Assembly: GCF_024498135.1 (NCBI RefSeq)
Contig: NZ_JANHOH010000001.1
Coordinates: forward strand, 310,001 to 374,000
From: Mucilaginibacter aquariorum
Lineage (GTDB): Bacteria > Bacteroidota > Bacteroidia > Sphingobacteriales > Sphingobacteriaceae
Length of the DNA: 64,000 bases
Direction of reading: 5' to 3'
In this document: one piece after another, positions 1 to 64,000 of the stretch
How positions within the stretch are numbered: the stretch's first letter is position 1
Layout: the number at the start of each line of letters is the position of its first letter
Made by a program: the position numbers and the translations under genes
Notes under the pieces: model-generated
Seen by the model: only the letters and a program-made list of their open reading frames with translations
What the model was told of the DNA's origin: nothing
The model's database searches: none

Positions 1-420
1 GAATGTGTTAATAATACTGAATTGCCCGCCTATTACAACAAAGCCCGCGCCTTCCTTATATTATCAGATTATGAAGGTTGCCCTAAAAGTTTACTTGAAG
101 CAATGGCATGCGGCATTCCATGTATAGGCACCAATGTACCGGGTATCAGAGAATGTATAGATAATGAACGGAACGGATTGCTGGTAGAAAGAGACGCCGA
201 CGATATTCAAAAGAAATTACTTCTCATAAAAAACGACGCTTTATTAGCTAAAAAACTAAGTGATAATGCAGTTAGTTGGGTTAGCAACAATTGCGAACTT
301 GATACAAATATTCGTAAAGAGTTTGAGCTCTTTAAAGATGCTATAAATGCTAAATACATAAATACTCCTTTTAGCAGACCTGTTTCCACAAGTAACACAC
401 ACGTTTCAACCAAGTTCTAA
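1..420 (+). CDS. Glycosyltransferase family 4, C-terminal part (5' end outside window)
   Basis: The reading frame is open from base 1, so the gene starts upstream of the window and 139 C-terminal residues are visible. The segment is the nucleotide-sugar-binding half of a GT-B glycosyltransferase. Residues 25-33 give the E-x7-E motif (EGCPKSLLE), followed by the usual AMACGIPCIGT stretch and a G-x-R-E turn. A TTG at 22 could be called as a start, but the E-x7-E motif would then lie right at the N-terminus, which no intact enzyme of this family shows. It lies 3 bp upstream of a GT2 gene and is presumably part of the same polysaccharide operon. Sugar donor and acceptor cannot be read from the sequence. 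Confidence 0.9.
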   Translation, partial: ECVNNTELPAYYNKARAFLILSDYEGCPKSLLEAMACGIPCIGTNVPGIRECIDNERNGLLVERDADDIQKKLLLIKNDALLAKKLSDNAVSWVSNNCELDTNIRKEFELFKDAINAKYINTPFSRPVSTSNTHVSTKF

Positions 421-423
421 AAT

Positions 424-1401
424 ATGCAAGTATCTGTAGTAATGTCTGTGTTTAACGCCAAACGGTATTTAAACGAGGCAGTAGATTCCATATTGGAACA
501 AACCTTTAAAGAATTTGAATTTATCATTATAGATGATGGATCAACCGATGGTTCAGTTCAAATATTAGAGGATTACGCGCTTGTAGATAAAAGAATAGTT
601 CTGATAAAAAACGAGCGAAACCTTGGCTTGCCAACCTCTTTAAATAAAGGGATCCTTTTAGCTAAAGGAAAATATATTGCCCGGCAAGATGCTGACGACA
701 TATCCGGAATTTGCCGACTAAAAAAACAACTTCATTATGCCCAGCTTAACCCCGATATTGATATCATTGGTTCAGATTGTTACATAATCGATTTAAATAG
801 TGAGCTGGTTTGCAAAACTATCCACCACAGTAAAATAACAGATTTTAAATCTACGCTGCTTAACCGAAAAGCCATTTTCCCGCACGGTTCCGCATTAATA
901 AAGCGTGATAAGATCATAGCAGCCGGTTTGTACGACACCCGGTTCTATTACTCGCAAGACGGAGAGTTGTGGCTGCGTATGATTAGCAAGGGAAGTAAAA
1001 TAAAGGTATTACAAGAACCGCTCTACTACTTCAGGATGTTACCGGTTACTAACAACAAAAAAAATGAAGGACAAGCGGCATACAATAAAATTAAACAGCT
1101 AATTTATCTCCATAAAGCTGATAACGAAACGATAGATCAGGAAACTATTAGAATAAAAAACACGCTGGCCGCTTATAATAGCGGTGCAAACTTATTACCA
1201 AATTATATGGCCGTATACTGGAGAGGATTAGCCAACACCGCTTATTTTAACCAGAATGTTAAAAAGGGTATTCCTTTTAAATACTTATACAAGGCCTTCC
1301 GTGAAAAAAATAACCTGAAAGATTATTTAAGCTACTTAAAATTGGTTTTACTATATATATTCCCCGCAAAACCAATAAGATACCTGCTTTCTAAAAGGTA
1401 A
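424..1401 (+). CDS. Glycosyltransferase family 2
   Basis: The 325-residue protein has a GT-A fold of family GT2. It opens with VSVVMSVFNA, has the nucleotide-binding DDGS at residues 37-40 and the metal-binding acidic cluster QDADD at 88-92, and further on SQDGELWLRM, which matches the acidic catalytic-base region. There is no signal peptide or clear membrane span, so it probably works at the cytoplasmic face on a lipid-linked acceptor. It follows the preceding GT4 gene after only 3 bp, which suggests translational coupling. The role in exopolysaccharide, O-antigen or capsule repeat-unit assembly comes from context; the sugar is unknown. Confidence 0.93.
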   Translation: MQVSVVMSVFNAKRYLNEAVDSILEQTFKEFEFIIIDDGSTDGSVQILEDYALVDKRIVLIKNERNLGLPTSLNKGILLAKGKYIARQDADDISGICRLKKQLHYAQLNPDIDIIGSDCYIIDLNSELVCKTIHHSKITDFKSTLLNRKAIFPHGSALIKRDKIIAAGLYDTRFYYSQDGELWLRMISKGSKIKVLQEPLYYFRMLPVTNNKKNEGQAAYNKIKQLIYLHKADNETIDQETIRIKNTLAAYNSGANLLPNYMAVYWRGLANTAYFNQNVKKGIPFKYLYKAFREKNNLKDYLSYLKLVLLYIFPAKPIRYLLSKR

Positions 1402-1468
1402 CAGTTATTCAAAATGTATTATAACGAATAGCTTTAGTTATTCGGAAGATTCTCAATCCCTCTTATTT

Positions 1469-2635
1469 ATGGTTAAGATCATGCGCATAACTACTGTGCC
1501 TGTTTCACTGTTGGTGTTGCTTAAAAATCAGTTACAGTTCATTTCAAAACATTACCAGGTGGTTGCCATATCTTCCGGAGGCGAGCAACTTGACCAGGTA
1601 ACCCAGGAAACTGCTGTAAAAACTATCGCGGTTAACATGACCAGGAAGGTAACTCCTTTTAAGGATCTGATATCGTTGATGAACTTAATAATACAGATTA
1701 GAAAAGAGCGACCCCTAATTGTGCATACGCATACCCCTAAGGCGGGCTTATTGGGCATGATCGCAGCTAAAATAACCGGGGTACCCATTCGCTTACACAC
1801 GGTAGCTGGTTTGCCCTTGCTTGAAAAAACAGGGCTTACAAGAAAAGTGTTGGATTTAACAGAAAAGGTTACTTACAGCTGTGCTACAAAAATATATCCG
1901 AATTCGACAAAAATGATGGATCTGCTTGTGGGTTATCAATATTGCCAAAAAAGCAAATTACAGGTTATTGGAAAGGGGAGCTCGAACGGAGTTGACACAA
2001 CCCACTTTAACCCCGAGTTGTTTACTAACGATGATATTAATAAGATATATATCCAACTTGGGTTCCAGAAAAATGATTTTATTTTCAGCTATATAGGAAG
2101 GGTAGTTGCTGATAAAGGCATAAATGAATTGGTAGAGGCGTTTGTGAAAATTAACGAGGTTAATAACTCAACCAAACTCCTTCTGGTGGGGCCTTTTGAA
2201 AATGACCTTGATCCCTTACAAGTAAAAACACAACAGTTAATAGATAATCACCCATCCATAAAAAGATTGGGTTTTGTAAAAGATGTAAGGCCATATCTTA
2301 TAGTTGCAAATGTGTTTGTATTTCCAAGTTATAGGGAAGGTTTTCCAAACGTGTTAATGCAGGCAGGCGCCATGGGTATTCCATGTATAGCTACAGATAT
2401 TAATGGCTGCAACGAAATTATAGAACATAATAATAACGGGCTAATTATTCCGGTTAAAGATACCCAGGCACTACATAATGCTATGCACTTGCTTTACACC
2501 GATCGTGCCCTGTTAAAAAGCTTAGCAGAAAATAGCCGGCAAAAGATCCGGGATGATTATGAAACGTGCTATGTAATGAATGAATTACTGAAAGAATACC
2601 GTTCTCAGATCGACTTGCATCTGGCTCATCAGTAA
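1469..2635 (+). CDS. Glycosyltransferase family 4
   Basis: The 388-residue GT-B enzyme has an N-terminal acceptor domain (VVAISSGGEQ, then VHTHTPKAGLLG) and a C-terminal donor domain (FSYIGRVVADKGI). The E-x7-E position reads EGFPNVLMQ, so the second acidic residue is Gln; the rest of the motif (REGFPNV, QAGAMGIPCIATDINGCNEI) is intact and typical of a Bacteroidota subfamily, so I read it as active. The ATG at 1469 is used; a second in-frame ATG at 1481 is possible. A 67-bp gap separates it from the GT2 gene. It is followed by the initiating sugar transferase, so it may add the second sugar of the repeat unit (inference). Confidence 0.92.
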   Translation: MVKIMRITTVPVSLLVLLKNQLQFISKHYQVVAISSGGEQLDQVTQETAVKTIAVNMTRKVTPFKDLISLMNLIIQIRKERPLIVHTHTPKAGLLGMIAAKITGVPIRLHTVAGLPLLEKTGLTRKVLDLTEKVTYSCATKIYPNSTKMMDLLVGYQYCQKSKLQVIGKGSSNGVDTTHFNPELFTNDDINKIYIQLGFQKNDFIFSYIGRVVADKGINELVEAFVKINEVNNSTKLLLVGPFENDLDPLQVKTQQLIDNHPSIKRLGFVKDVRPYLIVANVFVFPSYREGFPNVLMQAGAMGIPCIATDINGCNEIIEHNNNGLIIPVKDTQALHNAMHLLYTDRALLKSLAENSRQKIRDDYETCYVMNELLKEYRSQIDLHLAHQ

Positions 2636-2677
2636 AAACTGCAATGTGTTGATGCATTGCTTCCTAAATTTTCCTTT

Positions 2678-3307
2678 ATGTACCGCGCAGTTTTTAAACG
2701 TCTGATTGATGTAATGGTGTCTTTTATGCTATTACTTACGCTGTTCCCTGTTATGTTGCTTGTTTATATACTGCTTTGGCTTGTATGTAAAGACAAGCCA
2801 CTGTTCTATCAAAAAAGAGTGGGCTTGCATAATAAGCCATTTTACCTGATCAAATTCAGGAGCATGACCAATCAAAAAAATGCGGATGGTGAGTTGCTGC
2901 CCGAGAAAATGCGACTGACCCGATTGGGCCTGTTTTTAAGAAGATCGTCTTTAGATGAACTACCCCAACTATTTAATATACTATCAGGAGATATGAGCCT
3001 GATAGGCCCCAGGCCCTTATATGAACGCTATTTGCCTTACTATACAAACGAAGAGCAGATCAGGCATTCTGTAAGGCCTGGTATATCCGGGTGGGCGCAG
3101 GTAAACGGGCGCAACGCCATTTCATGGGATACCAAACTTGCTTTGGATGTATTTTATGTTAAGCATCTATCTTTTAAACTGGACTGTGTAATTGCCTATA
3201 AAACCATCATTAATATACTTACTGCCAAAAATATCCTTGCCGATGAAACTTCTACCGTAAGGTATTTAGATAAGGAAAGACCATACCAACCAACTAACAA
3301 TTATTAA
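2678..3307 (+). CDS. Initiating sugar-phosphate transferase (PglC/WcaJ family)
   Basis: This family moves a sugar-1-phosphate from a UDP-sugar to undecaprenyl phosphate at the inner membrane and so starts polysaccharide or glycan synthesis. The 209-residue protein is the short, PglC-like form: one N-terminal hydrophobic re-entrant helix (about residues 8-32), then KFRSM, the catalytic LDELPQL, GPRPL and RPGISGWAQVNGRN. I chose the ATG at 2678 (MYRAVFKRLID); an upstream in-frame TTG at 2657 adds seven residues of no family character. With the downstream aminotransferase and dehydratase it resembles the pglC/pglE/pglF set of diNAcBac-type glycan loci. Substrate identity is inferred only. Confidence 0.93.
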   Translation: MYRAVFKRLIDVMVSFMLLLTLFPVMLLVYILLWLVCKDKPLFYQKRVGLHNKPFYLIKFRSMTNQKNADGELLPEKMRLTRLGLFLRRSSLDELPQLFNILSGDMSLIGPRPLYERYLPYYTNEEQIRHSVRPGISGWAQVNGRNAISWDTKLALDVFYVKHLSFKLDCVIAYKTIINILTAKNILADETSTVRYLDKERPYQPTNNY

Positions 3308-3320
3308 TAAAAAATCCTGT

Positions 3321-4358
3321 ATGGAATACCAGATCATTAATCAAAACCAAAAAGATGAATGGACGCAATGCATAAAAAAAGCCGTTGCCTTTGATTTGTA
3401 TCACACCTGGCAATACAATGCGTTTGAAAAAGCAGACAAACCATTTTTGTTTTTATACCAGCAAAACGACGACTTTATTGCCTTCCCGTTAATAAAAAGG
3501 AAGATAGATGACTCCAACTTTTATGATCTTACCTCTGCTTACGGGTATGTAGGGCCTATTAGTAACAGGCAATTTACGCATGCGGATGATGCTTTTTTGG
3601 AAAATTTTAAAAACGCGTTTTTGCAATTTTTAAAAAAAGAGGCAATCATCTGTGTGTTTTCCCGCCTGCACCCCATTATTTCACAAGGGGCTGTTTTGAA
3701 CAAGTTTGGAGGTGTTTATGATAACGGCCAAACAGTTGGTATAGATTTAAACACCCCGGTAGAAATACAGATAAGTAAGTATCGTAAAGGCCACCGAAAC
3801 GCTATTAAATATCTTAGACAACATGATTATTTAACAAAAGAAGTTTCGACCCCGGAAGGGGTAAAGACCTTTGTGAAAATATATCATGAAAATATGCGGC
3901 GTATAAAAGCCGCCAATGAATATTTTTTTAATGAAGAATATTTTTTAAACCTCATTAATGCAAAAGAATTTGATGCAAGGATAATGCTGGTTTATTTAAA
4001 TGATGAACCAATAGCCGGCGGGGTATTCACCTTTACCGATCAGATCATTCAAGTGCATTTGTTAGGCACATTAACAGAACATCTGGTACACTCGCCGGTA
4101 AAATTACTAATTGATGAAGTTAGCTTACTTGGCCGTGAATGCGGCATGCGGTACCTGCATATTGGCGGCGGAATAGGTGGCCAAAACGATTCATTATTCT
4201 ATTGGAAATCAGGTTTTTCTGATTTGTACTTCAATTTTCAAACCTGGAGATATATCAACAATCAACTGATATATAATGAACTGGTAAAAAGCAAGGCCGA
4301 GGAATTTAGCTTCCAGAAAACTGATTTTTTTCCATTGTACCGTAAATCATCTATTTAA
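3321..4358 (+). CDS. FemAB/GNAT-fold acyl- or aminoacyl-transferase of polysaccharide locus
   Basis: The 345-residue protein shows the double-GNAT arrangement of the FemAB/lipid II:glycine glycyltransferase superfamily: an N-terminal half with WQYNAFEK, a middle KGHRNAIKYLRQ segment, and a C-terminal half with PIAGGVFTF and a YLHIGGG turn. Such genes are common in Bacteroidota polysaccharide clusters, where they probably transfer an acyl or amino-acid group to an amino sugar. Here it sits between the initiating transferase and the aminotransferase, the slot a PglD-type acetyltransferase holds in bacillosamine loci. It is not a left-handed beta-helix enzyme, so it would be a functional rather than homologous replacement, if that role is right. 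Confidence 0.75.
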   Translation: MEYQIINQNQKDEWTQCIKKAVAFDLYHTWQYNAFEKADKPFLFLYQQNDDFIAFPLIKRKIDDSNFYDLTSAYGYVGPISNRQFTHADDAFLENFKNAFLQFLKKEAIICVFSRLHPIISQGAVLNKFGGVYDNGQTVGIDLNTPVEIQISKYRKGHRNAIKYLRQHDYLTKEVSTPEGVKTFVKIYHENMRRIKAANEYFFNEEYFLNLINAKEFDARIMLVYLNDEPIAGGVFTFTDQIIQVHLLGTLTEHLVHSPVKLLIDEVSLLGRECGMRYLHIGGGIGGQNDSLFYWKSGFSDLYFNFQTWRYINNQLIYNELVKSKAEEFSFQKTDFFPLYRKSSI

Positions 4359-4427
4359 ACTTTAAAACCTATCGCTATGCCCTCAATAAAAGAGAACTAT
4401 AAAACCCTTACTAAAAATACCATTAAG

Positions 4428-5564
4428 ATGAACAAGAAAATCTGGCTCTCACCTCCCCATATGGGAGGCAGTGAAATTTTATATGTTAAAAATGCCTGTG
4501 ATGCTAACTGGGTAGCACCAATAGGCCCTTGTATTGATGGGTTTGAAGACGATCTTTCAAGGTTTTTAGGAGGATCTGTTGGGGTTGCTGCCTTAAGTGC
4601 AGGTACCGCAGCAATTCATATGGCATTAATTGTTTTAGGTGTTAAAGCCGGAGACGAGGTTATTTGCCAGTCACTCACATTTGCAGCATCTGCAAATCCT
4701 ATTGTATATCAAGGTGCTATACCCGTATTTGTTGATAGCGAAGAACAAACGTGGAATATGTCACCGCATTTGTTAGAAGAAGCGATAAAAGACAGGATAG
4801 CAAAAGGCAAAACGCCCAAAGCAATTGTTATTGTTCATTTGTTTGGTATGCCGGGGCGAATGGCTGAAATTGTCGAGATTTCTAAAAAATATGAAATACC
4901 GCTTATTGAGGATGCTGCTGAAGCATTAGGATCAACTTATGGAAGTAAGAAATTAGGCACGTTTGGTGATATTGGCATACTTTCTTTTAATGGGAACAAG
5001 ATCATAACTACATCTGCAGGCGGTGCTTTGATCGCCGAAAACAGCGAGTTAGTAGCCAGGGCCCGGTTCCTTGCCACCCAAGCCAAAGAAAATTTGCCTT
5101 ATTATCAACATAATAATATTGGGTACAATTACCGCATGAGCAATATATGCGCGGGTATTGGACGAGGGCAAATGGAAATTTTGAGTTTGAGGATATTCCA
5201 AAGAAGAAGAAATTTTTACAATTATAAGCGGTTGCTTTCATCCATTCCCGGTATAAGCTTTCAGGAAGAAATGTCAACAGATTATTTTTCAAACCGGTGG
5301 CTAACAACAATTTTAATTGAGCCAGGTAACGAAAACCTTAATAATGAAAACTTACGCCTGTTTTTAGAAAAATCTAACATTGAGGCACGCCGAATATGGA
5401 AACCCCTGCACTTACAGCCAATATTTGAACAGTATCCGGCGTATGTAAACGGCATAAGCGAGAAGATATTTGATAAAGGGCTTTGTCTGCCTTCGGGCTC
5501 CAGCCTTACAGATTATGAGTTGAATAAAGTAGTAAAAAGAATTGCAACGTTTTTTGATGTTTAA
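4428..5564 (+). CDS. DegT/DnrJ/EryC1/StrS-family sugar aminotransferase
   Basis: This is a PLP-dependent aminotransferase acting on nucleotide-linked keto-sugars. Counting from the ATG at 4428, the 378-residue protein begins with IWLSPPHMGG. It has the substrate-gating NWVAPIGP at 28-35, the EDAAEALGS PLP-phosphate region at 161-169, and the Schiff-base Lys at 191 in FNGNKIITTSAGG. An in-frame ATG at 4377 would add 17 unrelated residues, so the later start fits the family better. It is closest in layout to PglE/WbpE-type UDP-4-keto-6-deoxy-GlcNAc C4 aminotransferases. The neighbouring dehydratase would make its substrate, giving a UDP-4-amino-4,6-dideoxy sugar (inference). Confidence 0.93.
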   Translation: MNKKIWLSPPHMGGSEILYVKNACDANWVAPIGPCIDGFEDDLSRFLGGSVGVAALSAGTAAIHMALIVLGVKAGDEVICQSLTFAASANPIVYQGAIPVFVDSEEQTWNMSPHLLEEAIKDRIAKGKTPKAIVIVHLFGMPGRMAEIVEISKKYEIPLIEDAAEALGSTYGSKKLGTFGDIGILSFNGNKIITTSAGGALIAENSELVARARFLATQAKENLPYYQHNNIGYNYRMSNICAGIGRGQMEILSLRIFQRRRNFYNYKRLLSSIPGISFQEEMSTDYFSNRWLTTILIEPGNENLNNENLRLFLEKSNIEARRIWKPLHLQPIFEQYPAYVNGISEKIFDKGLCLPSGSSLTDYELNKVVKRIATFFDV

Positions 5565-5602
5565 GATGATGGTTTGCCCAAAAACATGTTAAAGCTAAAG
5601 CT

Positions 5603-7561
5603 ATGATAGGAAGAAAAGCCATGTCTAAATGGCTAATATTTGTAGTAGACCAAGTAATTATTTGCTGGTCACTTAGTATTTCTTTGTTCATTGTATTGCA
5701 ATTTCAATTCAGTGAAATACTTAGAGGATACTTTTTCATTTATACTGGAATATATTTCCTTATAACAACCGTGGTGTTCCTTCGGATGCGCATCCACACG
5801 GGCATAATACGGTATTCTAACCTGGCAGATATTTACCGCATATTTTCGGCTGTATTAATAAGCAGTATTATTTACTGGCTGGCAATTACACTGTTGGTTA
5901 AACCTTATCTGCATTCGGAATGGAAAAAATTTAGTTTAAGTGTATTGCTTAACTTTTTCATATCCAGCTCTTTATTAATTATATTAAGAATTTATGTACG
6001 CCATTTTTTCTTCTCGGGTAGGGCAATGCAAAACGATAGAAAAGAAGTTGTTGTAATATTTGGCACCGACGACTCATCTGTTTTAATAAAACAAGCGCTT
6101 GAACTACAGGAACAAAGGGAATTTGCAATTTTAGGCTTCATTGATGATGGAACCGATAGGGTAAATAAATATATACAGCAGAAAAAAGTTTTTTCATCAC
6201 TTGATTTGCCTTTACTTAAAAACCAGCACAAGGTTACAAAGATGCTGCTAACAGGCGACTTTGTTTTAAGTCCGGCAAAAAAAATGGTTATAGACCGATG
6301 CATTGATGCCGGAATAAGGGTATCTATCATACCGCCCTCCGGCCAATGGCTGTATGGCAAACTAAGTTTGAACCAAATTCAGGATCTGGATATAAATGAC
6401 CTGCTTCAAAGGGCACCGATAATTTTAAACAAGGATAACATTGCGCAAGAGCTTACAGGTAAACGCATATTAATTACCGGCGCAGCAGGGTCTATCGGAT
6501 CTGAAATGGTAAGGCAGATCATTCGTTACAACCCCGAGCTGGTTATATTATATGACCAGGCAGAATCGCCCCTGCATGAATTGCAGTTAGAGATAGAAGA
6601 CAAATACCCCGAGGCTAAAACAGCTATTTATTTAGCCAATATTAGGAACTCCGCCCGGCTAAGGGTTTTATTTGAAACCCACCGGCCGCAGATAGTATTC
6701 CATGCTGCAGCTTATAAACACGTTCCACTGATGGAAAAAAACCCATGTGAGGCAGTTTGGACAAATATTTTAGGCACAAAAAACCTTGCAGATATGGCAG
6801 TGGAGTATGGGGTAGACAAATTCGTGATGATATCTACCGATAAGGCTGTAAACCCAACAAATGTAATGGGGGCATCTAAAAGGATTGCCGAAATATATAT
6901 CCAAACCCTTAATAGTAAGTTGAATATAATGAATAACACTCTGCCGGAATTGGTTGACAGGTGCAATGGAAGTGGATGTAAAACAACCACAAAATTTATA
7001 ACCACCCGTTTTGGTAATGTGCTTGGTTCTAATGGTTCGGTAATACCAAGGTTTAAAAGTCAAATTCAAAATGGTGGCCCTATAACCGTAACCGACCCAA
7101 AGATAACCCGGTATTTCATGTCAATTCCAGAAGCTGTTGACCTGGTTATGGAAGCGGCATCAATGGGTAAAGGCGGCGAGATCTATATTTTTGATATGGG
7201 CGACGCGATAAAAATAGATGACCTGGCAAGAAAAATGATCAAACTGGCCGGCCTGATACCAGATAAGGATATAAATATTGTGTACACAGGCTTACGGCCA
7301 GGCGAAAAAATGTACGAAGAGTTATTAAATATAGAAGAAGCATGCATCCCTACACACCACCCTAAGATCAAAATAGCTAAAGTGATACTTTATCCCTTTA
7401 CCCAGGTAGAAAGCGCTATAAAGCTCTTATTTACCCTAAATAAACGCAGTACCGAAAGCGAAGTAGTGAAAATGATGAAAAAGATAGTTCCCGAATATAA
7501 AAGCAATAATTCTGTATTTGAGCAATTTGATCTACAGCCAGCAGATACACTTAATAACTAA
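5603..7561 (+). CDS. Membrane UDP-sugar 4,6-dehydratase (CapD/WbpM/PglF type)
   Basis: The 652-residue protein has about four membrane helices in the first 125 residues, a first Rossmann-like domain (VVVIFGTDD), and a C-terminal extended-SDR domain starting with GAAGSIGSEMV near residue 293. The family's AAYKHVPLMEKNP, STDKAVNPTNVMGASKR (with the M-x3-K replacing Y-x3-K) and TRFGNVLGSNGSV motifs are all present. Such enzymes make UDP-4-keto-6-deoxy-hexosamines from UDP-GlcNAc. Between MGASKRIAE and the TRFGNV motif is an extra segment with two cysteines (CNGSGC) that I do not recall in standard members. The ATG at 5603 is used; a second at 5621 is possible. It ends the polysaccharide block. 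Confidence 0.94.
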   Translation: MIGRKAMSKWLIFVVDQVIICWSLSISLFIVLQFQFSEILRGYFFIYTGIYFLITTVVFLRMRIHTGIIRYSNLADIYRIFSAVLISSIIYWLAITLLVKPYLHSEWKKFSLSVLLNFFISSSLLIILRIYVRHFFFSGRAMQNDRKEVVVIFGTDDSSVLIKQALELQEQREFAILGFIDDGTDRVNKYIQQKKVFSSLDLPLLKNQHKVTKMLLTGDFVLSPAKKMVIDRCIDAGIRVSIIPPSGQWLYGKLSLNQIQDLDINDLLQRAPIILNKDNIAQELTGKRILITGAAGSIGSEMVRQIIRYNPELVILYDQAESPLHELQLEIEDKYPEAKTAIYLANIRNSARLRVLFETHRPQIVFHAAAYKHVPLMEKNPCEAVWTNILGTKNLADMAVEYGVDKFVMISTDKAVNPTNVMGASKRIAEIYIQTLNSKLNIMNNTLPELVDRCNGSGCKTTTKFITTRFGNVLGSNGSVIPRFKSQIQNGGPITVTDPKITRYFMSIPEAVDLVMEAASMGKGGEIYIFDMGDAIKIDDLARKMIKLAGLIPDKDINIVYTGLRPGEKMYEELLNIEEACIPTHHPKIKIAKVILYPFTQVESAIKLLFTLNKRSTESEVVKMMKKIVPEYKSNNSVFEQFDLQPADTLNN

Positions 7562-7721
7562 TAGTTGTACGATATCTGCGTTATGGGCTTTATCATAATA
7601 TTTTTGAGCTTTTGCAGGTTTTTTACCAGCTCAATCTTTGAATAAATTTACAATCAATTAGCCGAAGAACCAAATTAATTTGCTGAAACTTAACCTAATA
7701 ACCCTACTAAGTTAATTAATT

Positions 7722-8135
7722 ATGCAACAACACGCCGGTGAAATAATCGAACTCGCAGTAAGACGCAAAGGAGTTAGTATTAGCGAGCTTTCTCGCAGAA
7801 TGCATGTGAACAGACGTTCCATTTATAATTGGTTTCAGCAACGTTGTTTAAAAATAGAAACAATTTGCGAAGTTGGTTATATTATTGGATATGACTTTTC
7901 CCAGGACTTTCCGGACGCCTTTACTCAACAAGGCTTCGCAATTATGGAAAATTTAATTGCAGCTGGTAAAAAGAATAATTTAGATTCATCTAACTCAGTT
8001 CATTTTTGGATGACAAAGTATATCGCCGTATTGGAAAAATACAACGAGCTTCTGCAAATCCATGAACAAAACTTCCCTGATTTTGAATTGTCGGGAAACG
8101 ACCTAATGGGTCAAACAAATCTCATCAATCGATAA
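7722..8135 (+). CDS. Small helix-turn-helix DNA-binding protein
   Basis: The 137-residue protein has an N-terminal HTH of XRE/Cro-like type at about residues 12-50: a helix, a turn (GVSISELSRRMHVNRRSIYNW) and a recognition helix, then a flexible C-terminal half rich in aromatic and acidic residues. No ligand domain is visible. It lies 160 bp downstream of the polysaccharide block and about 100 bp upstream of glmS, in the same direction, so it could regulate either. The upstream spacer is AT-rich; a GAGCT/AGCTC inverted repeat at 7606-7634 may be a weak hairpin. Function beyond DNA binding is unknown. Confidence 0.75.
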   Translation: MQQHAGEIIELAVRRKGVSISELSRRMHVNRRSIYNWFQQRCLKIETICEVGYIIGYDFSQDFPDAFTQQGFAIMENLIAAGKKNNLDSSNSVHFWMTKYIAVLEKYNELLQIHEQNFPDFELSGNDLMGQTNLINR

Positions 8136-8232
8136 AGCAACGCCGGAATACCCCTAATTACCTTGCCTTCACATAAGTGGAGACAAGGGCTGGCTTTTGT
8201 AAAAATTTTCAAAAATTTTCAACCAAAATCGT

Positions 8233-10068
8233 ATGTGTGGAATCGTAGGATACATAGGTCATAGAGACGCGTGGCCTGTGCTTATTAAAGGGCTTAAGCA
8301 ATTAGAGTACCGTGGCTATGATAGTGCCGGTATTGCCCTTTTAGAAGATAAGATAGTTATAAATAAAAGCAAAGGCAAGGTTGCAGATCTTGAATTAAAA
8401 ACTGAGGGATCTCAGTTTCAAAGTAAGATAGGCATAGGTCATACCCGCTGGGCAACTCACGGCGAGCCAAATGATATAAATGCCCACCCTCATTATTCGG
8501 GTAACCAAAAGCTGGCTATAATTCATAATGGCATCATTGAAAATTATCAGGCCATAAAAGAAGCGTTATTATTAAAGGGACATCAATTTGTAAGTGATAC
8601 TGATACAGAGATACTTATTCATTTGATTGAAGAGATACAGTTAAGAACCAAATTTGATTTACAGGAAGCCGTACGGGCCGCGTTAAAGCAGGTTATAGGC
8701 GCTTATGCATTAGTTATTTTAAATGAGGATAACCCGGGCCAGCTTATTGCAGCCCGAAAAGGCAGCCCATTGGTTATTGGGGTTGGAAAAGGCGAATATT
8801 TTATTGCATCAGATGCCACCCCGATATTAGAATACACACGCAATATCATTTATTTAAACGATGACGAAATAGCCAGTATCAACTATGATTCTCTGGAGGT
8901 GGTAAATTTGGATAATGATGTACAAGTACCCTATATCCATGAACTGGAAATGGAGATAGAATTGATTGAAAAGAACGGCTATGAGCACTTTATGCTGAAA
9001 GAGATACACGAGCAGCCCCGTTCGATAAAAGATAGCATGCGTGGGCGCATTTACCCGCTGGATGGCCGGGTGGAGTTAGGGGGCTTAAAAGAGTACGCCG
9101 AAAAATTAAAAAACATAAAAAGAATTATAATAGTATCATGCGGCACATCATGGCATGCCGGTTTAATAGCCGAGTATTTATTTGAGAAATATGCACGTAT
9201 ACCTGTAGAGGTGGAATATGCATCAGAGTTTAGGTATCGTAACCCAATAATCGATAAAAGCGATTTGGTTATAGCTATTTCTCAATCCGGCGAAACTGCA
9301 GATACGCTGGCTGCATTATCTATCGCTGGTTTAAAGGGGGCTACCTTATTTGGCGTTTGCAATGTAGTGGGTTCATCAATTCCAAGAATGACACATGCCG
9401 GGGTATATACCCATGCCGGCCCCGAAATAGGAGTGGCCTCTACAAAGGCATTTACATCGCAGGTTACAGTGCTTACCCTTATGGCGCTTTACGTAGCGCA
9501 GCAGCGGGATGTTCTTTCTAAGCAAAAAATGCAGGAGTTACTTACCGAGTTAGAGAAATTGCCAGACCTGGTTGAAACTACCCTTAAATGCGAGGATAAT
9601 GTGAAAAAGATAGCCGGCATTATTAAGAATGCAAATAATTGTATCTTTTTAGGGCGGGGCAGTGCATTCCCTGTAGCTTTAGAAGGTGCATTAAAGCTAA
9701 AAGAAATATCATATATACATGCAGAAGGGTATCCGGCTGCCGAAATGAAGCACGGCCCAATTGCATTGATCGATGAACAAATGCCGGTTGTATTTATAGC
9801 CACCAACCATTCATCGTACGAAAAAGTTATTAGCAATATTCAGGAAGTAAAAGCCCGTAAAGGCATGGTAATTTCCGTTATTTCTGAGGGTGATCTTAAA
9901 GTTAAAGCAATGTCTGATCATACTATTGAAATACCCGTTACCAATGAATTATTATTGCCTGTTTTAGCAAGCATCCCTTTGCAACTATTAGCTTATCATA
10001 TTGCCGTTATGCGTAATTGTAATGTAGACCAGCCAAGAAACCTGGCTAAATCTGTAACTGTTGAATAA
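8233..10068 (+). CDS. glmS: Glutamine--fructose-6-phosphate aminotransferase
   Basis: GlmS makes glucosamine-6-phosphate from fructose-6-phosphate and glutamine, the first step to UDP-GlcNAc for peptidoglycan, lipid A and the amino sugars of the upstream cluster. The 611-residue protein is full length. Cys2 (MCGIVGYIG) is the N-terminal nucleophile; GHTRWATHG and HNGIIENY belong to the glutaminase domain. Two SIS domains follow (VSCGTSWHAG with ISQSGETADT, then FLGRGSAFPVALEGALKLKE), and it ends with the conserved PRNLAKSVTVE tail. The upstream 97 bp show no glmS-ribozyme-like structure, only a repeated AAATTTTCAA. It may be transcribed with the small ORF that follows. Confidence 0.98.
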   Translation: MCGIVGYIGHRDAWPVLIKGLKQLEYRGYDSAGIALLEDKIVINKSKGKVADLELKTEGSQFQSKIGIGHTRWATHGEPNDINAHPHYSGNQKLAIIHNGIIENYQAIKEALLLKGHQFVSDTDTEILIHLIEEIQLRTKFDLQEAVRAALKQVIGAYALVILNEDNPGQLIAARKGSPLVIGVGKGEYFIASDATPILEYTRNIIYLNDDEIASINYDSLEVVNLDNDVQVPYIHELEMEIELIEKNGYEHFMLKEIHEQPRSIKDSMRGRIYPLDGRVELGGLKEYAEKLKNIKRIIIVSCGTSWHAGLIAEYLFEKYARIPVEVEYASEFRYRNPIIDKSDLVIAISQSGETADTLAALSIAGLKGATLFGVCNVVGSSIPRMTHAGVYTHAGPEIGVASTKAFTSQVTVLTLMALYVAQQRDVLSKQKMQELLTELEKLPDLVETTLKCEDNVKKIAGIIKNANNCIFLGRGSAFPVALEGALKLKEISYIHAEGYPAAEMKHGPIALIDEQMPVVFIATNHSSYEKVISNIQEVKARKGMVISVISEGDLKVKAMSDHTIEIPVTNELLLPVLASIPLQLLAYHIAVMRNCNVDQPRNLAKSVTVE

Positions 10069-10082
10069 ATATTGACAAAGTC

Positions 10083-10208
10083 ATGAAAAAAATATTAATT
10101 AGTACCAGATATTATTATGAATTAATATCTGGTAGCAAAAAAACTATAGAAGCTATATGTTTTGTTTTTGGGCTGGCTTTCATACTTGTTTTATTGATTA
10201 CCATGTAG
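10083..10208 (+). CDS. Putative 41-residue single-span membrane peptide
   Basis: A short ORF begins 15 bp after glmS and encodes 41 residues. The first 20 are polar and basic (MKKILISTRYYYELISGSKK); residues 23-40 form one hydrophobic helix (AICFVFGLAFILVLLITM). This looks like a small type II inner-membrane peptide with the N-terminus inside. It has no recognisable family. Support is the ATG context, the tight spacing to glmS and the sensible topology; against it stand its short length and the lack of any comparison. Confidence 0.4.
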   Translation: MKKILISTRYYYELISGSKKTIEAICFVFGLAFILVLLITM

Positions 10209-10282
10209 TAAAAAATTTAGTTATTGTAATGTGAATGTTACAATTATTATTCTATCTTAACGTAATATTTGATCGCAACCAA

Positions 10283-11071
10283 ATGTTTACTGTCAAAAAC
10301 CTGGGAGATTCTTTGATATCGGATCAACAAGATAGGATAAAAGGTCAGTTACACGCCATGATGGCTTACTGGGACAGTGACCTGGTTTGCCGTTTTGCCA
10401 ACGGAGCTTTTCAACAATGGTTTGGCTTTACCCAGGAACAAATGATAAACCGGATCACACTTAAAGAGCTTCTTGGGCCAACATATATAAAATATGCTCC
10501 ATTTATATTAGGTGCGTTAGAAGGCAATCCCCAAATATTTACGCGGGAAATTACTACACCCACAGGAGAGGTACGAAGATCAATTGCAACCTATTACCCC
10601 GATTTTAATAACGAAGAAGTACAAGGTTTTTTTGCATATGTTACAGATGTAACCGATTCAACAATTGTTGAAATTGAGCAATTGTTATTTGAATTCAGAA
10701 GTAATATTAATAAAAAAGCACCGGATGTAAGTGAGGTTGGTGTAAATAACTGTATTGAATATAATAAGGTGGATTTGAAAATGCAGGAGGTAGCCGAAAC
10801 ATTAAAAACCAATTTGTTAAACAAATTTCCCGGATTAGAAGAATTGGCCAGCGCCCACTTTATATCGGTATCTAAGCTGAAACGCGATTTTAAGGCTTCA
10901 TTTAAAGTTTCACCCTATGTGTATTACCGCAACTTACAAATGCAGTTTGCCGAGAAATATATAAATCAAACAAAATGTTCTAAAAAAGAAGTAGCTTCAA
11001 TACTTGATTTTGCAAACCCGGCAAATTTTTATTCCAACTTTAAAAAGTTTAAAAAAGGGACCTCAGCTTAA
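10283..11071 (+). CDS. PAS-domain AraC-family transcriptional regulator
   Basis: From the ATG at 10283 the protein has 262 residues. An N-terminal PAS domain (about 15-130) shows MMAYWDSDLVCRFAN and a GFFAYVTDVTD end strand. The C-terminal part carries an AraC-type double HTH: LEELASAHFISVSKLKRDF, then a degenerate second motif in KKEVASILDFANPANFYSNF. A PAS sensor joined directly to an AraC DNA-binding domain makes a one-component regulator. An upstream ATG at 10235 would add 16 hydrophobic residues and cannot be excluded. The gene ends 9 bp inside the convergent formyltransferase gene. Ligand and targets are unknown; there is no neighbouring kinase. Confidence 0.85.
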   Translation: MFTVKNLGDSLISDQQDRIKGQLHAMMAYWDSDLVCRFANGAFQQWFGFTQEQMINRITLKELLGPTYIKYAPFILGALEGNPQIFTREITTPTGEVRRSIATYYPDFNNEEVQGFFAYVTDVTDSTIVEIEQLLFEFRSNINKKAPDVSEVGVNNCIEYNKVDLKMQEVAETLKTNLLNKFPGLEELASAHFISVSKLKRDFKASFKVSPYVYYRNLQMQFAEKYINQTKCSKKEVASILDFANPANFYSNFKKFKKGTSA

Positions 11072-11890
11072 CTTCAAATAGTACTTATCGTTTAATATAA
11101 TCCCCACCGGGGTACTTCCTTCCGAAATTACATTTTCATTTATAGTGTAACTTTCAAGATCTGCTTTATCGAGGCAAGAAACCTTTACTTTTTTAATAAC
11201 ATGGTCTGTGTTATTATATGCAAATCTTACACCGCTATAGTTTTCCTGGCTTCTAACCAAATTGATTATATCTTTTGCAGGCATTACCCCGGTAATATAT
11301 AGCATAGATTGATCTACCGGCGGGAAATAGTGTTCGTTATTATTAATAAATGTAGGATAGTTATTATCGCTTAAAAAATCATTCAGATCTGTTAATAAAT
11401 TGGGAACCTGTTCCAGCAAATTTTCCCATAACGCTATATTTCCCATCCAATAATACAGCGGGATTGTTTTACGCGATATAATTTCTCCCTCATCAATACC
11501 GGTGGTTACCTTATGCAGGCTTATACCGGCTTCTTTTTCGCCGCCCATAATGGTATAAAAAGTGCAATTTTTGCCTTTATATTTTGGAAGATAGCTGGGA
11601 TGGATATTATATATAGTGTGCGACTGAAGTATCTCTTCCCTGATCATTATCCCAAACGAAAGCATAATAACAAAATCAAAGGTCCCTGCTGCAAGGTTTA
11701 ACTGCTCGCTCAAGTTAGCATGATTCTTTATTTCAATGATGGGGATCTCTCTAACATAACAGCAGGTTAGCAATTCGTCGTTGATCATTTTTGACTGACA
11801 AATCACCGCCGTTACGTTAAAATCTTTATGGCAGTGTATATAATCGCATGCCCTGGCATTGTTTCCTAAATAAATGACATTGTGTTTCAT
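11063..11890 (-). CDS. Formyltransferase-domain protein (Fmt/sugar N-formyltransferase-like)
   Basis: The 275-residue protein begins at the ATG at 11890 (MKHNVIYLGNNARACDYI); a GTG at 11926 would extend it by 12 residues. The N-terminal domain is of the formyl-transferase type: YNIHPSYLPKYKG contains the Asn and His of the catalytic N-H-D triad and TGIDEGEI the Asp. Family enzymes use N10-formyl-THF to formylate Met-tRNA, GAR or an amino sugar. The C-terminal third does not look like the tRNA-binding domain of Fmt, so a sugar or peptidyl amine is more likely, possibly the amino sugar of the cluster at the window start. That link is a guess. It overlaps the convergent PAS-AraC gene by 9 bp. 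Confidence 0.8.
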   Translation of the reverse strand: MKHNVIYLGNNARACDYIHCHKDFNVTAVICQSKMINDELLTCCYVREIPIIEIKNHANLSEQLNLAAGTFDFVIMLSFGIMIREEILQSHTIYNIHPSYLPKYKGKNCTFYTIMGGEKEAGISLHKVTTGIDEGEIISRKTIPLYYWMGNIALWENLLEQVPNLLTDLNDFLSDNNYPTFINNNEHYFPPVDQSMLYITGVMPAKDIINLVRSQENYSGVRFAYNNTDHVIKKVKVSCLDKADLESYTINENVISEGSTPVGIILNDKYYLKLS

Positions 11891-12010
11891 CTTCAGTTTA
11901 TATAAATTGATAAAGTCAAGATACACCTACCTGTTGGCCAAATCATTGTATTTTATAAAATGTATACTATTATGTGAAAAGTGTGTATCTGTATCCGCTA
12001 AAAAATAAGG

Positions 12011-12025
12011 TGTGAAATTTTCACA
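12011..12025. promoter_or_regulatory. CRP-like palindrome between divergent genes
   Basis: TGTGAAATTTTCACA is a perfect 7-1-7 palindrome in the 242-bp gap between the formyltransferase-like gene and the T9SS protein gene, which diverge. It resembles a CRP/FNR-family site (TGTGA...TCACA) with the spacer one base short of the E. coli consensus. A related TGTGAAAAGTGTG lies nearby at about 11973. The rest of the gap is AT-rich with no other structure seen. Regulator unknown. Confidence 0.4.
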
Positions 12026-12132
12026 TCTATTACCCATTATCTTATACAATCGGCTCAATTAATATTTGTTGACAATAGCAAATGTTATATTTCATATAAA
12101 AATGAATTCACTATAGAAAACCGATACTAAGC

Positions 12133-14487
12133 GTGTTATATATTCGATATTTTTTATACCTATTTGTTTTTATAACGCAAATAAACACTGCTATGGGTTC
12201 ACCCTTAATAGCTGATATTCAAGATACGATAAGTTATACCGGTAAACCAGTGATTTGCCCGGGCGGCCAGCTTGTGTTAACCGGTGCTAATGCCCCCGCC
12301 AACAGCGCTTTTAAATGGTATAAGGATAAGCAAGCCTCTCCGATAGCTACTACACCCACATATACAGCAACAACAGCAGGGAGTTATGTATTAAATATTG
12401 TAAGCAATGGTGTTTCTTATACCTATCCGGCTTTAATTATAACAAGTAGCCCGCTGCCTGTTGCCAACTTTATTATGGTAAATAATCCCGAATGCGCATC
12501 TGAACCAATTACATTTAAAAATCAGTCTACCGGTGACGGGCTAAAGTATGTTTGGAATTTTGGGGATCCGGCAAGTGCACTGAACCGATCATACGAAACC
12601 AACCCCGTACACCAGTTTGTAGGGAAACCTGGTGATGGCTCGCAAACATTTACAATTACCTTAACAGTTACCAATAAAGGGGGATGTGTACAAACAACAT
12701 CAAAAACCATTACATTAAAGCAATCGCCCGGGGTAGAATTAGGTAGTATGGGCAAAACTACCTACGACGGTAAGGATTACTTCGTGGTATGTGAAAATGT
12801 GCCAACCGTATTTACCTTTACAAACATTTCATCTACCAAAAGCACTAACGAAAGTTACAACCTGTATTGGGGCGATGGGAGCGGGCAAATTAAGTTAACA
12901 GAGTTTACCAGCATTACCCACCGGTACAGGCCGGGGCTGTATGTACTGTTTTATACGGTTACAGGTAAAAACGGATGCAGCCTGGTTAAGAAGTACAGGA
13001 TTTTTGTTGGCGAGTCTCCAAAGATCGCATTTGCACCCGCCGCGCCTGTTAATACGTGCATAGGTGCGCCGGTTACCTGGTCATTAGGTAACTTCAGTAA
13101 CAATACAAAAGGCACCCTGTATACAGCTACTTATAGCGACGGTGCTGTTGTTAATTACACTGCCCCGCCTGATACCTTAATGCATACATTTTTATCTAAT
13201 TCGGTTAATAAAACAAGTACTTATGAAGATAAGACATACAATAATGCCTTTTTAGTAAAAATAGTAGCCTCTAACCCCTGCGGTTCTACAACAGCTGTGT
13301 CAGAGCCTGTTTATGTTTCAGACCCGCCTAAAGCTGTTATAAACGGCACCCCAGGCGCAATTTGTTTAAACACACTTGCCAATATAAAAAGCGTGGGTGC
13401 AGTAGGTTATACCGTATCGGCAGATGGGGTTCATCCCAATAAATTACTATGGAAAATAACCCCGGCAACCGGGTTTGAAGCCAAGAGCAGTGATTTGGGG
13501 AGTGGCCAGGCAGATGGTGATGTGAAAAATTGGATTGCCGGTACCAATGATTTAAATGTCCGCTTTACAAAGGCCGGTAATTATAATATAACCTTAATAG
13601 CCGGGGCTGATGTTTGTGGTATCGATTCAACATCGGTGCAAATTTGTGTAACTGATTTACCGGTAGCCTTATTTGATGTAGATGCCGCAGAGGGGTGCTC
13701 GCCGGTAATTGTAAAAACCACCAATAAATCTAACAAGCCGTTATGTAACGATAATAGCTATAAATGGCGTGTTTCCTACAAACCTGATGCTTGTAATAAC
13801 AATACAACGGCATATGTATATCTTGACGGAACAAGTTCTGTTTCCGAAAATCCTGTTTTTCAGTTTACAAAATCGGGCACTTATACCATCTCGCTTGTTA
13901 ATAGTTTCCCGGTTCAAAACTGTACATCCGAGGTTTATTCCCAGCAAATTGTTGTTAAGGCAAAGCCCATTGTTTATTTAAAAGTTCCGGATATTATCTA
14001 TAAAGATCAGTCATTCAAGCCCACAATAGAGGTTACAAATTGCAGCCCTGCAGATCAGTTATCAATTGCCTGGGAATATAGCGGCGGTTCGGCAACATTT
14101 AGCCAGGGCGAACTTGATTCTTTAAAATATAGTAATTTAGGCACATATAACTTATCTGTTAAAATCACCAGCCAGTGTGGAGTTACTGAAGCAACAGTAA
14201 CAATTCAGGTAATTAAAAAACCCGACTTTTTTATCCCGAATGCTTTTACACCTAATAACGATGGCGTTAACGATACCTGGAGTATCAAAGGCCTTGATAG
14301 TAACCCTCGCAACGCATTAAAGATCTTTAACCGAACGGGGAGTCTATTATATGAATCCAAAACAAACCTTACTCCTTGGGATGGTCAATTTATGGGAAGA
14401 AGATTACCTGCCGGTGTATATTATTACACACTGTATTCTGGCGTAGCTAAACAGATGTTTTCTGGCTGGATAAGCATGATCTATTAG
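12133..14487 (+). CDS. Secreted PKD-domain protein with T9SS type B sorting domain
   Basis: The 784-residue protein starts at a GTG and has a signal peptide (hydrophobic residues about 5-22). A first Ig-like region is followed by a clear PKD domain at about 110-195 (YVWNFGDPAS and a TLTVTNKGGC strand), more PKD-like repeats (LYWGDGSG, NITLIAGADVCG), and a C-terminal gliding-motility-type domain of about 85 residues: FFIPNAFTPNNDGVNDTW, LKIFNRTGSLLYES, PAGVYYYTLYSG. That last domain sends proteins through the type IX secretion system to the cell surface or outside. Many cysteines occur in the repeats. It is probably an adhesin-like surface protein; no catalytic site is visible. The downstream lipoprotein gene starts after 31 bp. 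Confidence 0.9.
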   Translation: MLYIRYFLYLFVFITQINTAMGSPLIADIQDTISYTGKPVICPGGQLVLTGANAPANSAFKWYKDKQASPIATTPTYTATTAGSYVLNIVSNGVSYTYPALIITSSPLPVANFIMVNNPECASEPITFKNQSTGDGLKYVWNFGDPASALNRSYETNPVHQFVGKPGDGSQTFTITLTVTNKGGCVQTTSKTITLKQSPGVELGSMGKTTYDGKDYFVVCENVPTVFTFTNISSTKSTNESYNLYWGDGSGQIKLTEFTSITHRYRPGLYVLFYTVTGKNGCSLVKKYRIFVGESPKIAFAPAAPVNTCIGAPVTWSLGNFSNNTKGTLYTATYSDGAVVNYTAPPDTLMHTFLSNSVNKTSTYEDKTYNNAFLVKIVASNPCGSTTAVSEPVYVSDPPKAVINGTPGAICLNTLANIKSVGAVGYTVSADGVHPNKLLWKITPATGFEAKSSDLGSGQADGDVKNWIAGTNDLNVRFTKAGNYNITLIAGADVCGIDSTSVQICVTDLPVALFDVDAAEGCSPVIVKTTNKSNKPLCNDNSYKWRVSYKPDACNNNTTAYVYLDGTSSVSENPVFQFTKSGTYTISLVNSFPVQNCTSEVYSQQIVVKAKPIVYLKVPDIIYKDQSFKPTIEVTNCSPADQLSIAWEYSGGSATFSQGELDSLKYSNLGTYNLSVKITSQCGVTEATVTIQVIKKPDFFIPNAFTPNNDGVNDTWSIKGLDSNPRNALKIFNRTGSLLYESKTNLTPWDGQFMGRRLPAGVYYYTLYSGVAKQMFSGWISMIY

Positions 14488-14518
14488 CAACCATTTATTC
14501 ACCATCAATACCATCACT

Positions 14519-15505
14519 ATGAAACGTTTATTAATTTTATTGATCTTAGGGGTCACTATTATTGGATGTAAAAAAGATAACAATAACCCAACAGGTGCAG
14601 TACCTAAGGTCACGAACCCCGGTTATGACGGGACACTGCTTTTTGTTGACAAGGCAAGAAATTTTCAAATACTAACAGATGTTGCCTCGGAGTTTTCATC
14701 AACCAACCCCAATATAGAGATTACAAGCACCGGGTTAATAAAGCGATTTATGTCTGGCGAGGTAGTGGCCATAACCGTTACAAATAAAGTTAACAGCACT
14801 TATAAAAGCACAATATACGCGTTTGCGGCAACAGACGTTACTTTTGTAAAGCCTTATTCAGATTACCATGCAGAGGAAGCAACAGATGCTGTTGGTTCGT
14901 ATCGCCTGGGTTGGACTACTTTAAATAAATTACCGCTTTTAAACGAAACTTATGCAATTGTTGTAAGGCACGCTGATGCTGATGACGGAATTGATTATTC
15001 TGTAAATCATTCAGATGCAGGCCCTGTAAACTGGTGGAAATCATGCGACGCAGCGCAGGCCAGGCAACTGAGTACTATAGGCAAACAAAATGCAACAGAC
15101 CTGGGTAAGGTTTTTAAAGATCTCAATTATACTATATCCACGGTATATTCAAGTGAGTTTTGCAGGGCTTTAACAACAGCTACCCTTATAAATGCCGGTC
15201 CGGCTATTCAAATAAATTCGGGTTTAAATCATCCAAGTCATAATACCAGTGGTAAGCCTTTATTTGATAATTTAGTAAATTTGTTGCAAGCTCAACCAGT
15301 AGATAATACGTTAACACTGGTAGTATCACACCATCCACTTAACAGGATCGATAGGACAGATTTTCCAACATTTCCAAAAGTGATCCCTTTTATTTGGACG
15401 GGAGCTTATTTTGTAAGGATATCGGCAGACCATAATTTAACATATGAAGGTGCTGTTTCGTTAAGTATGTATAAATTCTGGCGCGACCTTAAATTAAAAA
15501 AGTAA
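14519..15505 (+). CDS. Lipoprotein with histidine-phosphatase-like domain
   Basis: The 328-residue protein has a lipoprotein signal (LILLILGVTIIGC then KKDN), an N-terminal region of about 110 residues without known motif, and a C-terminal phosphoglycerate-mutase-like domain. The core VVRHADADD replaces the usual R-H-G; SSEFCRALTTA supplies the second Arg and VVSHHPLNRID the second His. The catalytic set is therefore present, so a periplasmic phosphatase or phosphoesterase activity is plausible. The substrate is unknown. The N-terminal Ig-like piece may anchor it away from the membrane. It lies between the T9SS protein and cfa on the same strand, 12 bp from the latter. Confidence 0.75.
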   Translation: MKRLLILLILGVTIIGCKKDNNNPTGAVPKVTNPGYDGTLLFVDKARNFQILTDVASEFSSTNPNIEITSTGLIKRFMSGEVVAITVTNKVNSTYKSTIYAFAATDVTFVKPYSDYHAEEATDAVGSYRLGWTTLNKLPLLNETYAIVVRHADADDGIDYSVNHSDAGPVNWWKSCDAAQARQLSTIGKQNATDLGKVFKDLNYTISTVYSSEFCRALTTATLINAGPAIQINSGLNHPSHNTSGKPLFDNLVNLLQAQPVDNTLTLVVSHHPLNRIDRTDFPTFPKVIPFIWTGAYFVRISADHNLTYEGAVSLSMYKFWRDLKLKK

Positions 15506-15517
15506 TTGTATAAAGAT

Positions 15518-16663
15518 ATGATCATGCCTTATTTAACAAACAAACAAAGCACCTACGAAAAGGATACTGTTTGCCAGCTTTTAAAAATGGCCGGAATTAA
15601 CCTTAACGGCCCCGAACCATGGGATTTGAAAGTTAATGACGACCGTTTTTATCATCACGTTTTTGGGCAGGGTTCGTTGGGTTTAGGCGAATCCTATATG
15701 GCTGGTTATTGGGACTGTAACCAACCCGATGTTTTACTATACCGTGTATTGAGCGCGAACCTGGAGGAACGGATCCCTCACAACTTAAGAACATTCATTC
15801 ATTTTATTAAGTCGAAGATATTTAATGAACAGTCTGTAAGGAAAGTACAAAAGGATATCAGGCGGCATTATGACCTGGGGAATGATCTTTTTAAGGCGAT
15901 GTTAGATAAAAGGATGATCTACTCGTGCGCTTATTGGCGGGATGCCAAAGGGCTTGAAGAGGCACAGGATAAAAAGTTAGACCTGATCTGCAGAAAACTA
16001 CAACTAAAAAAAGGCCAGCGCATGTTAGATATTGGCTGCGGATGGGGAGGGCTTGCGGGCTTTGCTGCAGAACAATACGGCCTTGAGGTAGTAGGTATCA
16101 CCCTTTCGCCAGAGCAGGCCAGCTTAGCAAGCCAAACATACCGTAATTTGCCGGTAGAAATTCGTCTGCAGGATTACAGGAGTGTTACAGAGAAATTTGA
16201 CCGTATTGTATCGGTAGGGATGTTTGAACACGTTGGATACAAAAATTATCCAAAGTATATGAGTGTTATTAATAATATACTTACCGATGACGGCCTGTTT
16301 CTTTTACACTGTATTGGATCAAACAAAACTGTTACCCATACCGATCCATGGATGCACAGTTATATTTTCCCTAATGGAATGATGCCATCTATTAAGCAAA
16401 TAGGCGCCGCCGCCGAAAAGTATCTGGTAATGGAAGACTGGCAAAACATAGGCACACATTACGATCTTACCCTTATGGAGTGGCTAAAGCGGTTTCAGTA
16501 TGCCTGGCCTAATCTAAAGGATAAGTATAACCAAACATTCTACCGGATGTGGGTATATTATTTGTGTTGCAGCGCTGCATCGTTCCGGGCTAAGAAAAAC
16601 AACCTTTGGCAAATAGTATTTTCAAAACCTACTAATCATGCACCTTACCAGGCGGTAAGATAA
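15518..16663 (+). CDS. cfa: Cyclopropane-fatty-acyl-phospholipid synthase
   Basis: Cfa methylenates unsaturated acyl chains of membrane phospholipids using SAM. From the ATG at 15518 the protein has 381 residues, almost exactly the E. coli length. It shows RRHYDLGNDLFKAMLD, MIYSCAYW, the SAM-binding MLDIGCGWGGLAGFA, and EHVGYKNYPKYM. A TTG at 15506 and an ATG at 15524 are alternative starts. It is followed by an intrinsic terminator at 16706. Cfa in this clade often responds to envelope or stationary-phase stress, but nothing in the sequence shows its control here. Confidence 0.96.
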   Translation: MIMPYLTNKQSTYEKDTVCQLLKMAGINLNGPEPWDLKVNDDRFYHHVFGQGSLGLGESYMAGYWDCNQPDVLLYRVLSANLEERIPHNLRTFIHFIKSKIFNEQSVRKVQKDIRRHYDLGNDLFKAMLDKRMIYSCAYWRDAKGLEEAQDKKLDLICRKLQLKKGQRMLDIGCGWGGLAGFAAEQYGLEVVGITLSPEQASLASQTYRNLPVEIRLQDYRSVTEKFDRIVSVGMFEHVGYKNYPKYMSVINNILTDDGLFLLHCIGSNKTVTHTDPWMHSYIFPNGMMPSIKQIGAAAEKYLVMEDWQNIGTHYDLTLMEWLKRFQYAWPNLKDKYNQTFYRMWVYYLCCSAASFRAKKNNLWQIVFSKPTNHAPYQAVR

Positions 16664-16705
16664 TTATACAACCAATTTAATATATATACAATCAACTCAA
16701 TTATT

Positions 16706-16738
16706 AAAGGCGCCAATTTACATTGTGCGCCTTTTTTA
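16706..16738 (+). terminator. Intrinsic terminator of cfa
   Basis: AAAGGCGC at 16706-16713 pairs with GCGCCTTT at 16727-16734. The stem extends inward through CAAT/ATTG with a single bulge, and a T-run follows. It lies 43 bp after the cfa stop. Confidence 0.8.
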
Positions 16739-16761
16739 TTGTGCTATGTATATACAAAGTT

Positions 16762-16809
16762 CCAATAAAAAGCCCCTTAGCTCATGACAGCTAAGGGGCT
16801 TTTTATTGG
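16762..16809. terminator. Perfect 21-bp inverted repeat, bidirectional terminator
   Basis: The arms 16762-16782 and 16789-16809 are perfectly complementary over 21 bp with a CATGAC loop. The core AGCCCCTTAGCT is flanked by A- and T-runs, so it can terminate on both strands. It lies 13 bp beyond the stop of the minus-strand lipoprotein gene and would also back up the cfa terminator. Confidence 0.85.
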
Positions 16810-16821
16810 GGCCATCTAAGA

Positions 16822-17376
16822 TTATTCACAACCAAACCCACATGTTTCTAATGATCCACAGATCTCACTAGTTTTGTATACACCTGTTACAGTGTTATGG
16901 CTTACATTTTTGTTCACAGTAAGCCTGTAATAAGAGATGTTTGAGCCGGTTGTTCCCAGATCAAATTTTATAACTTTATCCGTGAAACAACTTTGGCCTT
17001 TGTCAACTGCAATAGTTGGTGCAAAAGAATTCCAAGTAGTTCCGTCTGTACTTGTTGCACCGCTTACAATATCTGTAGCTTGAATACAAGTACCTAAACT
17101 AATATCCCAACCATTTAGGTTCGGCGCTGTTCCATCGCTGCCATTACCGGGATTTAAATTCTTTATCCGCCATTCCCATGTATAAGTTCCATTACCATTA
17201 TCGGTAATCTTGTACAGATAGATGTTATAAGGTATAGTGGTTTCACTTGAGCCTTCGTTCAAACATTTTTCTGCTACAAATTTTGGAACAACATTTTTTT
17301 TGTCCTTTTTACAGGCATAAAACACTGTCATCAGTACCACTATGCCTATACTGATCATTGTTAGTTTTCTTCTCAT
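16822..17376 (-). CDS. Putative lipoprotein, twin copy 1
   Basis: The 184-residue protein has a lipoprotein signal (MRRKLTMISIGIVVLMTVFY then the lipobox Cys and KKDKK), a beta-rich middle with YKITDNGNGTYTWEWRIKNL and LNGWDISLG, and a C-terminal Cys motif CGSLETCGFGCE. It is a close paralogue of the gene at 17597-18184 and shares signal, core and Cys-rich tail. No known domain is recognised; the fold appears Ig- or jelly-roll-like from its alternating pattern. The four C-terminal cysteines could form disulfides in the periplasm. Each copy has its own terminator and its own similar upstream region. Confidence 0.8.
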   Translation of the reverse strand: MRRKLTMISIGIVVLMTVFYACKKDKKNVVPKFVAEKCLNEGSSETTIPYNIYLYKITDNGNGTYTWEWRIKNLNPGNGSDGTAPNLNGWDISLGTCIQATDIVSGATSTDGTTWNSFAPTIAVDKGQSCFTDKVIKFDLGTTGSNISYYRLTVNKNVSHNTVTGVYKTSEICGSLETCGFGCE

Positions 17377-17537
17377 ATGGCTTTAATTTAGTGAACAATT
17401 ACTAAATATACCTCTTAAAGCAGCCGTATGTTTGCTGTGGATAACTGTTGTGTATCAATTTGAACTATTACACACTCTTCTGCACATTGTTGTACCGTTT
17501 ACTTTGTAAACTTGCAGGTAAACACTCTCTTGCATAA

Positions 17538-17578
17538 TAAAAAGCCCCCTAAATGATCACCATTCAGGGGGCTTTTTT
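17538..17578 (-). terminator. Terminator of lipoprotein twin 2
   Basis: AAAAAGCCCCCTAAATG pairs with CATTCAGGGGGCTTTTT around an ATCAC loop, with one mismatch, and lies just past the stop of the minus-strand gene at 17597. It is the counterpart of the hairpin at 16762, so the terminator belongs to the duplicated cassette. Confidence 0.8.
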
Positions 17579-17596
17579 AAATAAGATCACTTTTAA

Positions 17597-18184
17597 TTAC
17601 TCGCAGCCAAAACCACAAGTTTCTAATGACCCGCAACCTGTATTAGCACCTGATTTGTAGATGCCTGTTACAGCAGTATGGCTTACATTTTTGTTAATAG
17701 TAAGCCTGTAGTAAGAGATGTCTGTGCCGGTTGTTCCCAAATCAAATTTTAGAATTTTGTCTGTGAAACAGCTTTGGCTTTTATCAACCTCAAATTTTGG
17801 TGTAAAAGGATTCCAGGTAACCCCATCTGTACTTGTTGCGCCACTTACAACATCTGCAATTGTAACGCAGTCGCCTAAACTAATATCCCAGTGACTTAGA
17901 TCCTGCACTGTACCGCCGGTACCATTTCCGGGATTTAAGTTCCTTACGCGCCATTCCCATGTATAAGTTCCATCACCATTATCGGTGATCTTATACAAAT
18001 AAACGTTGTAAGGCGTAGTGCTTTGAGTAGCCAGGCTGGAGGCTCCGCTCAAACATTTTTCGGCTACGATCTTTGAAACTTTGTCAAGCTTCGAATCAGG
18101 GGATTTAGTGTCTTTTTTACAGGCGTAAAACACTGTCATCAGTAAGGCGACGCCTACACCGATTGCTGTTAATTTTCTTCTCAT
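17597..18184 (-). CDS. Putative lipoprotein, twin copy 2
   Basis: The 195-residue paralogue of the gene at 16822-17376 has a lipoprotein signal (LTAIGVGVALLMTVFYAC), a slightly longer post-lipobox linker (KKDTKSPDSKLDKVSKI), the same YTWEWRVRNLNPGNG and HWDISLG core, and the same CGSLETCGFGCE ending with one extra Cys before it. The 12-residue tail motif is identical in both copies while the linker has diverged, so the tail seems under constraint. Function unknown. The upstream 240 bp contain sequence also found upstream of copy 1. Confidence 0.8.
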   Translation of the reverse strand: MRRKLTAIGVGVALLMTVFYACKKDTKSPDSKLDKVSKIVAEKCLSGASSLATQSTTPYNVYLYKITDNGDGTYTWEWRVRNLNPGNGTGGTVQDLSHWDISLGDCVTIADVVSGATSTDGVTWNPFTPKFEVDKSQSCFTDKILKFDLGTTGTDISYYRLTINKNVSHTAVTGIYKSGANTGCGSLETCGFGCE

Positions 18185-18426
18185 ATTGTATTTTTTTAGT
18201 GAATAATGATTAAATATACCGCTTAGTATGCACGCGATATTATGCTGAGTAGTGGTTGTATATCAAATCATTGCTATTGCACACTTTTCTACACATTATT
18301 GTATCAATCAGGAAGTTATGTTGAGTTTTTTAATGTAATACTCCAGAATTTGTCGATATTAGATCGTTGAACTTATAATCATATTTAGTTAGATGAGTGT
18401 AAGTCAATATAATCTAACCTATCATC

Positions 18427-19419
18427 ATGACAACAAAATCAGGCTTTACCTTAATGTCCATTCAGGAATTTGAAACCTGGATAGACGCTCTTCGCCTTGC
18501 GCGTACCATTTTAACCATCCAGGAACATCACACTTTTAGCCCGGCGTATGCACAGTTTAATGGGAGCAACCATTTCGCGTTGCAGCAAGGCATGAAAAGT
18601 TATCATGTAACCCATAACGGATGGAGCGACATTGGCCAGCATTTTACAACTTTCCCCGATGGCAGCATCATGACGGGTCGTTCGCTTGAAACTTCGCCCG
18701 CTTGTATAGTAGGGCAAAATGCACATGCCATATGTATTGAGAACCTCGGCAACTTTGATAAAGGTAAAGATGCTATGACCCCGGCGCACCGCGATACCAT
18801 TATCCGCATTACCGCAAAACTATGTTCCCGGTTTCACCTGCCGGTAAATGCCAATAGCATTGTTTATCATCATTGGTTTGATCTGAGCACCGGCGAACGT
18901 AATAATGGCACAAGGAATAATAAGACCTGCCCCGGAACAGGCTTTTTTGGTGGTAACAAGGTAGAAGACTGTGTGGCCAACTTTTTGCCTTTGGTTGCGC
19001 TGGCCGGCGGGCCTGTGGCGCCCGTTGCTGATACAACTGCAATATTAAAATATGTAACCGTTACAGCATCGTCATTAAACATCCGCACCAAGCCCGATGC
19101 CGCAAGTAACAAGGTTACGGATAGGACAGCCGCAACCCTGGGGGCGGTACTAAGGGTATATAAAGAAAGCAATGGTTGGTATAAGATCTCCGGCAGTCAG
19201 GAACATTGGGTATTAGCCAAATACACAACAGAGGTAAAAAGGGCGACAGTAAAGGCCGACACCCTAAATGCCCGTAATGGCCCGGGTAAAGACTTTGAAA
19301 AACTGGGTTCGTATACCAAAGGGCAGGAACTGTTTATTGTGAAGGAAGAAAATGGCTGGTGTAAAGTAAACATGGACGACCGATGGGTAAGCAAGGATTT
19401 TTTGGCGTTCACTAATTAA
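18427..19419 (+). CDS. N-acetylmuramoyl-L-alanine amidase with two SH3 domains
   Basis: This 330-residue protein should cut the amide between MurNAc and the stem peptide. The amidase_2/PGRP-type domain fills residues 25-180. Likely zinc ligands are His34 or His35 (EHHTFSP), His148 or His149 (YHHWFD) and Cys168 (KTCPGTGFFGG), the H-H-C set of T7-lysozyme-like amidases. Two bacterial SH3-like domains follow (ASSLNIRTKPD near 215, ADTLNARNGPG near 277). There is no signal peptide, which is odd for a housekeeping cell-wall enzyme. It is followed 8 bp later by a DUF2235 gene, so they form one operon. A role as cytoplasm-stored lytic effector or recycling enzyme is possible. Confidence 0.92.
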   Translation: MTTKSGFTLMSIQEFETWIDALRLARTILTIQEHHTFSPAYAQFNGSNHFALQQGMKSYHVTHNGWSDIGQHFTTFPDGSIMTGRSLETSPACIVGQNAHAICIENLGNFDKGKDAMTPAHRDTIIRITAKLCSRFHLPVNANSIVYHHWFDLSTGERNNGTRNNKTCPGTGFFGGNKVEDCVANFLPLVALAGGPVAPVADTTAILKYVTVTASSLNIRTKPDAASNKVTDRTAATLGAVLRVYKESNGWYKISGSQEHWVLAKYTTEVKRATVKADTLNARNGPGKDFEKLGSYTKGQELFIVKEENGWCKVNMDDRWVSKDFLAFTN

Positions 19420-19427
19420 CATAGCTT

Positions 19428-20441
19428 ATGAAACGTATTATAGTTTGCAGCGATGGTACCTGGAACAAGCCGGGCGATATGTATAAAGGGACAATCATCC
19501 GCACTAATGTGCAGAAGATATTTGAAGCTATTTGTAATGAGGATGATGAGCACGTTAAACAGATAAAGTTTTATGACCAGGGCATAGGATCAAGCGGGTC
19601 AAAGCTAAGCCGTATAATAGACGGCGCCATTGGCCGTGGGCTTGATGATAATATATTGGACGCCTACAAATTTATTATCTGGAATTATGAGATAGGGGAC
19701 GAGATATTTCTTTTCGGTTTTAGTCGTGGAGCTTACACGGTACGCAGCCTGGCAGGTTTGATAAGAACGGCAGGCCTTGTAAAGAACAATAACCTACGGT
19801 TGATACAACAGGCGTATGATATGTACCGCGATAGGAGCAACATGGCTAAACATCCGGAGGGTGATATTGCCGAAAACTTTAGAAAGCAGTACAGCCAGCC
19901 AGACGTGCGTATAAAATTTATTGCAGTTTGGGATACAGTAGGTGCGCTGGGCGTACCGCTGAAGCTATTTTATAAAAAAAAGAAGTATGAGTTTCATGAT
20001 ACTACTTTAAGCAGTTATGTTGACTATGCTTACCACGCATTAGCTATTGACGAGCGCAGGAAGAATTTTGAACCTGCCCTTTGGCAGCAAAGCGAAAATG
20101 TAGACAAGAATAACATAAAACAGGTACTAGAGCAAGTATGGTTTGTCGGGGTACACTCAAACATTGGTGGAGGTTACCCGGACGAAGGCCTTAGCGATAC
20201 AGCTTTAGAATGGATGATAGAGAAAGCTAAGGGAGTTGGCTTAAGTTTTGAGGAAAATTATATACAGGCACAAATTAAGCCCAATGTAAAAGGGGAGATC
20301 TACAATTCTAATGGTTTACCATTTTCGCTGTTAGGGCAATTTGTACGGAAAATATCACAAAAGCCGCGAACCAATGAAAGCCTGCACCCATCTGTGCTAC
20401 AACGCGCTGACGCGGATATTGGTTATAAGTATGAATTATAA
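19428..20441 (+). CDS. DUF2235 alpha/beta hydrolase (Tle1-like)
   Basis: The 337-residue protein is a DUF2235 hydrolase: the N-terminal KRIIVCSDGTWNKPGD, FYDQGIGS, and the nucleophile elbow GFSRG at 97-101 with Ser99, followed by GAYTVRSLAGLI. Later FIAVWDTVGALG and FVGVHSNIGGGY carry the probable acidic residue and His. Members include Tle1-type type VI secretion phospholipases, but many are uncharacterised cytoplasmic hydrolases. No signal peptide, VgrG, PAAR or immunity-like gene is next to it. It starts 8 bp after the amidase gene. Calling it an effector is inference from that pairing. Confidence 0.85.
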   Translation: MKRIIVCSDGTWNKPGDMYKGTIIRTNVQKIFEAICNEDDEHVKQIKFYDQGIGSSGSKLSRIIDGAIGRGLDDNILDAYKFIIWNYEIGDEIFLFGFSRGAYTVRSLAGLIRTAGLVKNNNLRLIQQAYDMYRDRSNMAKHPEGDIAENFRKQYSQPDVRIKFIAVWDTVGALGVPLKLFYKKKKYEFHDTTLSSYVDYAYHALAIDERRKNFEPALWQQSENVDKNNIKQVLEQVWFVGVHSNIGGGYPDEGLSDTALEWMIEKAKGVGLSFEENYIQAQIKPNVKGEIYNSNGLPFSLLGQFVRKISQKPRTNESLHPSVLQRADADIGYKYEL

Positions 20442-20469
20442 GCTATAACCTGTTTAAGCCATTATGAGT

Positions 20470-20516
20470 TTACATATTTTAACATTTTAAATGTTAAAAT
20501 ATGTAAGCCCGTTTTT
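20470..20516 (+). terminator. Terminator after amidase-DUF2235 operon
   Basis: A perfect 18-bp inverted repeat (20470-20487 with 20489-20506) centred on one base, AT-rich, is followed by GCCC and a run of six T. It sits 28 bp after the DUF2235 stop and closes the two-gene operon. Confidence 0.75.
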
Positions 20517-20692
20517 TATGATCATATCCTTGTAAACCCTTTTTTAAAATTCAATAGCCTTAGTATCAGCAGTATATTAAAATATAAAATTAACAGGGCC
20601 AGAAAGCTTGTTTTGGCCATTTGTTAAAATATGCAAATTCAATTTTTCTGCTTGCAAATCATTTTAGTTTAGTCGCAAAATGTATTTGTAAA

Positions 20693-21259
20693 ATGAAAAA
20701 AAAAAACGCCCTTTTCCTGTTCATCATCCCGGTTGTTATCTTATCTCAAGGCTGTAAAAAAGATACTCCCGCAGCTGCTGCAGTCGCCACCCCGGCTTTT
20801 CAGGCCTATATCAATACCACCGTGTGGACACCGGACACTATAGCGGCCAATATAACTTATAATGCTGCATTAAAAACCAAGGTGTTTTCCTGCAGCGGTG
20901 TTAAAGATCAAAAGAAAGTAGAGATTGTTTTTACCGACCCAAGCCCGGCAGATAATAGTGGGTTAACAATAGGTACTTATAATGTTGATGCAACTTCAAA
21001 CCTGTTATTTAATTATTCCACACAAAAAAAAGATAATGGGGGCAATTATGTTTTCGAGCCATTTGGTACAGTGCAGCCAAATTCGGGTACATTAGTAATA
21101 GCCGGCATTGATACAGTGAAGAAAATTATAACCGGTACGTTTAGTTTTACTTCGTCAAAGTATAATTATGGGCAAGATGGCGGTATAATATCAATTGATC
21201 TGGCAACCGTGTCAACCGGAACCATCCAGGATATGCCCTATACCTTTAAACGCGAATAG
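20693..21259 (+). CDS. Putative lipoprotein
   Basis: From the ATG at 20693 the protein has 188 residues with a lipoprotein signal (KKKNALFLFIIPVVILSQGC then KKDT); the longer ORF from 20621 adds 24 residues upstream of the signal and is not favoured. After a short Ala-rich linker comes a beta-rich domain (NTTVWTPDTIAAN, TFSFTSSKYN) similar in pattern to DUF6252-like lipoproteins of Bacteroidota. No catalytic motif is seen. It is probably an outer- or periplasm-facing lipoprotein of unknown function. It is convergent with the DUF4112 gene, 3 bp away. Confidence 0.75.
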   Translation: MKKKNALFLFIIPVVILSQGCKKDTPAAAAVATPAFQAYINTTVWTPDTIAANITYNAALKTKVFSCSGVKDQKKVEIVFTDPSPADNSGLTIGTYNVDATSNLLFNYSTQKKDNGGNYVFEPFGTVQPNSGTLVIAGIDTVKKIITGTFSFTSSKYNYGQDGGIISIDLATVSTGTIQDMPYTFKRE

Positions 21260-21262
21260 CGG

Positions 21263-21739
21263 TTATCTAAACTGCGTAAACAACCAGCGTAAGGCAATAT
21301 AGCTAAGGTAAAGTATCACGCTTATTACTATCAGTAATACAATTAATAAGATAGCGATAATACCATTACCGCTGCCGGCATGCTTGCCTTCCTGGTAATG
21401 TTCTTTTAGTAATTTTATGTTGCGGGTATTGGCTTTTATATAAAAATCAAAGATCTGCCCCAATAAGGGTATGGCGCCAATGGCAGCATCAACACTAATA
21501 TTAATAGCCATTAAAATAAGTACTTTACGGCTTACCCCATTTTTAGCCATCACATACAGCAAAGCGGCCGATACCAAAAAGCCGGATATATCGCCGGCAA
21601 ATGGTATTAAATTAAGGATGGGGTCGAGGCCGAAACGGAAGTTTGTGCCGGGTATCCTAAATTTATCATCCATAACAGATGCTATCCGTTCTACCCATTT
21701 AAGCTGACCGCTTAGTACTACTTGTTTTGATTTGTCCAT
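21263..21739 (-). CDS. DUF4112 membrane protein
   Basis: The 158-residue protein has the DUF4112 layout: an N-terminal amphipathic part (VERIASVMDDKFRIPGT), FRFGLDPILNLIPFAGDIS, two hydrophobic spans (about 55-75 and 85-110, with AAIGAIPLLGQIFDF), KANTRNIKLLKEH, and a last helix at about 130-150. Family function is unknown. It lies between the lipoprotein gene and the AraC regulator; the latter ends 37 bp upstream on the same strand, so the two may be co-transcribed. Confidence 0.85.
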   Translation of the reverse strand: MDKSKQVVLSGQLKWVERIASVMDDKFRIPGTNFRFGLDPILNLIPFAGDISGFLVSAALLYVMAKNGVSRKVLILMAINISVDAAIGAIPLLGQIFDFYIKANTRNIKLLKEHYQEGKHAGSGNGIIAILLIVLLIVISVILYLSYIALRWLFTQFR

Positions 21740-21776
21740 ACGCCTGTTAATTGAATAAACGAGCGGGATATTTGTT

Positions 21777-22715
21777 TTAAAGCTGCATTTTATTTACCTG
21801 GCTGGGCAAAAATCCAAACCGTTTTTTAAAGGCCGCGGTAAAATGATGTGGATTTTTATAGCCTATTAGTTCGGCAACCTCGCTTACGCTTTTATCATCC
21901 TGTAAAAGGGTATAGGCAGTATCCATCCGTAAATCAAACAAGTAACCAAACACAGTATTGCCAAACAGGGCTTTAAAGCCCTTCTTTAGCTTAAAATCAT
22001 TTAGCCCGGTTTTGCGGGCCAGCTCAATTAACGAACATGGGGTTTGCATGTTTTGAGCAATATACGCTTTAGCTTCCTGCAAACGGGCAATATCCTCCCG
22101 GTTAAAACCTCTCGGTACTCCCTGGCTGCTTTCAGCCTGCTGCAGCTGTAAGGATAATAGCTCCAGGATCTTCGATTCAATATAAATTCTGCGGATATAA
22201 CCCTGCTGCGGGGCCTCCATTATCTCTTTTATAATGGCATGCAGGCGGGTGTGCCTATAATTACCTTTAGTTATGATCGTGTCTTTCTTCAGTTCTTTCC
22301 CAATAAGTTTACTTATAAACTTGCGTGTAAGGCACACGGCAAAAACCTTTGCAGATCGTTCATAAATTAAGTCGGTATTTAATAACGAGGTACAGATAGT
22401 ATGATATCTGCCATCTTTTAATGCCAGCAATTTACCGTTACCAAACTTCGCGCTTAACTCTCCATCTAATACAAAACTCATTATCCAGCAAAAATTATCG
22501 CAGTGTAAATTGATAGTGCATGGCTGTTTTATATTGATTTCTATAGTGCAAACACATACGCCGTCAAACCATAGATCGCTGATCTTGAACTTCCCCCAGT
22601 TTTCATTTAATTCAGTAACACGTTCTTCATAAGGCCCTGACCCGGCCAAATCTGCAGGATAGGGAAGGGTTATACTTTTTGCTTCGGATGATAAGGATGT
22701 AAAGGTTAGTTGCAT
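21777..22715 (-). CDS. AraC-family regulator of the heme/iron locus (PchR-like)
   Basis: The 312-residue regulator has an N-terminal ligand-binding region (about 1-200) and a C-terminal AraC DNA-binding domain: LIELARKTGLNDFKLKKGFK, then VSEVAELIGYKNPHHFTAAF and GFLPSQV. It diverges from the TonB-receptor/HmuY operon. PchR-type members bind a siderophore or heme taken up by the neighbouring receptor and activate its gene, so autoregulated control of the locus is likely. The 96-bp gap holds two 15-bp direct repeats, a plausible operator. Confidence 0.9.
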   Translation of the reverse strand: MQLTFTSLSSEAKSITLPYPADLAGSGPYEERVTELNENWGKFKISDLWFDGVCVCTIEINIKQPCTINLHCDNFCWIMSFVLDGELSAKFGNGKLLALKDGRYHTICTSLLNTDLIYERSAKVFAVCLTRKFISKLIGKELKKDTIITKGNYRHTRLHAIIKEIMEAPQQGYIRRIYIESKILELLSLQLQQAESSQGVPRGFNREDIARLQEAKAYIAQNMQTPCSLIELARKTGLNDFKLKKGFKALFGNTVFGYLFDLRMDTAYTLLQDDKSVSEVAELIGYKNPHHFTAAFKKRFGFLPSQVNKMQL

Positions 22716-22717
22716 AA

Positions 22718-22753
22718 AATCCGTTTGGCGTTGTTTTCAATCCGTTTGGCGTT
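22718..22753. promoter_or_regulatory. AraC-type operator: two 15-bp direct repeats
   Basis: AATCCGTTTGGCGTT occurs at 22718-22732 and again at 22739-22753, start to start 21 bp, two helical turns on the same face. The first copy begins 3 bp outside the AraC gene start. Tandem direct repeats of this spacing are the usual binding site of AraC-family activators. A TGCAAATTTGCA palindrome follows at 22774-22785. Confidence 0.7.
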
Positions 22754-22811
22754 AACCAGCTGGCTAATCTTAGTGCAAATTTGCATTATTATTTTTAATT
22801 AGTCTAAATAA

Positions 22812-24902
22812 ATGAAATACATCTTTGTCTGCATGCTAACTATTACTGCTGTAAGTGCCAAAGCACAGCATACAGATACCTTATCTACAGATACATCTAA
22901 GACCAAAAAACTAAAGGAAGTGGTTGTTACCGCCACCCGCACAGCAAAAAGCCTGATGCAATTGCCCATGCCGGTAAGTACCATCAGCAATAAAGAAATT
23001 AAGAACAGGGGATTGGTACGATTGAATGAAATCCTTGCCGAGCAAACCGGTTTAAGCGTATTACCCGACGCACACGGACAGGGAATTCAGATCCAGGGTT
23101 TTAGTCCGGATTATACTATGATAATGCTGGATGGCCTGCCGCTTATCGGCCGTACAACAGGCATCCTCGATCTGTCTCGCATCACCACAAATAATATTGA
23201 TAAAATAGAGATCGTAAAGGGGCCGGTATCGTCCTTATATGGCAGCGACGCCATGGCCGGGGTAATTAATATTATATCGGCTACGCCACCGTTGGGTGGT
23301 TCGGGTAGTATTTCGGCACGGTACGGTACTAATAAGAATGCGGATATCTCTTTAAACGGAGGTTATGCTACCCAGCGCTTATCGCTATCAGGATTTGTAA
23401 ACAGATACAGCAGCGGTGGGTATACTTTGGTGCCTCAATCTGGCAGCGCAACCGTATCGCCATTTATTGGCTATACCTTAAACGGCAGGCTGGGGTATAA
23501 ATTTAGTGATGCCACTAATGTTAAGATCCAGGTACGTAACTATACCAATACCGCGGACAACAACTTTTTGGTTGATGATGACCGCATAACCGGCGATGGT
23601 ACCGAAAAAGACCTGAATATATCTGCGGGGTTAACGCATCGTTTTACGGAGAAATTTACCGGCGATGTAAGGCTTTACCATGCGGGATATAGTACGAAAT
23701 CGCTATTGCGAAATACCGCGGATAATTCAATATACGACGAAACGTTTTTCGACCAAAACTTTAACCGTGCCGAACTGCAGGGCGATTATAAGATATTAAC
23801 CAGCTTAAGGTTTACCGGCGGCGTAGGCGGGCAAACCGAAAGTGTTGTAGCTACCCGTTATAACGAGAAAAAGACCTTCCAATCCGGCTACGCATATGGG
23901 CAGGCCGATTGGACACCTTTTAAAAGGCTGAACATTATAGGCGGAGGGCGTTTTGATACGCACAGTGTTTACCGCTCACAGTTTAGCCCCAAACTGGCAG
24001 CCAGCTATCAGCTGAGCGATAAATTTGTGATACTGGCATCTACAGGTAAAGGCTATAAAGCGCCAGATTTTAGGCAGTTATACCTAAACTTTACCAATGC
24101 GGTTGTTGGCTACAGTGTGTTTGGTACCGAAGAAGCTGCTTTTGAATTACAAAAACTGCTGGACCAGGGGCAGATAGCAAGCATATTAATAGACCCTGCG
24201 TCATTACGGACATTGAACGCGGAAAGTTCTACCGCTTACAACTTTGGTTATCGCTACCGTCCGTTCACCAACTTAATGTGGACGGTTAACTTATTCCGCA
24301 ATAATATCCGCGATTTAATAGACTCTGAACCTATTGCTATCAAAACAAACGGACAATCAGTATTTTCTTACCTAAACCTTCAGCATGTTTATACGCAGGG
24401 CGCCGAAACCGATGTAACCTACAGCTTTTTAAAACATTGGACGGTAGCCGGCGGCATGCAATACCTGGAAGCTTACGACCAAACCGTGCTGGATAAAATT
24501 AAAGCAGGGCAGGTGTTTGGTACCGACCAGGCAACCCGCGAAACGGTAAAGGTTAAAAAGAGCCAGTACGGTGGTTTATTAAACCGATCTAAATACATGG
24601 CCAATGCCCGTATTGCTTACCAGGATGATAAAACGGGCATTATTACATCGGTACGGGCTATTTACCGTGGCCGTTATGGTTTCTCGGATGTAGATGGCAA
24701 TGGCATAGTTAACCGCGATGACGAGTACGTGAAAGGTTATGTGCTGTTTAATGCATCGGTATCAAAGCTGTTTATCAATAATCAATTACGCCTGCAATTG
24801 ACCGGCGAGAACCTGGGCAACTATAAAAATCCGGGAGCTATAAGCAACCTGCCCGGCACGCTGGTTTACGCTGGTATCACTTATAATCTTAACAAACAAT
24901 AA
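22812..24902 (+). CDS. TonB-dependent outer-membrane receptor, heme/siderophore type
   Basis: The 696-residue receptor has a signal peptide (ending near AKA at 18-20), a TonB-box-like KKLKEVVVTATRTAK, a plug domain (NRGLVRLNEILAEQTGLSV, IQGFSPDYTMIMLDGLPL, IEIVKGPVSSLYGSDAMAGV) and a 22-strand-type barrel to a C-terminal aromatic-ended strand. It is full length for this class. Downstream it is followed after 23 bp by hmuY, so heme or a related iron compound is the likely substrate. Energy comes from TonB-ExbBD, not encoded here. Confidence 0.95.
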   Translation: MKYIFVCMLTITAVSAKAQHTDTLSTDTSKTKKLKEVVVTATRTAKSLMQLPMPVSTISNKEIKNRGLVRLNEILAEQTGLSVLPDAHGQGIQIQGFSPDYTMIMLDGLPLIGRTTGILDLSRITTNNIDKIEIVKGPVSSLYGSDAMAGVINIISATPPLGGSGSISARYGTNKNADISLNGGYATQRLSLSGFVNRYSSGGYTLVPQSGSATVSPFIGYTLNGRLGYKFSDATNVKIQVRNYTNTADNNFLVDDDRITGDGTEKDLNISAGLTHRFTEKFTGDVRLYHAGYSTKSLLRNTADNSIYDETFFDQNFNRAELQGDYKILTSLRFTGGVGGQTESVVATRYNEKKTFQSGYAYGQADWTPFKRLNIIGGGRFDTHSVYRSQFSPKLAASYQLSDKFVILASTGKGYKAPDFRQLYLNFTNAVVGYSVFGTEEAAFELQKLLDQGQIASILIDPASLRTLNAESSTAYNFGYRYRPFTNLMWTVNLFRNNIRDLIDSEPIAIKTNGQSVFSYLNLQHVYTQGAETDVTYSFLKHWTVAGGMQYLEAYDQTVLDKIKAGQVFGTDQATRETVKVKKSQYGGLLNRSKYMANARIAYQDDKTGIITSVRAIYRGRYGFSDVDGNGIVNRDDEYVKGYVLFNASVSKLFINNQLRLQLTGENLGNYKNPGAISNLPGTLVYAGITYNLNKQ

Positions 24903-24925
24903 TCATACACACTTAAACAAACAAC

Positions 24926-25549
24926 ATGAATAAATTTAAAACTCTTGCATTAGTATTATTTAGCAGCACTGCCTTACTGGTAACATCGTGCAGTAAAAAC
25001 AATGATGAACCCGAGCCGGATAAACCCGTAACCCTTACCATCAGTACCGTAGCCGATTTAGATGGCAGTAAGGCAGCAGTATATTATAGCCTTAGCACAA
25101 ACAAACAAGTTACAGGGGATGACATCGCTGCAGGCAAATGGGATATTGAGTTCTCATCAACAAATATTTTTGTAAATGGCGGTACATCTGGTTCAGGTAA
25201 AACACAGGCACAAATAGTTAACAGTACTTTTGACGACTTAAAAACAGCACCTGCCGACGGTTATAAAACCGATGCTACAGGTGCTAATGCAATAAGCGGT
25301 TGGTACTTGTACACCAATACCAACAGTGTACCAAATCATGCGGTACTTGCAGTCCCGGGTAAAATTATTGTAATAAAGACCGGTGATGGTAAATATGCCA
25401 AACTGGAGATGAAAAGCTATTACAAAGGTAACCCCGATACCACCACACCGGTATTTGCAGATTTTATGAACAGGGAAACAACGTCACCATCAAGGTTCTA
25501 CACCTTTAGGTTTGCTTACCAGGCTGATGGCAGCACTACATTACAATAG
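24926..25549 (+). CDS. hmuY: HmuY-family heme-binding lipoprotein
   Basis: The 207-residue lipoprotein has a signal ending in TSC (residue 22), then SKNNDEPEPDK. The DIEFSSTNIFVNGGTSG and GWYLYTNTNSVPN segments and the late YKGNPDTTTPVF match the HmuY family, whose founding member in Porphyromonas captures heme at the cell surface and passes it to its TonB receptor. Heme ligands are not fixed across the family, so heme binding here is inferred. It is second in the receptor operon. Confidence 0.85.
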   Translation: MNKFKTLALVLFSSTALLVTSCSKNNDEPEPDKPVTLTISTVADLDGSKAAVYYSLSTNKQVTGDDIAAGKWDIEFSSTNIFVNGGTSGSGKTQAQIVNSTFDDLKTAPADGYKTDATGANAISGWYLYTNTNSVPNHAVLAVPGKIIVIKTGDGKYAKLEMKSYYKGNPDTTTPVFADFMNRETTSPSRFYTFRFAYQADGSTTLQ

Positions 25550-25648
25550 ATAAATGAGCTAATTAAAAATAATAAGTCCTGTTTTTGCCTGCGGTATTTT
25601 AGAGCGTTTGCCGCGGGCGATTCAGGCACCAATTAAAACATCACCATT

Positions 25649-25969
25649 ATGTGCGAAACCAGGATACTAACTCAGCGGGGACAATCTGTTATAAGCCATT
25701 GCGCCGATTGCGGCATGTTAAATATATGGCACCAAAACTTGATGTTATGTTTTACATCCGAGCAATTCACGTCGTTTCATCGCTTTACGCAGGAAATGGA
25801 CTTTGAGGACAGATGTTACCCATTCCCGGATGGATCTGAGCGGGTAGTACTGTGTACGCCAAACCTTGATATCAACTTTGTGTTTACCGAAGCCGAGTGG
25901 GAAGACTTTAATTCCGCTATGCTGGAAGCTATGTACCTGATGGAAGTGTATAATACCATTTATCAGTAG
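25649..25969 (+). CDS. Small conserved protein of heme locus (DUF6686-like)
   Basis: The 106-residue soluble protein begins MCETRILTQRGQSVISHC and has two Cys pairs early (CADCGMLN at 18-25), then acidic segments (EMDFEDRCYPF, TEAEWEDFNSAM). It has no signal peptide. I recall similar small proteins, classed as DUF6686, next to hmuY in this clade, but that match is from memory. The Cys pairs may bind metal. Its start is 99 bp after hmuY, so it could be in the same operon. Confidence 0.7.
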   Translation: MCETRILTQRGQSVISHCADCGMLNIWHQNLMLCFTSEQFTSFHRFTQEMDFEDRCYPFPDGSERVVLCTPNLDINFVFTEAEWEDFNSAMLEAMYLMEVYNTIYQ

Positions 25970-25975
25970 GCGGTA

Positions 25976-26087
25976 GGCAGTTTGCGGTTAGCAGTTTGCA
26001 ATAGCGGGTGGCCTTTCTCTGCAAACTGCAAACTTGGAACTGCCAACTAAATAATAATGCAAACTGCAAACTGTTTACTGCCAACTG
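25976..26087. repeat. Intergenic repeat array of CAGTTTGCAG type
   Basis: Three related 25-30 bp units occur: GGCAGTTTGCGGTTAGCAG... at 25976-26000 on one strand, and TGCAAACTGCAAACT... at 26020-26047 and 26058-26087 inverted to it. Units 2 and 3 are direct repeats with ends ACTGCCAACT. No coding potential is seen. Such elements occur between genes of Sphingobacteriaceae, but the class is not named here. Confidence 0.6.
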
Positions 26088-26161
26088 AAATCGGTACAGT
26101 TGTTGCAAGAGTATAGCAAAGGCCGGTAACGGGCCAAACTGTAAACTTAAATACATCTGTT

Positions 26162-26341
26162 ATGAAAACTAAGGATTCAAAAAACAACGTAACCGGACAA
26201 GGTTCTACAACTGCCGATCGTGCTTTTACCGATGCTAAGGAAACACAAAAACAAAAAGGGGTAAGCAATGGCGGTGGCCAGCGCTCCGATCAAACATCGA
26301 GCAGGGACAGCGCCCACAAGCCCCAACAAAAAAAATCATAA
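26162..26341 (+). CDS. Small hydrophilic protein, 59 residues
   Basis: The ORF of 59 residues is rich in Lys, Gln, Ser, Asp and Gly (VSNGGGQRSDQTSSRDSAHK) and looks disordered. It ends with KKS and is followed directly by an intrinsic terminator, which supports its being expressed. There is no signal peptide, helix or known motif. It resembles small general-stress or desiccation-type proteins only in composition. Upstream it is preceded by the repeat array. Confidence 0.5.
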   Translation: MKTKDSKNNVTGQGSTTADRAFTDAKETQKQKGVSNGGGQRSDQTSSRDSAHKPQQKKS

Positions 26342-26352
26342 GTTAATACCTT

Positions 26353-26386
26353 AAACGCCCTCAGTGAAAGCTAAGGGCGTTTTTTA
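26353..26386 (+). terminator. Intrinsic terminator
   Basis: AAACGCCCT at 26353-26361 pairs with AGGGCGTTT at 26374-26382, followed by T-runs. It closes the 59-residue ORF. Confidence 0.8.
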
Positions 26387-26400
26387 TTAAAGTTCTCTCC

Positions 26401-26421
26401 TTGTTGGTGTCCCACCAACAA
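26401..26421. repeat. Short perfect inverted repeat
   Basis: TTGTTGGTG and CACCAACAA pair perfectly around a 3-base loop. No T-run follows, so it is not a standard terminator. It may be a REP-like element or part of the 5' region of the DUF92 gene. Confidence 0.5.
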
Positions 26422-26483
26422 AGGGAAAAAGGGATTTATCATACTACTCCTTTAAACAAAAAAAGTTATATGTTTGACGCACA

Positions 26484-27194
26484 ATGCCCCTAACCTACAT
26501 CATCTTCGCAATTATATTGCTTACAGCCTGTTATGCCAGCTATAAAACCGACAAATTAACCGGCAGTGGCGCTATAACCGGCGGTGTGGTTGCTTTCTGT
26601 ATTTACATGGGCACCGGGTTTACAGGCATTACTATGCTGGCTGCATTCTTTGTTTTAGCCACAATAGCCACATCCCACAAAAAGAATGCGAAGAATAAGT
26701 TAGGTGATGGCCAGCACCCCGAGAAGCGTGATGCCCGGCAGGTACTAGCCAACGGTGGTGTACCGGCGATATTAGGTTTGCTTGCCTTTATACTACCCGA
26801 AAACGCTTTATTGGCAACAGTATTAACAGCGGCAGCATTAGCATCGGCTACCGCAGATACCTTGTCGTCAGAACTGGGTACTGTTTACGGTAAGAGGTTC
26901 TATAACATCATCACTTTTAAACCTGACGAAAAGGGCAGGGATGGGGTAATAAGTTTAGAGGGTACACTCATCGGCATTGTAGGCGCGGCGGTTATAGCGG
27001 CCGTTTACGCTATCGTATTCGGTTGGAACAGCATGTTCTTATACATTATAATTGCCGGCGCAGTGGGTAACATAGCCGATTCCGTTTTGGGCGCCACGCT
27101 GGAAAGAAAAGGCTATATAAATAATAACGAAGTTAACTTCCTGAATACATTTGTAGCATCTATAGTTTGCTGTTTATTAACGTATTATAGCTAA
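26484..27194 (+). CDS. DUF92 membrane protein (TIGR00297)
   Basis: The 236-residue integral membrane protein has about six hydrophobic helices. The family pattern GSGAITGGVVAF, HKKNAKNKLGDG, RDARQVLANGGVPA, SATADTLSSELGT, RDGVISLEGTL and NIADSVLGATLERKG is intact. Relatives include plant VTE6-type phytyl-phosphate kinases, so a lipid/isoprenoid phosphate role is possible, but the bacterial function is unknown. It lies between a terminator and the convergent aspartate kinase gene. Confidence 0.9.
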   Translation: MPLTYIIFAIILLTACYASYKTDKLTGSGAITGGVVAFCIYMGTGFTGITMLAAFFVLATIATSHKKNAKNKLGDGQHPEKRDARQVLANGGVPAILGLLAFILPENALLATVLTAAALASATADTLSSELGTVYGKRFYNIITFKPDEKGRDGVISLEGTLIGIVGAAVIAAVYAIVFGWNSMFLYIIIAGAVGNIADSVLGATLERKGYINNNEVNFLNTFVASIVCCLLTYYS

Positions 27195-27206
27195 TGTATT
27201 AATCAG

Positions 27207-28463
27207 TTACTTTAACACAACCTGCGCGGTATTCCTGTTGGTTTGTTTCATTAAAACTGTTCTGCCGGCTGTTAATTCATCAAGTGTAGCATCAGTATAA
27301 TGCCTTAAAGTTGTCAGCGTGAGATCGCTGTTGTATTTCACTTTAAACAGTTCTTTTAATGCCAGCAATAGCTTATCAAACCGCTCTGCAGCGTAATCAA
27401 TACAGGCGGTAAAGCTTAGGGCCGATGTTTGCATCAGGTTAACCTTTATGTGATGATCTGCAAATACGCCGAAGATCTCGCTTAAATGACTCTCGGAGAT
27501 AAAAGAATAATCGTTGGTGAATATGGAGAGCAACACCTGGTTTTGTTTTACAATAATAACAGGCCTCTCAAATTTGCTGATCACATCAGCCTTTATCACC
27601 GTGCCCGGTGCATCGGGGTGAGTAAATGGCTTAACCAATAGGGGGATGTTGGCGTTCTGCAGCGGTTTTATGGTTTTTGGATGGATAACACTCGCCCCGT
27701 AATAAGTCATCTCTATGGCCTCCTGATAGCTTAATTCGTCAAACTTAATGGTGTCTGCAAAAAACTTTGGGTCGGCGTTTAATATGCCGGGCACATCTTT
27801 CCAGGTGGTAACAGATTCGGCCCCAAGGCACGATGCAAGTATAGATGCCGTATAATCAGAACCCTCGCGGCCAAGCGTTGTAGTAAAATTCTCTGATGTA
27901 CCGCCCAAAAAGCCCTGTGTTACCACTATGCTGTTATTTAACAACGCAGGGATATCTTTTTGGATGCTTGCACGGGTTTTATCCCAATCTACAATCCCTT
28001 CACGGTAAGTATTATCTGTGTGGATATAGCCGCGCACATCCAGCCATTTACTGGTGATGCCTTTATGATTGAACCACGCGTTAACAATACGGGTAGATAC
28101 CAGTTCGCCGATGGATACGATCTGGTCATAAATAAAGTCGTAATCGTCGTGCGGTTCGTCCTCTATCATCCAGTCAATCTCTACAAAGGTATTGGCTATA
28201 TCATTAAACACCGGGTGGTTCTCGCCAAACAGTTCGTGGGCTATATGGTAGTGATATTCTTTTATCCCTTCAAATATCTCATGCAGATCATCTGTTCCAT
28301 TGAAATAAGCATTGGTCAGTTTCTCCAGCTCATTAGTGGTTTTACCCATGGCAGATACCACCACCAATATTTGATTACCTATGTAATTATTTACAACATT
28401 GCCCAGGTTTATAACACCCTCTGCATCTTTAACAGATGCCCCGCCGAACTTAAATACCAGCAT
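27207..28463 (-). CDS. lysC: Aspartate kinase
   Basis: The enzyme phosphorylates aspartate, the entry to Lys, Thr, Met and diaminopimelate synthesis. The 418-residue monofunctional protein begins LVFKFGGASVKDAEGV, has TLGREGSDYTASILA in the kinase core and WKDVPGILNADP, and C-terminal ACT-like segments (about 300-400) for feedback control, with QTSALSFTACI. No homoserine dehydrogenase is fused. It overlaps the upstream DUF3298-like gene by 14 bp on the same strand, so they are translationally coupled. The Bacteroidota form is somewhat shorter than E. coli LysC. Confidence 0.95.
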   Translation of the reverse strand: MLVFKFGGASVKDAEGVINLGNVVNNYIGNQILVVVSAMGKTTNELEKLTNAYFNGTDDLHEIFEGIKEYHYHIAHELFGENHPVFNDIANTFVEIDWMIEDEPHDDYDFIYDQIVSIGELVSTRIVNAWFNHKGITSKWLDVRGYIHTDNTYREGIVDWDKTRASIQKDIPALLNNSIVVTQGFLGGTSENFTTTLGREGSDYTASILASCLGAESVTTWKDVPGILNADPKFFADTIKFDELSYQEAIEMTYYGASVIHPKTIKPLQNANIPLLVKPFTHPDAPGTVIKADVISKFERPVIIVKQNQVLLSIFTNDYSFISESHLSEIFGVFADHHIKVNLMQTSALSFTACIDYAAERFDKLLLALKELFKVKYNSDLTLTTLRHYTDATLDELTAGRTVLMKQTNRNTAQVVLK

Positions 28464-29268
28464 TTTTATGTATGTATTGTGCAGCGACAGATTGCGGTCG
28501 CATTAATTTTTTAATTTGTGAATAGGGTAGCAGCAATTCCGTTTTACCGGCCGCGTATGGTTTTATCTCGTATTGGTTATACACGAATTTGATGCCCGCG
28601 GGTGTAATGGAGTAATTTTCATTCAGGGCGAATTTATTATCCTTAAAAAAGTAATCGCGCGCAAGGGAAGAGGTGTCGGTCAGTTTTTCATTCTTCCTGA
28701 AGATCTGCTCGGCTATTTTTGTTAGTTCGGTGTGGTAGCCATCCACCAAAATATCATCAACCGTTACGTTTTTGTTGGTTTTACCATCCCAGTTTATAAA
28801 ACCGGTAAAGCTTGCACCATGCGCTCCTCCCTGAAAATTATAGCCGCCATACTCAAGCGCTACCAACGCCGAATCCTGGCCTATAACTTTAACATAGCTA
28901 TCCAGTATGTAATACATGGCCGATTTTGGATTGTCTTTTTTAAAATCTGCATACGATTTTAGAAAATTCGTAGCCATTGTATTCAAGCTGGTATCCGGCT
29001 TTTCGCTCAGCATAAAAAGGGTTAACAGTTTATGCTTAATAGTATCATTCAAAACAGCCTTGCCTTTAAACAGCGGATATTTTATACTAACTACAGTACA
29101 TGCACTATCCGGTTTGCTGCCACAATCGGCGGCACGCTCGTGTATGGCCTGGTAGGTATAGGCAAGCGTATCTTTAAATATGGCGTCGGGTTCTTTTTTA
29201 CCTGGATCGCCCCATTTGCACGCGCTTAACCCTAAAACAGCTAAAAGCAGGAGTGATGTTACTTTCAT
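28450..29268 (-). CDS. RsiV/DUF3298-like lipoprotein
   Basis: The 272-residue protein has a lipoprotein signal (SLLLLAVLGLSAC then KWGD). The N-terminal part follows a DUF4163 pattern and the C-terminal part matches DUF3298: ALEYGGYNFQGGAHG, FINWDGKTNKNVTVDDIL, YSITPAGIKFVYNQYEIKPYA and LLPYSQIKKLM. The fold is that of the RsiV ectodomain that binds lysozyme, but here there is no membrane helix or anti-sigma part, so the function is open. Its stop overlaps the aspartate kinase start. It lies 2 bp downstream of the GNAT gene. Confidence 0.85.
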   Translation of the reverse strand: MKVTSLLLLAVLGLSACKWGDPGKKEPDAIFKDTLAYTYQAIHERAADCGSKPDSACTVVSIKYPLFKGKAVLNDTIKHKLLTLFMLSEKPDTSLNTMATNFLKSYADFKKDNPKSAMYYILDSYVKVIGQDSALVALEYGGYNFQGGAHGASFTGFINWDGKTNKNVTVDDILVDGYHTELTKIAEQIFRKNEKLTDTSSLARDYFFKDNKFALNENYSITPAGIKFVYNQYEIKPYAAGKTELLLPYSQIKKLMRPQSVAAQYIHKNAGI

Positions 29269-29270
29269 AA

Positions 29271-29789
29271 TTATAAATTAGCTACCTGTTCTCTTGATAA
29301 GGATGCATTTAACCAACCGGCTTCTATGTTTGCCTCGTATTTTTTATAGAAGTTTATTGCAGGTTCGTTCCAGTCAAGCACCTGCCAAACCATGCCGCTA
29401 AAGCCCAGTTCACGGGTTTCCTGAAACAGACGGTCAAACAAGATCTTCCCTATGCCTTTACCGCGATATTCTTCGGTCACTATCAGGTCTTCCAGATAAA
29501 GTCTATTTCCTTTCCAGGTAGAATAGCGAACATAGTACAAGGCAAACGCAACTATGATACCATCAGCCTCTGCCACAAAAGCCTTCCAAACAGGTTTGTT
29601 TCCAAAACCGGCATCTTCAAATTCTTGCAGGGTAACGGTAACTTCTTCGGGTGCGCGTTCAAATAAAGCCAGTTCATGAACAAGTTCCATCAGCCTCGGG
29701 CAATCTGCCTTTACAGCAACACGGATATTAAGCCCCCCAACCCCCTGAAGGGGAAGTTTTTGATTTGCTGAGTTTGTAGTATCACTCAT
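29271..29789 (-). CDS. GNAT-family N-acetyltransferase
   Basis: The 172-residue protein has a clean GNAT fold: IRVAVKADCPRLMELVHELA, the central YLEDLIVTEEYRGKGIGKIL with the acetyl-CoA-binding R-G-K-G-I-G, and LDWNEPAINFYKKY. It resembles spermidine/thialysine acetyltransferases by layout. The first 25 residues are unusual: part of them (LPLQGVGGL) is encoded by a CCCCTTCAGGGGG-type intergenic repeat (29730-29756) that runs in frame into the gene. No other Met lies before the domain, so the repeat-encoded N-terminus is probably real. Confidence 0.92.
   Translation of the reverse strand: MSDTTNSANQKLPLQGVGGLNIRVAVKADCPRLMELVHELALFERAPEEVTVTLQEFEDAGFGNKPVWKAFVAEADGIIVAFALYYVRYSTWKGNRLYLEDLIVTEEYRGKGIGKILFDRLFQETRELGFSGMVWQVLDWNEPAINFYKKYEANIEAGWLNASLSREQVANL
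29730..29756. repeat. CCCCTGAAGGGG-type repeat inside GNAT gene
   Basis: A 27-bp G/C-rich element with the palindromic core CCCCTGAAGGGG and a preceding AAGCCCCCCAACC. This type of element is common between genes in Bacteroidota; here it lies inside the 5' end of a coding region. Confidence 0.6.
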
Positions 29790-29801
29790 TTAAATATTCT
29801 G

Positions 29802-30491
29802 TTAATTATTTTTATAATGTTTAATCACACGGCTGCCAAATATAGTGCTGCCTAAACGTACCATATTACTGCCCTGTTCAATTGCAACCTTATAGTCAGA
29901 CGACATGCCCATAGACAATGTATCAAACGATTCTTCCTTACGGAAGAAACTCACTTTTATACCGTCGAAAAAGGTTTTCAACTCGTAATACTCATCTTTT
30001 ATCTGCTTCTCAACATCGGTATTGGTGGCAATACCCATTAATCCGCGTATGCGAATATTCTTTAAAGTAGCGTATTCCTCGCTGCGTAACAGCTCAATAG
30101 CTTCGTCGAATCCTAAGCCAAATTTGGTTTCTTCGTCGGCAATATAAATTTGCAGCAGGCAGTCAATCACACGCTTATTTTTTTCGGCATGCTTATTTAT
30201 TTCCTGCAAAAGTTTTAAACTATCAACAGATTGTATCATGCTTACAAAGGGCGCAATATATTTAACCTTGTTGGTTTGCAAGTGGCCAATCAAGTGCCAT
30301 TCAATATCTTTAGGTAATTGTTCCTGCTTTTCAACCAATTCCTGTACTGTGTTTTCGCCAAATAAACGCTGCCCGGCATCATAGGCTTGCTGCAGGTCTG
30401 CTGCCGGTTTTGTTTTAGAAACAGCCAGCAGGGTAACATTTATATCCCCGGTTTCTTTTTTTAAGCTTTTGATATTATCTGCAATGCTCAT
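29802..30491 (-). CDS. YggS/PLPBP-family PLP-binding protein
   Basis: The family holds PLP and buffers vitamin B6 in the cytoplasm; it has no known enzymatic reaction. The 229-residue protein shows the Schiff-base Lys26 in LLAVSKTKP, RLFGENTVQEL, IEWHLIGHLQTNK, and the phosphate-binding LSMGMSSDYKVAIEQGSNMVRLGSTIFG. Length is normal. It lies 12 bp upstream of the GNAT gene in the same direction and diverges from the DUF4296 lipoprotein with a 42-bp gap. Confidence 0.95.
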   Translation of the reverse strand: MSIADNIKSLKKETGDINVTLLAVSKTKPAADLQQAYDAGQRLFGENTVQELVEKQEQLPKDIEWHLIGHLQTNKVKYIAPFVSMIQSVDSLKLLQEINKHAEKNKRVIDCLLQIYIADEETKFGLGFDEAIELLRSEEYATLKNIRIRGLMGIATNTDVEKQIKDEYYELKTFFDGIKVSFFRKEESFDTLSMGMSSDYKVAIEQGSNMVRLGSTIFGSRVIKHYKNN

Positions 30492-30533
30492 TTATCCGTA
30501 ATTTTGCTTTTTATAACGCCGCTAAATTACAGA

Positions 30534-31121
30534 ATGCAAAAATATATAAGCTTGTTTTTTTCAGTATTGCTTTATTTAACCGCTTGCAAAAGCAATGATG
30601 TGCCAAATGGTATCATTGAAGAGAAGGAGATGATAAGCTTACTTACCGATGTACACATAACTGATGGAGCTATATATTCGCTGCCGCAAATACCCGATAG
30701 CCTTTATAAATATGGGAGGGATAAATATGTTGCTGTGTTTAAAAAACATCATACAACCGATGATCAATTTCAAAAAAGCCTGAAATATTATACTACACAA
30801 CCGGATAGGTTACAGGAAATGTATAATAAGATAGATGTTATTATTAAAGCTAAAATAGACTCTATAAACCAGGCGCAGAAGAAGGAAAATGATGCAAAAA
30901 ACAAGGTTGATAGTGCTGCGAGAAGTAAAACAAATTCAATAAAGCACCCTGCTGATACAATAAAGCCGGTTGCAAGGAAACTAAACGCTAGAGCCAGGAT
31001 CGATTCCATGAGGCAAGCCAGGAAACTTGCTACGAAAGCCAGGATCGATTCAGTAAAGCGTAGCGCAAACAAAACTAAACAAGCCCGAAAGAAATTTAAG
31101 AATGCTGTATCCCCTCAATAG
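30534..31121 (+). CDS. DUF4296 lipoprotein with basic repeat tail
   Basis: From the ATG at 30534 the protein has 195 residues: lipoprotein signal (ISLFFSVLLYLTAC then KSND), a DUF4296 domain (MISLLTDVHITDGAIYSL, FQKSLKYYTTQPDRLQEMY, IDVIIKAKIDSINQAQKK) and a highly basic tail with repeated ARARIDSMRQARK / TKARIDSVKRS units. A TTG at 30504 was rejected as start because it puts ten residues before the signal. The tail may touch acidic surface polymers or DNA (inference). It overlaps mutS2 by 20 bp. Confidence 0.85.
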   Translation: MQKYISLFFSVLLYLTACKSNDVPNGIIEEKEMISLLTDVHITDGAIYSLPQIPDSLYKYGRDKYVAVFKKHHTTDDQFQKSLKYYTTQPDRLQEMYNKIDVIIKAKIDSINQAQKKENDAKNKVDSAARSKTNSIKHPADTIKPVARKLNARARIDSMRQARKLATKARIDSVKRSANKTKQARKKFKNAVSPQ

Positions 31122-33465
31122 CGCAGATAAGCTTGGGTTCACCGAGGTAAAGGAACTGATAAAAGCGCATTGCCTTAGTGTTATGGGCCAGGAAATGGTT
31201 AATAAGATCCAGGTAATGAGTAATTATGACCTGATTGCCAAATTCCTGAACCAGGCAAACGAGTTTAAGAACATCCTGCAGAATGATGCAGCCCTGCCTA
31301 TAAATAATTTTTACGATATAAAATCGCTGGCCAATAAGGCGCGCATCGAAGGTTCGTTTTTATCTGAGGAAGAGTTTTTTCAGGTACAGGCGTCGTTAAC
31401 TACCGTTTTCGCGGTGATAGCTTATTTTAGCGAACGCGAAGGCGTATACCCCAATTTGGAAGCCCTGTTTGAACACCTGCCGATAGAGAAAGCTATCCTG
31501 AAAAAGATAGATCTGATCATCGATCCAAAAGGGAAAATAAGGCACAATGCATCGCGCGAGCTGATGGATATCACATCAGGTATTGCCAAGGCCGAACAGG
31601 AAGCCCGTAAAAAAATAGACCAGATCTTTAAAACCGCATCAAGCAACGGCTGGACGGCCGATGGTTCGTTAACCGTGCGTGATGGCCGCATCTGTATCCC
31701 TTTATTGGCCGAGAATAAGCGAAAGATAAAAGGTTTTATACATGATGAATCGGCATCGGGCCAAACGGTGTATATCGAACCGGAAGAAGTGTTCTCGCTC
31801 AATAACCGTATCCGCGACCTGGAGTTTGACCGCCGCCGCGAGATCATTAAGATATTAACCTCGTTAACGGACGAATTAAGGCCTTATGTGCCGCTTTTGT
31901 TATCGTACCACGGCTTGCTTACCAAGCTCGACTTTGTACGAGCCAAGGCCCTGTTTGCTATTGATATTGAAGGCGAAATGCCCAAGGTGGTTAACGAAGC
32001 AAGGCTAAGGTTGCTAAATGCCCGCCACCCTTTACTATACCTGAGTTTTAAGAAAGACCATAAAACCGTTGTGCCGCTTAATGTTGGCATTGACGAAGGT
32101 ACCCGGGTGATAGTAGTATCGGGTCCTAACGCCGGTGGTAAATCTGTTTGTATGAAAACGGTTGGCCTGCTGCAAATGATGGTACAGGCAGGTTTATTGA
32201 TACCTGCAAGTGCCGATAGCGTGGTAGGGGTGTTTAGGCAGATTTTTGTTGATATTGGTGATGACCAGTCGATTGAAAGCGATTTGAGTACTTATAGCGC
32301 TCATTTATCTAAAATGAAGAAATTTGTGGAAGATGCCAATGGCAAAACGCTGATACTGATAGATGAGTTTGGTACCGGTACCGACCCGCAGTTTGGCGGC
32401 CCCATTGCCGAAGCCGTATTGGAAGCGCTGAACCATAAAAAGGTGAGGGGCATGGTGACCACGCACTACTCTAACCTTAAGATCTTCGCCAGCCATACCG
32501 AGGGGATAGAGAATGCCTCCATGCTGTTCAATAATACCGAAATGCTGCCCATGTATATGCTGGAGGTTGGCAAGCCGGGCAGCTCGTATGCTTTTGAGAT
32601 AGCGCAAAAAATAGGCCTGCCGCAAAATGTGCTTAACCTGGCCAAAAACAAAATAAGCAGCGGGCAGAAAAAGGTTGACAGTTTATTGGTTGACCTGGAG
32701 CGCGAAAAGAAGGAGATATTTGATACCAAGCTAAAGCTGGACAAGCAGCAGCGACGTGTGGATAGCTTACTGGCCGAGAATGAAGAGCTGAAAAGCTTCT
32801 TAGACGAGAACAGGAAAGCGTTATTGAAAGAAGCCAAGCAGGAAGCAAAGAATATTATCCTGAATGCGAACAAGCTGGTTGAAAACACAATTGCCGAAAT
32901 AAAAAGTAGTAATGCCGATAAAGAGATCACCAAAAACCTGCGCGATAACTTAACAGTAGAACTTCAGAAAAACACGGTTAAACCCGATGTTGTAAAACCA
33001 AAGGTGGCTGCAGATGAAGATATTAAACCGGGCGATTGGGTTAAACTGATAGATGGCGATACCACAGGACAGGTGATAGAGCTGATAAAAGACAACGTAG
33101 TTATTGCTATGGGCGAACTGCGGACCGTTGTTAAGCGTAAACGTTTAGAGAAGGTTACAAAAGCCGCCGTACCAAAAGAACTGCGCAAATCAATGAATAG
33201 CCACACCAGCGATATCGCCAGCTTTAGTCCGGAGATTGACGTACGTGGCATGCGTACCGAAGACGCGCTGTTTGCCATAGAGAAACTTTTTGACCGCGCC
33301 CTGATGATGGGTTTTGGTACACTGAAAATATTACACGGTAAAGGCGATGGTATTTTGCGCAAAATGATACGCCAATACCTGAAAAAATATGACCAGGTTG
33401 ACCGTATGGAAGATGAGCACCCGGACAGGGGCGGTGATGGGATTACCTATGTTTATTTAAAATAG
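31102..33465 (+). CDS. mutS2: MutS2 endonuclease
   Basis: MutS2 binds branched DNA and stalled ribosomes; its Smr domain is a nuclease in several species. The 787-residue protein has the MutS core and clamp, the ATPase with Walker A GPNAGGKSV near residue 343, LILIDEFGTGTDPQFG, a long coiled coil (about 520-630, with LEREKKEIFDTKLKLDKQQRR), a KOW-like segment (KPGDWVKLIDGDTTGQV), and a C-terminal Smr domain from IDVRGMRTEDAL with LHGKGDGILRKMIR. Full length. It overlaps the DUF4296 gene by 20 bp. Confidence 0.97.
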   Translation: MLYPLNSADKLGFTEVKELIKAHCLSVMGQEMVNKIQVMSNYDLIAKFLNQANEFKNILQNDAALPINNFYDIKSLANKARIEGSFLSEEEFFQVQASLTTVFAVIAYFSEREGVYPNLEALFEHLPIEKAILKKIDLIIDPKGKIRHNASRELMDITSGIAKAEQEARKKIDQIFKTASSNGWTADGSLTVRDGRICIPLLAENKRKIKGFIHDESASGQTVYIEPEEVFSLNNRIRDLEFDRRREIIKILTSLTDELRPYVPLLLSYHGLLTKLDFVRAKALFAIDIEGEMPKVVNEARLRLLNARHPLLYLSFKKDHKTVVPLNVGIDEGTRVIVVSGPNAGGKSVCMKTVGLLQMMVQAGLLIPASADSVVGVFRQIFVDIGDDQSIESDLSTYSAHLSKMKKFVEDANGKTLILIDEFGTGTDPQFGGPIAEAVLEALNHKKVRGMVTTHYSNLKIFASHTEGIENASMLFNNTEMLPMYMLEVGKPGSSYAFEIAQKIGLPQNVLNLAKNKISSGQKKVDSLLVDLEREKKEIFDTKLKLDKQQRRVDSLLAENEELKSFLDENRKALLKEAKQEAKNIILNANKLVENTIAEIKSSNADKEITKNLRDNLTVELQKNTVKPDVVKPKVAADEDIKPGDWVKLIDGDTTGQVIELIKDNVVIAMGELRTVVKRKRLEKVTKAAVPKELRKSMNSHTSDIASFSPEIDVRGMRTEDALFAIEKLFDRALMMGFGTLKILHGKGDGILRKMIRQYLKKYDQVDRMEDEHPDRGGDGITYVYLK

Positions 33466-33517
33466 ACGTATTTATTTTTGATGAAGCATTGATGAATATT
33501 TTTTACAAGCTGTTAAA

Positions 33518-33573
33518 TCAATAACTCAATAACTCAATAACTCAATAACTCAATAAATCAATAATTCAATAAT
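33518..33573. repeat. 8-bp tandem repeat, seven units
   Basis: TCAATAAC is repeated: four exact copies, then TCAATAAA and two TCAATAAT. It lies in the 115-bp gap after mutS2, and its last unit ends 7 bp before the start of the next gene. Copy number could vary by slippage and alter expression of the SGNH gene. Confidence 0.75.
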
Positions 33574-33580
33574 TATTCTG

Positions 33581-34654
33581 ATGAAACGTTCTGCATTTTT
33601 CCTATTCCTAACCTTAGCCTTTGTCACCCTCAACTCCCGGGCGCAAACTATTATCAATTTTAATAACCCCAGTGTGAAATACATGGGCCGTATTGCTTTG
33701 CAGGATAGCTCTGCCGAACTTACCTGGACGGCATCGTCGGTAATTATCAATTTTAATGGTACAGCTGCTAAGGCCACTTTGAGGGATGATACAGGGCTTG
33801 ATCGTGTAACCGTTGTAGTTGATGGCAGGGTTACCAATACTGCCATACAGCCGGCCAAAAATCCAACAGAATATGAGCTGGTATCGGGCCTGCCAAAAGG
33901 CAACCACAGGTTAGAGCTGTTTAAGCGTACCGAGTATGATATGGGCAGCCTGTACTTCTACAACTTTAATATCAACGGGAAAATACTGGCACCGCCGGTT
34001 AATGCCCATAGAATAGAATTTTACGGTAACTCCATTACCTGTGGTTATGCTATTGAAGATACCGCGGGCAAGGATAGGGGAACAGCCGAGTTTGAGAATG
34101 GCTATAAAAGCTATGCGAATATCACCGCACGCCACTTTAATGCCTATTATCATTCGATATCCAAAAGCGGGATAGGTGTGGTTATCAGTTGGTTTGATTA
34201 TGTAATGCCCGATATTTATGATAGGGTTAAAGCGCATGATCCTTCCGCTAAATGGGATTTTAAGAAGTACACTCCCGAACTGGTTATAGTTAACCTGTTT
34301 CAGAACGATTCGTGGTTAACTCAAAATAAGGAGCATCCGCAGTTTAAAAAGCTTTTTGGCACTACGCCGCCAACACCCGAATTTATTATTGAGCATTATA
34401 AGGAGTTTATTAGATCAATCAGGAGCAAATATCCAAAGGCTAAAATAATTTGCGCTTTAGGTGCTATGGATGCTACAAAAGAAGGCTCGCCATGGCCGGG
34501 ATACATTGAAAAAGCCGTTGCCGGCTTGCATGATAAAGGTATTTATACCCATTTCTTCCCTTATAAGAACACACCGGGCCACCCAAGCGCCCAAGAGCAG
34601 CAGGCTATGGCCGATGACCTGATCGCGTACATTACAAAGACGTTTAAGTGGTAG
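33581..34654 (+). CDS. Secreted SGNH/GDSL esterase (CE2-like)
   Basis: The 357-residue protein has a signal peptide (AFFLFLTLAFVTLNSRAQ), an N-terminal jelly-roll of about 115 residues (VVVDGRVTNTAI), and a C-terminal SGNH hydrolase: nucleophile Ser in FYGNSITCGY near 150, NLFQNDSW for the Asn block, and HPSAQEQ near 345 with the catalytic His. The N-terminal beta domain plus SGNH core is the arrangement of CE2 acetyl esterases, which deacetylate xylan or other glycans. It is probably periplasmic or outer-membrane. The 8-bp tandem repeat sits directly upstream. Confidence 0.9.
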   Translation: MKRSAFFLFLTLAFVTLNSRAQTIINFNNPSVKYMGRIALQDSSAELTWTASSVIINFNGTAAKATLRDDTGLDRVTVVVDGRVTNTAIQPAKNPTEYELVSGLPKGNHRLELFKRTEYDMGSLYFYNFNINGKILAPPVNAHRIEFYGNSITCGYAIEDTAGKDRGTAEFENGYKSYANITARHFNAYYHSISKSGIGVVISWFDYVMPDIYDRVKAHDPSAKWDFKKYTPELVIVNLFQNDSWLTQNKEHPQFKKLFGTTPPTPEFIIEHYKEFIRSIRSKYPKAKIICALGAMDATKEGSPWPGYIEKAVAGLHDKGIYTHFFPYKNTPGHPSAQEQQAMADDLIAYITKTFKW

Positions 34655-34662
34655 GTTCCTTT

Positions 34663-34690
34663 GTCATCCTGAGCGATAGCGAAGGATCTA
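34663..34690. repeat. REP-like intergenic element
   Basis: GTCATCCTGAGCGATAGCGA begins a short element of the GTCATCCTGAGCG...GAAGGATCT type often seen between genes in Bacteroidota. It is adjacent to the larger inverted repeat that follows. Confidence 0.55.
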
Positions 34691-34713
34691 TTATGAACTA
34701 TGCATAACCACCC

Positions 34714-34811
34714 TGTCATTTCGAATGAGGTACGAGGAGAAATCTTGTTCGACATGACTATCGGCGACAAGCAAGTAATAACAAGATTTCTCACTATCGT
34801 TCGAAATGACA
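34714..34811. repeat. MITE-like imperfect inverted repeat, about 98 bp
   Basis: The left arm begins TGTCATTTCGAATGAG and the right arm ends CGTTCGAAATGACA. The arms also share GAGAAATCTTGTT in inverted order. It lies between the SGNH gene and the convergent hydrophilic-protein gene. No transposase is present, so if mobile it depends on another element. Confidence 0.65.
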
Positions 34812-34824
34812 TATATGTAACTGC

Positions 34825-35277
34825 TCACTCCCCAAACCTTTGGTCGGGTGGTTCATTCTTATTGCTATCCTGCTCTGAACCCTCTTTAACAGGGCCGGCG
34901 TTTTCCTCATCAGACTGGCCGTTAAACACCGCACCGGTATTTTCAGTATAGTTAGGCTGGCCTAACTGATTGGGGTCTTTAAAGTTACTATCCTCGGGGT
35001 GTTCATCTGAGGGTACTGTACGCCTGAAGTATTCGTTGGTATAACCGGCATTTTGAGATGGATTATTTTTGTCATCACCTGATGGGGTGTGGCAGTTCTC
35101 GCCAAACCGCTGGCCACCTGCAGGGTTTCCTTCCATACCGGGTTCGTTGCCTGTTTTCTCTTCCGAGCCAAACATAAAGGCTTTGCGGCGCAGGTCTTTT
35201 TCTTCCAGGTTGTGGTCGTCTTCTACCTGATAGCCGTGCGGTTTATCTTGCTGTTCGTTATCATTATTTGGTGCCAT
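34825..35277 (-). CDS. Low-complexity hydrophilic protein
   Basis: The 150-residue protein has no hydrophobic core. It is rich in Asn, Asp, Glu, Gly, Pro and Gln (MAPNNDNEQQDKPHGYQ, NQLGQPNYTENTG, SEQDSNKNEPPDQRFGE) with few aliphatic residues, so it is probably disordered. FGSEEKTGNEPGMEG and QRFGE recur. It has no signal peptide. Composition alone suggests a stress or desiccation-type protein, but no family is recognised. The reading frame is long for its composition, which supports its being a gene. Confidence 0.6.
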   Translation of the reverse strand: MAPNNDNEQQDKPHGYQVEDDHNLEEKDLRRKAFMFGSEEKTGNEPGMEGNPAGGQRFGENCHTPSGDDKNNPSQNAGYTNEYFRRTVPSDEHPEDSNFKDPNQLGQPNYTENTGAVFNGQSDEENAGPVKEGSEQDSNKNEPPDQRFGE

Positions 35278-35793
35278 GACGTTTATATATTGGTTGTATT
35301 GTAATAAAGGTTTGAATTTTCTAATTGTTTGTGTTTGTTAAATTAGTGGTGAATTAAAAGCGCATCATATAGGCTTGGCATTTTGTCGTTTTTATGCCTG
35401 TTCGCAATGGAACAAAATGGAACGCAATTCGGTCTCTATTGGCTCTTTTTAGTACGTTTCACTAAACTAACTAAGGCGTATTCAGGTCGAAAAAAGGCGA
35501 TAATTGGCGTTTTTTCTATCGTTGTAAATCGTGTAAATTCTTGTTCCATTCATTAAAAAGTGGAACAGATTAATAAATTATATAATAAATTGTTTGTCAA
35601 TTATTTATGATTTATATAAGAAGTTAAGCTTTAATTATAGATGACGGATGTAAAAATTTAAACACCTCATTATTAACGTGTTCCACTTGTTCCGTTTTGT
35701 TCCATTTCAAAAATGGAACACCGGAACAAAAAGCAATATTTGAATGCCTTGCCGGCACTATGAACCATTGGCATAAATGCGTAAATTCGCCGA
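35278..35793. other. 515-bp intergenic region with clustered GGAAC/GTTCC motifs
   Basis: No convincing gene is seen. Nine GGAAC or GTTCC words occur: AATGGAAC at 35406, 35416 and 35712; GTTCCATT at 35543 and 35699; single variants at 35561, 35680, 35689 and 35722. Some are arranged as facing pairs (35699 with 35712). The stretch around 35590-35670 is AT-rich. It lies between the hydrophilic protein gene and recR, which diverge, so it contains both promoters. It may be a regulator-binding array or a decayed repeat. Confidence 0.5.
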
Positions 35794-36408
35794 ATGAATT
35801 TTTCATCTAAGTTGCTGGAGGATGCCGTTGCCGAATTTGCGAAACTGCCGGGTGTGGGTCAAAAAACCGCATTGCGTTTAGTGCTGCATTTGCTTAACCG
35901 CGATAGGGATGAGGTGCAAAAATTCAGCACTGCCATAAGCAAACTGCGTAACGAAATTCAGTTTTGCCAAACCTGCCATAACATATCCGATCAAAAGGTA
36001 TGTGAGATATGCTCATCGCCCAAACGCGATCATAGCCTGATATGCGTAGTAGAAGATACCCGCGATGTAATGGCTATTGAAAACACCAATCAATACAACG
36101 GTGTTTACCACGTGTTAGGTGGGTTAATATCGCCTATGGATGGCATTGGCCCCGCAGATTTGCAGGTGGATACCCTTGTTGAAAGGCTGAAAGATAACGC
36201 GGTTAAAGAGATCATTTTTGCCCTGAGTGCAACCATGGAAGGTGATACCACTATCTTCTACCTGCATAAGCGCTTAAAACAATTCAATATAAATATCTCA
36301 ACTATTGCCCGTGGCATAGCTTTTGGGGGAGAATTAGAGTATGTGGACGAGATTACTTTAGGACGGTCTATTGTAACCCGTGTGCCATACGAAAATTCCT
36401 TATCCTGA
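35794..36408 (+). CDS. recR: Recombination mediator RecR
   Basis: RecR works with RecO (and RecF) to load RecA on SSB-coated gaps. The 204-residue protein has the N-terminal HhH (AKLPGVGQKTALRLV), a C4 zinc finger (Cys58, 61, 70, 73 in CQTCHN...CEIC), and a Toprim domain (ICVVEDTRDVMAIENT, LGGLISPMDGIGP) ending with ARGIAFGGELEYVDEITLGR. Length is normal. It is followed 6 bp later by a GT2 gene, so they are probably co-transcribed. Confidence 0.97.
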   Translation: MNFSSKLLEDAVAEFAKLPGVGQKTALRLVLHLLNRDRDEVQKFSTAISKLRNEIQFCQTCHNISDQKVCEICSSPKRDHSLICVVEDTRDVMAIENTNQYNGVYHVLGGLISPMDGIGPADLQVDTLVERLKDNAVKEIIFALSATMEGDTTIFYLHKRLKQFNINISTIARGIAFGGELEYVDEITLGRSIVTRVPYENSLS

Positions 36409-36414
36409 TCCGCT

Positions 36415-37254
36415 ATGAAACTGTCCGTTATCGTTGTTAATCACAATATGTGCACCATGTTAAAGCAATCATTATTTGCTTTAATTAGGGCTTGTAGGGA
36501 TATTGATTATGAGCTAATTGTGATTGACGATGCATCCACAGACCGATCGGTAGAAATGATGCAGAACGAATTCCCGGAAGTAAAGATGATCCTTAATAAA
36601 TTTACCTTTGGTGTAGCAAAAGCCCGAAACCAGGGTATTGAACTTGCTACAGGAGAGTATGTTTTACTGGTCAGTGCGGATACAATTAGCGGCAAAAAAA
36701 CCATTGAGCAGGTTGTAGAATTTATGGATGCGCATAATAATGCCGGTGGTGTTGGCGTGCGTATGCTTAGTCCGCGTGGACAATTTTTAACCGAGTCCCG
36801 AACCGGTTTTACCAGAGCTTGGGGTGGTTTATTAAAGATAACAGGCCTGGCTAAATATTTCACAAAATCCCGCCTGTATAAAAACGATGAATTTTGGATA
36901 GAGGAAGAGGAGTTTGCCACAACCGAGGTTGATGTAATAAATGGCGCCTTTATGCTGCTCCGCAAATCGGTTGTTAACCAGGTAGGTGACCTGGATGAGA
37001 ATTTTGTAATGTTTGGTCATGATATCGACCTATCGTTCCGTATCAGGCTGGCCGGATATAAAAATTACTACTTCCCACGAACTTATATACTTAACTTTAA
37101 TACACAGCTTCAATCTAAATTTAGCTGGGGCTACATCAGGCATTATTATGGTGCTATGATTATATTCGCTGCCAAATATTTGTTGCATATGCCAGAGCTA
37201 AAAATGCCGGGCATCCCACAAATGTTTGCGCCGAAATATGAAATTGAAAGATAA
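36415..37254 (+). CDS. Glycosyltransferase family 2
   Basis: The 279-residue GT2 enzyme begins LSVIVVNHN, has DDASTDRS at 39-46, VSADTISG in place of a typical D-x-D, EVDVINGAFMLLRK and FGHDIDLSFRIRLAGY. It resembles rhamnosyltransferase-like GT2 enzymes. There is no membrane span. It lies 6 bp after recR and overlaps the SDR gene by 17 bp (from the ATG at 37238), so the three genes form a small operon. The acceptor is unknown. Confidence 0.92.
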   Translation: MKLSVIVVNHNMCTMLKQSLFALIRACRDIDYELIVIDDASTDRSVEMMQNEFPEVKMILNKFTFGVAKARNQGIELATGEYVLLVSADTISGKKTIEQVVEFMDAHNNAGGVGVRMLSPRGQFLTESRTGFTRAWGGLLKITGLAKYFTKSRLYKNDEFWIEEEEFATTEVDVINGAFMLLRKSVVNQVGDLDENFVMFGHDIDLSFRIRLAGYKNYYFPRTYILNFNTQLQSKFSWGYIRHYYGAMIIFAAKYLLHMPELKMPGIPQMFAPKYEIER

Positions 37255-38053
37255 GGTAGTCATCATCACCGGTGCATCATCCGGAATAGGTAAAGCACTT
37301 GCTATTGAACTTGCCGGGCGTGGCGCTAATTTAGTATTGGCAGCCCGCCAGTATGTTACTTTATGCAAGATAGCGCAGGATATCCAAACAGAATATAATG
37401 TAAAAGCGGTAGCTGTACAGTGTGATGTATCTATAGAAGAGGATTGTGCTGCGCTCATTAAACAAGCTGTATCAACTTTTGGAAAAATTGATATCCTGGT
37501 GAATAATGCTGGAATATCTATGCGGGCCCTGTTCAAGGACGTCGACCTTAAAGTTTTAAAGGCGTTAATGGATGTAAATTTTTGGGGGACAGTTTACTGT
37601 ACTAAATATGCCCTGCCCGAAATTACCAAAACAAAGGGAAGTATTGTTGGCGTTTCTTCTATTGCCGGTTACAAGGGCCTACCCGGGCGCGCGGGTTATT
37701 CGGCATCAAAATATGCTATAAATGGCTTTCTGGATGCTTTACGCGTAGAGAACCTTCGTACCGGCGTGCACATTATGGTGGCATGCCCCGGGTTTACATC
37801 ATCTAATATCCGCAACACTGCGCTTGATAAGAACGGTACCCAACAAGGCGAAAGCACGCTGGAAGAAGATAAAATGATGACAGCCGAAGAAGTTGCCGAA
37901 ATCATTGCCAACGGCGTAGAAAACCGCGAACGTACTTTAATAATGACCTTTCAGGGGAAGCTAACCGTATTTCTGAGTAAGTTTCTTCCTGCATTTTTGG
38001 ATAAGCAGGTTTTTAAAGTTTTTGCCAGGGAAAAGAATGCTTTGTTGAAATAG
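37238..38053 (+). CDS. Short-chain dehydrogenase/reductase
   Basis: From the ATG at 37238 the protein has 271 residues. It shows the NAD(P)-binding TGASSGIGKA, the NNAGIS motif, the catalytic Ser in GVSSIAGYKG and Y-x3-K in GYSASKYA, and the later CPGFTSSNIR. A TTG at 37226 would add four residues. Classical SDR of unknown substrate; Ala-Arg at the end of beta2 suggests NADP(H). Same operon as recR and the GT2 gene. Confidence 0.93.
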   Translation: MKLKDKVVIITGASSGIGKALAIELAGRGANLVLAARQYVTLCKIAQDIQTEYNVKAVAVQCDVSIEEDCAALIKQAVSTFGKIDILVNNAGISMRALFKDVDLKVLKALMDVNFWGTVYCTKYALPEITKTKGSIVGVSSIAGYKGLPGRAGYSASKYAINGFLDALRVENLRTGVHIMVACPGFTSSNIRNTALDKNGTQQGESTLEEDKMMTAEEVAEIIANGVENRERTLIMTFQGKLTVFLSKFLPAFLDKQVFKVFAREKNALLK

Positions 38054-38058
38054 TGTAT

Positions 38059-38117
38059 TGGTTCATTAGTTCAATGTGCATTGGTATTGGATGCACTACC
38101 AATCGACTAATGAACCA
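38059..38117. terminator. Nested inverted repeat between convergent genes
   Basis: TGGTTCATTAGT at 38059-38070 pairs perfectly with 38106-38117, and GTGCAT/ATGCAC pair inside it. The right arm runs 11 bp into the 3' end of the ion channel gene. With no T-run it is a poor intrinsic terminator, but it may separate the two convergent transcripts. Confidence 0.5.
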
Positions 38118-39051
38118 TATTATAATCACCAATCTTACTCATATCTAACTCAATCCTTCCATCTTCATCCCGGTTAAACATGGGGATGAATTTTGCATCC
38201 CAAACCATATCATGGGCGGTATAGGAGGTACGTGAATGCACCGTTTGTGAAAATGTATCGTCAAAAGCTTTGAGCAATACCGCGAACGATGCTGCACCTT
38301 TTTCCAGATCATCGAGCGTCATATCCATCAATGGGCTATTTTCATCCAAAGGGTGCACAACCGTCCAGTTAAGGGTTAGCAAACTCACAAACTTACGTTC
38401 AACCTCCAACGGGAAAAAGCGCCTTATAGGTTTATCATTAACCATTTCATTGTAGGAAAATATTACCTCTACCTGTAAGTCGATCAATACATTTTTACGG
38501 ATGTTTGCCAGTCGGAACATTAAACCCCGGCCATTTTCCTTGTATGGCGCTACCAATATATTATCGCTGTAAACAATTTTTGCTGATGGTTTTGAGAAAC
38601 GACCATATAATAAACCTGTTGCCAAAGCAAAGGCCAGTAAGCCTATCATTGATTCAAAGGCAGCTACACTGTTTGCCACCACGCCCCGCGGACTAATATG
38701 CCCGTAACCCACCGTTGATATGGTTTGTGCCGAAAAGAAAAAAGCATCTAAAAGATGGCTCATATGGTTATTGCCCGATGCACCGTCGAGGCTATCCATC
38801 CCTATTAAAACATATATAGATGCGAAAAACAGGTTGGCAATTAAATAACCGCTAAGCACCACTACCCAGAACTTTGTCCAGCTCATTTTTATAAGCGTGT
38901 GGTAAGTATCGGCAGTGTTAAACCGCGAAAGTCCTCTGCGTTTAACATTTACCGAACCATCCTTATTAATAAGCGGCTGGCTTTTTATAACAGGCTGGGG
39001 GCCAAAGCCAAGGTCATTTTCGGGGTTAACTTGTTGATTGCGAATAGCCAT
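38107..39051 (-). CDS. Inward-rectifier-type potassium channel (KirBac-like)
   Basis: The 314-residue protein has TM1 (FWVVVLSGYLIANLFFASIYV), a pore helix and the K+ selectivity filter TVGYGHISP, TM2 (SMIGLLAFALATGLLYGRFSKP), then an Ig-like cytoplasmic domain of about 170 residues typical of Kir channels (IVYSDNILVAPYKENGRGLMFRLANIRKN). The slide-helix region precedes TM1. Such bacterial channels conduct K+ and are gated by the cytoplasmic domain. It diverges from the trp operon; the 290-bp gap contains repeats near 39060-39140 and the trp leader. Confidence 0.93.
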   Translation of the reverse strand: MAIRNQQVNPENDLGFGPQPVIKSQPLINKDGSVNVKRRGLSRFNTADTYHTLIKMSWTKFWVVVLSGYLIANLFFASIYVLIGMDSLDGASGNNHMSHLLDAFFFSAQTISTVGYGHISPRGVVANSVAAFESMIGLLAFALATGLLYGRFSKPSAKIVYSDNILVAPYKENGRGLMFRLANIRKNVLIDLQVEVIFSYNEMVNDKPIRRFFPLEVERKFVSLLTLNWTVVHPLDENSPLMDMTLDDLEKGAASFAVLLKAFDDTFSQTVHSRTSYTAHDMVWDAKFIPMFNRDEDGRIELDMSKIGDYNMVH

Positions 39052-39210
39052 GCGTTAATTAGTGATTTGGTGAATTAGTGATTTATTGATTAAAAAGTGA
39101 AAGACTGCCAAATCAGGCATTCAATAAATCAGTAAATCAATAATTGCTCTTCGTAAAAATATCATAAAGCTTGCTTTTAGTGAAAACAATTTCCATATTT
39201 GCTAAACAAA

Positions 39211-39264
39211 ATGAAAGTGCAAATATTAAACAACAATTGGTGGTGGCTTAACGAGAATTCGTAA
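39211..39264 (+). CDS. trpL: trp operon leader peptide
   Basis: The 17-codon ORF encodes MKVQILNNNWWWLNENS and ends at TAA (39262-39264). Three consecutive Trp codons (TGG TGG TGG, 39238-39246) in so short an ORF upstream of trpD are the mark of an attenuation leader. Its stop codon is directly followed by the antiterminator 5' arm (39265-39272). If a ribosome stalls at the Trp codons the antiterminator can form; if it reaches the stop it masks that arm, and the terminator at 39302 forms. No strong Shine-Dalgarno is seen, as usual for the phylum. Confidence 0.8.
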   Translation: MKVQILNNNWWWLNENS

Positions 39265-39330
39265 GGCAGCCTCATTTTTTGTTTTTTTATAAAATATACA
39301 GAAGGGTTGCCACATGGTAACCCTTTTTTT
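39265..39330 (+). promoter_or_regulatory. trp attenuator (antiterminator and terminator)
   Basis: Alternative pairings can be read. Antiterminator: 39265-39272 (GGCAGCCT) with 39304-39311 (GGGTTGCC), with two G-U pairs. Terminator: 39302-39311 (AAGGGTTGCC) with 39316-39325, ten base pairs with one G-U and a four-base loop, followed by five more T to 39330. The two share 39304-39311, so they are exclusive. A leader hairpin at 39247-39265 (CTT-A-ACGA, GAAT loop, TCGTAAG) may be the pause structure. The terminator ends 12 bp before the trpD start. Confidence 0.8.
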
Positions 39331-39341
39331 ATGCCACAAAT

Positions 39342-40331
39342 ATGAAACAGATACTCAACCATCTTTTTGAACATAAAACCTTCACCCGCGAGCAATCAAA
39401 AGATATTTTGAAGAACATTGCTTTGGGTAAATACAATAATTCGCAAATGGCGGCCTTTATGACGGCCTATTGTATGCGTAGTATTACCGTAAACGAACTG
39501 GAAGGTTTCCGTGATGCCATGCTGGAGCTTTGCCTGCCAATTGATTTGGAAACAGGCGAACTGATTGATCTTTGTGGTACGGGTGGGGATGGTAAGGATA
39601 CTTTCAATATCTCAACCCTGGCATCATTTGTAGTGGCCGGGGCAGGGTATAAGGTAGCTAAACATGGCAATTATGGTGTATCGTCGGGTTGTGGGTCATC
39701 CAACGTAATGGAGCATCTGGGTTATGTGTTCACCAATAATGCCGATGCACTTAAACGCAGCATTGATAACGCGAATATCTGTTTCCTGCATGCGCCGCTA
39801 TTTCATCCAGCCATGAAAACTGTTGCACCTATCCGCCGCGAATTGGGCGTAAAAACTTTTTTTAATATGTTGGGGCCCATGGTAAATCCGGCTAAACCGC
39901 AAAACCAGTTAGTAGGTGTGTTTAACCTGGAGCTGGCAAGGGTATATGCATACCTGTATCAAAAATCAGATGTAAAATATACTATTCTGAATGCGTTAGA
40001 TGGTTATGATGAGATCTCGCTTACCTGCGATTTTAAAACCTTTTCTGCCGAAGGAGAAAAGATAAACAGGATTGAAAGCCTTGGTTTTGATAAGCTGAAT
40101 GAAGATGAGATAACCGGCGGGCATACCGTTAGCGATTCGGCCGATATATTTATGAAGGTGCTTAACAATGATGCTACCAAGGCACAAAGCAATGTAGTAT
40201 TAAGCAATGCCGCAATGGCCATTAAAACCATTCACCCGGAAAAAAGCTTTGCAGATTGCTTTTACGAGGCAGAGGAATCGCTGGTAAGCAAAAAGGCATT
40301 GGGCAGTTTTAAAACCTTATTAGCTAATTAA
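39342..40331 (+). CDS. trpD: Anthranilate phosphoribosyltransferase
   Basis: TrpD joins anthranilate and PRPP, the second step of the tryptophan branch. The 329-residue protein has DLCGTGGDGKDTFNIST at 77-93 (PRPP-binding), KHGNYGVSSGCGSSNVMEHLG, and FLHAPLFHPAMKTVAPIRRELGVKTFFNMLGPMVNP. The GTGGDG loop is intact. An ATG at 39331 hits a stop after four codons, so 39342 is the start. It lies behind the attenuator and is followed after 1 bp by trpF. Confidence 0.96.
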   Translation: MKQILNHLFEHKTFTREQSKDILKNIALGKYNNSQMAAFMTAYCMRSITVNELEGFRDAMLELCLPIDLETGELIDLCGTGGDGKDTFNISTLASFVVAGAGYKVAKHGNYGVSSGCGSSNVMEHLGYVFTNNADALKRSIDNANICFLHAPLFHPAMKTVAPIRRELGVKTFFNMLGPMVNPAKPQNQLVGVFNLELARVYAYLYQKSDVKYTILNALDGYDEISLTCDFKTFSAEGEKINRIESLGFDKLNEDEITGGHTVSDSADIFMKVLNNDATKAQSNVVLSNAAMAIKTIHPEKSFADCFYEAEESLVSKKALGSFKTLLAN

Positions 40332-40332
40332 G

Positions 40333-40974
40333 ATGAAAATTAAAGTTTGCGGATTAAGAGATCCTGATAATATTAAAGCTGTTGAGGGGTTAACGCCCGA
40401 TTATATGGGCTTTATTTGTTATGAAAAATCGCCACGTTTTATTGGTGGTATGGATGATGATGAACTGGTAAAAATATCTACCGATATTATTAAAGTGGGC
40501 ATTTTTGTTGATGAGGATGCCGATAACATTAGTAAGCTGATCTACAAATACAAGTTTGATGCGATACAGCTACACGGAGCCGAAAGCCCGGAGTTTTGCG
40601 ACATGTTTAAGCACGAGGTGCAGGTGATAAAGGCATTTGGTGTAGACAAAAATTTTGATTTCGCACAGCTTGATGCCTATAAGAACAATGTAAATTATTT
40701 TCTGTTCGATACTAAGACAGCTGCACATGGCGGTTCGGGCAAAACATTTGATTGGAGCATACTGAATAAATATAAGCTGGATGTCCCTTTCTTTTTATCA
40801 GGCGGATTAAGTCCCAACAACCTGGAGGATGTAAAACAGATACAGCACCCTGCGTTTTACGGGGTGGATTTGAACAGCAAGTTTGAAGTATCACCAGCAT
40901 TAAAAGACATAGATAAATTAACACAGGCATTTAATACAATAAATACATTTAACAGCAATGAAGTACGGAGTTAA
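40333..40974 (+). CDS. trpF: Phosphoribosylanthranilate isomerase
   Basis: TrpF makes CdRP by Amadori rearrangement. The 213-residue TIM barrel begins IKVCGLRD with the catalytic Cys7 and has [53 protein letters not shown] with the catalytic Asp, and [20 protein letters not shown]. Its gene starts 1 bp after trpD and overlaps trpB by 17 bp. trpC, which usually sits between trpD and trpF in Bacteroidota, is absent. Confidence 0.95.
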
Positions 40975-42139
40975 CGAAAACGGTTATTACGGAGATTTTG
41001 GTGGCGCATATATACCGGAAATGCTGTATCCAAATGTTGAAGAATTAAGGCAGGAGTACCTTAAAATATTAAGCGACCACAGCTTTAAGGCCGAGTTTGA
41101 CCAGTTATTAAAAGATTACGTGGGAAGGCCTTCGCCATTGTATCATGCAAAAAGATATTCTGAAAAATATGGTGCTAATATTTTCTTTAAGAGAGAAGAT
41201 CTGAACCATACAGGTTCGCACAAAATAAATAATGCCATTGGACAGATCTTGTTAGCGCAACGCCTTGGCAAAAAACGCATTATCGCCGAAACCGGTGCGG
41301 GTCAGCATGGAGTAGCAACCGCTACAGTGTGTGCCTTAAAAGGCATTGAATGTATTGTTTATATGGGCGAAATTGACATGGAGCGGCAGGCACCAAATGT
41401 GGCGCGTATGAAGATGTTAGGCGCAAAGGTAGTGCCGGCAACATCGGGCAGTAAAACGCTTAAGGACGCCACCAATGAGGCCTTGCGCGACTGGATAGGC
41501 AACCCGGTTGATACCCATTACATCATAGGCTCGGTTGTAGGCCCGTATCCTTACCCGGATATGGTAGCGCGTTTCCAGGCAATTATATCTGCAGAAACAA
41601 GAAAACAACTGCTGGAGCAAACAGGTAACGAATTACCGCAATATGTTATGGCCTGTGTAGGCGGTGGCAGTAATGCTATGGGGATGTTCTATCATTTCTT
41701 AGATGACGAGAATGTGAAGCTGGTTGCTGTTGAAGCGGCAGGAAAAGGTGTAGATAGCGGCCACTCGGCAGCCACCACATTTTTAGGCAAAGAAGGCGTA
41801 TTACACGGTAGCCGTACCATATTAATGCAAACTGCTGATGGACAGGTAGAAGAACCCTATTCAATATCTGCCGGCTTGGATTATCCTGGTATAGGCCCGC
41901 AGCATGCACATTTATATAAGATAAACCGTGCCCAATATGTAAGCATTACCGATGATGAGGCTTTGGATGCCGGACTGCTTTGCTCGCAAATGGAAGGTAT
42001 TATACCTGCCATTGAAACCGCACACGCCCTGGCTTATTTAGAAAAAATGACTTTCCAAAAAAGTGATAATGTAGTGATATGCCTATCAGGCAGGGGAGAT
42101 AAGGATCTTGATACCTATATCAGGCATTTTGGTTTTTAA
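40958..42139 (+). CDS. trpB: Tryptophan synthase beta subunit
   Basis: TrpB condenses indole and serine on PLP. The 393-residue protein is of the TrpB1 type: the N-terminal [37 protein letters not shown] with the PLP Lys at 89, [29 protein letters not shown] for phosphate binding, and CLSGRGDKD. Its start lies inside trpF (17-bp overlap), so translation is coupled. No trpA follows before the permease cluster, so the alpha subunit must be elsewhere. Confidence 0.97.
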
Positions 42140-42221
42140 GTTAGAGGTTAGAGACTGAAGATCAGAGATAGATGAAATTGTTTTTTCTATTCTCTAATCA
42201 CAAACCACTAAACACTTAATG

Positions 42222-42279
42222 GTAACTGTATCATAACCGAACACGTACTGTTACAGTTACGTACATATTGTACAGTTAC
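42222..42279. promoter_or_regulatory. Operator array upstream of six-permease operon
   Basis: GTAACTGTA at 42222-42230 and its reverse complement TACAGTTAC at 42252-42260 and 42271-42279, with TGTAC words between. The 21 bp from 42222 to 42242 recur exactly at 57218-57238 upstream of the ATPase-TolC operon. Downstream is a possible -7 element (CAACTTTG at 42314-42321) before GGTATAT, which also occurs at the other site. Confidence 0.65.
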
Positions 42280-42360
42280 CTATCTATCCAAATAGTTAAT
42301 TATCAGTATTTTACAACTTTGGTATATGTTTTAGCCTTTATAAAACATAATACCATAGCT

Positions 42361-44784
42361 ATGTTAAAAAACTATTTTAAAATTGCCTGGAGAAACATCG
42401 TTCGCCATAAGGCATATTCCATTATAAATATTTCTGGTTTAAGCGTGGGCATTGCCTCATGCCTGTTAATATTTGTTGTACTGCGGTTCGAGCTTAGCTT
42501 TAACAAATACAATAGCAATTTTAAGGATATTTATCACCTGGTTACCAAGCAAACCGCCGAGGATGGCATAAACTTTAATCCCGGTGTATCTGTACCTGCA
42601 CTTGATGCCTTAAGAATCGATTTCCCGCAGGTGAAATTTGCCGCGTTAACTTCAAGTTATGGGAGCCAGATGACCGTACCCACCGGTTCTGATAACGCTG
42701 CTGCGGATAAGAAATTTATAGAGTCCATTGGCGTGTTCTTTATGGAACCCCAGTTTTTTGATATTTTCCAAACCAAATGGCTTAACGGAACAAAAGATGT
42801 GCTTTCTCAGCCCAACATGGTTGTTATTACTAAGGCTATTGCCACCAAATACTTTGGCGATTGGAATACGGCGATAGGTAAAACCATTAAAATGGATAAC
42901 ACCTTAACCTTAAGAGTTGCCGGCGTGGTTGAGGATTCACCAAATAACAGCGATATACCATTGAAGTTAATGGTATCGTATATTACCTGGAAACAAACAG
43001 GAAATACCTATAACTACAACACTGACTGGGGATCTATTAGCAGCAATCACCAGATATTTTTGCAATTACCTGATAATTTAAGCCCTCAGAAATTTGAGGG
43101 CCAACTGGTTGGTTTCACCAAAAAGAATTTAACTGATAAGCAGCGTAGCCTGCGCGAACACCTTGCTCAACCGCTTGGCGCAATGCACTTTGATACTAAG
43201 ATAGGCAATACGCTTGGCGATCACTCCACCAGCAAGGCTACCATTAATACGTTAACATTTATTGCCGTTTTAATTATCCTAATGGCATCCATCAACTTTA
43301 TTAATCTTTCAACTGCTCAATCGGTTGGGCGTTCAAAAGAAGTAGGCATCCGTAAGGTATTAGGGAGCAGTCGTAAACAGCTGGTTTCGCAGGTAATAGG
43401 CGAAACCACAATGGTGATCATGTTCTCGGTGATATTGGCCATGGTAATAGCAAAAATAGCATTACCGTACCTCAAAAATATTTCAAGCGTACCTGATGAT
43501 ATCAGTTTGTTAAATACCGATACGGTAATATTTCTGTTTTGCACTATGCTGGCGGTAATATTATTGTCGGGTATTTATCCCGCACTGGTAATATCGGGCT
43601 TTAAGCCGGTTGCAGCGTTAAAAAACAAGATAACTGCCGCGTCAATAGGTGGCATACCGTTACGCCGTGCATTGGTTGTAGCACAGTTTGCTATTGCGCA
43701 GCTGCTTATCATTGGTACAATAGTGGCGGTAAACCAAATGAATTTTGTGAATGAGGCTGACCTTGGCTTCAATAAAAATGCGGTTTTGGTTATTCCCGGT
43801 TATACCGATAGCATCAGCCTGAGCAAAATGCAATCGTTTAAGCAACAAATTTTGCAAAATCCGGATGTTAAGTCGATGAGTTTTGCTTCGGATGCACCAT
43901 CTTCTGATAACAACTGGGGTTCGAATTTCTATTTCAACAACTCCATGAAGGATATAAACTTTACTACATTTTTAAAGTTTGCCGATGGTGATTACTTTAA
44001 AACCTATGGGCTAAAATTTGTTGCAGGTAAGGAATACGACAGCAACGATACCGCCCGGCAAGTTGTTGTTAACGAGACTTTTATTCATAAACTTGGCATC
44101 CAAAAGGCCGAAGACGCAATTGGTAAAACGGTTAAGTTAGGAGGCGGGAAGCGTTGGTTACCTATTACCGGCGTTGTAAAAGATTTCAAGACCAATTCGT
44201 TACGTGATGCAGTGAAACCCATCTACATAATGACTCAAAAACAGTACGAATCACAAGTGGCTGTTAAAATCCAGACAAAAAACCTTTCCAAAACAACCAA
44301 AGACATTCAAAAGCTTTGGGAAAGTACTTACCCGGAATATGCTTACAACGGCTATTTCCTTGACGAGAATATCGCACGGTTTTACAGGCAGGAAAATCAA
44401 ATGGCCTTGGTTTACAAGATCTTCTCGGCTATCGCCATATTCATATCGTGCCTGGGTTTATATGGCCTGGTATCGTTTATGGCCGTACAGCGTACTAAAG
44501 AAGTTGGGGTGCGTAAAGTATTAGGGGCATCAGTATTCAGCATTGTGTTGCTGTTCTCAAAAGAGTTTATGATACTCATAGCCATATCATTTGTAATAGC
44601 TATGCCGGCAGCGTGGTATATGATGTCGGGCTGGTTGCAAAACTTTGCCTACCGCATACCATTAACAGCGGGCGTATTTGTGCTGGCTATTGTATCATCT
44701 ATAGTGATAGCGTGGCTAACAGTAGGTTATAAAGCAGTTAGGGCGGCACTGGTAAACCCGGTGAAGAGCCTAAGAAGTGAATAG
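42361..44784 (+). CDS. ABC transporter permease, MacB/FtsX type, copy 1
   Basis: The 807-residue protein (start ATG at 42361; an upstream ORF extension from 42268 is rejected because all paralogues start with the M-x-K-N-Y-F-K motif) has two MacB-like halves: TM1 at about 20-42, a periplasmic MacB_PCD domain, TM2-4 at about 290-420, then TM5, a second periplasmic domain and TM6-8. Two coupling segments for the ATPase are seen: RSKEVGIRKVLGSS near 323 and RTKEVGVRKVLGAS near 710. It ends NPVKSLRSE. Such double permeases work in mechanotransmission or lipoprotein-type export. It heads the operon after the operator at 42222. Confidence 0.93.
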   Translation: MLKNYFKIAWRNIVRHKAYSIINISGLSVGIASCLLIFVVLRFELSFNKYNSNFKDIYHLVTKQTAEDGINFNPGVSVPALDALRIDFPQVKFAALTSSYGSQMTVPTGSDNAAADKKFIESIGVFFMEPQFFDIFQTKWLNGTKDVLSQPNMVVITKAIATKYFGDWNTAIGKTIKMDNTLTLRVAGVVEDSPNNSDIPLKLMVSYITWKQTGNTYNYNTDWGSISSNHQIFLQLPDNLSPQKFEGQLVGFTKKNLTDKQRSLREHLAQPLGAMHFDTKIGNTLGDHSTSKATINTLTFIAVLIILMASINFINLSTAQSVGRSKEVGIRKVLGSSRKQLVSQVIGETTMVIMFSVILAMVIAKIALPYLKNISSVPDDISLLNTDTVIFLFCTMLAVILLSGIYPALVISGFKPVAALKNKITAASIGGIPLRRALVVAQFAIAQLLIIGTIVAVNQMNFVNEADLGFNKNAVLVIPGYTDSISLSKMQSFKQQILQNPDVKSMSFASDAPSSDNNWGSNFYFNNSMKDINFTTFLKFADGDYFKTYGLKFVAGKEYDSNDTARQVVVNETFIHKLGIQKAEDAIGKTVKLGGGKRWLPITGVVKDFKTNSLRDAVKPIYIMTQKQYESQVAVKIQTKNLSKTTKDIQKLWESTYPEYAYNGYFLDENIARFYRQENQMALVYKIFSAIAIFISCLGLYGLVSFMAVQRTKEVGVRKVLGASVFSIVLLFSKEFMILIAISFVIAMPAAWYMMSGWLQNFAYRIPLTAGVFVLAIVSSIVIAWLTVGYKAVRAALVNPVKSLRSE

Positions 44785-44822
44785 TTAAGAGTTTAGGTAT
44801 TGAAATTTATCATTTAAATTAT

Positions 44823-47237
44823 ATGTTAAAAAATTATTTTAAAACGGCCTGGCGTAGTTTGCTCCGTAACAAAAGCTATGCTATTATAAACATCACAGGG
44901 CTTGCCATTGGCATAGCAGCCTGCCTGCTTATATTTTTAGTGATCCATTTTCAAACCGGTTTTGACACCTATCATGCTAAAAAAGACCGCATTTATCGCG
45001 TGTTAAATAAACGCACCTCGTCTGAAGGTGTTAAACTAAGGGCGGGTTTACCATTGCCTATAGCAAGAGATTTGCGCGTTGACTTCCCCCAATTACCGCT
45101 GGTAACAACTGTTATTAACGATCAAGGGAAACAAATAAGCGTTAAGGATAAGGCAGGACAAATCAAAAGATTTAAGGAAACAGACCTTTATATTACCGAC
45201 ACACAATTTTTTAACGTATTTGACTTTACATGGTTATCCGGCGATAAAAAAACAGCATTGAACGAACCCAATACCGTAGTGCTTACGCAGCGCATGGCAA
45301 AGAAATACTTCGGCGATTGGGAAAATGCGATGGGAAAAACTCTCACTTACGAAAACAAGATAGATCTTAAAGTTACCGGTATACTGCAAGACCTGCCTTT
45401 AAATACTGATTTACCTGTAAGCATCGCGATATCGTACCCAACTATTAAAAAGACTGACTATAATAACAACCTTGAAGACTGGAACAGCAATTTTGGATCG
45501 CATAATTGCTTTATTGTATTGCCCGAGAATGTAAGCGAAGCACGTTTTAACCATGATTTGGTGGCGTTTATAAAAAAACACCGCCCTGATGAAGCTAAAA
45601 GAGAAGCATTTTTATTGCAACCGTTAACTGAAATGCATTTTGATACCCGTGTTGGCTTATTCAGCGGGCAAGTATTTAGTAAAGACATGATCAAGACATT
45701 AAGCCTTATTGGTGTGTTTTTACTGGTAATTGCGTGTGTTAATTTTATAAACCTAGCCACAGCACAGGCGGTTAATAGGTCTAAAGAGGTGGGTATAAGG
45801 AAGGTATTAGGCAGCAAGCGTAAACAACTTATCATGCAGTTTTTAAGCGAAACATTTATCATAACTCTGTTTTCTGTAGTGTTGGCGATGGGTTTAAGCG
45901 AAGCGGCTTTACCTGCATTAAATGGCCTGCTCGAAATAAAACTTAGTTCCGGCTTTATTACCGACCCGATTATTGTAACATTTTTAGCAGTGGTACTTAT
46001 TGTAGTTACCTTATTGTCCGGCTTGTATCCTTCCATGGTGCTATCCGGCTTTAATCCAATAGCTGCATTAAAAAACAAAATTACCGGTGTCAGGAGCAAC
46101 GGTATTACCTTAAGGCGCGGCCTTGTTGTGGTGCAGTTTGGCATAGCACAAGTGCTGGTAATAGGCACCATAGTTATTATCAGCCAATTAAATCATTTCA
46201 AAAACTCGCCACTGGGCTTTGATAAAGATGCTGTAATAACAGTAAACTTACCCAACGACAGCATCAGCCGGCTAAGGATGACTGCTTTACGGAACGAAAT
46301 ACTACAGCAGCCTAATATTAAAAGTTTTAGCTACAGTTTTAGCAGCCCGTCTGATAATATAAACTGGGGTAGCCCGATAACGTATGATAATGCGGCTGTT
46401 GAAACCGAATTTAGGGTGAATTTGAAATGGGCCGATGCTGATTACTTTAAGTTATATGATCTGAAGTTTGTTGCCGGCGGGCCTTACGCTAAGAGCGATA
46501 CTGTAAAAGCTTATGTGGTTAACGAAACACTTCTAAAAAACCTTGGGGTGACAAACCCTAAGGATGCCATTGGCAAAACCATAAATATTTGGGGTGATAA
46601 AAACTTAACTCAAAAAATTGTTGGTGTGGTAAAGGATTTTAATGTTACATCGCTACGCGAACAAATACCACCGGTAGTTATGGCAGCCTGGACAGGGCAA
46701 TATGGTATAGCCAATATCAAGCTTTCGCCAACTAATATGCAACCCACCCTGGCAGCCATTGAAAACCTGTGGACAAAAACCTTCCCCGATAATGTTTACG
46801 AACACAAATTCCTTGATCAAAAAATAGAGAATTTTTATAAAAAGGAAAGCCAGCTATCTCAACTATACAAAATATTCGCGGGTATAGCCATTTTTATATC
46901 GTGCCTGGGCTTGTATGGTATGGTATCGTTTATGGCGGTACAGCGTACTAAAGAGGTAGGCATACGTAAAACACTGGGTGCGTCGGTAGCAAATATTGTG
47001 TACCTGTTCTCAAAAGAGTTTACCGTGCTTATTCTGATATCCTTTGTTATTTCGGCGCCTGTTGCGTGGTATTTTATGCAGCAATGGCTTCAGGGGTTCA
47101 CGTATCGCATACATCCCGGTTTGGGGATATTTGCTATATCTATTGCATTATCCATCATAATTGCATGGGCAACCGTAGGATACAAGGCCATAAAAGCCGC
47201 GCTTGTTAATCCTGTAAAAAGCTTACGCAGCGAGTAA
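44823..47237 (+). CDS. ABC transporter permease, MacB/FtsX type, copy 2
   Basis: The 804-residue paralogue is closest to copy 1: both have QRTKEVG in the second coupling segment (FMAVQRTKEVGIRKTLGAS near 704), LFSKEF after it, and a similar NKITG...ITLRRGLVVVQFGIAQVL helix entry. N-terminus MLKNYFKTAWRSLLRNK and C-terminus NPVKSLRSE are conserved. First coupling segment RSKEVGIRKVLGSK near 318. It starts 38 bp after copy 1. A hairpin lies behind it at 47264. Substrate is unknown. Confidence 0.93.
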   Translation: MLKNYFKTAWRSLLRNKSYAIINITGLAIGIAACLLIFLVIHFQTGFDTYHAKKDRIYRVLNKRTSSEGVKLRAGLPLPIARDLRVDFPQLPLVTTVINDQGKQISVKDKAGQIKRFKETDLYITDTQFFNVFDFTWLSGDKKTALNEPNTVVLTQRMAKKYFGDWENAMGKTLTYENKIDLKVTGILQDLPLNTDLPVSIAISYPTIKKTDYNNNLEDWNSNFGSHNCFIVLPENVSEARFNHDLVAFIKKHRPDEAKREAFLLQPLTEMHFDTRVGLFSGQVFSKDMIKTLSLIGVFLLVIACVNFINLATAQAVNRSKEVGIRKVLGSKRKQLIMQFLSETFIITLFSVVLAMGLSEAALPALNGLLEIKLSSGFITDPIIVTFLAVVLIVVTLLSGLYPSMVLSGFNPIAALKNKITGVRSNGITLRRGLVVVQFGIAQVLVIGTIVIISQLNHFKNSPLGFDKDAVITVNLPNDSISRLRMTALRNEILQQPNIKSFSYSFSSPSDNINWGSPITYDNAAVETEFRVNLKWADADYFKLYDLKFVAGGPYAKSDTVKAYVVNETLLKNLGVTNPKDAIGKTINIWGDKNLTQKIVGVVKDFNVTSLREQIPPVVMAAWTGQYGIANIKLSPTNMQPTLAAIENLWTKTFPDNVYEHKFLDQKIENFYKKESQLSQLYKIFAGIAIFISCLGLYGMVSFMAVQRTKEVGIRKTLGASVANIVYLFSKEFTVLILISFVISAPVAWYFMQQWLQGFTYRIHPGLGIFAISIALSIIIAWATVGYKAIKAALVNPVKSLRSE

Positions 47238-47263
47238 GGTAAGCGAACTATACATATTATACT

Positions 47264-47294
47264 AAAGCTTAAGGATTTATCCTTAGGCTTTTAA
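47264..47294 (+). terminator. Possible internal terminator after permease copy 2
   Basis: AAAGCTTAAGGAT at 47264-47276 pairs with 47279-47291 over 13 bp with one G-U, followed only by a short T-poor tail. Probably partial, letting some transcription through to copy 3. Confidence 0.45.
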
Positions 47295-47322
47295 AGTTTG
47301 AAAATAATTTATATAAAGCATT

Positions 47323-49719
47323 ATGATAAAGAACTACTTTAAAACGGCCTGGCGAAACCTTTGGAAAAATAAGGTGTCATCAACAATAAATATTGTAGGC
47401 CTTGCAATCGGCATGGCTGCTTGTATTGTCATTCTGCTATTTGTATCGTACGAAAGAAGTTTTGACAACTTCCATGGTGAAAACATAGTAAGGCTTAACG
47501 AGGTGCAGAAATTCCCTGGGATGGCCGCTTCGCAAAAGGTGGGTTTATCTATGTTCCCTATGGCACCGGCATTAAAGAGCGAGTATCCCGAAGTAAAAAG
47601 CTATACCCGTGTAAAGTGGGACCGCAAATACCAAATGACCTACGGAGAAAAAAAAGTTTTTCTATCGCAGGTATTTGCTGTTGATTCAGCTTTTTTAAAG
47701 ATATTTAAATTTAATGTGATAAAAGGCGATGCGCAAAGCGCCATTGAAAAACCTAACAGTATTGCCATAACCCAGGAAACCGCCGAAAAACTTTTTGGTA
47801 ACGAAGATCCTATCGGGAAAGTAATAAACCATTACGGCGGCGATACTGTACAGTTTACCGTTACTGCGATAATGGCGAACAGTCCCAAAAATTCTCAGTT
47901 ACAGTTCGATGCTTTATACTCACTGCCCGGCATCCACCAAAAATGGATGGATAACTGGGGTGGAAACTGGTTAAATACTTACCTGAAATTAGCGCCCGGC
48001 ACAGACCTTAAAGCGTTTGAAGCCAAAATGCCTGCCTTCCTGAAGAAGCATTTAAAACCCGAGCAAACAGCTTTTTACCAATTATTTTATTTGCCGCTTA
48101 AAGATGTGCACGCCAATTCTACTGAAATTGGCCTTGACTATTTGAACTATCAAAAGTTTGATCAAAAATCAACTAATCTTTTTGCAATTATCGCATTCAT
48201 TGTGCTAATAATTGCCTGCGTTAACTTCATGAACCTATCTACTGCGCGCTCGGCAGATAGAGCAAAGGAAGTAGGCATTCGTAAATCTATAGGCGCCAAC
48301 AGGCCTCAACTGGCATTTCAATTTTTAGGCGAAACCGTTTTACTATCCTTACTGGCATTAATACTTGCCCTTGTTTTGGTCACAGTAGCTTTACCTTATG
48401 TAAATAACCTTAGTCTGCGCGATATTTCATTGCCAGTATTTACCAAACCTTTGTTCCTGGTGGTTATTGTGTTAAGTACCATATTGGTTGGCTTTATATC
48501 AGGAATTTATCCGGCGTTGTTCTTATCGTCATTTCAACCGGTAAAGGTTTTAAAAGGCTCTGTAGAAACTGGTAAAAACAAAGGCACATTGCGCAACATA
48601 TTGGTTGTTGGGCAGTTTACCAGCGCAGTATTCCTTATGATAGCTACTGTGTTTGTTGTTGAACAGCTGAATTTTATGCAGAAAAAAGACCCCGGTTTTA
48701 CACGTGAGCAAGTGGTTACAGTGCCAATGGATAGGATATCGGGGAAAAAGTATGAGCTATTTAAACAGAGGTTGTTGGGTAATACATTAATTGCGGGTGT
48801 AACGGCTTCGCAAGACCAGCTGGGTAGCCACCTGGATCAGTCGGGGGCTACATTTCAATACAAAAACGACCCGAAAAGAGAGCTTGGAGTTACGCAGCTT
48901 ATTGTAGACAATGATTACCTACGGTTGTATAATATAAAAATAATAGAAGGTAAGGATTTCTCTAAAGACAAATCAGGCAACGGCCGGGAATATATCATCA
49001 ACGAATCGATGGCCCACGAGCTTTTAAGAGATCACCCGAAGGCCGGAATATCTACCCTTATCGGCCAGCATTTTGGTTTTGATTCGCTTGGTGTTATTAC
49101 AGGTATCGCCAAAAACTTCAACTTCAACTCGCTGCATTATAAAGTAGAGAACCTGTTAATTGCAAATCAAAGCGACTGGGGGCTTACTATTGCGTCAATT
49201 AAAATAAAACCCGGTCAATCACAAGAAGCTCTTGATTTTATAAAGGCTACGTGGAAAAGCTTGAACCCCGATTATCCCTTTGAATACCAGTTTTTAGATG
49301 ACCATTTTGCCGAGGTGTATCGTACAGATAACCAGGTTAGTAAAATAGTGGGCATACTCGCGGGTTTAGCCATCCTGATATCATGCCTGGGCTTGTTTGG
49401 CCTGGCATCATTCTCGGCCGAAAAACGGGTTAAAGAAATTGGGGTACGTAAGGTATTGGGTGCATCAGTACAAAACATAGTTTTGCTGTTATCCGGGCAC
49501 TTTATTAAGTTGGTATTAATATCAAACCTTATTGCTTGGCCGCTTGCCTGGTATGCTATGGATCTTTGGCTGCAGGATTTTGCCTTTCATATCAATATTA
49601 CCTGGGGCACGTTTGTATTTGTTGCCTTAATATCAGTAATAATTGCGCTGGCAACCATTAGTTTTCAATCAATTAAAGCGGCAATTGCCAACCCGGTTAA
49701 AAGTTTACGGTCAGAATAG
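47323..49719 (+). CDS. ABC transporter permease, MacB/FtsX type, copy 3
   Basis: The 798-residue protein has the same eight-helix double-MacB layout. First coupling segment RAKEVGIRKSIGAN near 312, second KRVKEIGVRKVLGAS near 700, then LLSGHFIKLVLISNLIAWPL. It begins MIKNYFKTAWRNLWKNK and ends NPVKSLRSE. It belongs to the subgroup of copies 3-6, with FSAEKRVKEIG in place of MAVQRTKEVG. It starts 85 bp after copy 2, the longest gap in the array, with a hairpin in between. Confidence 0.93.
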   Translation: MIKNYFKTAWRNLWKNKVSSTINIVGLAIGMAACIVILLFVSYERSFDNFHGENIVRLNEVQKFPGMAASQKVGLSMFPMAPALKSEYPEVKSYTRVKWDRKYQMTYGEKKVFLSQVFAVDSAFLKIFKFNVIKGDAQSAIEKPNSIAITQETAEKLFGNEDPIGKVINHYGGDTVQFTVTAIMANSPKNSQLQFDALYSLPGIHQKWMDNWGGNWLNTYLKLAPGTDLKAFEAKMPAFLKKHLKPEQTAFYQLFYLPLKDVHANSTEIGLDYLNYQKFDQKSTNLFAIIAFIVLIIACVNFMNLSTARSADRAKEVGIRKSIGANRPQLAFQFLGETVLLSLLALILALVLVTVALPYVNNLSLRDISLPVFTKPLFLVVIVLSTILVGFISGIYPALFLSSFQPVKVLKGSVETGKNKGTLRNILVVGQFTSAVFLMIATVFVVEQLNFMQKKDPGFTREQVVTVPMDRISGKKYELFKQRLLGNTLIAGVTASQDQLGSHLDQSGATFQYKNDPKRELGVTQLIVDNDYLRLYNIKIIEGKDFSKDKSGNGREYIINESMAHELLRDHPKAGISTLIGQHFGFDSLGVITGIAKNFNFNSLHYKVENLLIANQSDWGLTIASIKIKPGQSQEALDFIKATWKSLNPDYPFEYQFLDDHFAEVYRTDNQVSKIVGILAGLAILISCLGLFGLASFSAEKRVKEIGVRKVLGASVQNIVLLLSGHFIKLVLISNLIAWPLAWYAMDLWLQDFAFHINITWGTFVFVALISVIIALATISFQSIKAAIANPVKSLRSE

Positions 49720-49744
49720 AGTTTGGTATTTTAAATTTAGGATC

Positions 49745-52198
49745 ATGATCAAAAATTATTTTAAAATTGGATGGCGTAATATGATGAAGAACAAGTTCTT
49801 CTCATTCATCAACATATTTGGGTTATCGGTAGGGCTGGCGTGCTGTATGCTTATCGCCTTGTACCTTAACTACGAAACAAGCCACGATAGTCAGCATAAA
49901 AACGCACCGAACATTTATCAGGTAGTAACCGCGTTTATACAAAACGGCAATAAACGCATGAAAATGCCGAATACGCCGGCACCAATGGCGGGCGCTTTAA
50001 AGCGCGAGTTCCCCGAGGTGATTGAAACTGCAAGATTGCTAAAATTATTTATCGAGGATAAAACTATCATTCAGTTTAACCCTGCCAATGGTGAGCGTAA
50101 ATCTTTCCTTGAAGAAAAAGGTTATCTGGCAGATGCATCCTTCTTTAAAATATTCACTTATAACTTTGCCGAAGGGGATGCAGCAAATGCCTTGGCAAAC
50201 CCACGTACTATAGTAATATCACAAAAACTTGCAGACAAATTATTTGGTACGCAACCAGCACTCAATAAGGTTATTCATGTTAACAGCAACACAAACGGCG
50301 AACAGGATTACACCGTAACCGGTGTATTTAAGGAAGGCAAAACGCCATCTCATGTTGATGCCAATTTCTTCTTGTCGGTAAATGGTGGCAACATGGAAGG
50401 TTTTATTAAAAGGCAGGCTAATGATTTTGCCAGCAATAATATGTTTTATACCTACCTGTTATTAAAACCCGGTACAAATGCTGCTAAACTACAAGTCAAA
50501 TTGCCTGCATTTATGGATAAGTATGCAAGTAAGGATCTCAAAAATATGGGCTTTCAAAAGGAGCAATCGCTTATTTCCCTGCGAGACATACATTTGAGCA
50601 GCGAAGTTGAAAGTAACGTGACACCACCCGCCAGCAAAACTTATTTATACGTGCTGTTTTCTATCGCGATTTTTACGTTGATCATAGCCTGCATAAACTT
50701 CATGAACCTTTCTACGGCACGTTCATCAAAGCGTTCGTCGGAAGTTGGGGTACGCAAGGTATTGGGTGCCGAGAAATCAACCCTTATAAAACAGTTCCTG
50801 GGCGAATCTATCCTGATGACCCTGATCGCTTTTATTTTCGCGATAGTTATCACTTTGATATTGCTGCCATTATTTAACCAATTGTCGGGCAGAGTAATAA
50901 CGCTTTCTGTATCAAAGGACCTGATGTTGTTTTTTGAATTTTTGGTGATGGCGCTGATAACCGGCGTGCTTGCAGGCAGTTATCCGGCATTTTACCTGTC
51001 ATCATTTAATCCGGTTAAGGTTTTAAAAGGTAAGCTAACCAACTCATTAGCTGTTGTAGCAGTTCGCAAAGGACTGGTTGTATTCCAGTTTATAATTTCG
51101 GTAGTACTTATTGTAGCATCGGTAGTTATAGCAAGGCAAATGAACTATATGCGCACTGCTGATCTGGGCTTTGCTAAAGACCAGCAAATTGTTGTTCCGT
51201 TACGCACCACGGCTGCAAAATCTGCTTATGCTGCTTTAAAAGCCGAGCTCCAGGAAAATAGTGGGGTGATATCAATTGGTGGCTCGGCCTATTATCCCGG
51301 TATATTTAATCCAAGTGATAATTTGATATACAAGGAAGGGCAAACCACTGCCGAGGGTAAGCGTACCCGCCTCAACTATGTTGATGATAACTTTTTACAA
51401 ACGCTAAATATACAGCCGCTTGCAGGCCGTTTGTTTAGTCCTGATTTTCATTCGGATACTACTAACGGTATTATTATTAACGAAAAAGCCGCTAAAGAAT
51501 TTGGTTTTAGCAGCGCGAAAGATGCTGTTAACAAGAAGTTGTTCAATAAATTTCAGGATAACACAAATACATTTACCATTGTTGGCGTAGTAAAAGATTT
51601 TCATTACGAGGACCTTCATCTGCCGGTAACACCTTATGGGTTTATGTTAAACACCGCAGGCTTTAATTATATGGTAATACATGCCAAGCCTGGTAATATA
51701 GCCAGTATGCTAAAAACCATTGAAATTAGTTGGAAAAAATACGACCAGAATGATCCGTTTGACTACAGTTTCCTGGATGAAGATTTTGATAAGAACTACC
51801 AGGCAGATACAAGGTTGGCCGGTATAGTTGGCTACTTTACCGTTGTGGCGATACTGATATCCTGCCTTGGTTTATTTGGTTTAGCTGCCTTTAGCGCAGA
51901 ACAGCGCACCAAAGAAATTGGTGTACGTAAGGTATTAGGTGCAAGCGTAAAAACTATAGTGTCTTTATTATCGGTAGACTTTTTAAAGCTTATAATTGCC
52001 TCTATCATTATTGCTTCGCTACTTGCATGGTGGCTGATGAATAAATGGCTGCAGGAGTTTGCGTACAGGAAAGATATAGACTGGACGATATTTGCTTATA
52101 CGGCAACCATAGCTGTATTTATTGGGTTGATAACCATTGGTTCGCAGGCGCTAAAAGCGGCGTTGGCAAATCCTGTAAAGAGTTTACGTTCAGAGTAA
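49745..52198 (+). CDS. ABC transporter permease, MacB/FtsX type, copy 4
   Basis: The 817-residue protein starts at the ATG at 49745 (MIKNYFKIGWRNMMKNK), 25 bp after copy 3; the longer ORF from 49643 would overlap copy 3 and has no family residues. First coupling segment SSEVGVRKVLGAEK near 328, second QRTKEIGVRKVLGAS near 720. The first periplasmic domain is a little longer than in its neighbours. It ends NPVKSLRSE. Eight membrane helices in the usual places. Confidence 0.93.
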   Translation: MIKNYFKIGWRNMMKNKFFSFINIFGLSVGLACCMLIALYLNYETSHDSQHKNAPNIYQVVTAFIQNGNKRMKMPNTPAPMAGALKREFPEVIETARLLKLFIEDKTIIQFNPANGERKSFLEEKGYLADASFFKIFTYNFAEGDAANALANPRTIVISQKLADKLFGTQPALNKVIHVNSNTNGEQDYTVTGVFKEGKTPSHVDANFFLSVNGGNMEGFIKRQANDFASNNMFYTYLLLKPGTNAAKLQVKLPAFMDKYASKDLKNMGFQKEQSLISLRDIHLSSEVESNVTPPASKTYLYVLFSIAIFTLIIACINFMNLSTARSSKRSSEVGVRKVLGAEKSTLIKQFLGESILMTLIAFIFAIVITLILLPLFNQLSGRVITLSVSKDLMLFFEFLVMALITGVLAGSYPAFYLSSFNPVKVLKGKLTNSLAVVAVRKGLVVFQFIISVVLIVASVVIARQMNYMRTADLGFAKDQQIVVPLRTTAAKSAYAALKAELQENSGVISIGGSAYYPGIFNPSDNLIYKEGQTTAEGKRTRLNYVDDNFLQTLNIQPLAGRLFSPDFHSDTTNGIIINEKAAKEFGFSSAKDAVNKKLFNKFQDNTNTFTIVGVVKDFHYEDLHLPVTPYGFMLNTAGFNYMVIHAKPGNIASMLKTIEISWKKYDQNDPFDYSFLDEDFDKNYQADTRLAGIVGYFTVVAILISCLGLFGLAAFSAEQRTKEIGVRKVLGASVKTIVSLLSVDFLKLIIASIIIASLLAWWLMNKWLQEFAYRKDIDWTIFAYTATIAVFIGLITIGSQALKAALANPVKSLRSE

Positions 52199-52243
52199 AG
52201 AATCAAGATATAAGAAACAAGACTAAAAGTATAATAAAAGTAT

Positions 52244-54658
52244 ATGATCAGGAATTATTTAAAAACAGCGTGGCGTAATTTATCACAAAATAAAACCACA
52301 TCTATAATTAGTATGGCGGGCTTGGCAGTAGGTATCTGCTGCTTTTTATTACTGGCTACTTATTTAATTAACGAACTGAGATATGATCGTTTCCATGCTA
52401 AAGCCGATAGAATTGTAAGGATAGCGTACAGCTATCAATCGCCGGATGACAAAGAAGCGCGCTACATTGCTGTTACGCAAACAGCGCCGGTACCTATTTA
52501 TAAACAGGAGTTTTCTGAGATAGAAGATGGTGTGCGTATATTTAACTACTCTGGCTACAGCCCTGCTGCTGTACAGTATGGCGATAAGCTATTCGCTGAA
52601 AAGAGCATGCTTCTTGCCGATGAACCTTTCTTTAAAATATTTTCATTTAAATTTTTGGCAGGTAACCCGGCTAAAGCTCTGGCCGATCCCTCATCAATAG
52701 TTATTACGGCATCAACAGCAAAAAAATATTTTGGTACCGATAACCCGATGGGGAAGGTGTTAAAAGTTAATCAAACCAATAACCTGATGGTGACCGGTGT
52801 TATAGAAGATGTGCCTTCATACTCACAAATAAAGTTTGATATGATGGCTAATTCGGCTGTTGACCCAGATACCAAAACATATAAATGGAACGCTGCCAGC
52901 AATTACTCGTATCTATTACTTAAACCGGGTACGGATATTAAGGCGCTGGAGAGAAAAATGGATGTTTATATTGCTAATATTCTAAAAAGCCAGAATAGGG
53001 CCGGCGCTAAAACAATGTACACTTTAGAACCGCTTACCAGTGTCCATTTAAACTCCAAAGCGCTTTACAGCCTGGAAACACCCGGCGATATCAAGTATAT
53101 CTATATTTTAGGTATTGTTGCGGTTGTATTGCTTGTATTAGCTTGTGTAAACTTCCTTAACCTTGTTACCGCACGTTCTGCAGAGCGTGCCCGCGAAATA
53201 GGTGTACGTAAGGTAATGGGTGCTATGCGTGGGCAGCTGTTTAGTCAATTTATTATCGAAGCAGGTATAATAACCTTATTTTCATTAATAATAGGTGTGC
53301 TGCTGCTTAGCTTATGTTTTCCTTCATTTAGTTTGTTTGCGGGTCAACAATTGGGTTTTCAAACCTGGAACCTTTCATGGCTTGTATCGGCATTAATGGT
53401 GTTGTTTATATTGGTTACATTGCTTGCAGGAACCTATCCATCGTTATACCTCTCTGCTTTTAAACCCATTGTTACACTTAAGGGTAATTCTTCACCGCAG
53501 GCAGGTGGAAATATGCTGCGTAAATCACTTGTAGTGTTTCAATTTATTGTATCGGTGTTCTTTATTATCAGCACCCTGATTGCGGGAAACCAGTTAAGAT
53601 ATATGCAGACTTTAAATACCGGTATTAACCGCGACCAGGTTTTGATATTAGATATAGGAAACATAGCATATAACAGTATCGAGGCTTTTAAAAGCGAGAT
53701 CAATCAGCAAACTGGTGTTTTAGGTTCAACGGCCAGTTATGATTCGCCGGTTAATGTGCGTGGTGGTTATTCTATAAATACTGCAGAAGGTAAACCAACC
53801 GATTACAACTTATCTGTTACAGCAATACCTATTGAGAAAAGCTTTACCAAAACATTAGGTATCAAGCTGATAGCCGGCACTCCACTTAATGTTGGTGATG
53901 AACAACAGGTTATGGTAAAAGAAACAGAGAACCGCAAATATAGCTTCATATTAAACGAAAAAGCTGTTAGCGCCCTTGGCTGGAAGCCGGAAGAAGCCAT
54001 TGGCAAAAAGATAGGCCTTAATGGCCGTATGGGCACCATCAAAGCCGTTGCAAAAGATTTTAACTTCGCGTCACTTCACCAGGAAATAACACCTATAGTG
54101 ATGTTTCCGGAATATGAGTGGTTTGGCAAGTTGCTGATAAAAACATCAGGTAAAAATACCGCCGGCACTATTGCAGCTATACAATCCAAGTGGCACAGCT
54201 TTTACGCAAATACACCGTTTGAATACCACTTTCTTGATCAGGAATTTGAAGAAATGTACAAAAGTGATCAACGTACAGGTAGTATATTAATGGCCTTCAC
54301 CGCGGTAACTATATTTATATCATGTCTTGGCTTATTTGGTTTGGCTGTTTTCTCAACCCGTCAGCGTATTAAAGAAATTGGTATCCGAAAGGTATTGGGA
54401 GCCGGGGTTATGAGTATAGTAGGTTTAATATCGTTCGATTTTTTAAAATTGGTACTCATAGCTATCATCATATCATCGCCACTTGCCTGGTACGCCATGG
54501 ATACTTGGCTGCAGGACTTCGCTTTCCGCATTAGCATACAATGGTGGGTGTTTGCCCTTGCAGGCGGTATGGCCGCGCTAATAGCGTTTTTAACGGTAAG
54601 CTATCAATCTGTAAAGGCTGCATTATCCAATCCGATAAAAAGTTTGAGGAGCGAGTAA
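52244..54658 (+). CDS. ABC transporter permease, MacB/FtsX type, copy 5
   Basis: The 804-residue protein begins MIRNYLKTAWRNLSQNK and ends NPIKSLRSE, so it has the only Ile in the tail. First coupling segment RAREIGVRKVMGAM near 313, second RIKEIGIRKVLGAG near 707. TM1 is cysteine-rich (AVGICCFLLLATYLI). Same topology as the other copies. It lies 45 bp after copy 4 and 45 bp before copy 6. Confidence 0.93.
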   Translation: MIRNYLKTAWRNLSQNKTTSIISMAGLAVGICCFLLLATYLINELRYDRFHAKADRIVRIAYSYQSPDDKEARYIAVTQTAPVPIYKQEFSEIEDGVRIFNYSGYSPAAVQYGDKLFAEKSMLLADEPFFKIFSFKFLAGNPAKALADPSSIVITASTAKKYFGTDNPMGKVLKVNQTNNLMVTGVIEDVPSYSQIKFDMMANSAVDPDTKTYKWNAASNYSYLLLKPGTDIKALERKMDVYIANILKSQNRAGAKTMYTLEPLTSVHLNSKALYSLETPGDIKYIYILGIVAVVLLVLACVNFLNLVTARSAERAREIGVRKVMGAMRGQLFSQFIIEAGIITLFSLIIGVLLLSLCFPSFSLFAGQQLGFQTWNLSWLVSALMVLFILVTLLAGTYPSLYLSAFKPIVTLKGNSSPQAGGNMLRKSLVVFQFIVSVFFIISTLIAGNQLRYMQTLNTGINRDQVLILDIGNIAYNSIEAFKSEINQQTGVLGSTASYDSPVNVRGGYSINTAEGKPTDYNLSVTAIPIEKSFTKTLGIKLIAGTPLNVGDEQQVMVKETENRKYSFILNEKAVSALGWKPEEAIGKKIGLNGRMGTIKAVAKDFNFASLHQEITPIVMFPEYEWFGKLLIKTSGKNTAGTIAAIQSKWHSFYANTPFEYHFLDQEFEEMYKSDQRTGSILMAFTAVTIFISCLGLFGLAVFSTRQRIKEIGIRKVLGAGVMSIVGLISFDFLKLVLIAIIISSPLAWYAMDTWLQDFAFRISIQWWVFALAGGMAALIAFLTVSYQSVKAALSNPIKSLRSE

Positions 54659-54703
54659 GTCAAAGAATTAAAGCAAGACAATATAATAATCACTAATTAT
54701 AAT

Positions 54704-57112
54704 ATGTTTAAAACCAACCTTAAAATAGCGTGGCGCAGTTTGTGGAAACACAAGGCTTATTCCTTAATTAATATAATAGGCTTAAGTACCGGCTTAATAG
54801 CTTGTTTAATTGTAGCGACGGTTGTTATTGATGAGTTATCTTATGATCATCAATGGACAAAAGGCAAGGATATTTACCGGGTATTATCTATAAACAACAA
54901 CGTAAAAGGCAATGATAAAATGCCCGTTGTGTTCTCAGGTTTTGGGCCGTCTGTTAAAAAAGATATGCCTGAGGTGGCAGAGTACTGCCGTGTATCTGTT
55001 GGGAAAGACAGGTTGCAATTAGGCAGTTATAAAGAAGGCATTGCTTTAAAAGCCATGCGCGCAGAGCCGAGCGTTTGGAACATGTTTGACTTTAACATAT
55101 TACAAGGCAACCCCAAACAGTTTGTGAAAGGGTATACCAACCTTATCATCAGCAAAAAAATACAGCAACAATACTTCCCCAACCAGGATGTTGTAGGCAA
55201 GATCATTTCAAACCTGCCAGAATATGGCAAGCCCAAGCAATATTTAATAACCGGCGTTATTGATGATATCCCGCAAAATACCCACTTAAGGGCCGATGTT
55301 ATTACCCTTAAAGAATATAAGACAAGTGATAATGTTATGCCCGAAAGCGGCTATTTTACTTTTGAGCCTTCCTATATTTTATTAAAACCCGGTACGCCTG
55401 TAAACGCGTTCTCTCAAAAGGTTAATAAGTGGTACAGGGCCTACATGGGTAAAAAGGATGATTACAGTTTCGAGCTTCAATCCATAAAAGATGTTTATCT
55501 GAGATCAGATTTTAGTGGCGTACAGACTGTTCACGGCAGCATTCAAAATGTTTATATTTTTTCGGCGGTTGCAGCTTTATTATTAATTATTGCCTGTATT
55601 AACTTTGTAAATCTTACCATTTCAAGGGTATTTAATCGTGCTAAAGAAACAGGCGTTCGCAAGGTTTTGGGTGCAGGTAAAGGACAATTACTGGTGCGGT
55701 TTTTATCAGAATCGGTTCTGTTTTTTGTGATATCGTTCTTGCTGGCAATATTCTTATATCCATTTCTATTAAAGCCGGTCGAAACTTACCTTGGCCATCA
55801 ATTGGTATCTAACCTATATAGTTCGGCCTTTTTATTTATAACCGTTTGCGGCGTATTACTGGTAAGTGTTTGTACCGGCTTATACCCAGCGTGGTTTTTA
55901 TCCAGGCCCAAGCCTATTGTAATACTGCGGGATAAGGTATCTGCGGATATACAGCTCAATTTTTTAAAGAAGGCATTGGTTGTAGGTCAGTTTGTAATAT
56001 CAGTAGCCATAATTGGTATCACCGTTATAGTTCATAACCAGATCAGTTTTATGAGTAATAAAGATCTTGGCTTTGATAAAAACAACCTATTGAACATTAG
56101 CTATACCGAATGGGGCAAAAGCGGCAAAGCATTTAAGCAGCAGGTGAAACAAATATCGGGGGTGCAAAATGCCAGTATTACAGATTGGTATCCTTCATCG
56201 GGTGCAGGCAACATGTCGCGTACGGTATTGGTGCAAAAAGATAAAATGGACGTTTATTTTATACAAGGCGATGCCGACCTGCCATTAGTACTAAAGCTAC
56301 AACTTAAGACCGGCCGTTTGCTTAACCCGCAATTGGGCGCCGATGCTATGGATAGCGACTCGTTAATGAGTGGAAGCAGTAAAGAAACCCTGGCTTTAAA
56401 AGCAATGCAGCCGCTGCTGATAACGAATTATACCGCGGGCTTACTGGAAATGAAACTGAATAGCACAACAAGCAAATTTGAGGGTATCCCGGTAGGTATT
56501 GTAAAAGACTTTTACAGCGAATCGCTCCACAATAAAATAAAACCTACAATAATACAGGCAGTAAGTAACCCACAATGGGGCGCTATGCTGGTACGTGTAA
56601 TACCAGGAACCGAAAAACAGGTTTTAACCAACTTAGATAAGTTGTATAAGCAATATTATCCGGATAAACCTTTTCAATACAATTGGGTAAGCGATCAGGT
56701 TAACGAACAGTATAAAGCAGAGTTTAAGTTACAGCAGCTGTTTACGTTTTTTAGCCTGCTCATCGTATTTCTGGCATGTATGGGCCTGTTTGGCCTGGTA
56801 AGTTTTACCGCGGAGCAACGTGTAAAAGAAATAGGCATCCGTAAAGTTTTAGGTGCCGGGTTAGGGGATATTGTTGGTTTAATATCTAAAGATTACCTGC
56901 GACTGGTTATTATATCTATAGTAATTGCAACACCAATAGCCTGGTACGCTATGAGCAAATGGCTGCAAGATTTTGCTTACCGCATTGATATACAATGGTG
57001 GGTATTTGCATTAGCGGGCGGTTTAGCTGTTTTAATAGCATTCTTTACTATCAGCCTGCAATCTGTAAAGGCTGCTATTGCAAACCCGGTAAAGAGTTTA
57101 AGAAGCGAATAA
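54704..57112 (+). CDS. ABC transporter permease, MacB/FtsX type, copy 6
   Basis: The 802-residue protein begins MFKTNLKIAWRSLWKHK, the most diverged start, and ends NPVKSLRSE. First coupling segment RAKETGVRKVLGAG near 310, second RVKEIGIRKVLGAG near 707. The last helix region matches copy 5 (IQWWVFALAGG in both), so these two are probably the most recent duplicates in the second half. It is the last gene before the terminator at 57136. Confidence 0.93.
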   Translation: MFKTNLKIAWRSLWKHKAYSLINIIGLSTGLIACLIVATVVIDELSYDHQWTKGKDIYRVLSINNNVKGNDKMPVVFSGFGPSVKKDMPEVAEYCRVSVGKDRLQLGSYKEGIALKAMRAEPSVWNMFDFNILQGNPKQFVKGYTNLIISKKIQQQYFPNQDVVGKIISNLPEYGKPKQYLITGVIDDIPQNTHLRADVITLKEYKTSDNVMPESGYFTFEPSYILLKPGTPVNAFSQKVNKWYRAYMGKKDDYSFELQSIKDVYLRSDFSGVQTVHGSIQNVYIFSAVAALLLIIACINFVNLTISRVFNRAKETGVRKVLGAGKGQLLVRFLSESVLFFVISFLLAIFLYPFLLKPVETYLGHQLVSNLYSSAFLFITVCGVLLVSVCTGLYPAWFLSRPKPIVILRDKVSADIQLNFLKKALVVGQFVISVAIIGITVIVHNQISFMSNKDLGFDKNNLLNISYTEWGKSGKAFKQQVKQISGVQNASITDWYPSSGAGNMSRTVLVQKDKMDVYFIQGDADLPLVLKLQLKTGRLLNPQLGADAMDSDSLMSGSSKETLALKAMQPLLITNYTAGLLEMKLNSTTSKFEGIPVGIVKDFYSESLHNKIKPTIIQAVSNPQWGAMLVRVIPGTEKQVLTNLDKLYKQYYPDKPFQYNWVSDQVNEQYKAEFKLQQLFTFFSLLIVFLACMGLFGLVSFTAEQRVKEIGIRKVLGAGLGDIVGLISKDYLRLVIISIVIATPIAWYAMSKWLQDFAYRIDIQWWVFALAGGLAVLIAFFTISLQSVKAAIANPVKSLRSE

Positions 57113-57135
57113 TTTAGAGCTTGGAGAATAGAAAT

Positions 57136-57170
57136 AAGAGGTGAGTTTTTGTAAAACTCACCTCTTTTCC
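57136..57170 (+). terminator. Terminator of six-permease operon
   Basis: AAGAGGTGAGTTTT at 57136-57149 pairs perfectly with 57153-57166 (14 bp, three-base loop), followed by TT CC TTT. It lies 23 bp after copy 6, so the ATPase and TolC genes are a separate unit. The rest of the 289-bp gap holds the operator and promoter. Confidence 0.8.
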
Positions 57171-57217
57171 TTTGTAGCCAGTGTGTATCAGCTTTCCTAA
57201 CCACTAATCTCTATCCA

Positions 57218-57263
57218 GTAACTGTATCATAACCGAACGCACGCTGTACATAAGCGTACAGTT
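57218..57263. promoter_or_regulatory. Operator upstream of ABC ATPase-TolC operon
   Basis: GTAACTGTA at 57218-57226 begins a 21-bp stretch identical to that at 42222, followed by TGTACA and TACAGTT (57257-57263) in inverted order. The match to the site upstream of permease copy 1 in both sequence and distance from the gene suggests the same regulator. Confidence 0.65.
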
Positions 57264-57308
57264 TTAGCTTTTAACATTCAATATAATAGACTGATATTTA
57301 GCTATTTA

Positions 57309-57316
57309 TAAGTTTG
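57309..57316 (+). promoter_or_regulatory. Putative -7 promoter element
   Basis: TAAGTTTG matches the Bacteroidota -7 consensus TAnnTTTG exactly and is followed by GTATAT, as at the related site at 42314. It lies about 85 bp before the ATPase start. No clear -33 TTTG was found at the usual distance, so an activator may be needed. Confidence 0.45.
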
Positions 57317-57401
57317 GTATATTATTCATACCTGAATACCAAAATCAGTTTAAGAAATTGCAATAAATAACTCAATAATTCAACTAACACCATAATTAAA
57401 A

Positions 57402-58079
57402 ATGTTATCACTTCAGCATATTTCAAAGCATTACCAGGTAGGCGGAAACAAGAATTTCGTTATTAATGACATCAGTCTTGATGTTGATGAGGGCGAATTT
57501 GTTTCTATCATGGGGCCCTCGGGTTCAGGCAAATCAACCTTGCTGAACATTATAGGTATGCTTGACGAGCCTACCGATGGTTACCATTATTTTGTAAACG
57601 AGGCTGTACACCAGCTTAAAGAAAGGCAACGTTCGGCCCTGTATAAACAATACATTGGCTTCGTTTTTCAGGCTTATCATTTAATTGACGAGCTTACCGT
57701 TTATGAAAACATCGAAACGCCTTTGATCTATCAGGACGTAAAGGGTTCGGAACGTAAAGCAATGGTAGCCGATATGCTCGATCGTTTTCAGATAGTAGGC
57801 AAAAAAGATCTTTTCCCCGCGCAATTATCCGGCGGGCAACAGCAATTAGTAGGTATAGCCCGTGCTTTAATTGCCAAACCAAAACTATTATTGGCCGACG
57901 AACCTACAGGTAACCTAAACTCTAAACAGGGCGAGGAGATAATGGAGCTGTTTCGTAAGCTGAACAAAGAAGATGGTGTTACTATAATCCAGGTAACGCA
58001 CTCTGAAAAAAACGCGGAATATGGTACGCGTATTATTAATCTGTTGGATGGAAGGGTAGAATCTTCAAAAAAATTCTGA
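57402..58079 (+). CDS. ABC transporter ATP-binding protein (LolD/MacB type)
   Basis: The 225-residue ATPase has Walker A GPSGSGKST at 38-46, the Q-loop VFQAYHLIDELTVYENIE, signature LSGGQQQLVGIARAL, Walker B LLLADEPTGNLNS, and the H-loop His in IQVTHSEKN. It is of the LolD/FtsE/MacB type that works with FtsX-fold permeases, so it very probably drives the six permeases upstream, although it is transcribed separately. It has no fused permease. The TolC gene starts 13 bp later. Confidence 0.95.
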   Translation: MLSLQHISKHYQVGGNKNFVINDISLDVDEGEFVSIMGPSGSGKSTLLNIIGMLDEPTDGYHYFVNEAVHQLKERQRSALYKQYIGFVFQAYHLIDELTVYENIETPLIYQDVKGSERKAMVADMLDRFQIVGKKDLFPAQLSGGQQQLVGIARALIAKPKLLLADEPTGNLNSKQGEEIMELFRKLNKEDGVTIIQVTHSEKNAEYGTRIINLLDGRVESSKKF

Positions 58080-58092
58080 ACTATAACACAAA

Positions 58093-59430
58093 ATGCGATA
58101 CTTTAAATTTATACTTTTTAGCTTAATAATATTGGCACCGGCACTGGCACATAGCCAGGCCGTAGATACTTTACTTACTATACAGCAATGTGTCGACATT
58201 GCCGTAAAAAACAATCTGGATGTAAGAAAAACCGGACTGCAGCTGCAATCTGCCCAGGTTGATAAAAACCAGGCTAAAGAAAACATGTTGCCAACTATAA
58301 ACGGACAAATTAATCACGGTATTAACAATGGCCGTAGTATTAACCCTTATACTAACCAGTATGTAAATCAATCATTAAAGTTTGCTGATTACAGCGCAAA
58401 CTCTGATCTGACCTTGTTTAGTGGATTACAAAACCTTAACAAAATAAAACAAACATCGTTAGCTTATAAAGCCGGTGAAATGGACCTGCAGCAGGCGAAA
58501 GACCTTGTAACCATAAATACCATTACAGCTTACTTACAGGTGCTGGATAATACCGAGTTGCTTGCACAGGTAGAGAACCAGGTAAAGGTTTCAAAACAGC
58601 AGTTAGATAGGTTAGAGATTTTGGAAAAACAAGGTGCTAACAAACAACCCAATGATTATTACGATTTAAAAGGTACTTATGCTGATAACCAGGTAAGTTA
58701 TGTTAACGCAAAAGCTACTTTGCAAACATCAAAGCTTAACTTGTTGCAGATATTAAACATTCCATACAGGCCGGAGATAAGATTTGAGAAAGTGGCAAGT
58801 GCCGAAATATTAAAACAAACCAATACATCCGATGAGATCTACGCAACCGCTTTAAACCAGCTGGCTTATGTAAAAGCAGCCACTTTAAGGCGCCAGAGCG
58901 CAGAAAAAGGAGTTGCAGCGGCAAAAGGTGCTTTATATCCCACGTTATCTTTATTTGGGGGCTTAAACACAAATTATTCGAGTGCAGCACAGTTAAATAA
59001 TCAACCGATACAATATTGGGATCAATTCAAAAACAACTACAATACGCAGGTTGGTTTTAGTTTGCGGATACCTATCTTAAATTACTTCCAAAACCGCAAC
59101 AAGGTAACTTTGGCTAAAATTGACCTTCAGAATTATAAATATATTGAAGAAAATACCAAGATACAGTTACGCCAAAATGTTGAGCAGGCATATATGAATA
59201 TGGCAAACGCTTATGAAAGGTATGTAACCGTGCAGGAGCAGGTTAAAGCTTACGCAGAATCGTTTAGGATTGCAGAGATCCGCTTTAACAATGGTGTATT
59301 AAACTCTGTAGAATATGTACTGGCCAAAAACTATTTAGATAGGGCAAACCTTAACCTTATCAACGCCCGGTACGATTGCTTTATTTACAACAAAATATTA
59401 GACTATTACCAAGGACGCTTATCACTATAA
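58093..59430 (+). CDS. TolC-family outer-membrane efflux protein
   Basis: The 445-residue protein has a signal peptide (FILFSLIILAPALAHSQA), then the TolC repeat: two long coiled-coil helical hairpins (DTLLTIQQCVDIAVKNN, SQAVD and the LDRLEILEKQGANKQ region) with beta-barrel strands between. It fits the OEP family in length. It forms the outer-membrane channel of a tripartite pump. The usual MacA/HlyD adaptor is not encoded in the window, though the ATPase is adjacent. Confidence 0.93.
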   Translation: MRYFKFILFSLIILAPALAHSQAVDTLLTIQQCVDIAVKNNLDVRKTGLQLQSAQVDKNQAKENMLPTINGQINHGINNGRSINPYTNQYVNQSLKFADYSANSDLTLFSGLQNLNKIKQTSLAYKAGEMDLQQAKDLVTINTITAYLQVLDNTELLAQVENQVKVSKQQLDRLEILEKQGANKQPNDYYDLKGTYADNQVSYVNAKATLQTSKLNLLQILNIPYRPEIRFEKVASAEILKQTNTSDEIYATALNQLAYVKAATLRRQSAEKGVAAAKGALYPTLSLFGGLNTNYSSAAQLNNQPIQYWDQFKNNYNTQVGFSLRIPILNYFQNRNKVTLAKIDLQNYKYIEENTKIQLRQNVEQAYMNMANAYERYVTVQEQVKAYAESFRIAEIRFNNGVLNSVEYVLAKNYLDRANLNLINARYDCFIYNKILDYYQGRLSL

Positions 59431-59455
59431 TCGCAACAATTTATTGCGACAGAAG

Positions 59456-59494
59456 TATCCGGCTTGCAATTACGCAGGCCGGATATTTCATTTT
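59456..59494 (+). terminator. Terminator of ATPase-TolC operon
   Basis: TATCCGGCTTGC at 59456-59467 pairs with GCAGGCCGGATA at 59474-59485 with one G-U, followed by TTTCATTTT. A smaller hairpin TCGCAA...TTGCGA precedes it at 59430-59449. Confidence 0.75.
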
Positions 59495-59541
59495 AAAACA
59501 ATTGCTATATTCGCACGTTAAACCTTAAATCACGAAAAACC

Positions 59542-60144
59542 ATGAAAAAATTATTACTTACATTAAGCCTATTTGTAGCCATAGCCACGGTAACAAAAGC
59601 ACAAATATTACCAAAAGTACAAGTTGGTATTAAAGGCGGTGTTAACTTATCAAGTCTATCAAATTCGGGAAGTACGTTTAGTGCCGATAACCGTGCGGGT
59701 TATCTTGGCGGTATATGGGCGAGGTTTGGGGCGTTAGGCTTCAATTTCCAGCCAGAGCTTTACATTACCAGCAAAAATGTAGATATCAATTCAAGTAATG
59801 GCGCTTCAAGTAGTGCAAAGTTCACAAGTATTGATGTACCATTGCTTTTAGGTGGTAAAATTGGCGCATTTGGTTTAGGTGGTAGATTCTACGCAGGGCC
59901 GTTATTGTCATTTGCCATTAACAAGGACAATAGTTTTGGATCCGCAGTAGGTGGCGCAACCAGGTTGGATTATAAAGATTCAAACTTTGCTATAACAGCC
60001 GGTGCAGGCATTGATATAAGAAGAATATCAATTGATTTGCGTTACGAAGCTGGTTTAACTAAACAAGAGTATATAGATGGTTCTACGAGTATTAAAACCC
60101 GTGTTAGCTTGTTTAACCTAAGCTTGGGTTACGCATTTTTATAA
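59542..60144 (+). CDS. Outer-membrane beta-barrel protein (PorT/OmpW-like)
   Basis: The 200-residue protein has a signal peptide (LTLSLFVAIATVTKAQ) and alternating beta strands typical of an 8-stranded barrel (KVQVGIKGGVNLSSLS, IWARFGALGFNFQPELYI, IDLRYEAGL) ending in a C-terminal aromatic-rich strand (LFNLSLGYAFL). It belongs to the PorT/porin-like family of small Bacteroidota OMPs. No function follows from this alone. It is between two terminators, so a single-gene unit. Confidence 0.85.
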   Translation: MKKLLLTLSLFVAIATVTKAQILPKVQVGIKGGVNLSSLSNSGSTFSADNRAGYLGGIWARFGALGFNFQPELYITSKNVDINSSNGASSSAKFTSIDVPLLLGGKIGAFGLGGRFYAGPLLSFAINKDNSFGSAVGGATRLDYKDSNFAITAGAGIDIRRISIDLRYEAGLTKQEYIDGSTSIKTRVSLFNLSLGYAFL

Positions 60145-60160
60145 TTTAACGATATTTTAG

Positions 60161-60193
60161 AAAAGGGCCTGTGCATTGCACGGGCCCTTTTTG
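60161..60193 (+). terminator. Intrinsic terminator
   Basis: AAAAGGGCCTGTGCA pairs with TGCACGGGCCCTTTT over 15 bp with one G-U, followed by T-rich sequence. It closes the beta-barrel gene. Confidence 0.85.
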
Positions 60194-60286
60194 TTTAGTC
60201 AAGATAGTATTAAATATGGCAATATAGTATTAGGCATATTGTATGAGATACACTTATATTTATCTGCTTCTAATAAACCTACAATT

Positions 60287-62056
60287 ATGAATAACAGATA
60301 TTTAAATGGCATTTGGCTTGTTATCGGCTGCTGCTTTTTACAATTAGCTTCATCTGCACAAACTGTACCGGCCGGCAATACAAATATCAAGCTAAATCAA
60401 ATTGGTTTTTATCCGGCTGCAACTAAGATAGCTGTGATCACCAATGCAAAAGTTGGTAAGTTTTATATTCAAAACAGCAGTAAGAAAACTGTTTTTACAG
60501 GCGAATTAAAGCAATCGGCACAATCTGCTTTCTCTGGTAAATATACTTACATAGCCAATTTTACTTCATTTAATAAGCCCGGTAAATATACAGTTAGCAT
60601 CCTGGGGACCGGAAGTTCATATCCTTTTGAGATAAAAGAATCAGTTTATAAAAATGTTGCCGATGCAGCCATTAAAGCTTTTTACTTTCAGCGGGCATCA
60701 ATACCGTTAGATGAAAAGTATGCCGGTAAGTGGCATAGGGCAGAAGGGCATCCAGATGATAAGGTATTGGTACATGCATCAGCAGCAACCGACAAAAGGC
60801 CAGCGGGGACGGTGATATCGAGTCCGCGGGGATGGTATGATGCTGGTGATTATAATAAGTACATTGTAAATAGTGGCATCACCACAGCCACACTACTTTC
60901 GCTTTATGAAGATTTCCCTGAGTACATGAAAACCGTTCAGCTAAATATTCCTGAAAGCAACAACCGGATACCCGATGTGCTGGACGAGATACTTTGGAAC
61001 CTGCGTTGGATGCTCACCATGCAAGATCCTAATGATGGCGGCGTGTACCATAAACTAACCAATGCCAATTTCGATGGGATGGTAATGCCGGATAAAGCAG
61101 GTGCTACGCGGTATGTTGTACAGAAAGGCACTGCTGCTACGCTCGATTTTGCCGCGGTAATGGCACAGGCATCGCGTATATTTAAAAAGTTTCCTGATCA
61201 GTTACCCGGCCTTGCCGATTCGTGTTTAGATGCGGCAGAGCTTGCCTGGCAATGGGCAAGTAAAAATCCTAATGTAGTTTATGAACAGGATGCTATGAAT
61301 AAACAGTTCAGCCCTAAAATTACTACCGGTGGTTACGGCGATAGATATTTTTCTGATGAATTAAGCTGGGCGGCGGCCGAACTATATGTTACTACAGGTG
61401 AGGATGAATACTTTAATAACATCGGGTTAGGTAAAAATATAGGCGTGCAGGTGCCATCATGGGCACAGGTAAGGCTGCTGGGATTTTATACGCTGACACA
61501 ACATCCTGGTATACAAATAGCAAACCATCCAGAACTTAAACAGCTAAAAGAAAACCTGCTGGATTTTGCAGACAGCATAATAGAAGGCGCCGATAGCAAT
61601 GCTTACCAAACAGTAATGACCAAAGCGCCGGCAAAATTTAAATGGGGCAGTAATAGTGATGCGGCTAATCAGGGTATATTATTAATAAAAGCCTACCAGC
61701 TATCGCATAACAAAAAATACCTTAATTCCGCTTTAAGCAACCTCGATTATATTTTAGGCAGAAATGCCGCGGGCTATTCATACGTAACAGGCTACGGCAG
61801 CAAGTCGCCAATGCATCCACACCACAGGCCGTCGGTTGCTGATGGTATTGTTGAGCCTGTGCCTGGCCTGCTTTCGGGCGGGGCTAATGCAGGTATGCAG
61901 GATGGAGTCAAATTGGCATCAATTGTACCTGATGAAGCTTTTATTGACGACGACAGATCATACGCCACAAACGAGATCGCCATTAACTGGAATGCACCCA
62001 TAGCATATTTGGCAAACGCTATTGAAGCCTTACAAAGGGAAATTGTAACTAAATAG
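60287..62056 (+). CDS. Glycoside hydrolase family 9 (endoglucanase-type)
   Basis: GH9 enzymes cut beta-1,4-glucans by inversion. The protein from the ATG at 60287 has 589 residues: a signal peptide (LNGIWLVIGCCFLQLASSAQ), an N-terminal CelD_N Ig-like domain of about 90 residues, then the (alpha/alpha)6 barrel. GWYDAGDYNKYIVNSG near 185 contains the catalytic base; SPMHPHHRPS and the C-terminal DRSYATNEIAINWNAP (acid Glu near 562) are both intact. It should be active on cellulose-like glucan or oligosaccharides. A longer ORF from 60176 precedes the signal and is rejected. It is convergent with the DUF3667 gene, 4 bp away. Confidence 0.93.
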   Translation: MNNRYLNGIWLVIGCCFLQLASSAQTVPAGNTNIKLNQIGFYPAATKIAVITNAKVGKFYIQNSSKKTVFTGELKQSAQSAFSGKYTYIANFTSFNKPGKYTVSILGTGSSYPFEIKESVYKNVADAAIKAFYFQRASIPLDEKYAGKWHRAEGHPDDKVLVHASAATDKRPAGTVISSPRGWYDAGDYNKYIVNSGITTATLLSLYEDFPEYMKTVQLNIPESNNRIPDVLDEILWNLRWMLTMQDPNDGGVYHKLTNANFDGMVMPDKAGATRYVVQKGTAATLDFAAVMAQASRIFKKFPDQLPGLADSCLDAAELAWQWASKNPNVVYEQDAMNKQFSPKITTGGYGDRYFSDELSWAAAELYVTTGEDEYFNNIGLGKNIGVQVPSWAQVRLLGFYTLTQHPGIQIANHPELKQLKENLLDFADSIIEGADSNAYQTVMTKAPAKFKWGSNSDAANQGILLIKAYQLSHNKKYLNSALSNLDYILGRNAAGYSYVTGYGSKSPMHPHHRPSVADGIVEPVPGLLSGGANAGMQDGVKLASIVPDEAFIDDDRSYATNEIAINWNAPIAYLANAIEALQREIVTK

Positions 62057-62060
62057 GTTA

Positions 62061-63133
62061 CTATACTGTGGTAACAGCAGTAATAATAAGTATCACAAAG
62101 AAGCTAAGGCTAAATACCAGCATATACATTAGGGATATCCCCAACATTTTACTTACTGTTCGCCAGCGACTACGATTATAAACAACCCTGAGCGAACGAT
62201 AGATGTACCAGATAACAACCAGTGTAGCCAATAGCTGCAGCCAATCACTCACACTATGCCAACTGTGAGGCAACAGCATATTTATTATTATCACCGCAAT
62301 TAAAAACAAGAATATAAAGCAATGCAGGTGTATGGCATAAATAATATGCTCTACATAAAACTTACGGTTTTTACTAAAGGCTATTTTTAGGATGAGGGCA
62401 AATAGAGGTAGTATCAGGAACATCACCTTTGGCGAATTATGCTGAAGTGCCTCTATAAACATTTTCTGTGCATCTTTGCCCTGGCCTGCCCAATCATAAC
62501 TCTTATGGGCAATATAGCGTTGTATAACGTTATCGCGTTGCGCAGGAGAGTGTTTTTCCTGTTTTTTTAAATAATCTTCATAGGTGCCATTCCTATCTAT
62601 TTTTACGCCCAATACATCTATTTGGTCGCCAACATTATAGTCAATATTGTATTTGATCTTTCCATTCTCGCTTACAGGCGTAACTTTTAATTTATCAGCT
62701 ATGGCTTTTTTTTGTTCGGCAGTAAGGTGCTGTTTTTTACCAATGCTATCAACAGTGGCCCGTTTTACACTGTCGGCCACCCTTTGGGTAGTTGTAGTCT
62801 CTTTAACTTCTTTTATCACCTGGTGGTTACCGCGAAACGCCAGTACAAAAAATAAAAGGCTTATAAAAATGTACATTTTTACCGGATGCAGATATTGAGC
62901 GCGGTGCCCGGAATTATATTCGTTAGTGAGGTGCCCGGGTTTTAAAAAAAGCGGCCGTAACGTATGAAAAAACTGGTAATCGAAATGAAAATAATCACTT
63001 ATGGCGTGGTTAAGCATGTGTCCAAGCTTTCCTTCATCTCCAGGTTTTCTTGCCCGCAGTTATGACAAAACTTACCCTCTAAGATAGTTCCGCAGTTAAG
63101 GCAATCGTTTTCCTTCCGGTAATGCTTTTTCAT
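62061..63133 (-). pseudogene. DUF3667 membrane protein, frameshifted
   Basis: The main ORF (62061-63017, 318 residues) has the DUF3667 body: FHFDYQFFHTLRPLFLKPG, EYNSGHRAQYLHPVKMYIFI, a long polar loop and four C-terminal helices. Its usual N-terminal zinc ribbon is missing there but lies upstream in another frame: from the ATG at 63133 comes MKKHYRKEND, CLNCG, CHNCGQENLEMKES, then a stop at 62999. Between KES and GHMLNHAISDYF the frame shifts by one base near 63024, where a T seems lost (AGCTTGGAC for AGCTTTGGAC). It is a decayed gene, a sequencing error or a frameshift-expressed one. Function of the family is unknown. Confidence 0.8.
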
Positions 63134-63148
63134 TTAATTATTACGTCC

Positions 63149-64000
63149 TTAAGCAGTTTCTATCGCATGTTTTAGAGCTGCATTATGTTTATATCTAAAT
63201 ATAAACGGGAAAATAACAGCAATAACCAAAGCATAGCCTGCAAAAGTAAGCCATATGCCATGCCAGTTTTTACTTTGATCGGCCATGGTGAAAAACTTAT
63301 CAATAATAAAACCACTTGCAAAACTCCCAAATAATGACCCAAAGCCATTAACCATCATCATAAATAAGCCTTGCGCACTGCCACGTATTTCGGGTGTGGT
63401 TTGTGTTTCAACAAATAACGAGCCCGAAATATTGAAGAAATCAAACGCCATACCATATACAATACATGATAAAATTATCATCCATAAACCACCCGCAGGG
63501 TCACCAAATGCAAAAAGGCCAAAGCGTAATACCCAGGCTAACATGCTAAACAGCATTACATACTTTATTCCAAATTTGCGCAAAAAGAAAGGGATAGCTA
63601 AAATGAATAGCGTTTCCGAAATTTGGGAGATAGACATGATAATAGCAGGGTACTTCACGGCAATTGTATCTTTATACTCGGCTACATTCTTAAAATCGTG
63701 TATATAAGTATCGCCGTAGGCATTGGTAAGCTGCAAAGCTGCACCCAAAAGCATGGAGAAGGCAAAAAAGATGGCAAATCGAGGCGTTTTAAATAATGCA
63801 AAAGCATTTAAACCTAATATGCTTGTGAATGATTTATTGGCGGTCTTATTTAAAAGGGGAGGGCACTTTGGCAAGCTGAATGAATAGATACCTAGCGCCA
63901 GTGATATTGCCGAAGCGATGTAAAACTGATTAGGAGAAATTTCGTTATGCGTAAGGCTTACGGTCCATAATGCTGCTATAAAACCTACAGTTCCCCATAT
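63149..64000 (-). CDS. Nucleoside permease, MFS superfamily (partial; 5' end outside window)
   Basis: The frame remains open to the window end, so the start is outside; 283 C-terminal residues are seen. They hold about eight membrane helices: the first visible is GFIAALWTVSLTH, then SISLALGIYSFSLPKCPP, and after a loop PRFAIFFAFSMLLGAALQL, ISQISETLFILAIPFFLRK, VYGMAFDFFNISGSLFVE and the last helices to about residue 270. The helix pattern and FDFFNISGSLFVETQ resemble the nucleoside:H+ symporter (NupG/XapB) group. It would take up nucleosides. A TTG at 63874 could be called as a start, but the upstream frame is helical and continuous. Confidence 0.85.
   Translation of the reverse strand: MWGTVGFIAALWTVSLTHNEISPNQFYIASAISLALGIYSFSLPKCPPLLNKTANKSFTSILGLNAFALFKTPRFAIFFAFSMLLGAALQLTNAYGDTYIHDFKNVAEYKDTIAVKYPAIIMSISQISETLFILAIPFFLRKFGIKYVMLFSMLAWVLRFGLFAFGDPAGGLWMIILSCIVYGMAFDFFNISGSLFVETQTTPEIRGSAQGLFMMMVNGFGSLFGSFASGFIIDKFFTMADQSKNWHGIWLTFAGYALVIAVIFPFIFRYKHNAALKHAIETA

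Follow-up and report, generated by a model that had tools for sequence, protein, structure and literature searches.

Attenuation requires a ribosome that moves close behind RNA polymerase. In the trp attenuator of Escherichia coli (trpL), a leader ORF with tandem Trp codons is followed by RNA strands 1–4, and strands 3 and 4 form a terminator with a U-run before the trp genes. For Sinorhizobium meliloti, the RNA of the trp attenuator is described as starting at the trpL AUG itself (PMC7298713). In the phylum Bacteroidota, the report on Flavobacterium psychrophilum mentions signs that amino-acid operons may be attenuated through leader peptides; its main text contains neither "trp" nor "tryptophan", and its supplement may already include a trp case (PMC9723704). 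Small ORFs in long 5′ UTRs have been said to recall leader peptides (PMC7366714), leader genes have been counted in Bacteroidetes (PMC4833913), and one article states in a passage on this subject that outside the Proteobacteria and Actinobacteria none were known except ermC and its own Firmicutes case (PMC2965389). Among the papers listed in our literature search, we found no description of a Bacteroidota trp attenuator. A 2010 comparative survey by Lopatovskaya et al. may include Bacteroidetes cases, and therefore we make no claim to a first report.

Here we analyse a 131-nt element (39211–39341) within the window, which is the whole 64,000-nt stretch of Mucilaginibacter aquariorum DNA under study. 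With high confidence we take it to be a trp transcription attenuator of the classical, ribosome-mediated kind that controls trpD-trpF-trpB, and very probably it switches the trp genes off when tryptophan is plentiful. The mechanism itself is known; the novelty lies in the phylum, the spacing between promoter and AUG, and the duplication on a split operon. Similar Trp leaders recur in many Bacteroidota.

Gene context of the element

A partial operon, trpD-trpF-trpB, lies directly 3′ of the element on the forward strand. The first gene (39342–40331) matches the anthranilate phosphoribosyltransferase model TIGR01245 with 300.7 bits, over its cut-off, in line with an earlier note on this DNA that had the operon start with trpD. 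It is followed on the same strand by trpF (phosphoribosylanthranilate isomerase, 40333–40974), which is over the cut-off of PF00697 and falls short of the cut-off for the NCBIfam model that fits it best, and by trpB (tryptophan synthase beta, 40958–42139), over the cut-off of TIGR00263. Divergent from the attenuator, the reverse strand carries a gene with inward-rectifier potassium channel domains (38107–39051; PF01007, PF17655). Two long permease-like genes stand in tandem after trpB (42268–47237, forward strand); MacB_PCD and FtsX domains were identified in the first, and the second resembles it by sequence reading.

The other trp genes of this genome lie elsewhere: trpE, trpG and trpC together on contig C7, and trpA alone on contig C1 at 736 kb. 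The products of trpG, trpC and trpA each pass the NCBIfam cut-off, and that of trpE is over the Pfam cut-off (PF04715) and below that of the best NCBIfam model. No Trp leader was found in the stretch read around the lone trpA (C1:736480).

The split arrangement is shared by relatives. Among 80 named loci, 62 begin with trpD and have no trpE, trpG or trpC in the stretch covered. They come from Mucilaginibacter, Pedobacter, Pelobium, Pararcticibacter and Sphingobacterium and from metagenome bins titled Sphingobacteriaceae, Sphingobacteriales or Bacteroidetes. In 53 of these 62, trpA follows trpB; it is missing there in six loci near the window's own (L032–L036 and L067), and in three (L047, L081 and L093) the stretch ends before the position of trpA. 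The remaining 18 loci, from other families, have the order trpE-G-D-C-F-B-A; for one of them (L100), the stretch covered shows neither B nor A. TrpD is present in 59 of 61 genomes drawn from Mucilaginibacter, the genus of the named relatives with the highest TrpD identity.

Leader ORF and RNA strands

All parts described here are on the forward strand. The leader ORF (39211–39264), which was read from the sequence and is kept in relatives, encodes the peptide MKVQILNNNWWWLNENS in 17 codons, from an ATG at 39211 to a TAA at 39262–39264. Its three Trp codons occupy 39238–39246. Three Trp codons are found in 78 of 82 distinct aligned homologues and two in the remaining 4, in a set picked by a loose pattern (TGGTGG plus a terminator arm), so that two Trp codons are present by construction.

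Strand 1 (39246–39254), identified by folding and covariation, overlaps the Trp codons and forms a protector stem with the first part of strand 2 (39259–39272). In this 1:2 stem, 39246–39249 and 39251–39254 pair with 39259–39262 and 39264–39267. The outer pairs are G39246-C39267, C39247-G39266, T39248-G39265 and T39249-A39264; the mismatch A39250 × A39263 separates them from the inner pairs A39251-T39262, C39252-G39261, G39253-C39260 and A39254-T39259. The stem is present in the minimum-energy fold of the 131 nt. The second part of strand 2, 39265–39272 (GGCAGCCT), begins at the base right after the leader stop codon and forms the antiterminator with strand 3, 39304–39311 (GGGTTGCC), in eight pairs, two of them G-U. 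Strand 3 is also part of the 5′ arm of an intrinsic terminator (39302–39330), whose stem (39302–39311 with 39316–39325) has ten pairs, one of them G-U, a loop ACAT and a T-run at 39324–39330. The 2:3 and 3:4 stems are mutually exclusive, with strand 39304–39311 common to both. Since strand 2 has two partners, strands 1 and 3, the four-strand logic is complete. The earlier note had already reported the triple-Trp leader, the antiterminator with its arm starting just behind the stop codon, and the competing ten-pair terminator with its T-run, and we found each of them at the same positions.

The 131-nt region folds with −36 kcal/mol (z −3.68), a stability equalled by 1 of 200 shuffles. The terminator at 39302–39330 is absent from the output of a consensus terminator scan, which is presumably due to the overlap of its stem with the T-run.

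Within the window, no Rfam family reached the gathering cut-off, and T-box and riboswitch readings were dropped on that ground. T-box and TRAP control trp genes in other phyla, and a Trp-sensing RNA of one of these types would need no ribosome as the sensor. Here the absence of an Rfam family argues against it, as do the mere 36 nt from the start of the leader ATG to the end of the Trp codons and a structure centred on those codons; we consider such a sensor exceedingly improbable.

Only the 39211 leader, among 27 matches to TGGTGGTGG..AA in its genome, several of which overlap, is a short ORF (ATG or GTG start, at most 60 codons) with a terminator within 150 nt. Two further short ORFs with WWW (L135 and L140) are without a terminator, and that of L135 is surrounded by unrelated genes and partly antisense. 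A covariance model of the element, R1, has a single match at E ≤0.001 in this genome, which is the 39211 element.

Promoter motif and predicted start

Just upstream of the leader lies a promoter-like motif of the Bacteroidota type. The earlier note ascribes promoter signals of its own to this phylum and does not list the motif. The main Bacteroidota promoter is given as TAnnTTTG at −12 to −5 (PMC9723704), and TTTG near −33 as a promoter element of the phylum (PMC7366714). The −7-like box of the window, CATATTTG (39194–39201, forward strand), resembles this consensus, with a C in place of its first T, and a −33-like TTG (39171–39173, forward strand) stands 20 nt upstream of it. From the position of the box, the transcription start is predicted at 39206 on the forward strand, about 5 nt before the AUG.

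The motif is kept at this place. The same box, CATATTTG, occurs in 63 of 82 homologues and close variants in the others, and 79 of 82 have a TTG that precedes the box by 18–20 nt. The distance from the box to the first in-frame ATG or GTG, which may differ from the actual start codon, is 5–16 nt in 79 of 82; L027 (19 nt) and L088 (54 nt) are outliers, and L032 has CATATTTG and then 10 nt to its ATG. A 5′ UTR of about 1–12 nt is therefore predicted across the homologues, and of 5 nt in the window. For comparison, only about 3.7% of 5′ UTRs in Bacteroides thetaiotaomicron are reported to be shorter than 10 nt (PMC7366714), and 5.5% of the mRNAs examined in F. psychrophilum to be leaderless (PMC9723704).

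Conservation upstream of trpD

We collected 105 distinct regions upstream of trpD, 87 of which are trpD-first and belong to Sphingobacteriaceae and near relatives. A leader with adjacent Trp codons is present in 86 of these 87. In 84, a WW or W.W leader lies within 450 nt and is accompanied by a terminator in an unanchored hairpin scan; in L065 and L068, the leader is located beyond 450 nt. The remaining trpD-first region, on a Sphingobacteriaceae contig (L093:850–1290), has neither a leader nor a match to R1. The loss of the Trp codons in close relatives, which would have spoken against an attenuator, is thus not what these regions present. A W.W ORF in L095, the 85th leader among the 105 regions and not trpD-first, was taken as chance.

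R1 was built from the 82 distinct sequences and matches all 86 leader-bearing regions, most of which were used in building it. In the window, whose own sequence is inside the model, the match extends over 39229–39329 of the forward strand with 103.8 bits. Among 61 whole genomes drawn from the family, some of which (G000, G004 and G028) belong to the training set, 48 have a match at E ≤0.001 and 13 have none. One locus (L012, from genome G057) has a trpD frame with an internal TAG and a leader with two Trp codons instead of three.

The leader peptide is variable outside its core. Just ahead of the Trp run, at 39229–39237, each of three successive codons specifies Asn in 43–45 of 46 Mucilaginibacter rows, with AAC and AAT alternating, and hence the residues themselves seem to be kept. 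This feature bears on the possibility that the terminated leader RNA or the peptide acts in trans, besides or instead of in cis, as rnTrpL and peTrpL do. In S. meliloti, the trp attenuator RNA is reported to destabilise the trpDC mRNA of a second operon (PMC7298713); here, too, the trp genes are split, the leader is predicted to be nearly leaderless, and Asn persists despite the codon switching. Action in trans nevertheless seems unlikely to us, because both split operons carry a cis attenuator of their own and because the peptide varies outside the core.

Covariation of the stems

In a plain MAFFT alignment of the 82 distinct sequences, 91.9% of the cells in the 1:2 and 3:4 stems are paired, against 26–49% in slid controls, which preserve sequence relatedness. 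Both sides have changed in 73 cells, against 23.8 in shuffles, which ignore relatedness, and 0 of 500 shuffles reach this number; 8 pairs have changed on both sides, a value reached by 25 of 500 shuffles. Compensatory examples are U20-G43 to A-U, U21-A42 to C-G and A26-U37 to C-G, and the third terminator pair changes from G-C to A-U or C-G. A model-fitted alignment, which contains only matches at E ≤0.0001 and leans towards the structure, gives 96.9% paired cells (24–46% in slid controls), 9 pairs and 76 cells, each measure being reached by 0 of 500 shuffles.

The antiterminator behaves differently. The 2:3 cells are paired in 88.0% (plain; 20–53% when slid) and 90.9% (model-fitted; at most 54% when slid), while the covariation score is unremarkable, since 350 of 500 and 500 of 500 shuffles reach it, respectively. 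In the plain alignment, 11 cells have changed on both sides, which 1 of 500 shuffles reaches and five of six slid versions exceed; in the model-fitted alignment, there are 2 such cells, and 261 of 500 shuffles reach them. Strand 2 must fit two partners, and this may be the reason for the scarce covariation in 2:3, though it is no proof. An alignment of relatives had been proposed earlier as a check; in it, the Trp codons are kept, the 1:2 and 3:4 stems covary, and the 2:3 stem is kept with little covariation.

Computed switch between the folds

We computed the free energy with which strand 3 is sequestered for different ribosome positions. The ribosome was taken to cover the RNA as far as 12 nt past the base that opens the A-site codon, with folding ended ahead of strand 4; the footprint size is a general background value. 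For the window, the sequestration amounts to −2.1 kcal/mol in free RNA and −1.2 kcal/mol with the ribosome at the stop codon, and to −11.8, −11.6 and −11.7 kcal/mol with the ribosome at the first, second and third Trp codon. The medians over the 82 homologues are −1.8 kcal/mol (free), −8.5, −7.5 and −7.8 kcal/mol (first, second and last Trp codon) and −1.2 kcal/mol (stop). In this computation, stall and stop positions give opposite folds, and the idea that a ribosome at the stop codon masks the antiterminator arm and a stalled one leaves it free is borne out for the window (−1.2 versus −11.8 kcal/mol).

As a control, the linker was shuffled with its dinucleotides kept. A ribosome at the stop leaves strand 3 less tightly held than a stalled one, with a margin of 4 kcal/mol or more, in 79 of 82 homologues versus 21 of 410 shuffles, and free RNA falls short of the stalled state by the same margin in 71 of 82 versus 9 of 410; both differences are present in 69 of 82 versus 6 of 410. 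In the window, 0 of 1000 linker shuffles reach the observed difference between stall and stop. A cruder measure, the pairing probability, took in any weak pair of strand 3 across a broad upstream range and told stop and stall apart poorly; its median at the stop is 0.64, and just 22 of 82 homologues have more than 0.5 when stalled and less than 0.2 at the stop. The terminator has −16.3 kcal/mol in the window and a median of −16.0 kcal/mol over the homologues. It exceeds the antiterminator in stability, so the switch has to be a kinetic one.

Genes are often preceded by terminators, and one might suppose that an unregulated terminator simply follows a short translated ORF and that the leader tunes the basal expression of trpD without sensing tryptophan. 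Such a terminator gives no reason for adjacent Trp codons in 86 of 87 trpD-first regions, for a covarying 1:2 stem, or for a stall/stop energy difference beyond that of shuffles, and we regard it as highly improbable.

Attenuators upstream of trpE

The trpE-G-C operon of the same genome has a leader of its own upstream of trpE, MKRTTLNTNWWHYVKTWQAG, with the terminator CCCGGCGAACGCTCAATTCGCCGGG-T7. Since this operon carries an attenuator of the same kind, two cis elements probably regulate the split trp pathway together.

Leaders of this type are widespread before trpE. A draw of 128 genomes from the phylum gave 118 with a TrpE match at E ≤0.001, and 70 of the 118 upstream regions were examined, namely the 30 best as loci and 40 chosen by hand, about one per genus. 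Of the Bacteroidia whose TrpE match is strong, 28 of 28 have a WW or W.W leader ORF within 350 nt of trpE (27 with a terminator), a count that leaves out G077, G101, G105 and G175, whose weak matches (E 1e-39 to 1e-43) perhaps represent a paralogue. In other classes, 27 of the 42 genomes chosen have the leader, 18 of them together with a terminator; in a genus draw it is present in 29 of 29 (25 with a terminator). Plain shuffles, 20 per upstream region, gave a leader in 0.5–1.9% and none with both leader and terminator. With a looser box pattern than in the trpD survey, the distance from box to start is 7–10 nt for every one of the 29 trpE leaders in the genus draw and 16–20 nt in nine other Bacteroidia; outside the Bacteroidia, 12 of 27 trpE leaders have no box even with this looser pattern.

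In Fulvivirga marina (L103:1647–1913), two complete tandem trp attenuators, each with its own terminator, precede trpE. Their leaders are MKNNSLNNAWWWHYTKTW and MRTLIYINKVWWWHFSHIGE; the latter was read off by eye.

R1, which was built from trpD elements, matches 16 of 18 trpE-first loci of other Bacteroidia at E ≤0.03 and the trpE attenuators of other Bacteroidia in 20 of 23 loci at E ≤0.012 (29–55 bits). The weakest of these matches are unsafe, since stray matches or matches on the opposite strand have E values down to 0.046 in the first of these searches and 0.0082 in the second. On trpE attenuators of its own family, that of the window's genome included, the best of 34 has 24.4 bits (E 0.09). 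The model thus scores trpE attenuators of other families above those of its own, and this gives the trpD element the look of the older type; the same picture would arise if the trpE copy had changed faster.

Proposed mechanism and origin

In the mechanism that we infer for the attenuator, RNA polymerase would start a few nucleotides before the leader AUG, and a ribosome would load at the 5′ end and follow the polymerase. When Trp-tRNA is ample, the ribosome would reach the stop codon at 39262 and cover strand 2, the 3:4 stem would form, and transcription would end near 39330. When Trp-tRNA is scarce, a ribosome stalled at 39238–39246 would cover strand 1, and strands 2 and 3 would pair before strand 4 is made, allowing readthrough into trpD. 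In untranslated RNA, the 1:2 stem would protect strand 2, and the terminator would form. The sequence-level predictions of the earlier note, which had called the element a classical attenuator, hold; its account lacked strand 1, the predicted near-leaderless start, the attenuator of trpE-G-C and the wide distribution.

A broader reading of the origin is tentative, and we consider it possible but somewhat doubtful as a whole. Leaderless classical attenuation may be old in the Bacteroidota, with a sigma-ABfr start so near the AUG that ribosomes would load on the 5′-terminal AUG and not by a Shine-Dalgarno sequence. When the operon split in the Sphingobacteriaceae, the ancestral trpE attenuator may have stayed with trpD-F-B(-A), and trpE-G-C may have acquired a second attenuator or strongly remodelled one. 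The two cis sensors would then coordinate the halves of the pathway with no need for a common repressor, and tandem attenuators such as those of Fulvivirga would plausibly represent an intermediate.

With its conservation and its predicted 5′ UTR of 1–12 nt, the trp attenuator offers a simple test system for the onset of coupling in this phylum. Genetic tools for Bacteroidota might use it as a regulator, and it exemplifies a cis regulator that follows its genes upon the split of an operon.

Comparison with known attenuators

The element shares with trpL of E. coli the leader ORF with tandem Trp codons, strands 1–4, the terminator with its U-run, and the position before trp genes. Unlike trpL, it has three Trp codons, a predicted 5′ UTR of a few nucleotides and a promoter motif of the Bacteroidota type, and it matches no Rfam model at cut-off. 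It precedes trpD instead of trpE, and a second attenuator is found on trpE-G-C. The leader peptide clues in F. psychrophilum come from the same phylum as the element of the window (PMC9723704). The likeness to trpL/rnTrpL of S. meliloti, as described there, lies in the attenuator of a split pathway and in the leader ORF at the 5′ end of the RNA, which is predicted in our case (PMC7298713). In S. meliloti, according to the same source, trpE(G) is attenuated in cis and the trpDC mRNA is destabilised in trans, whereas here both operons carry attenuators (PMC7298713).
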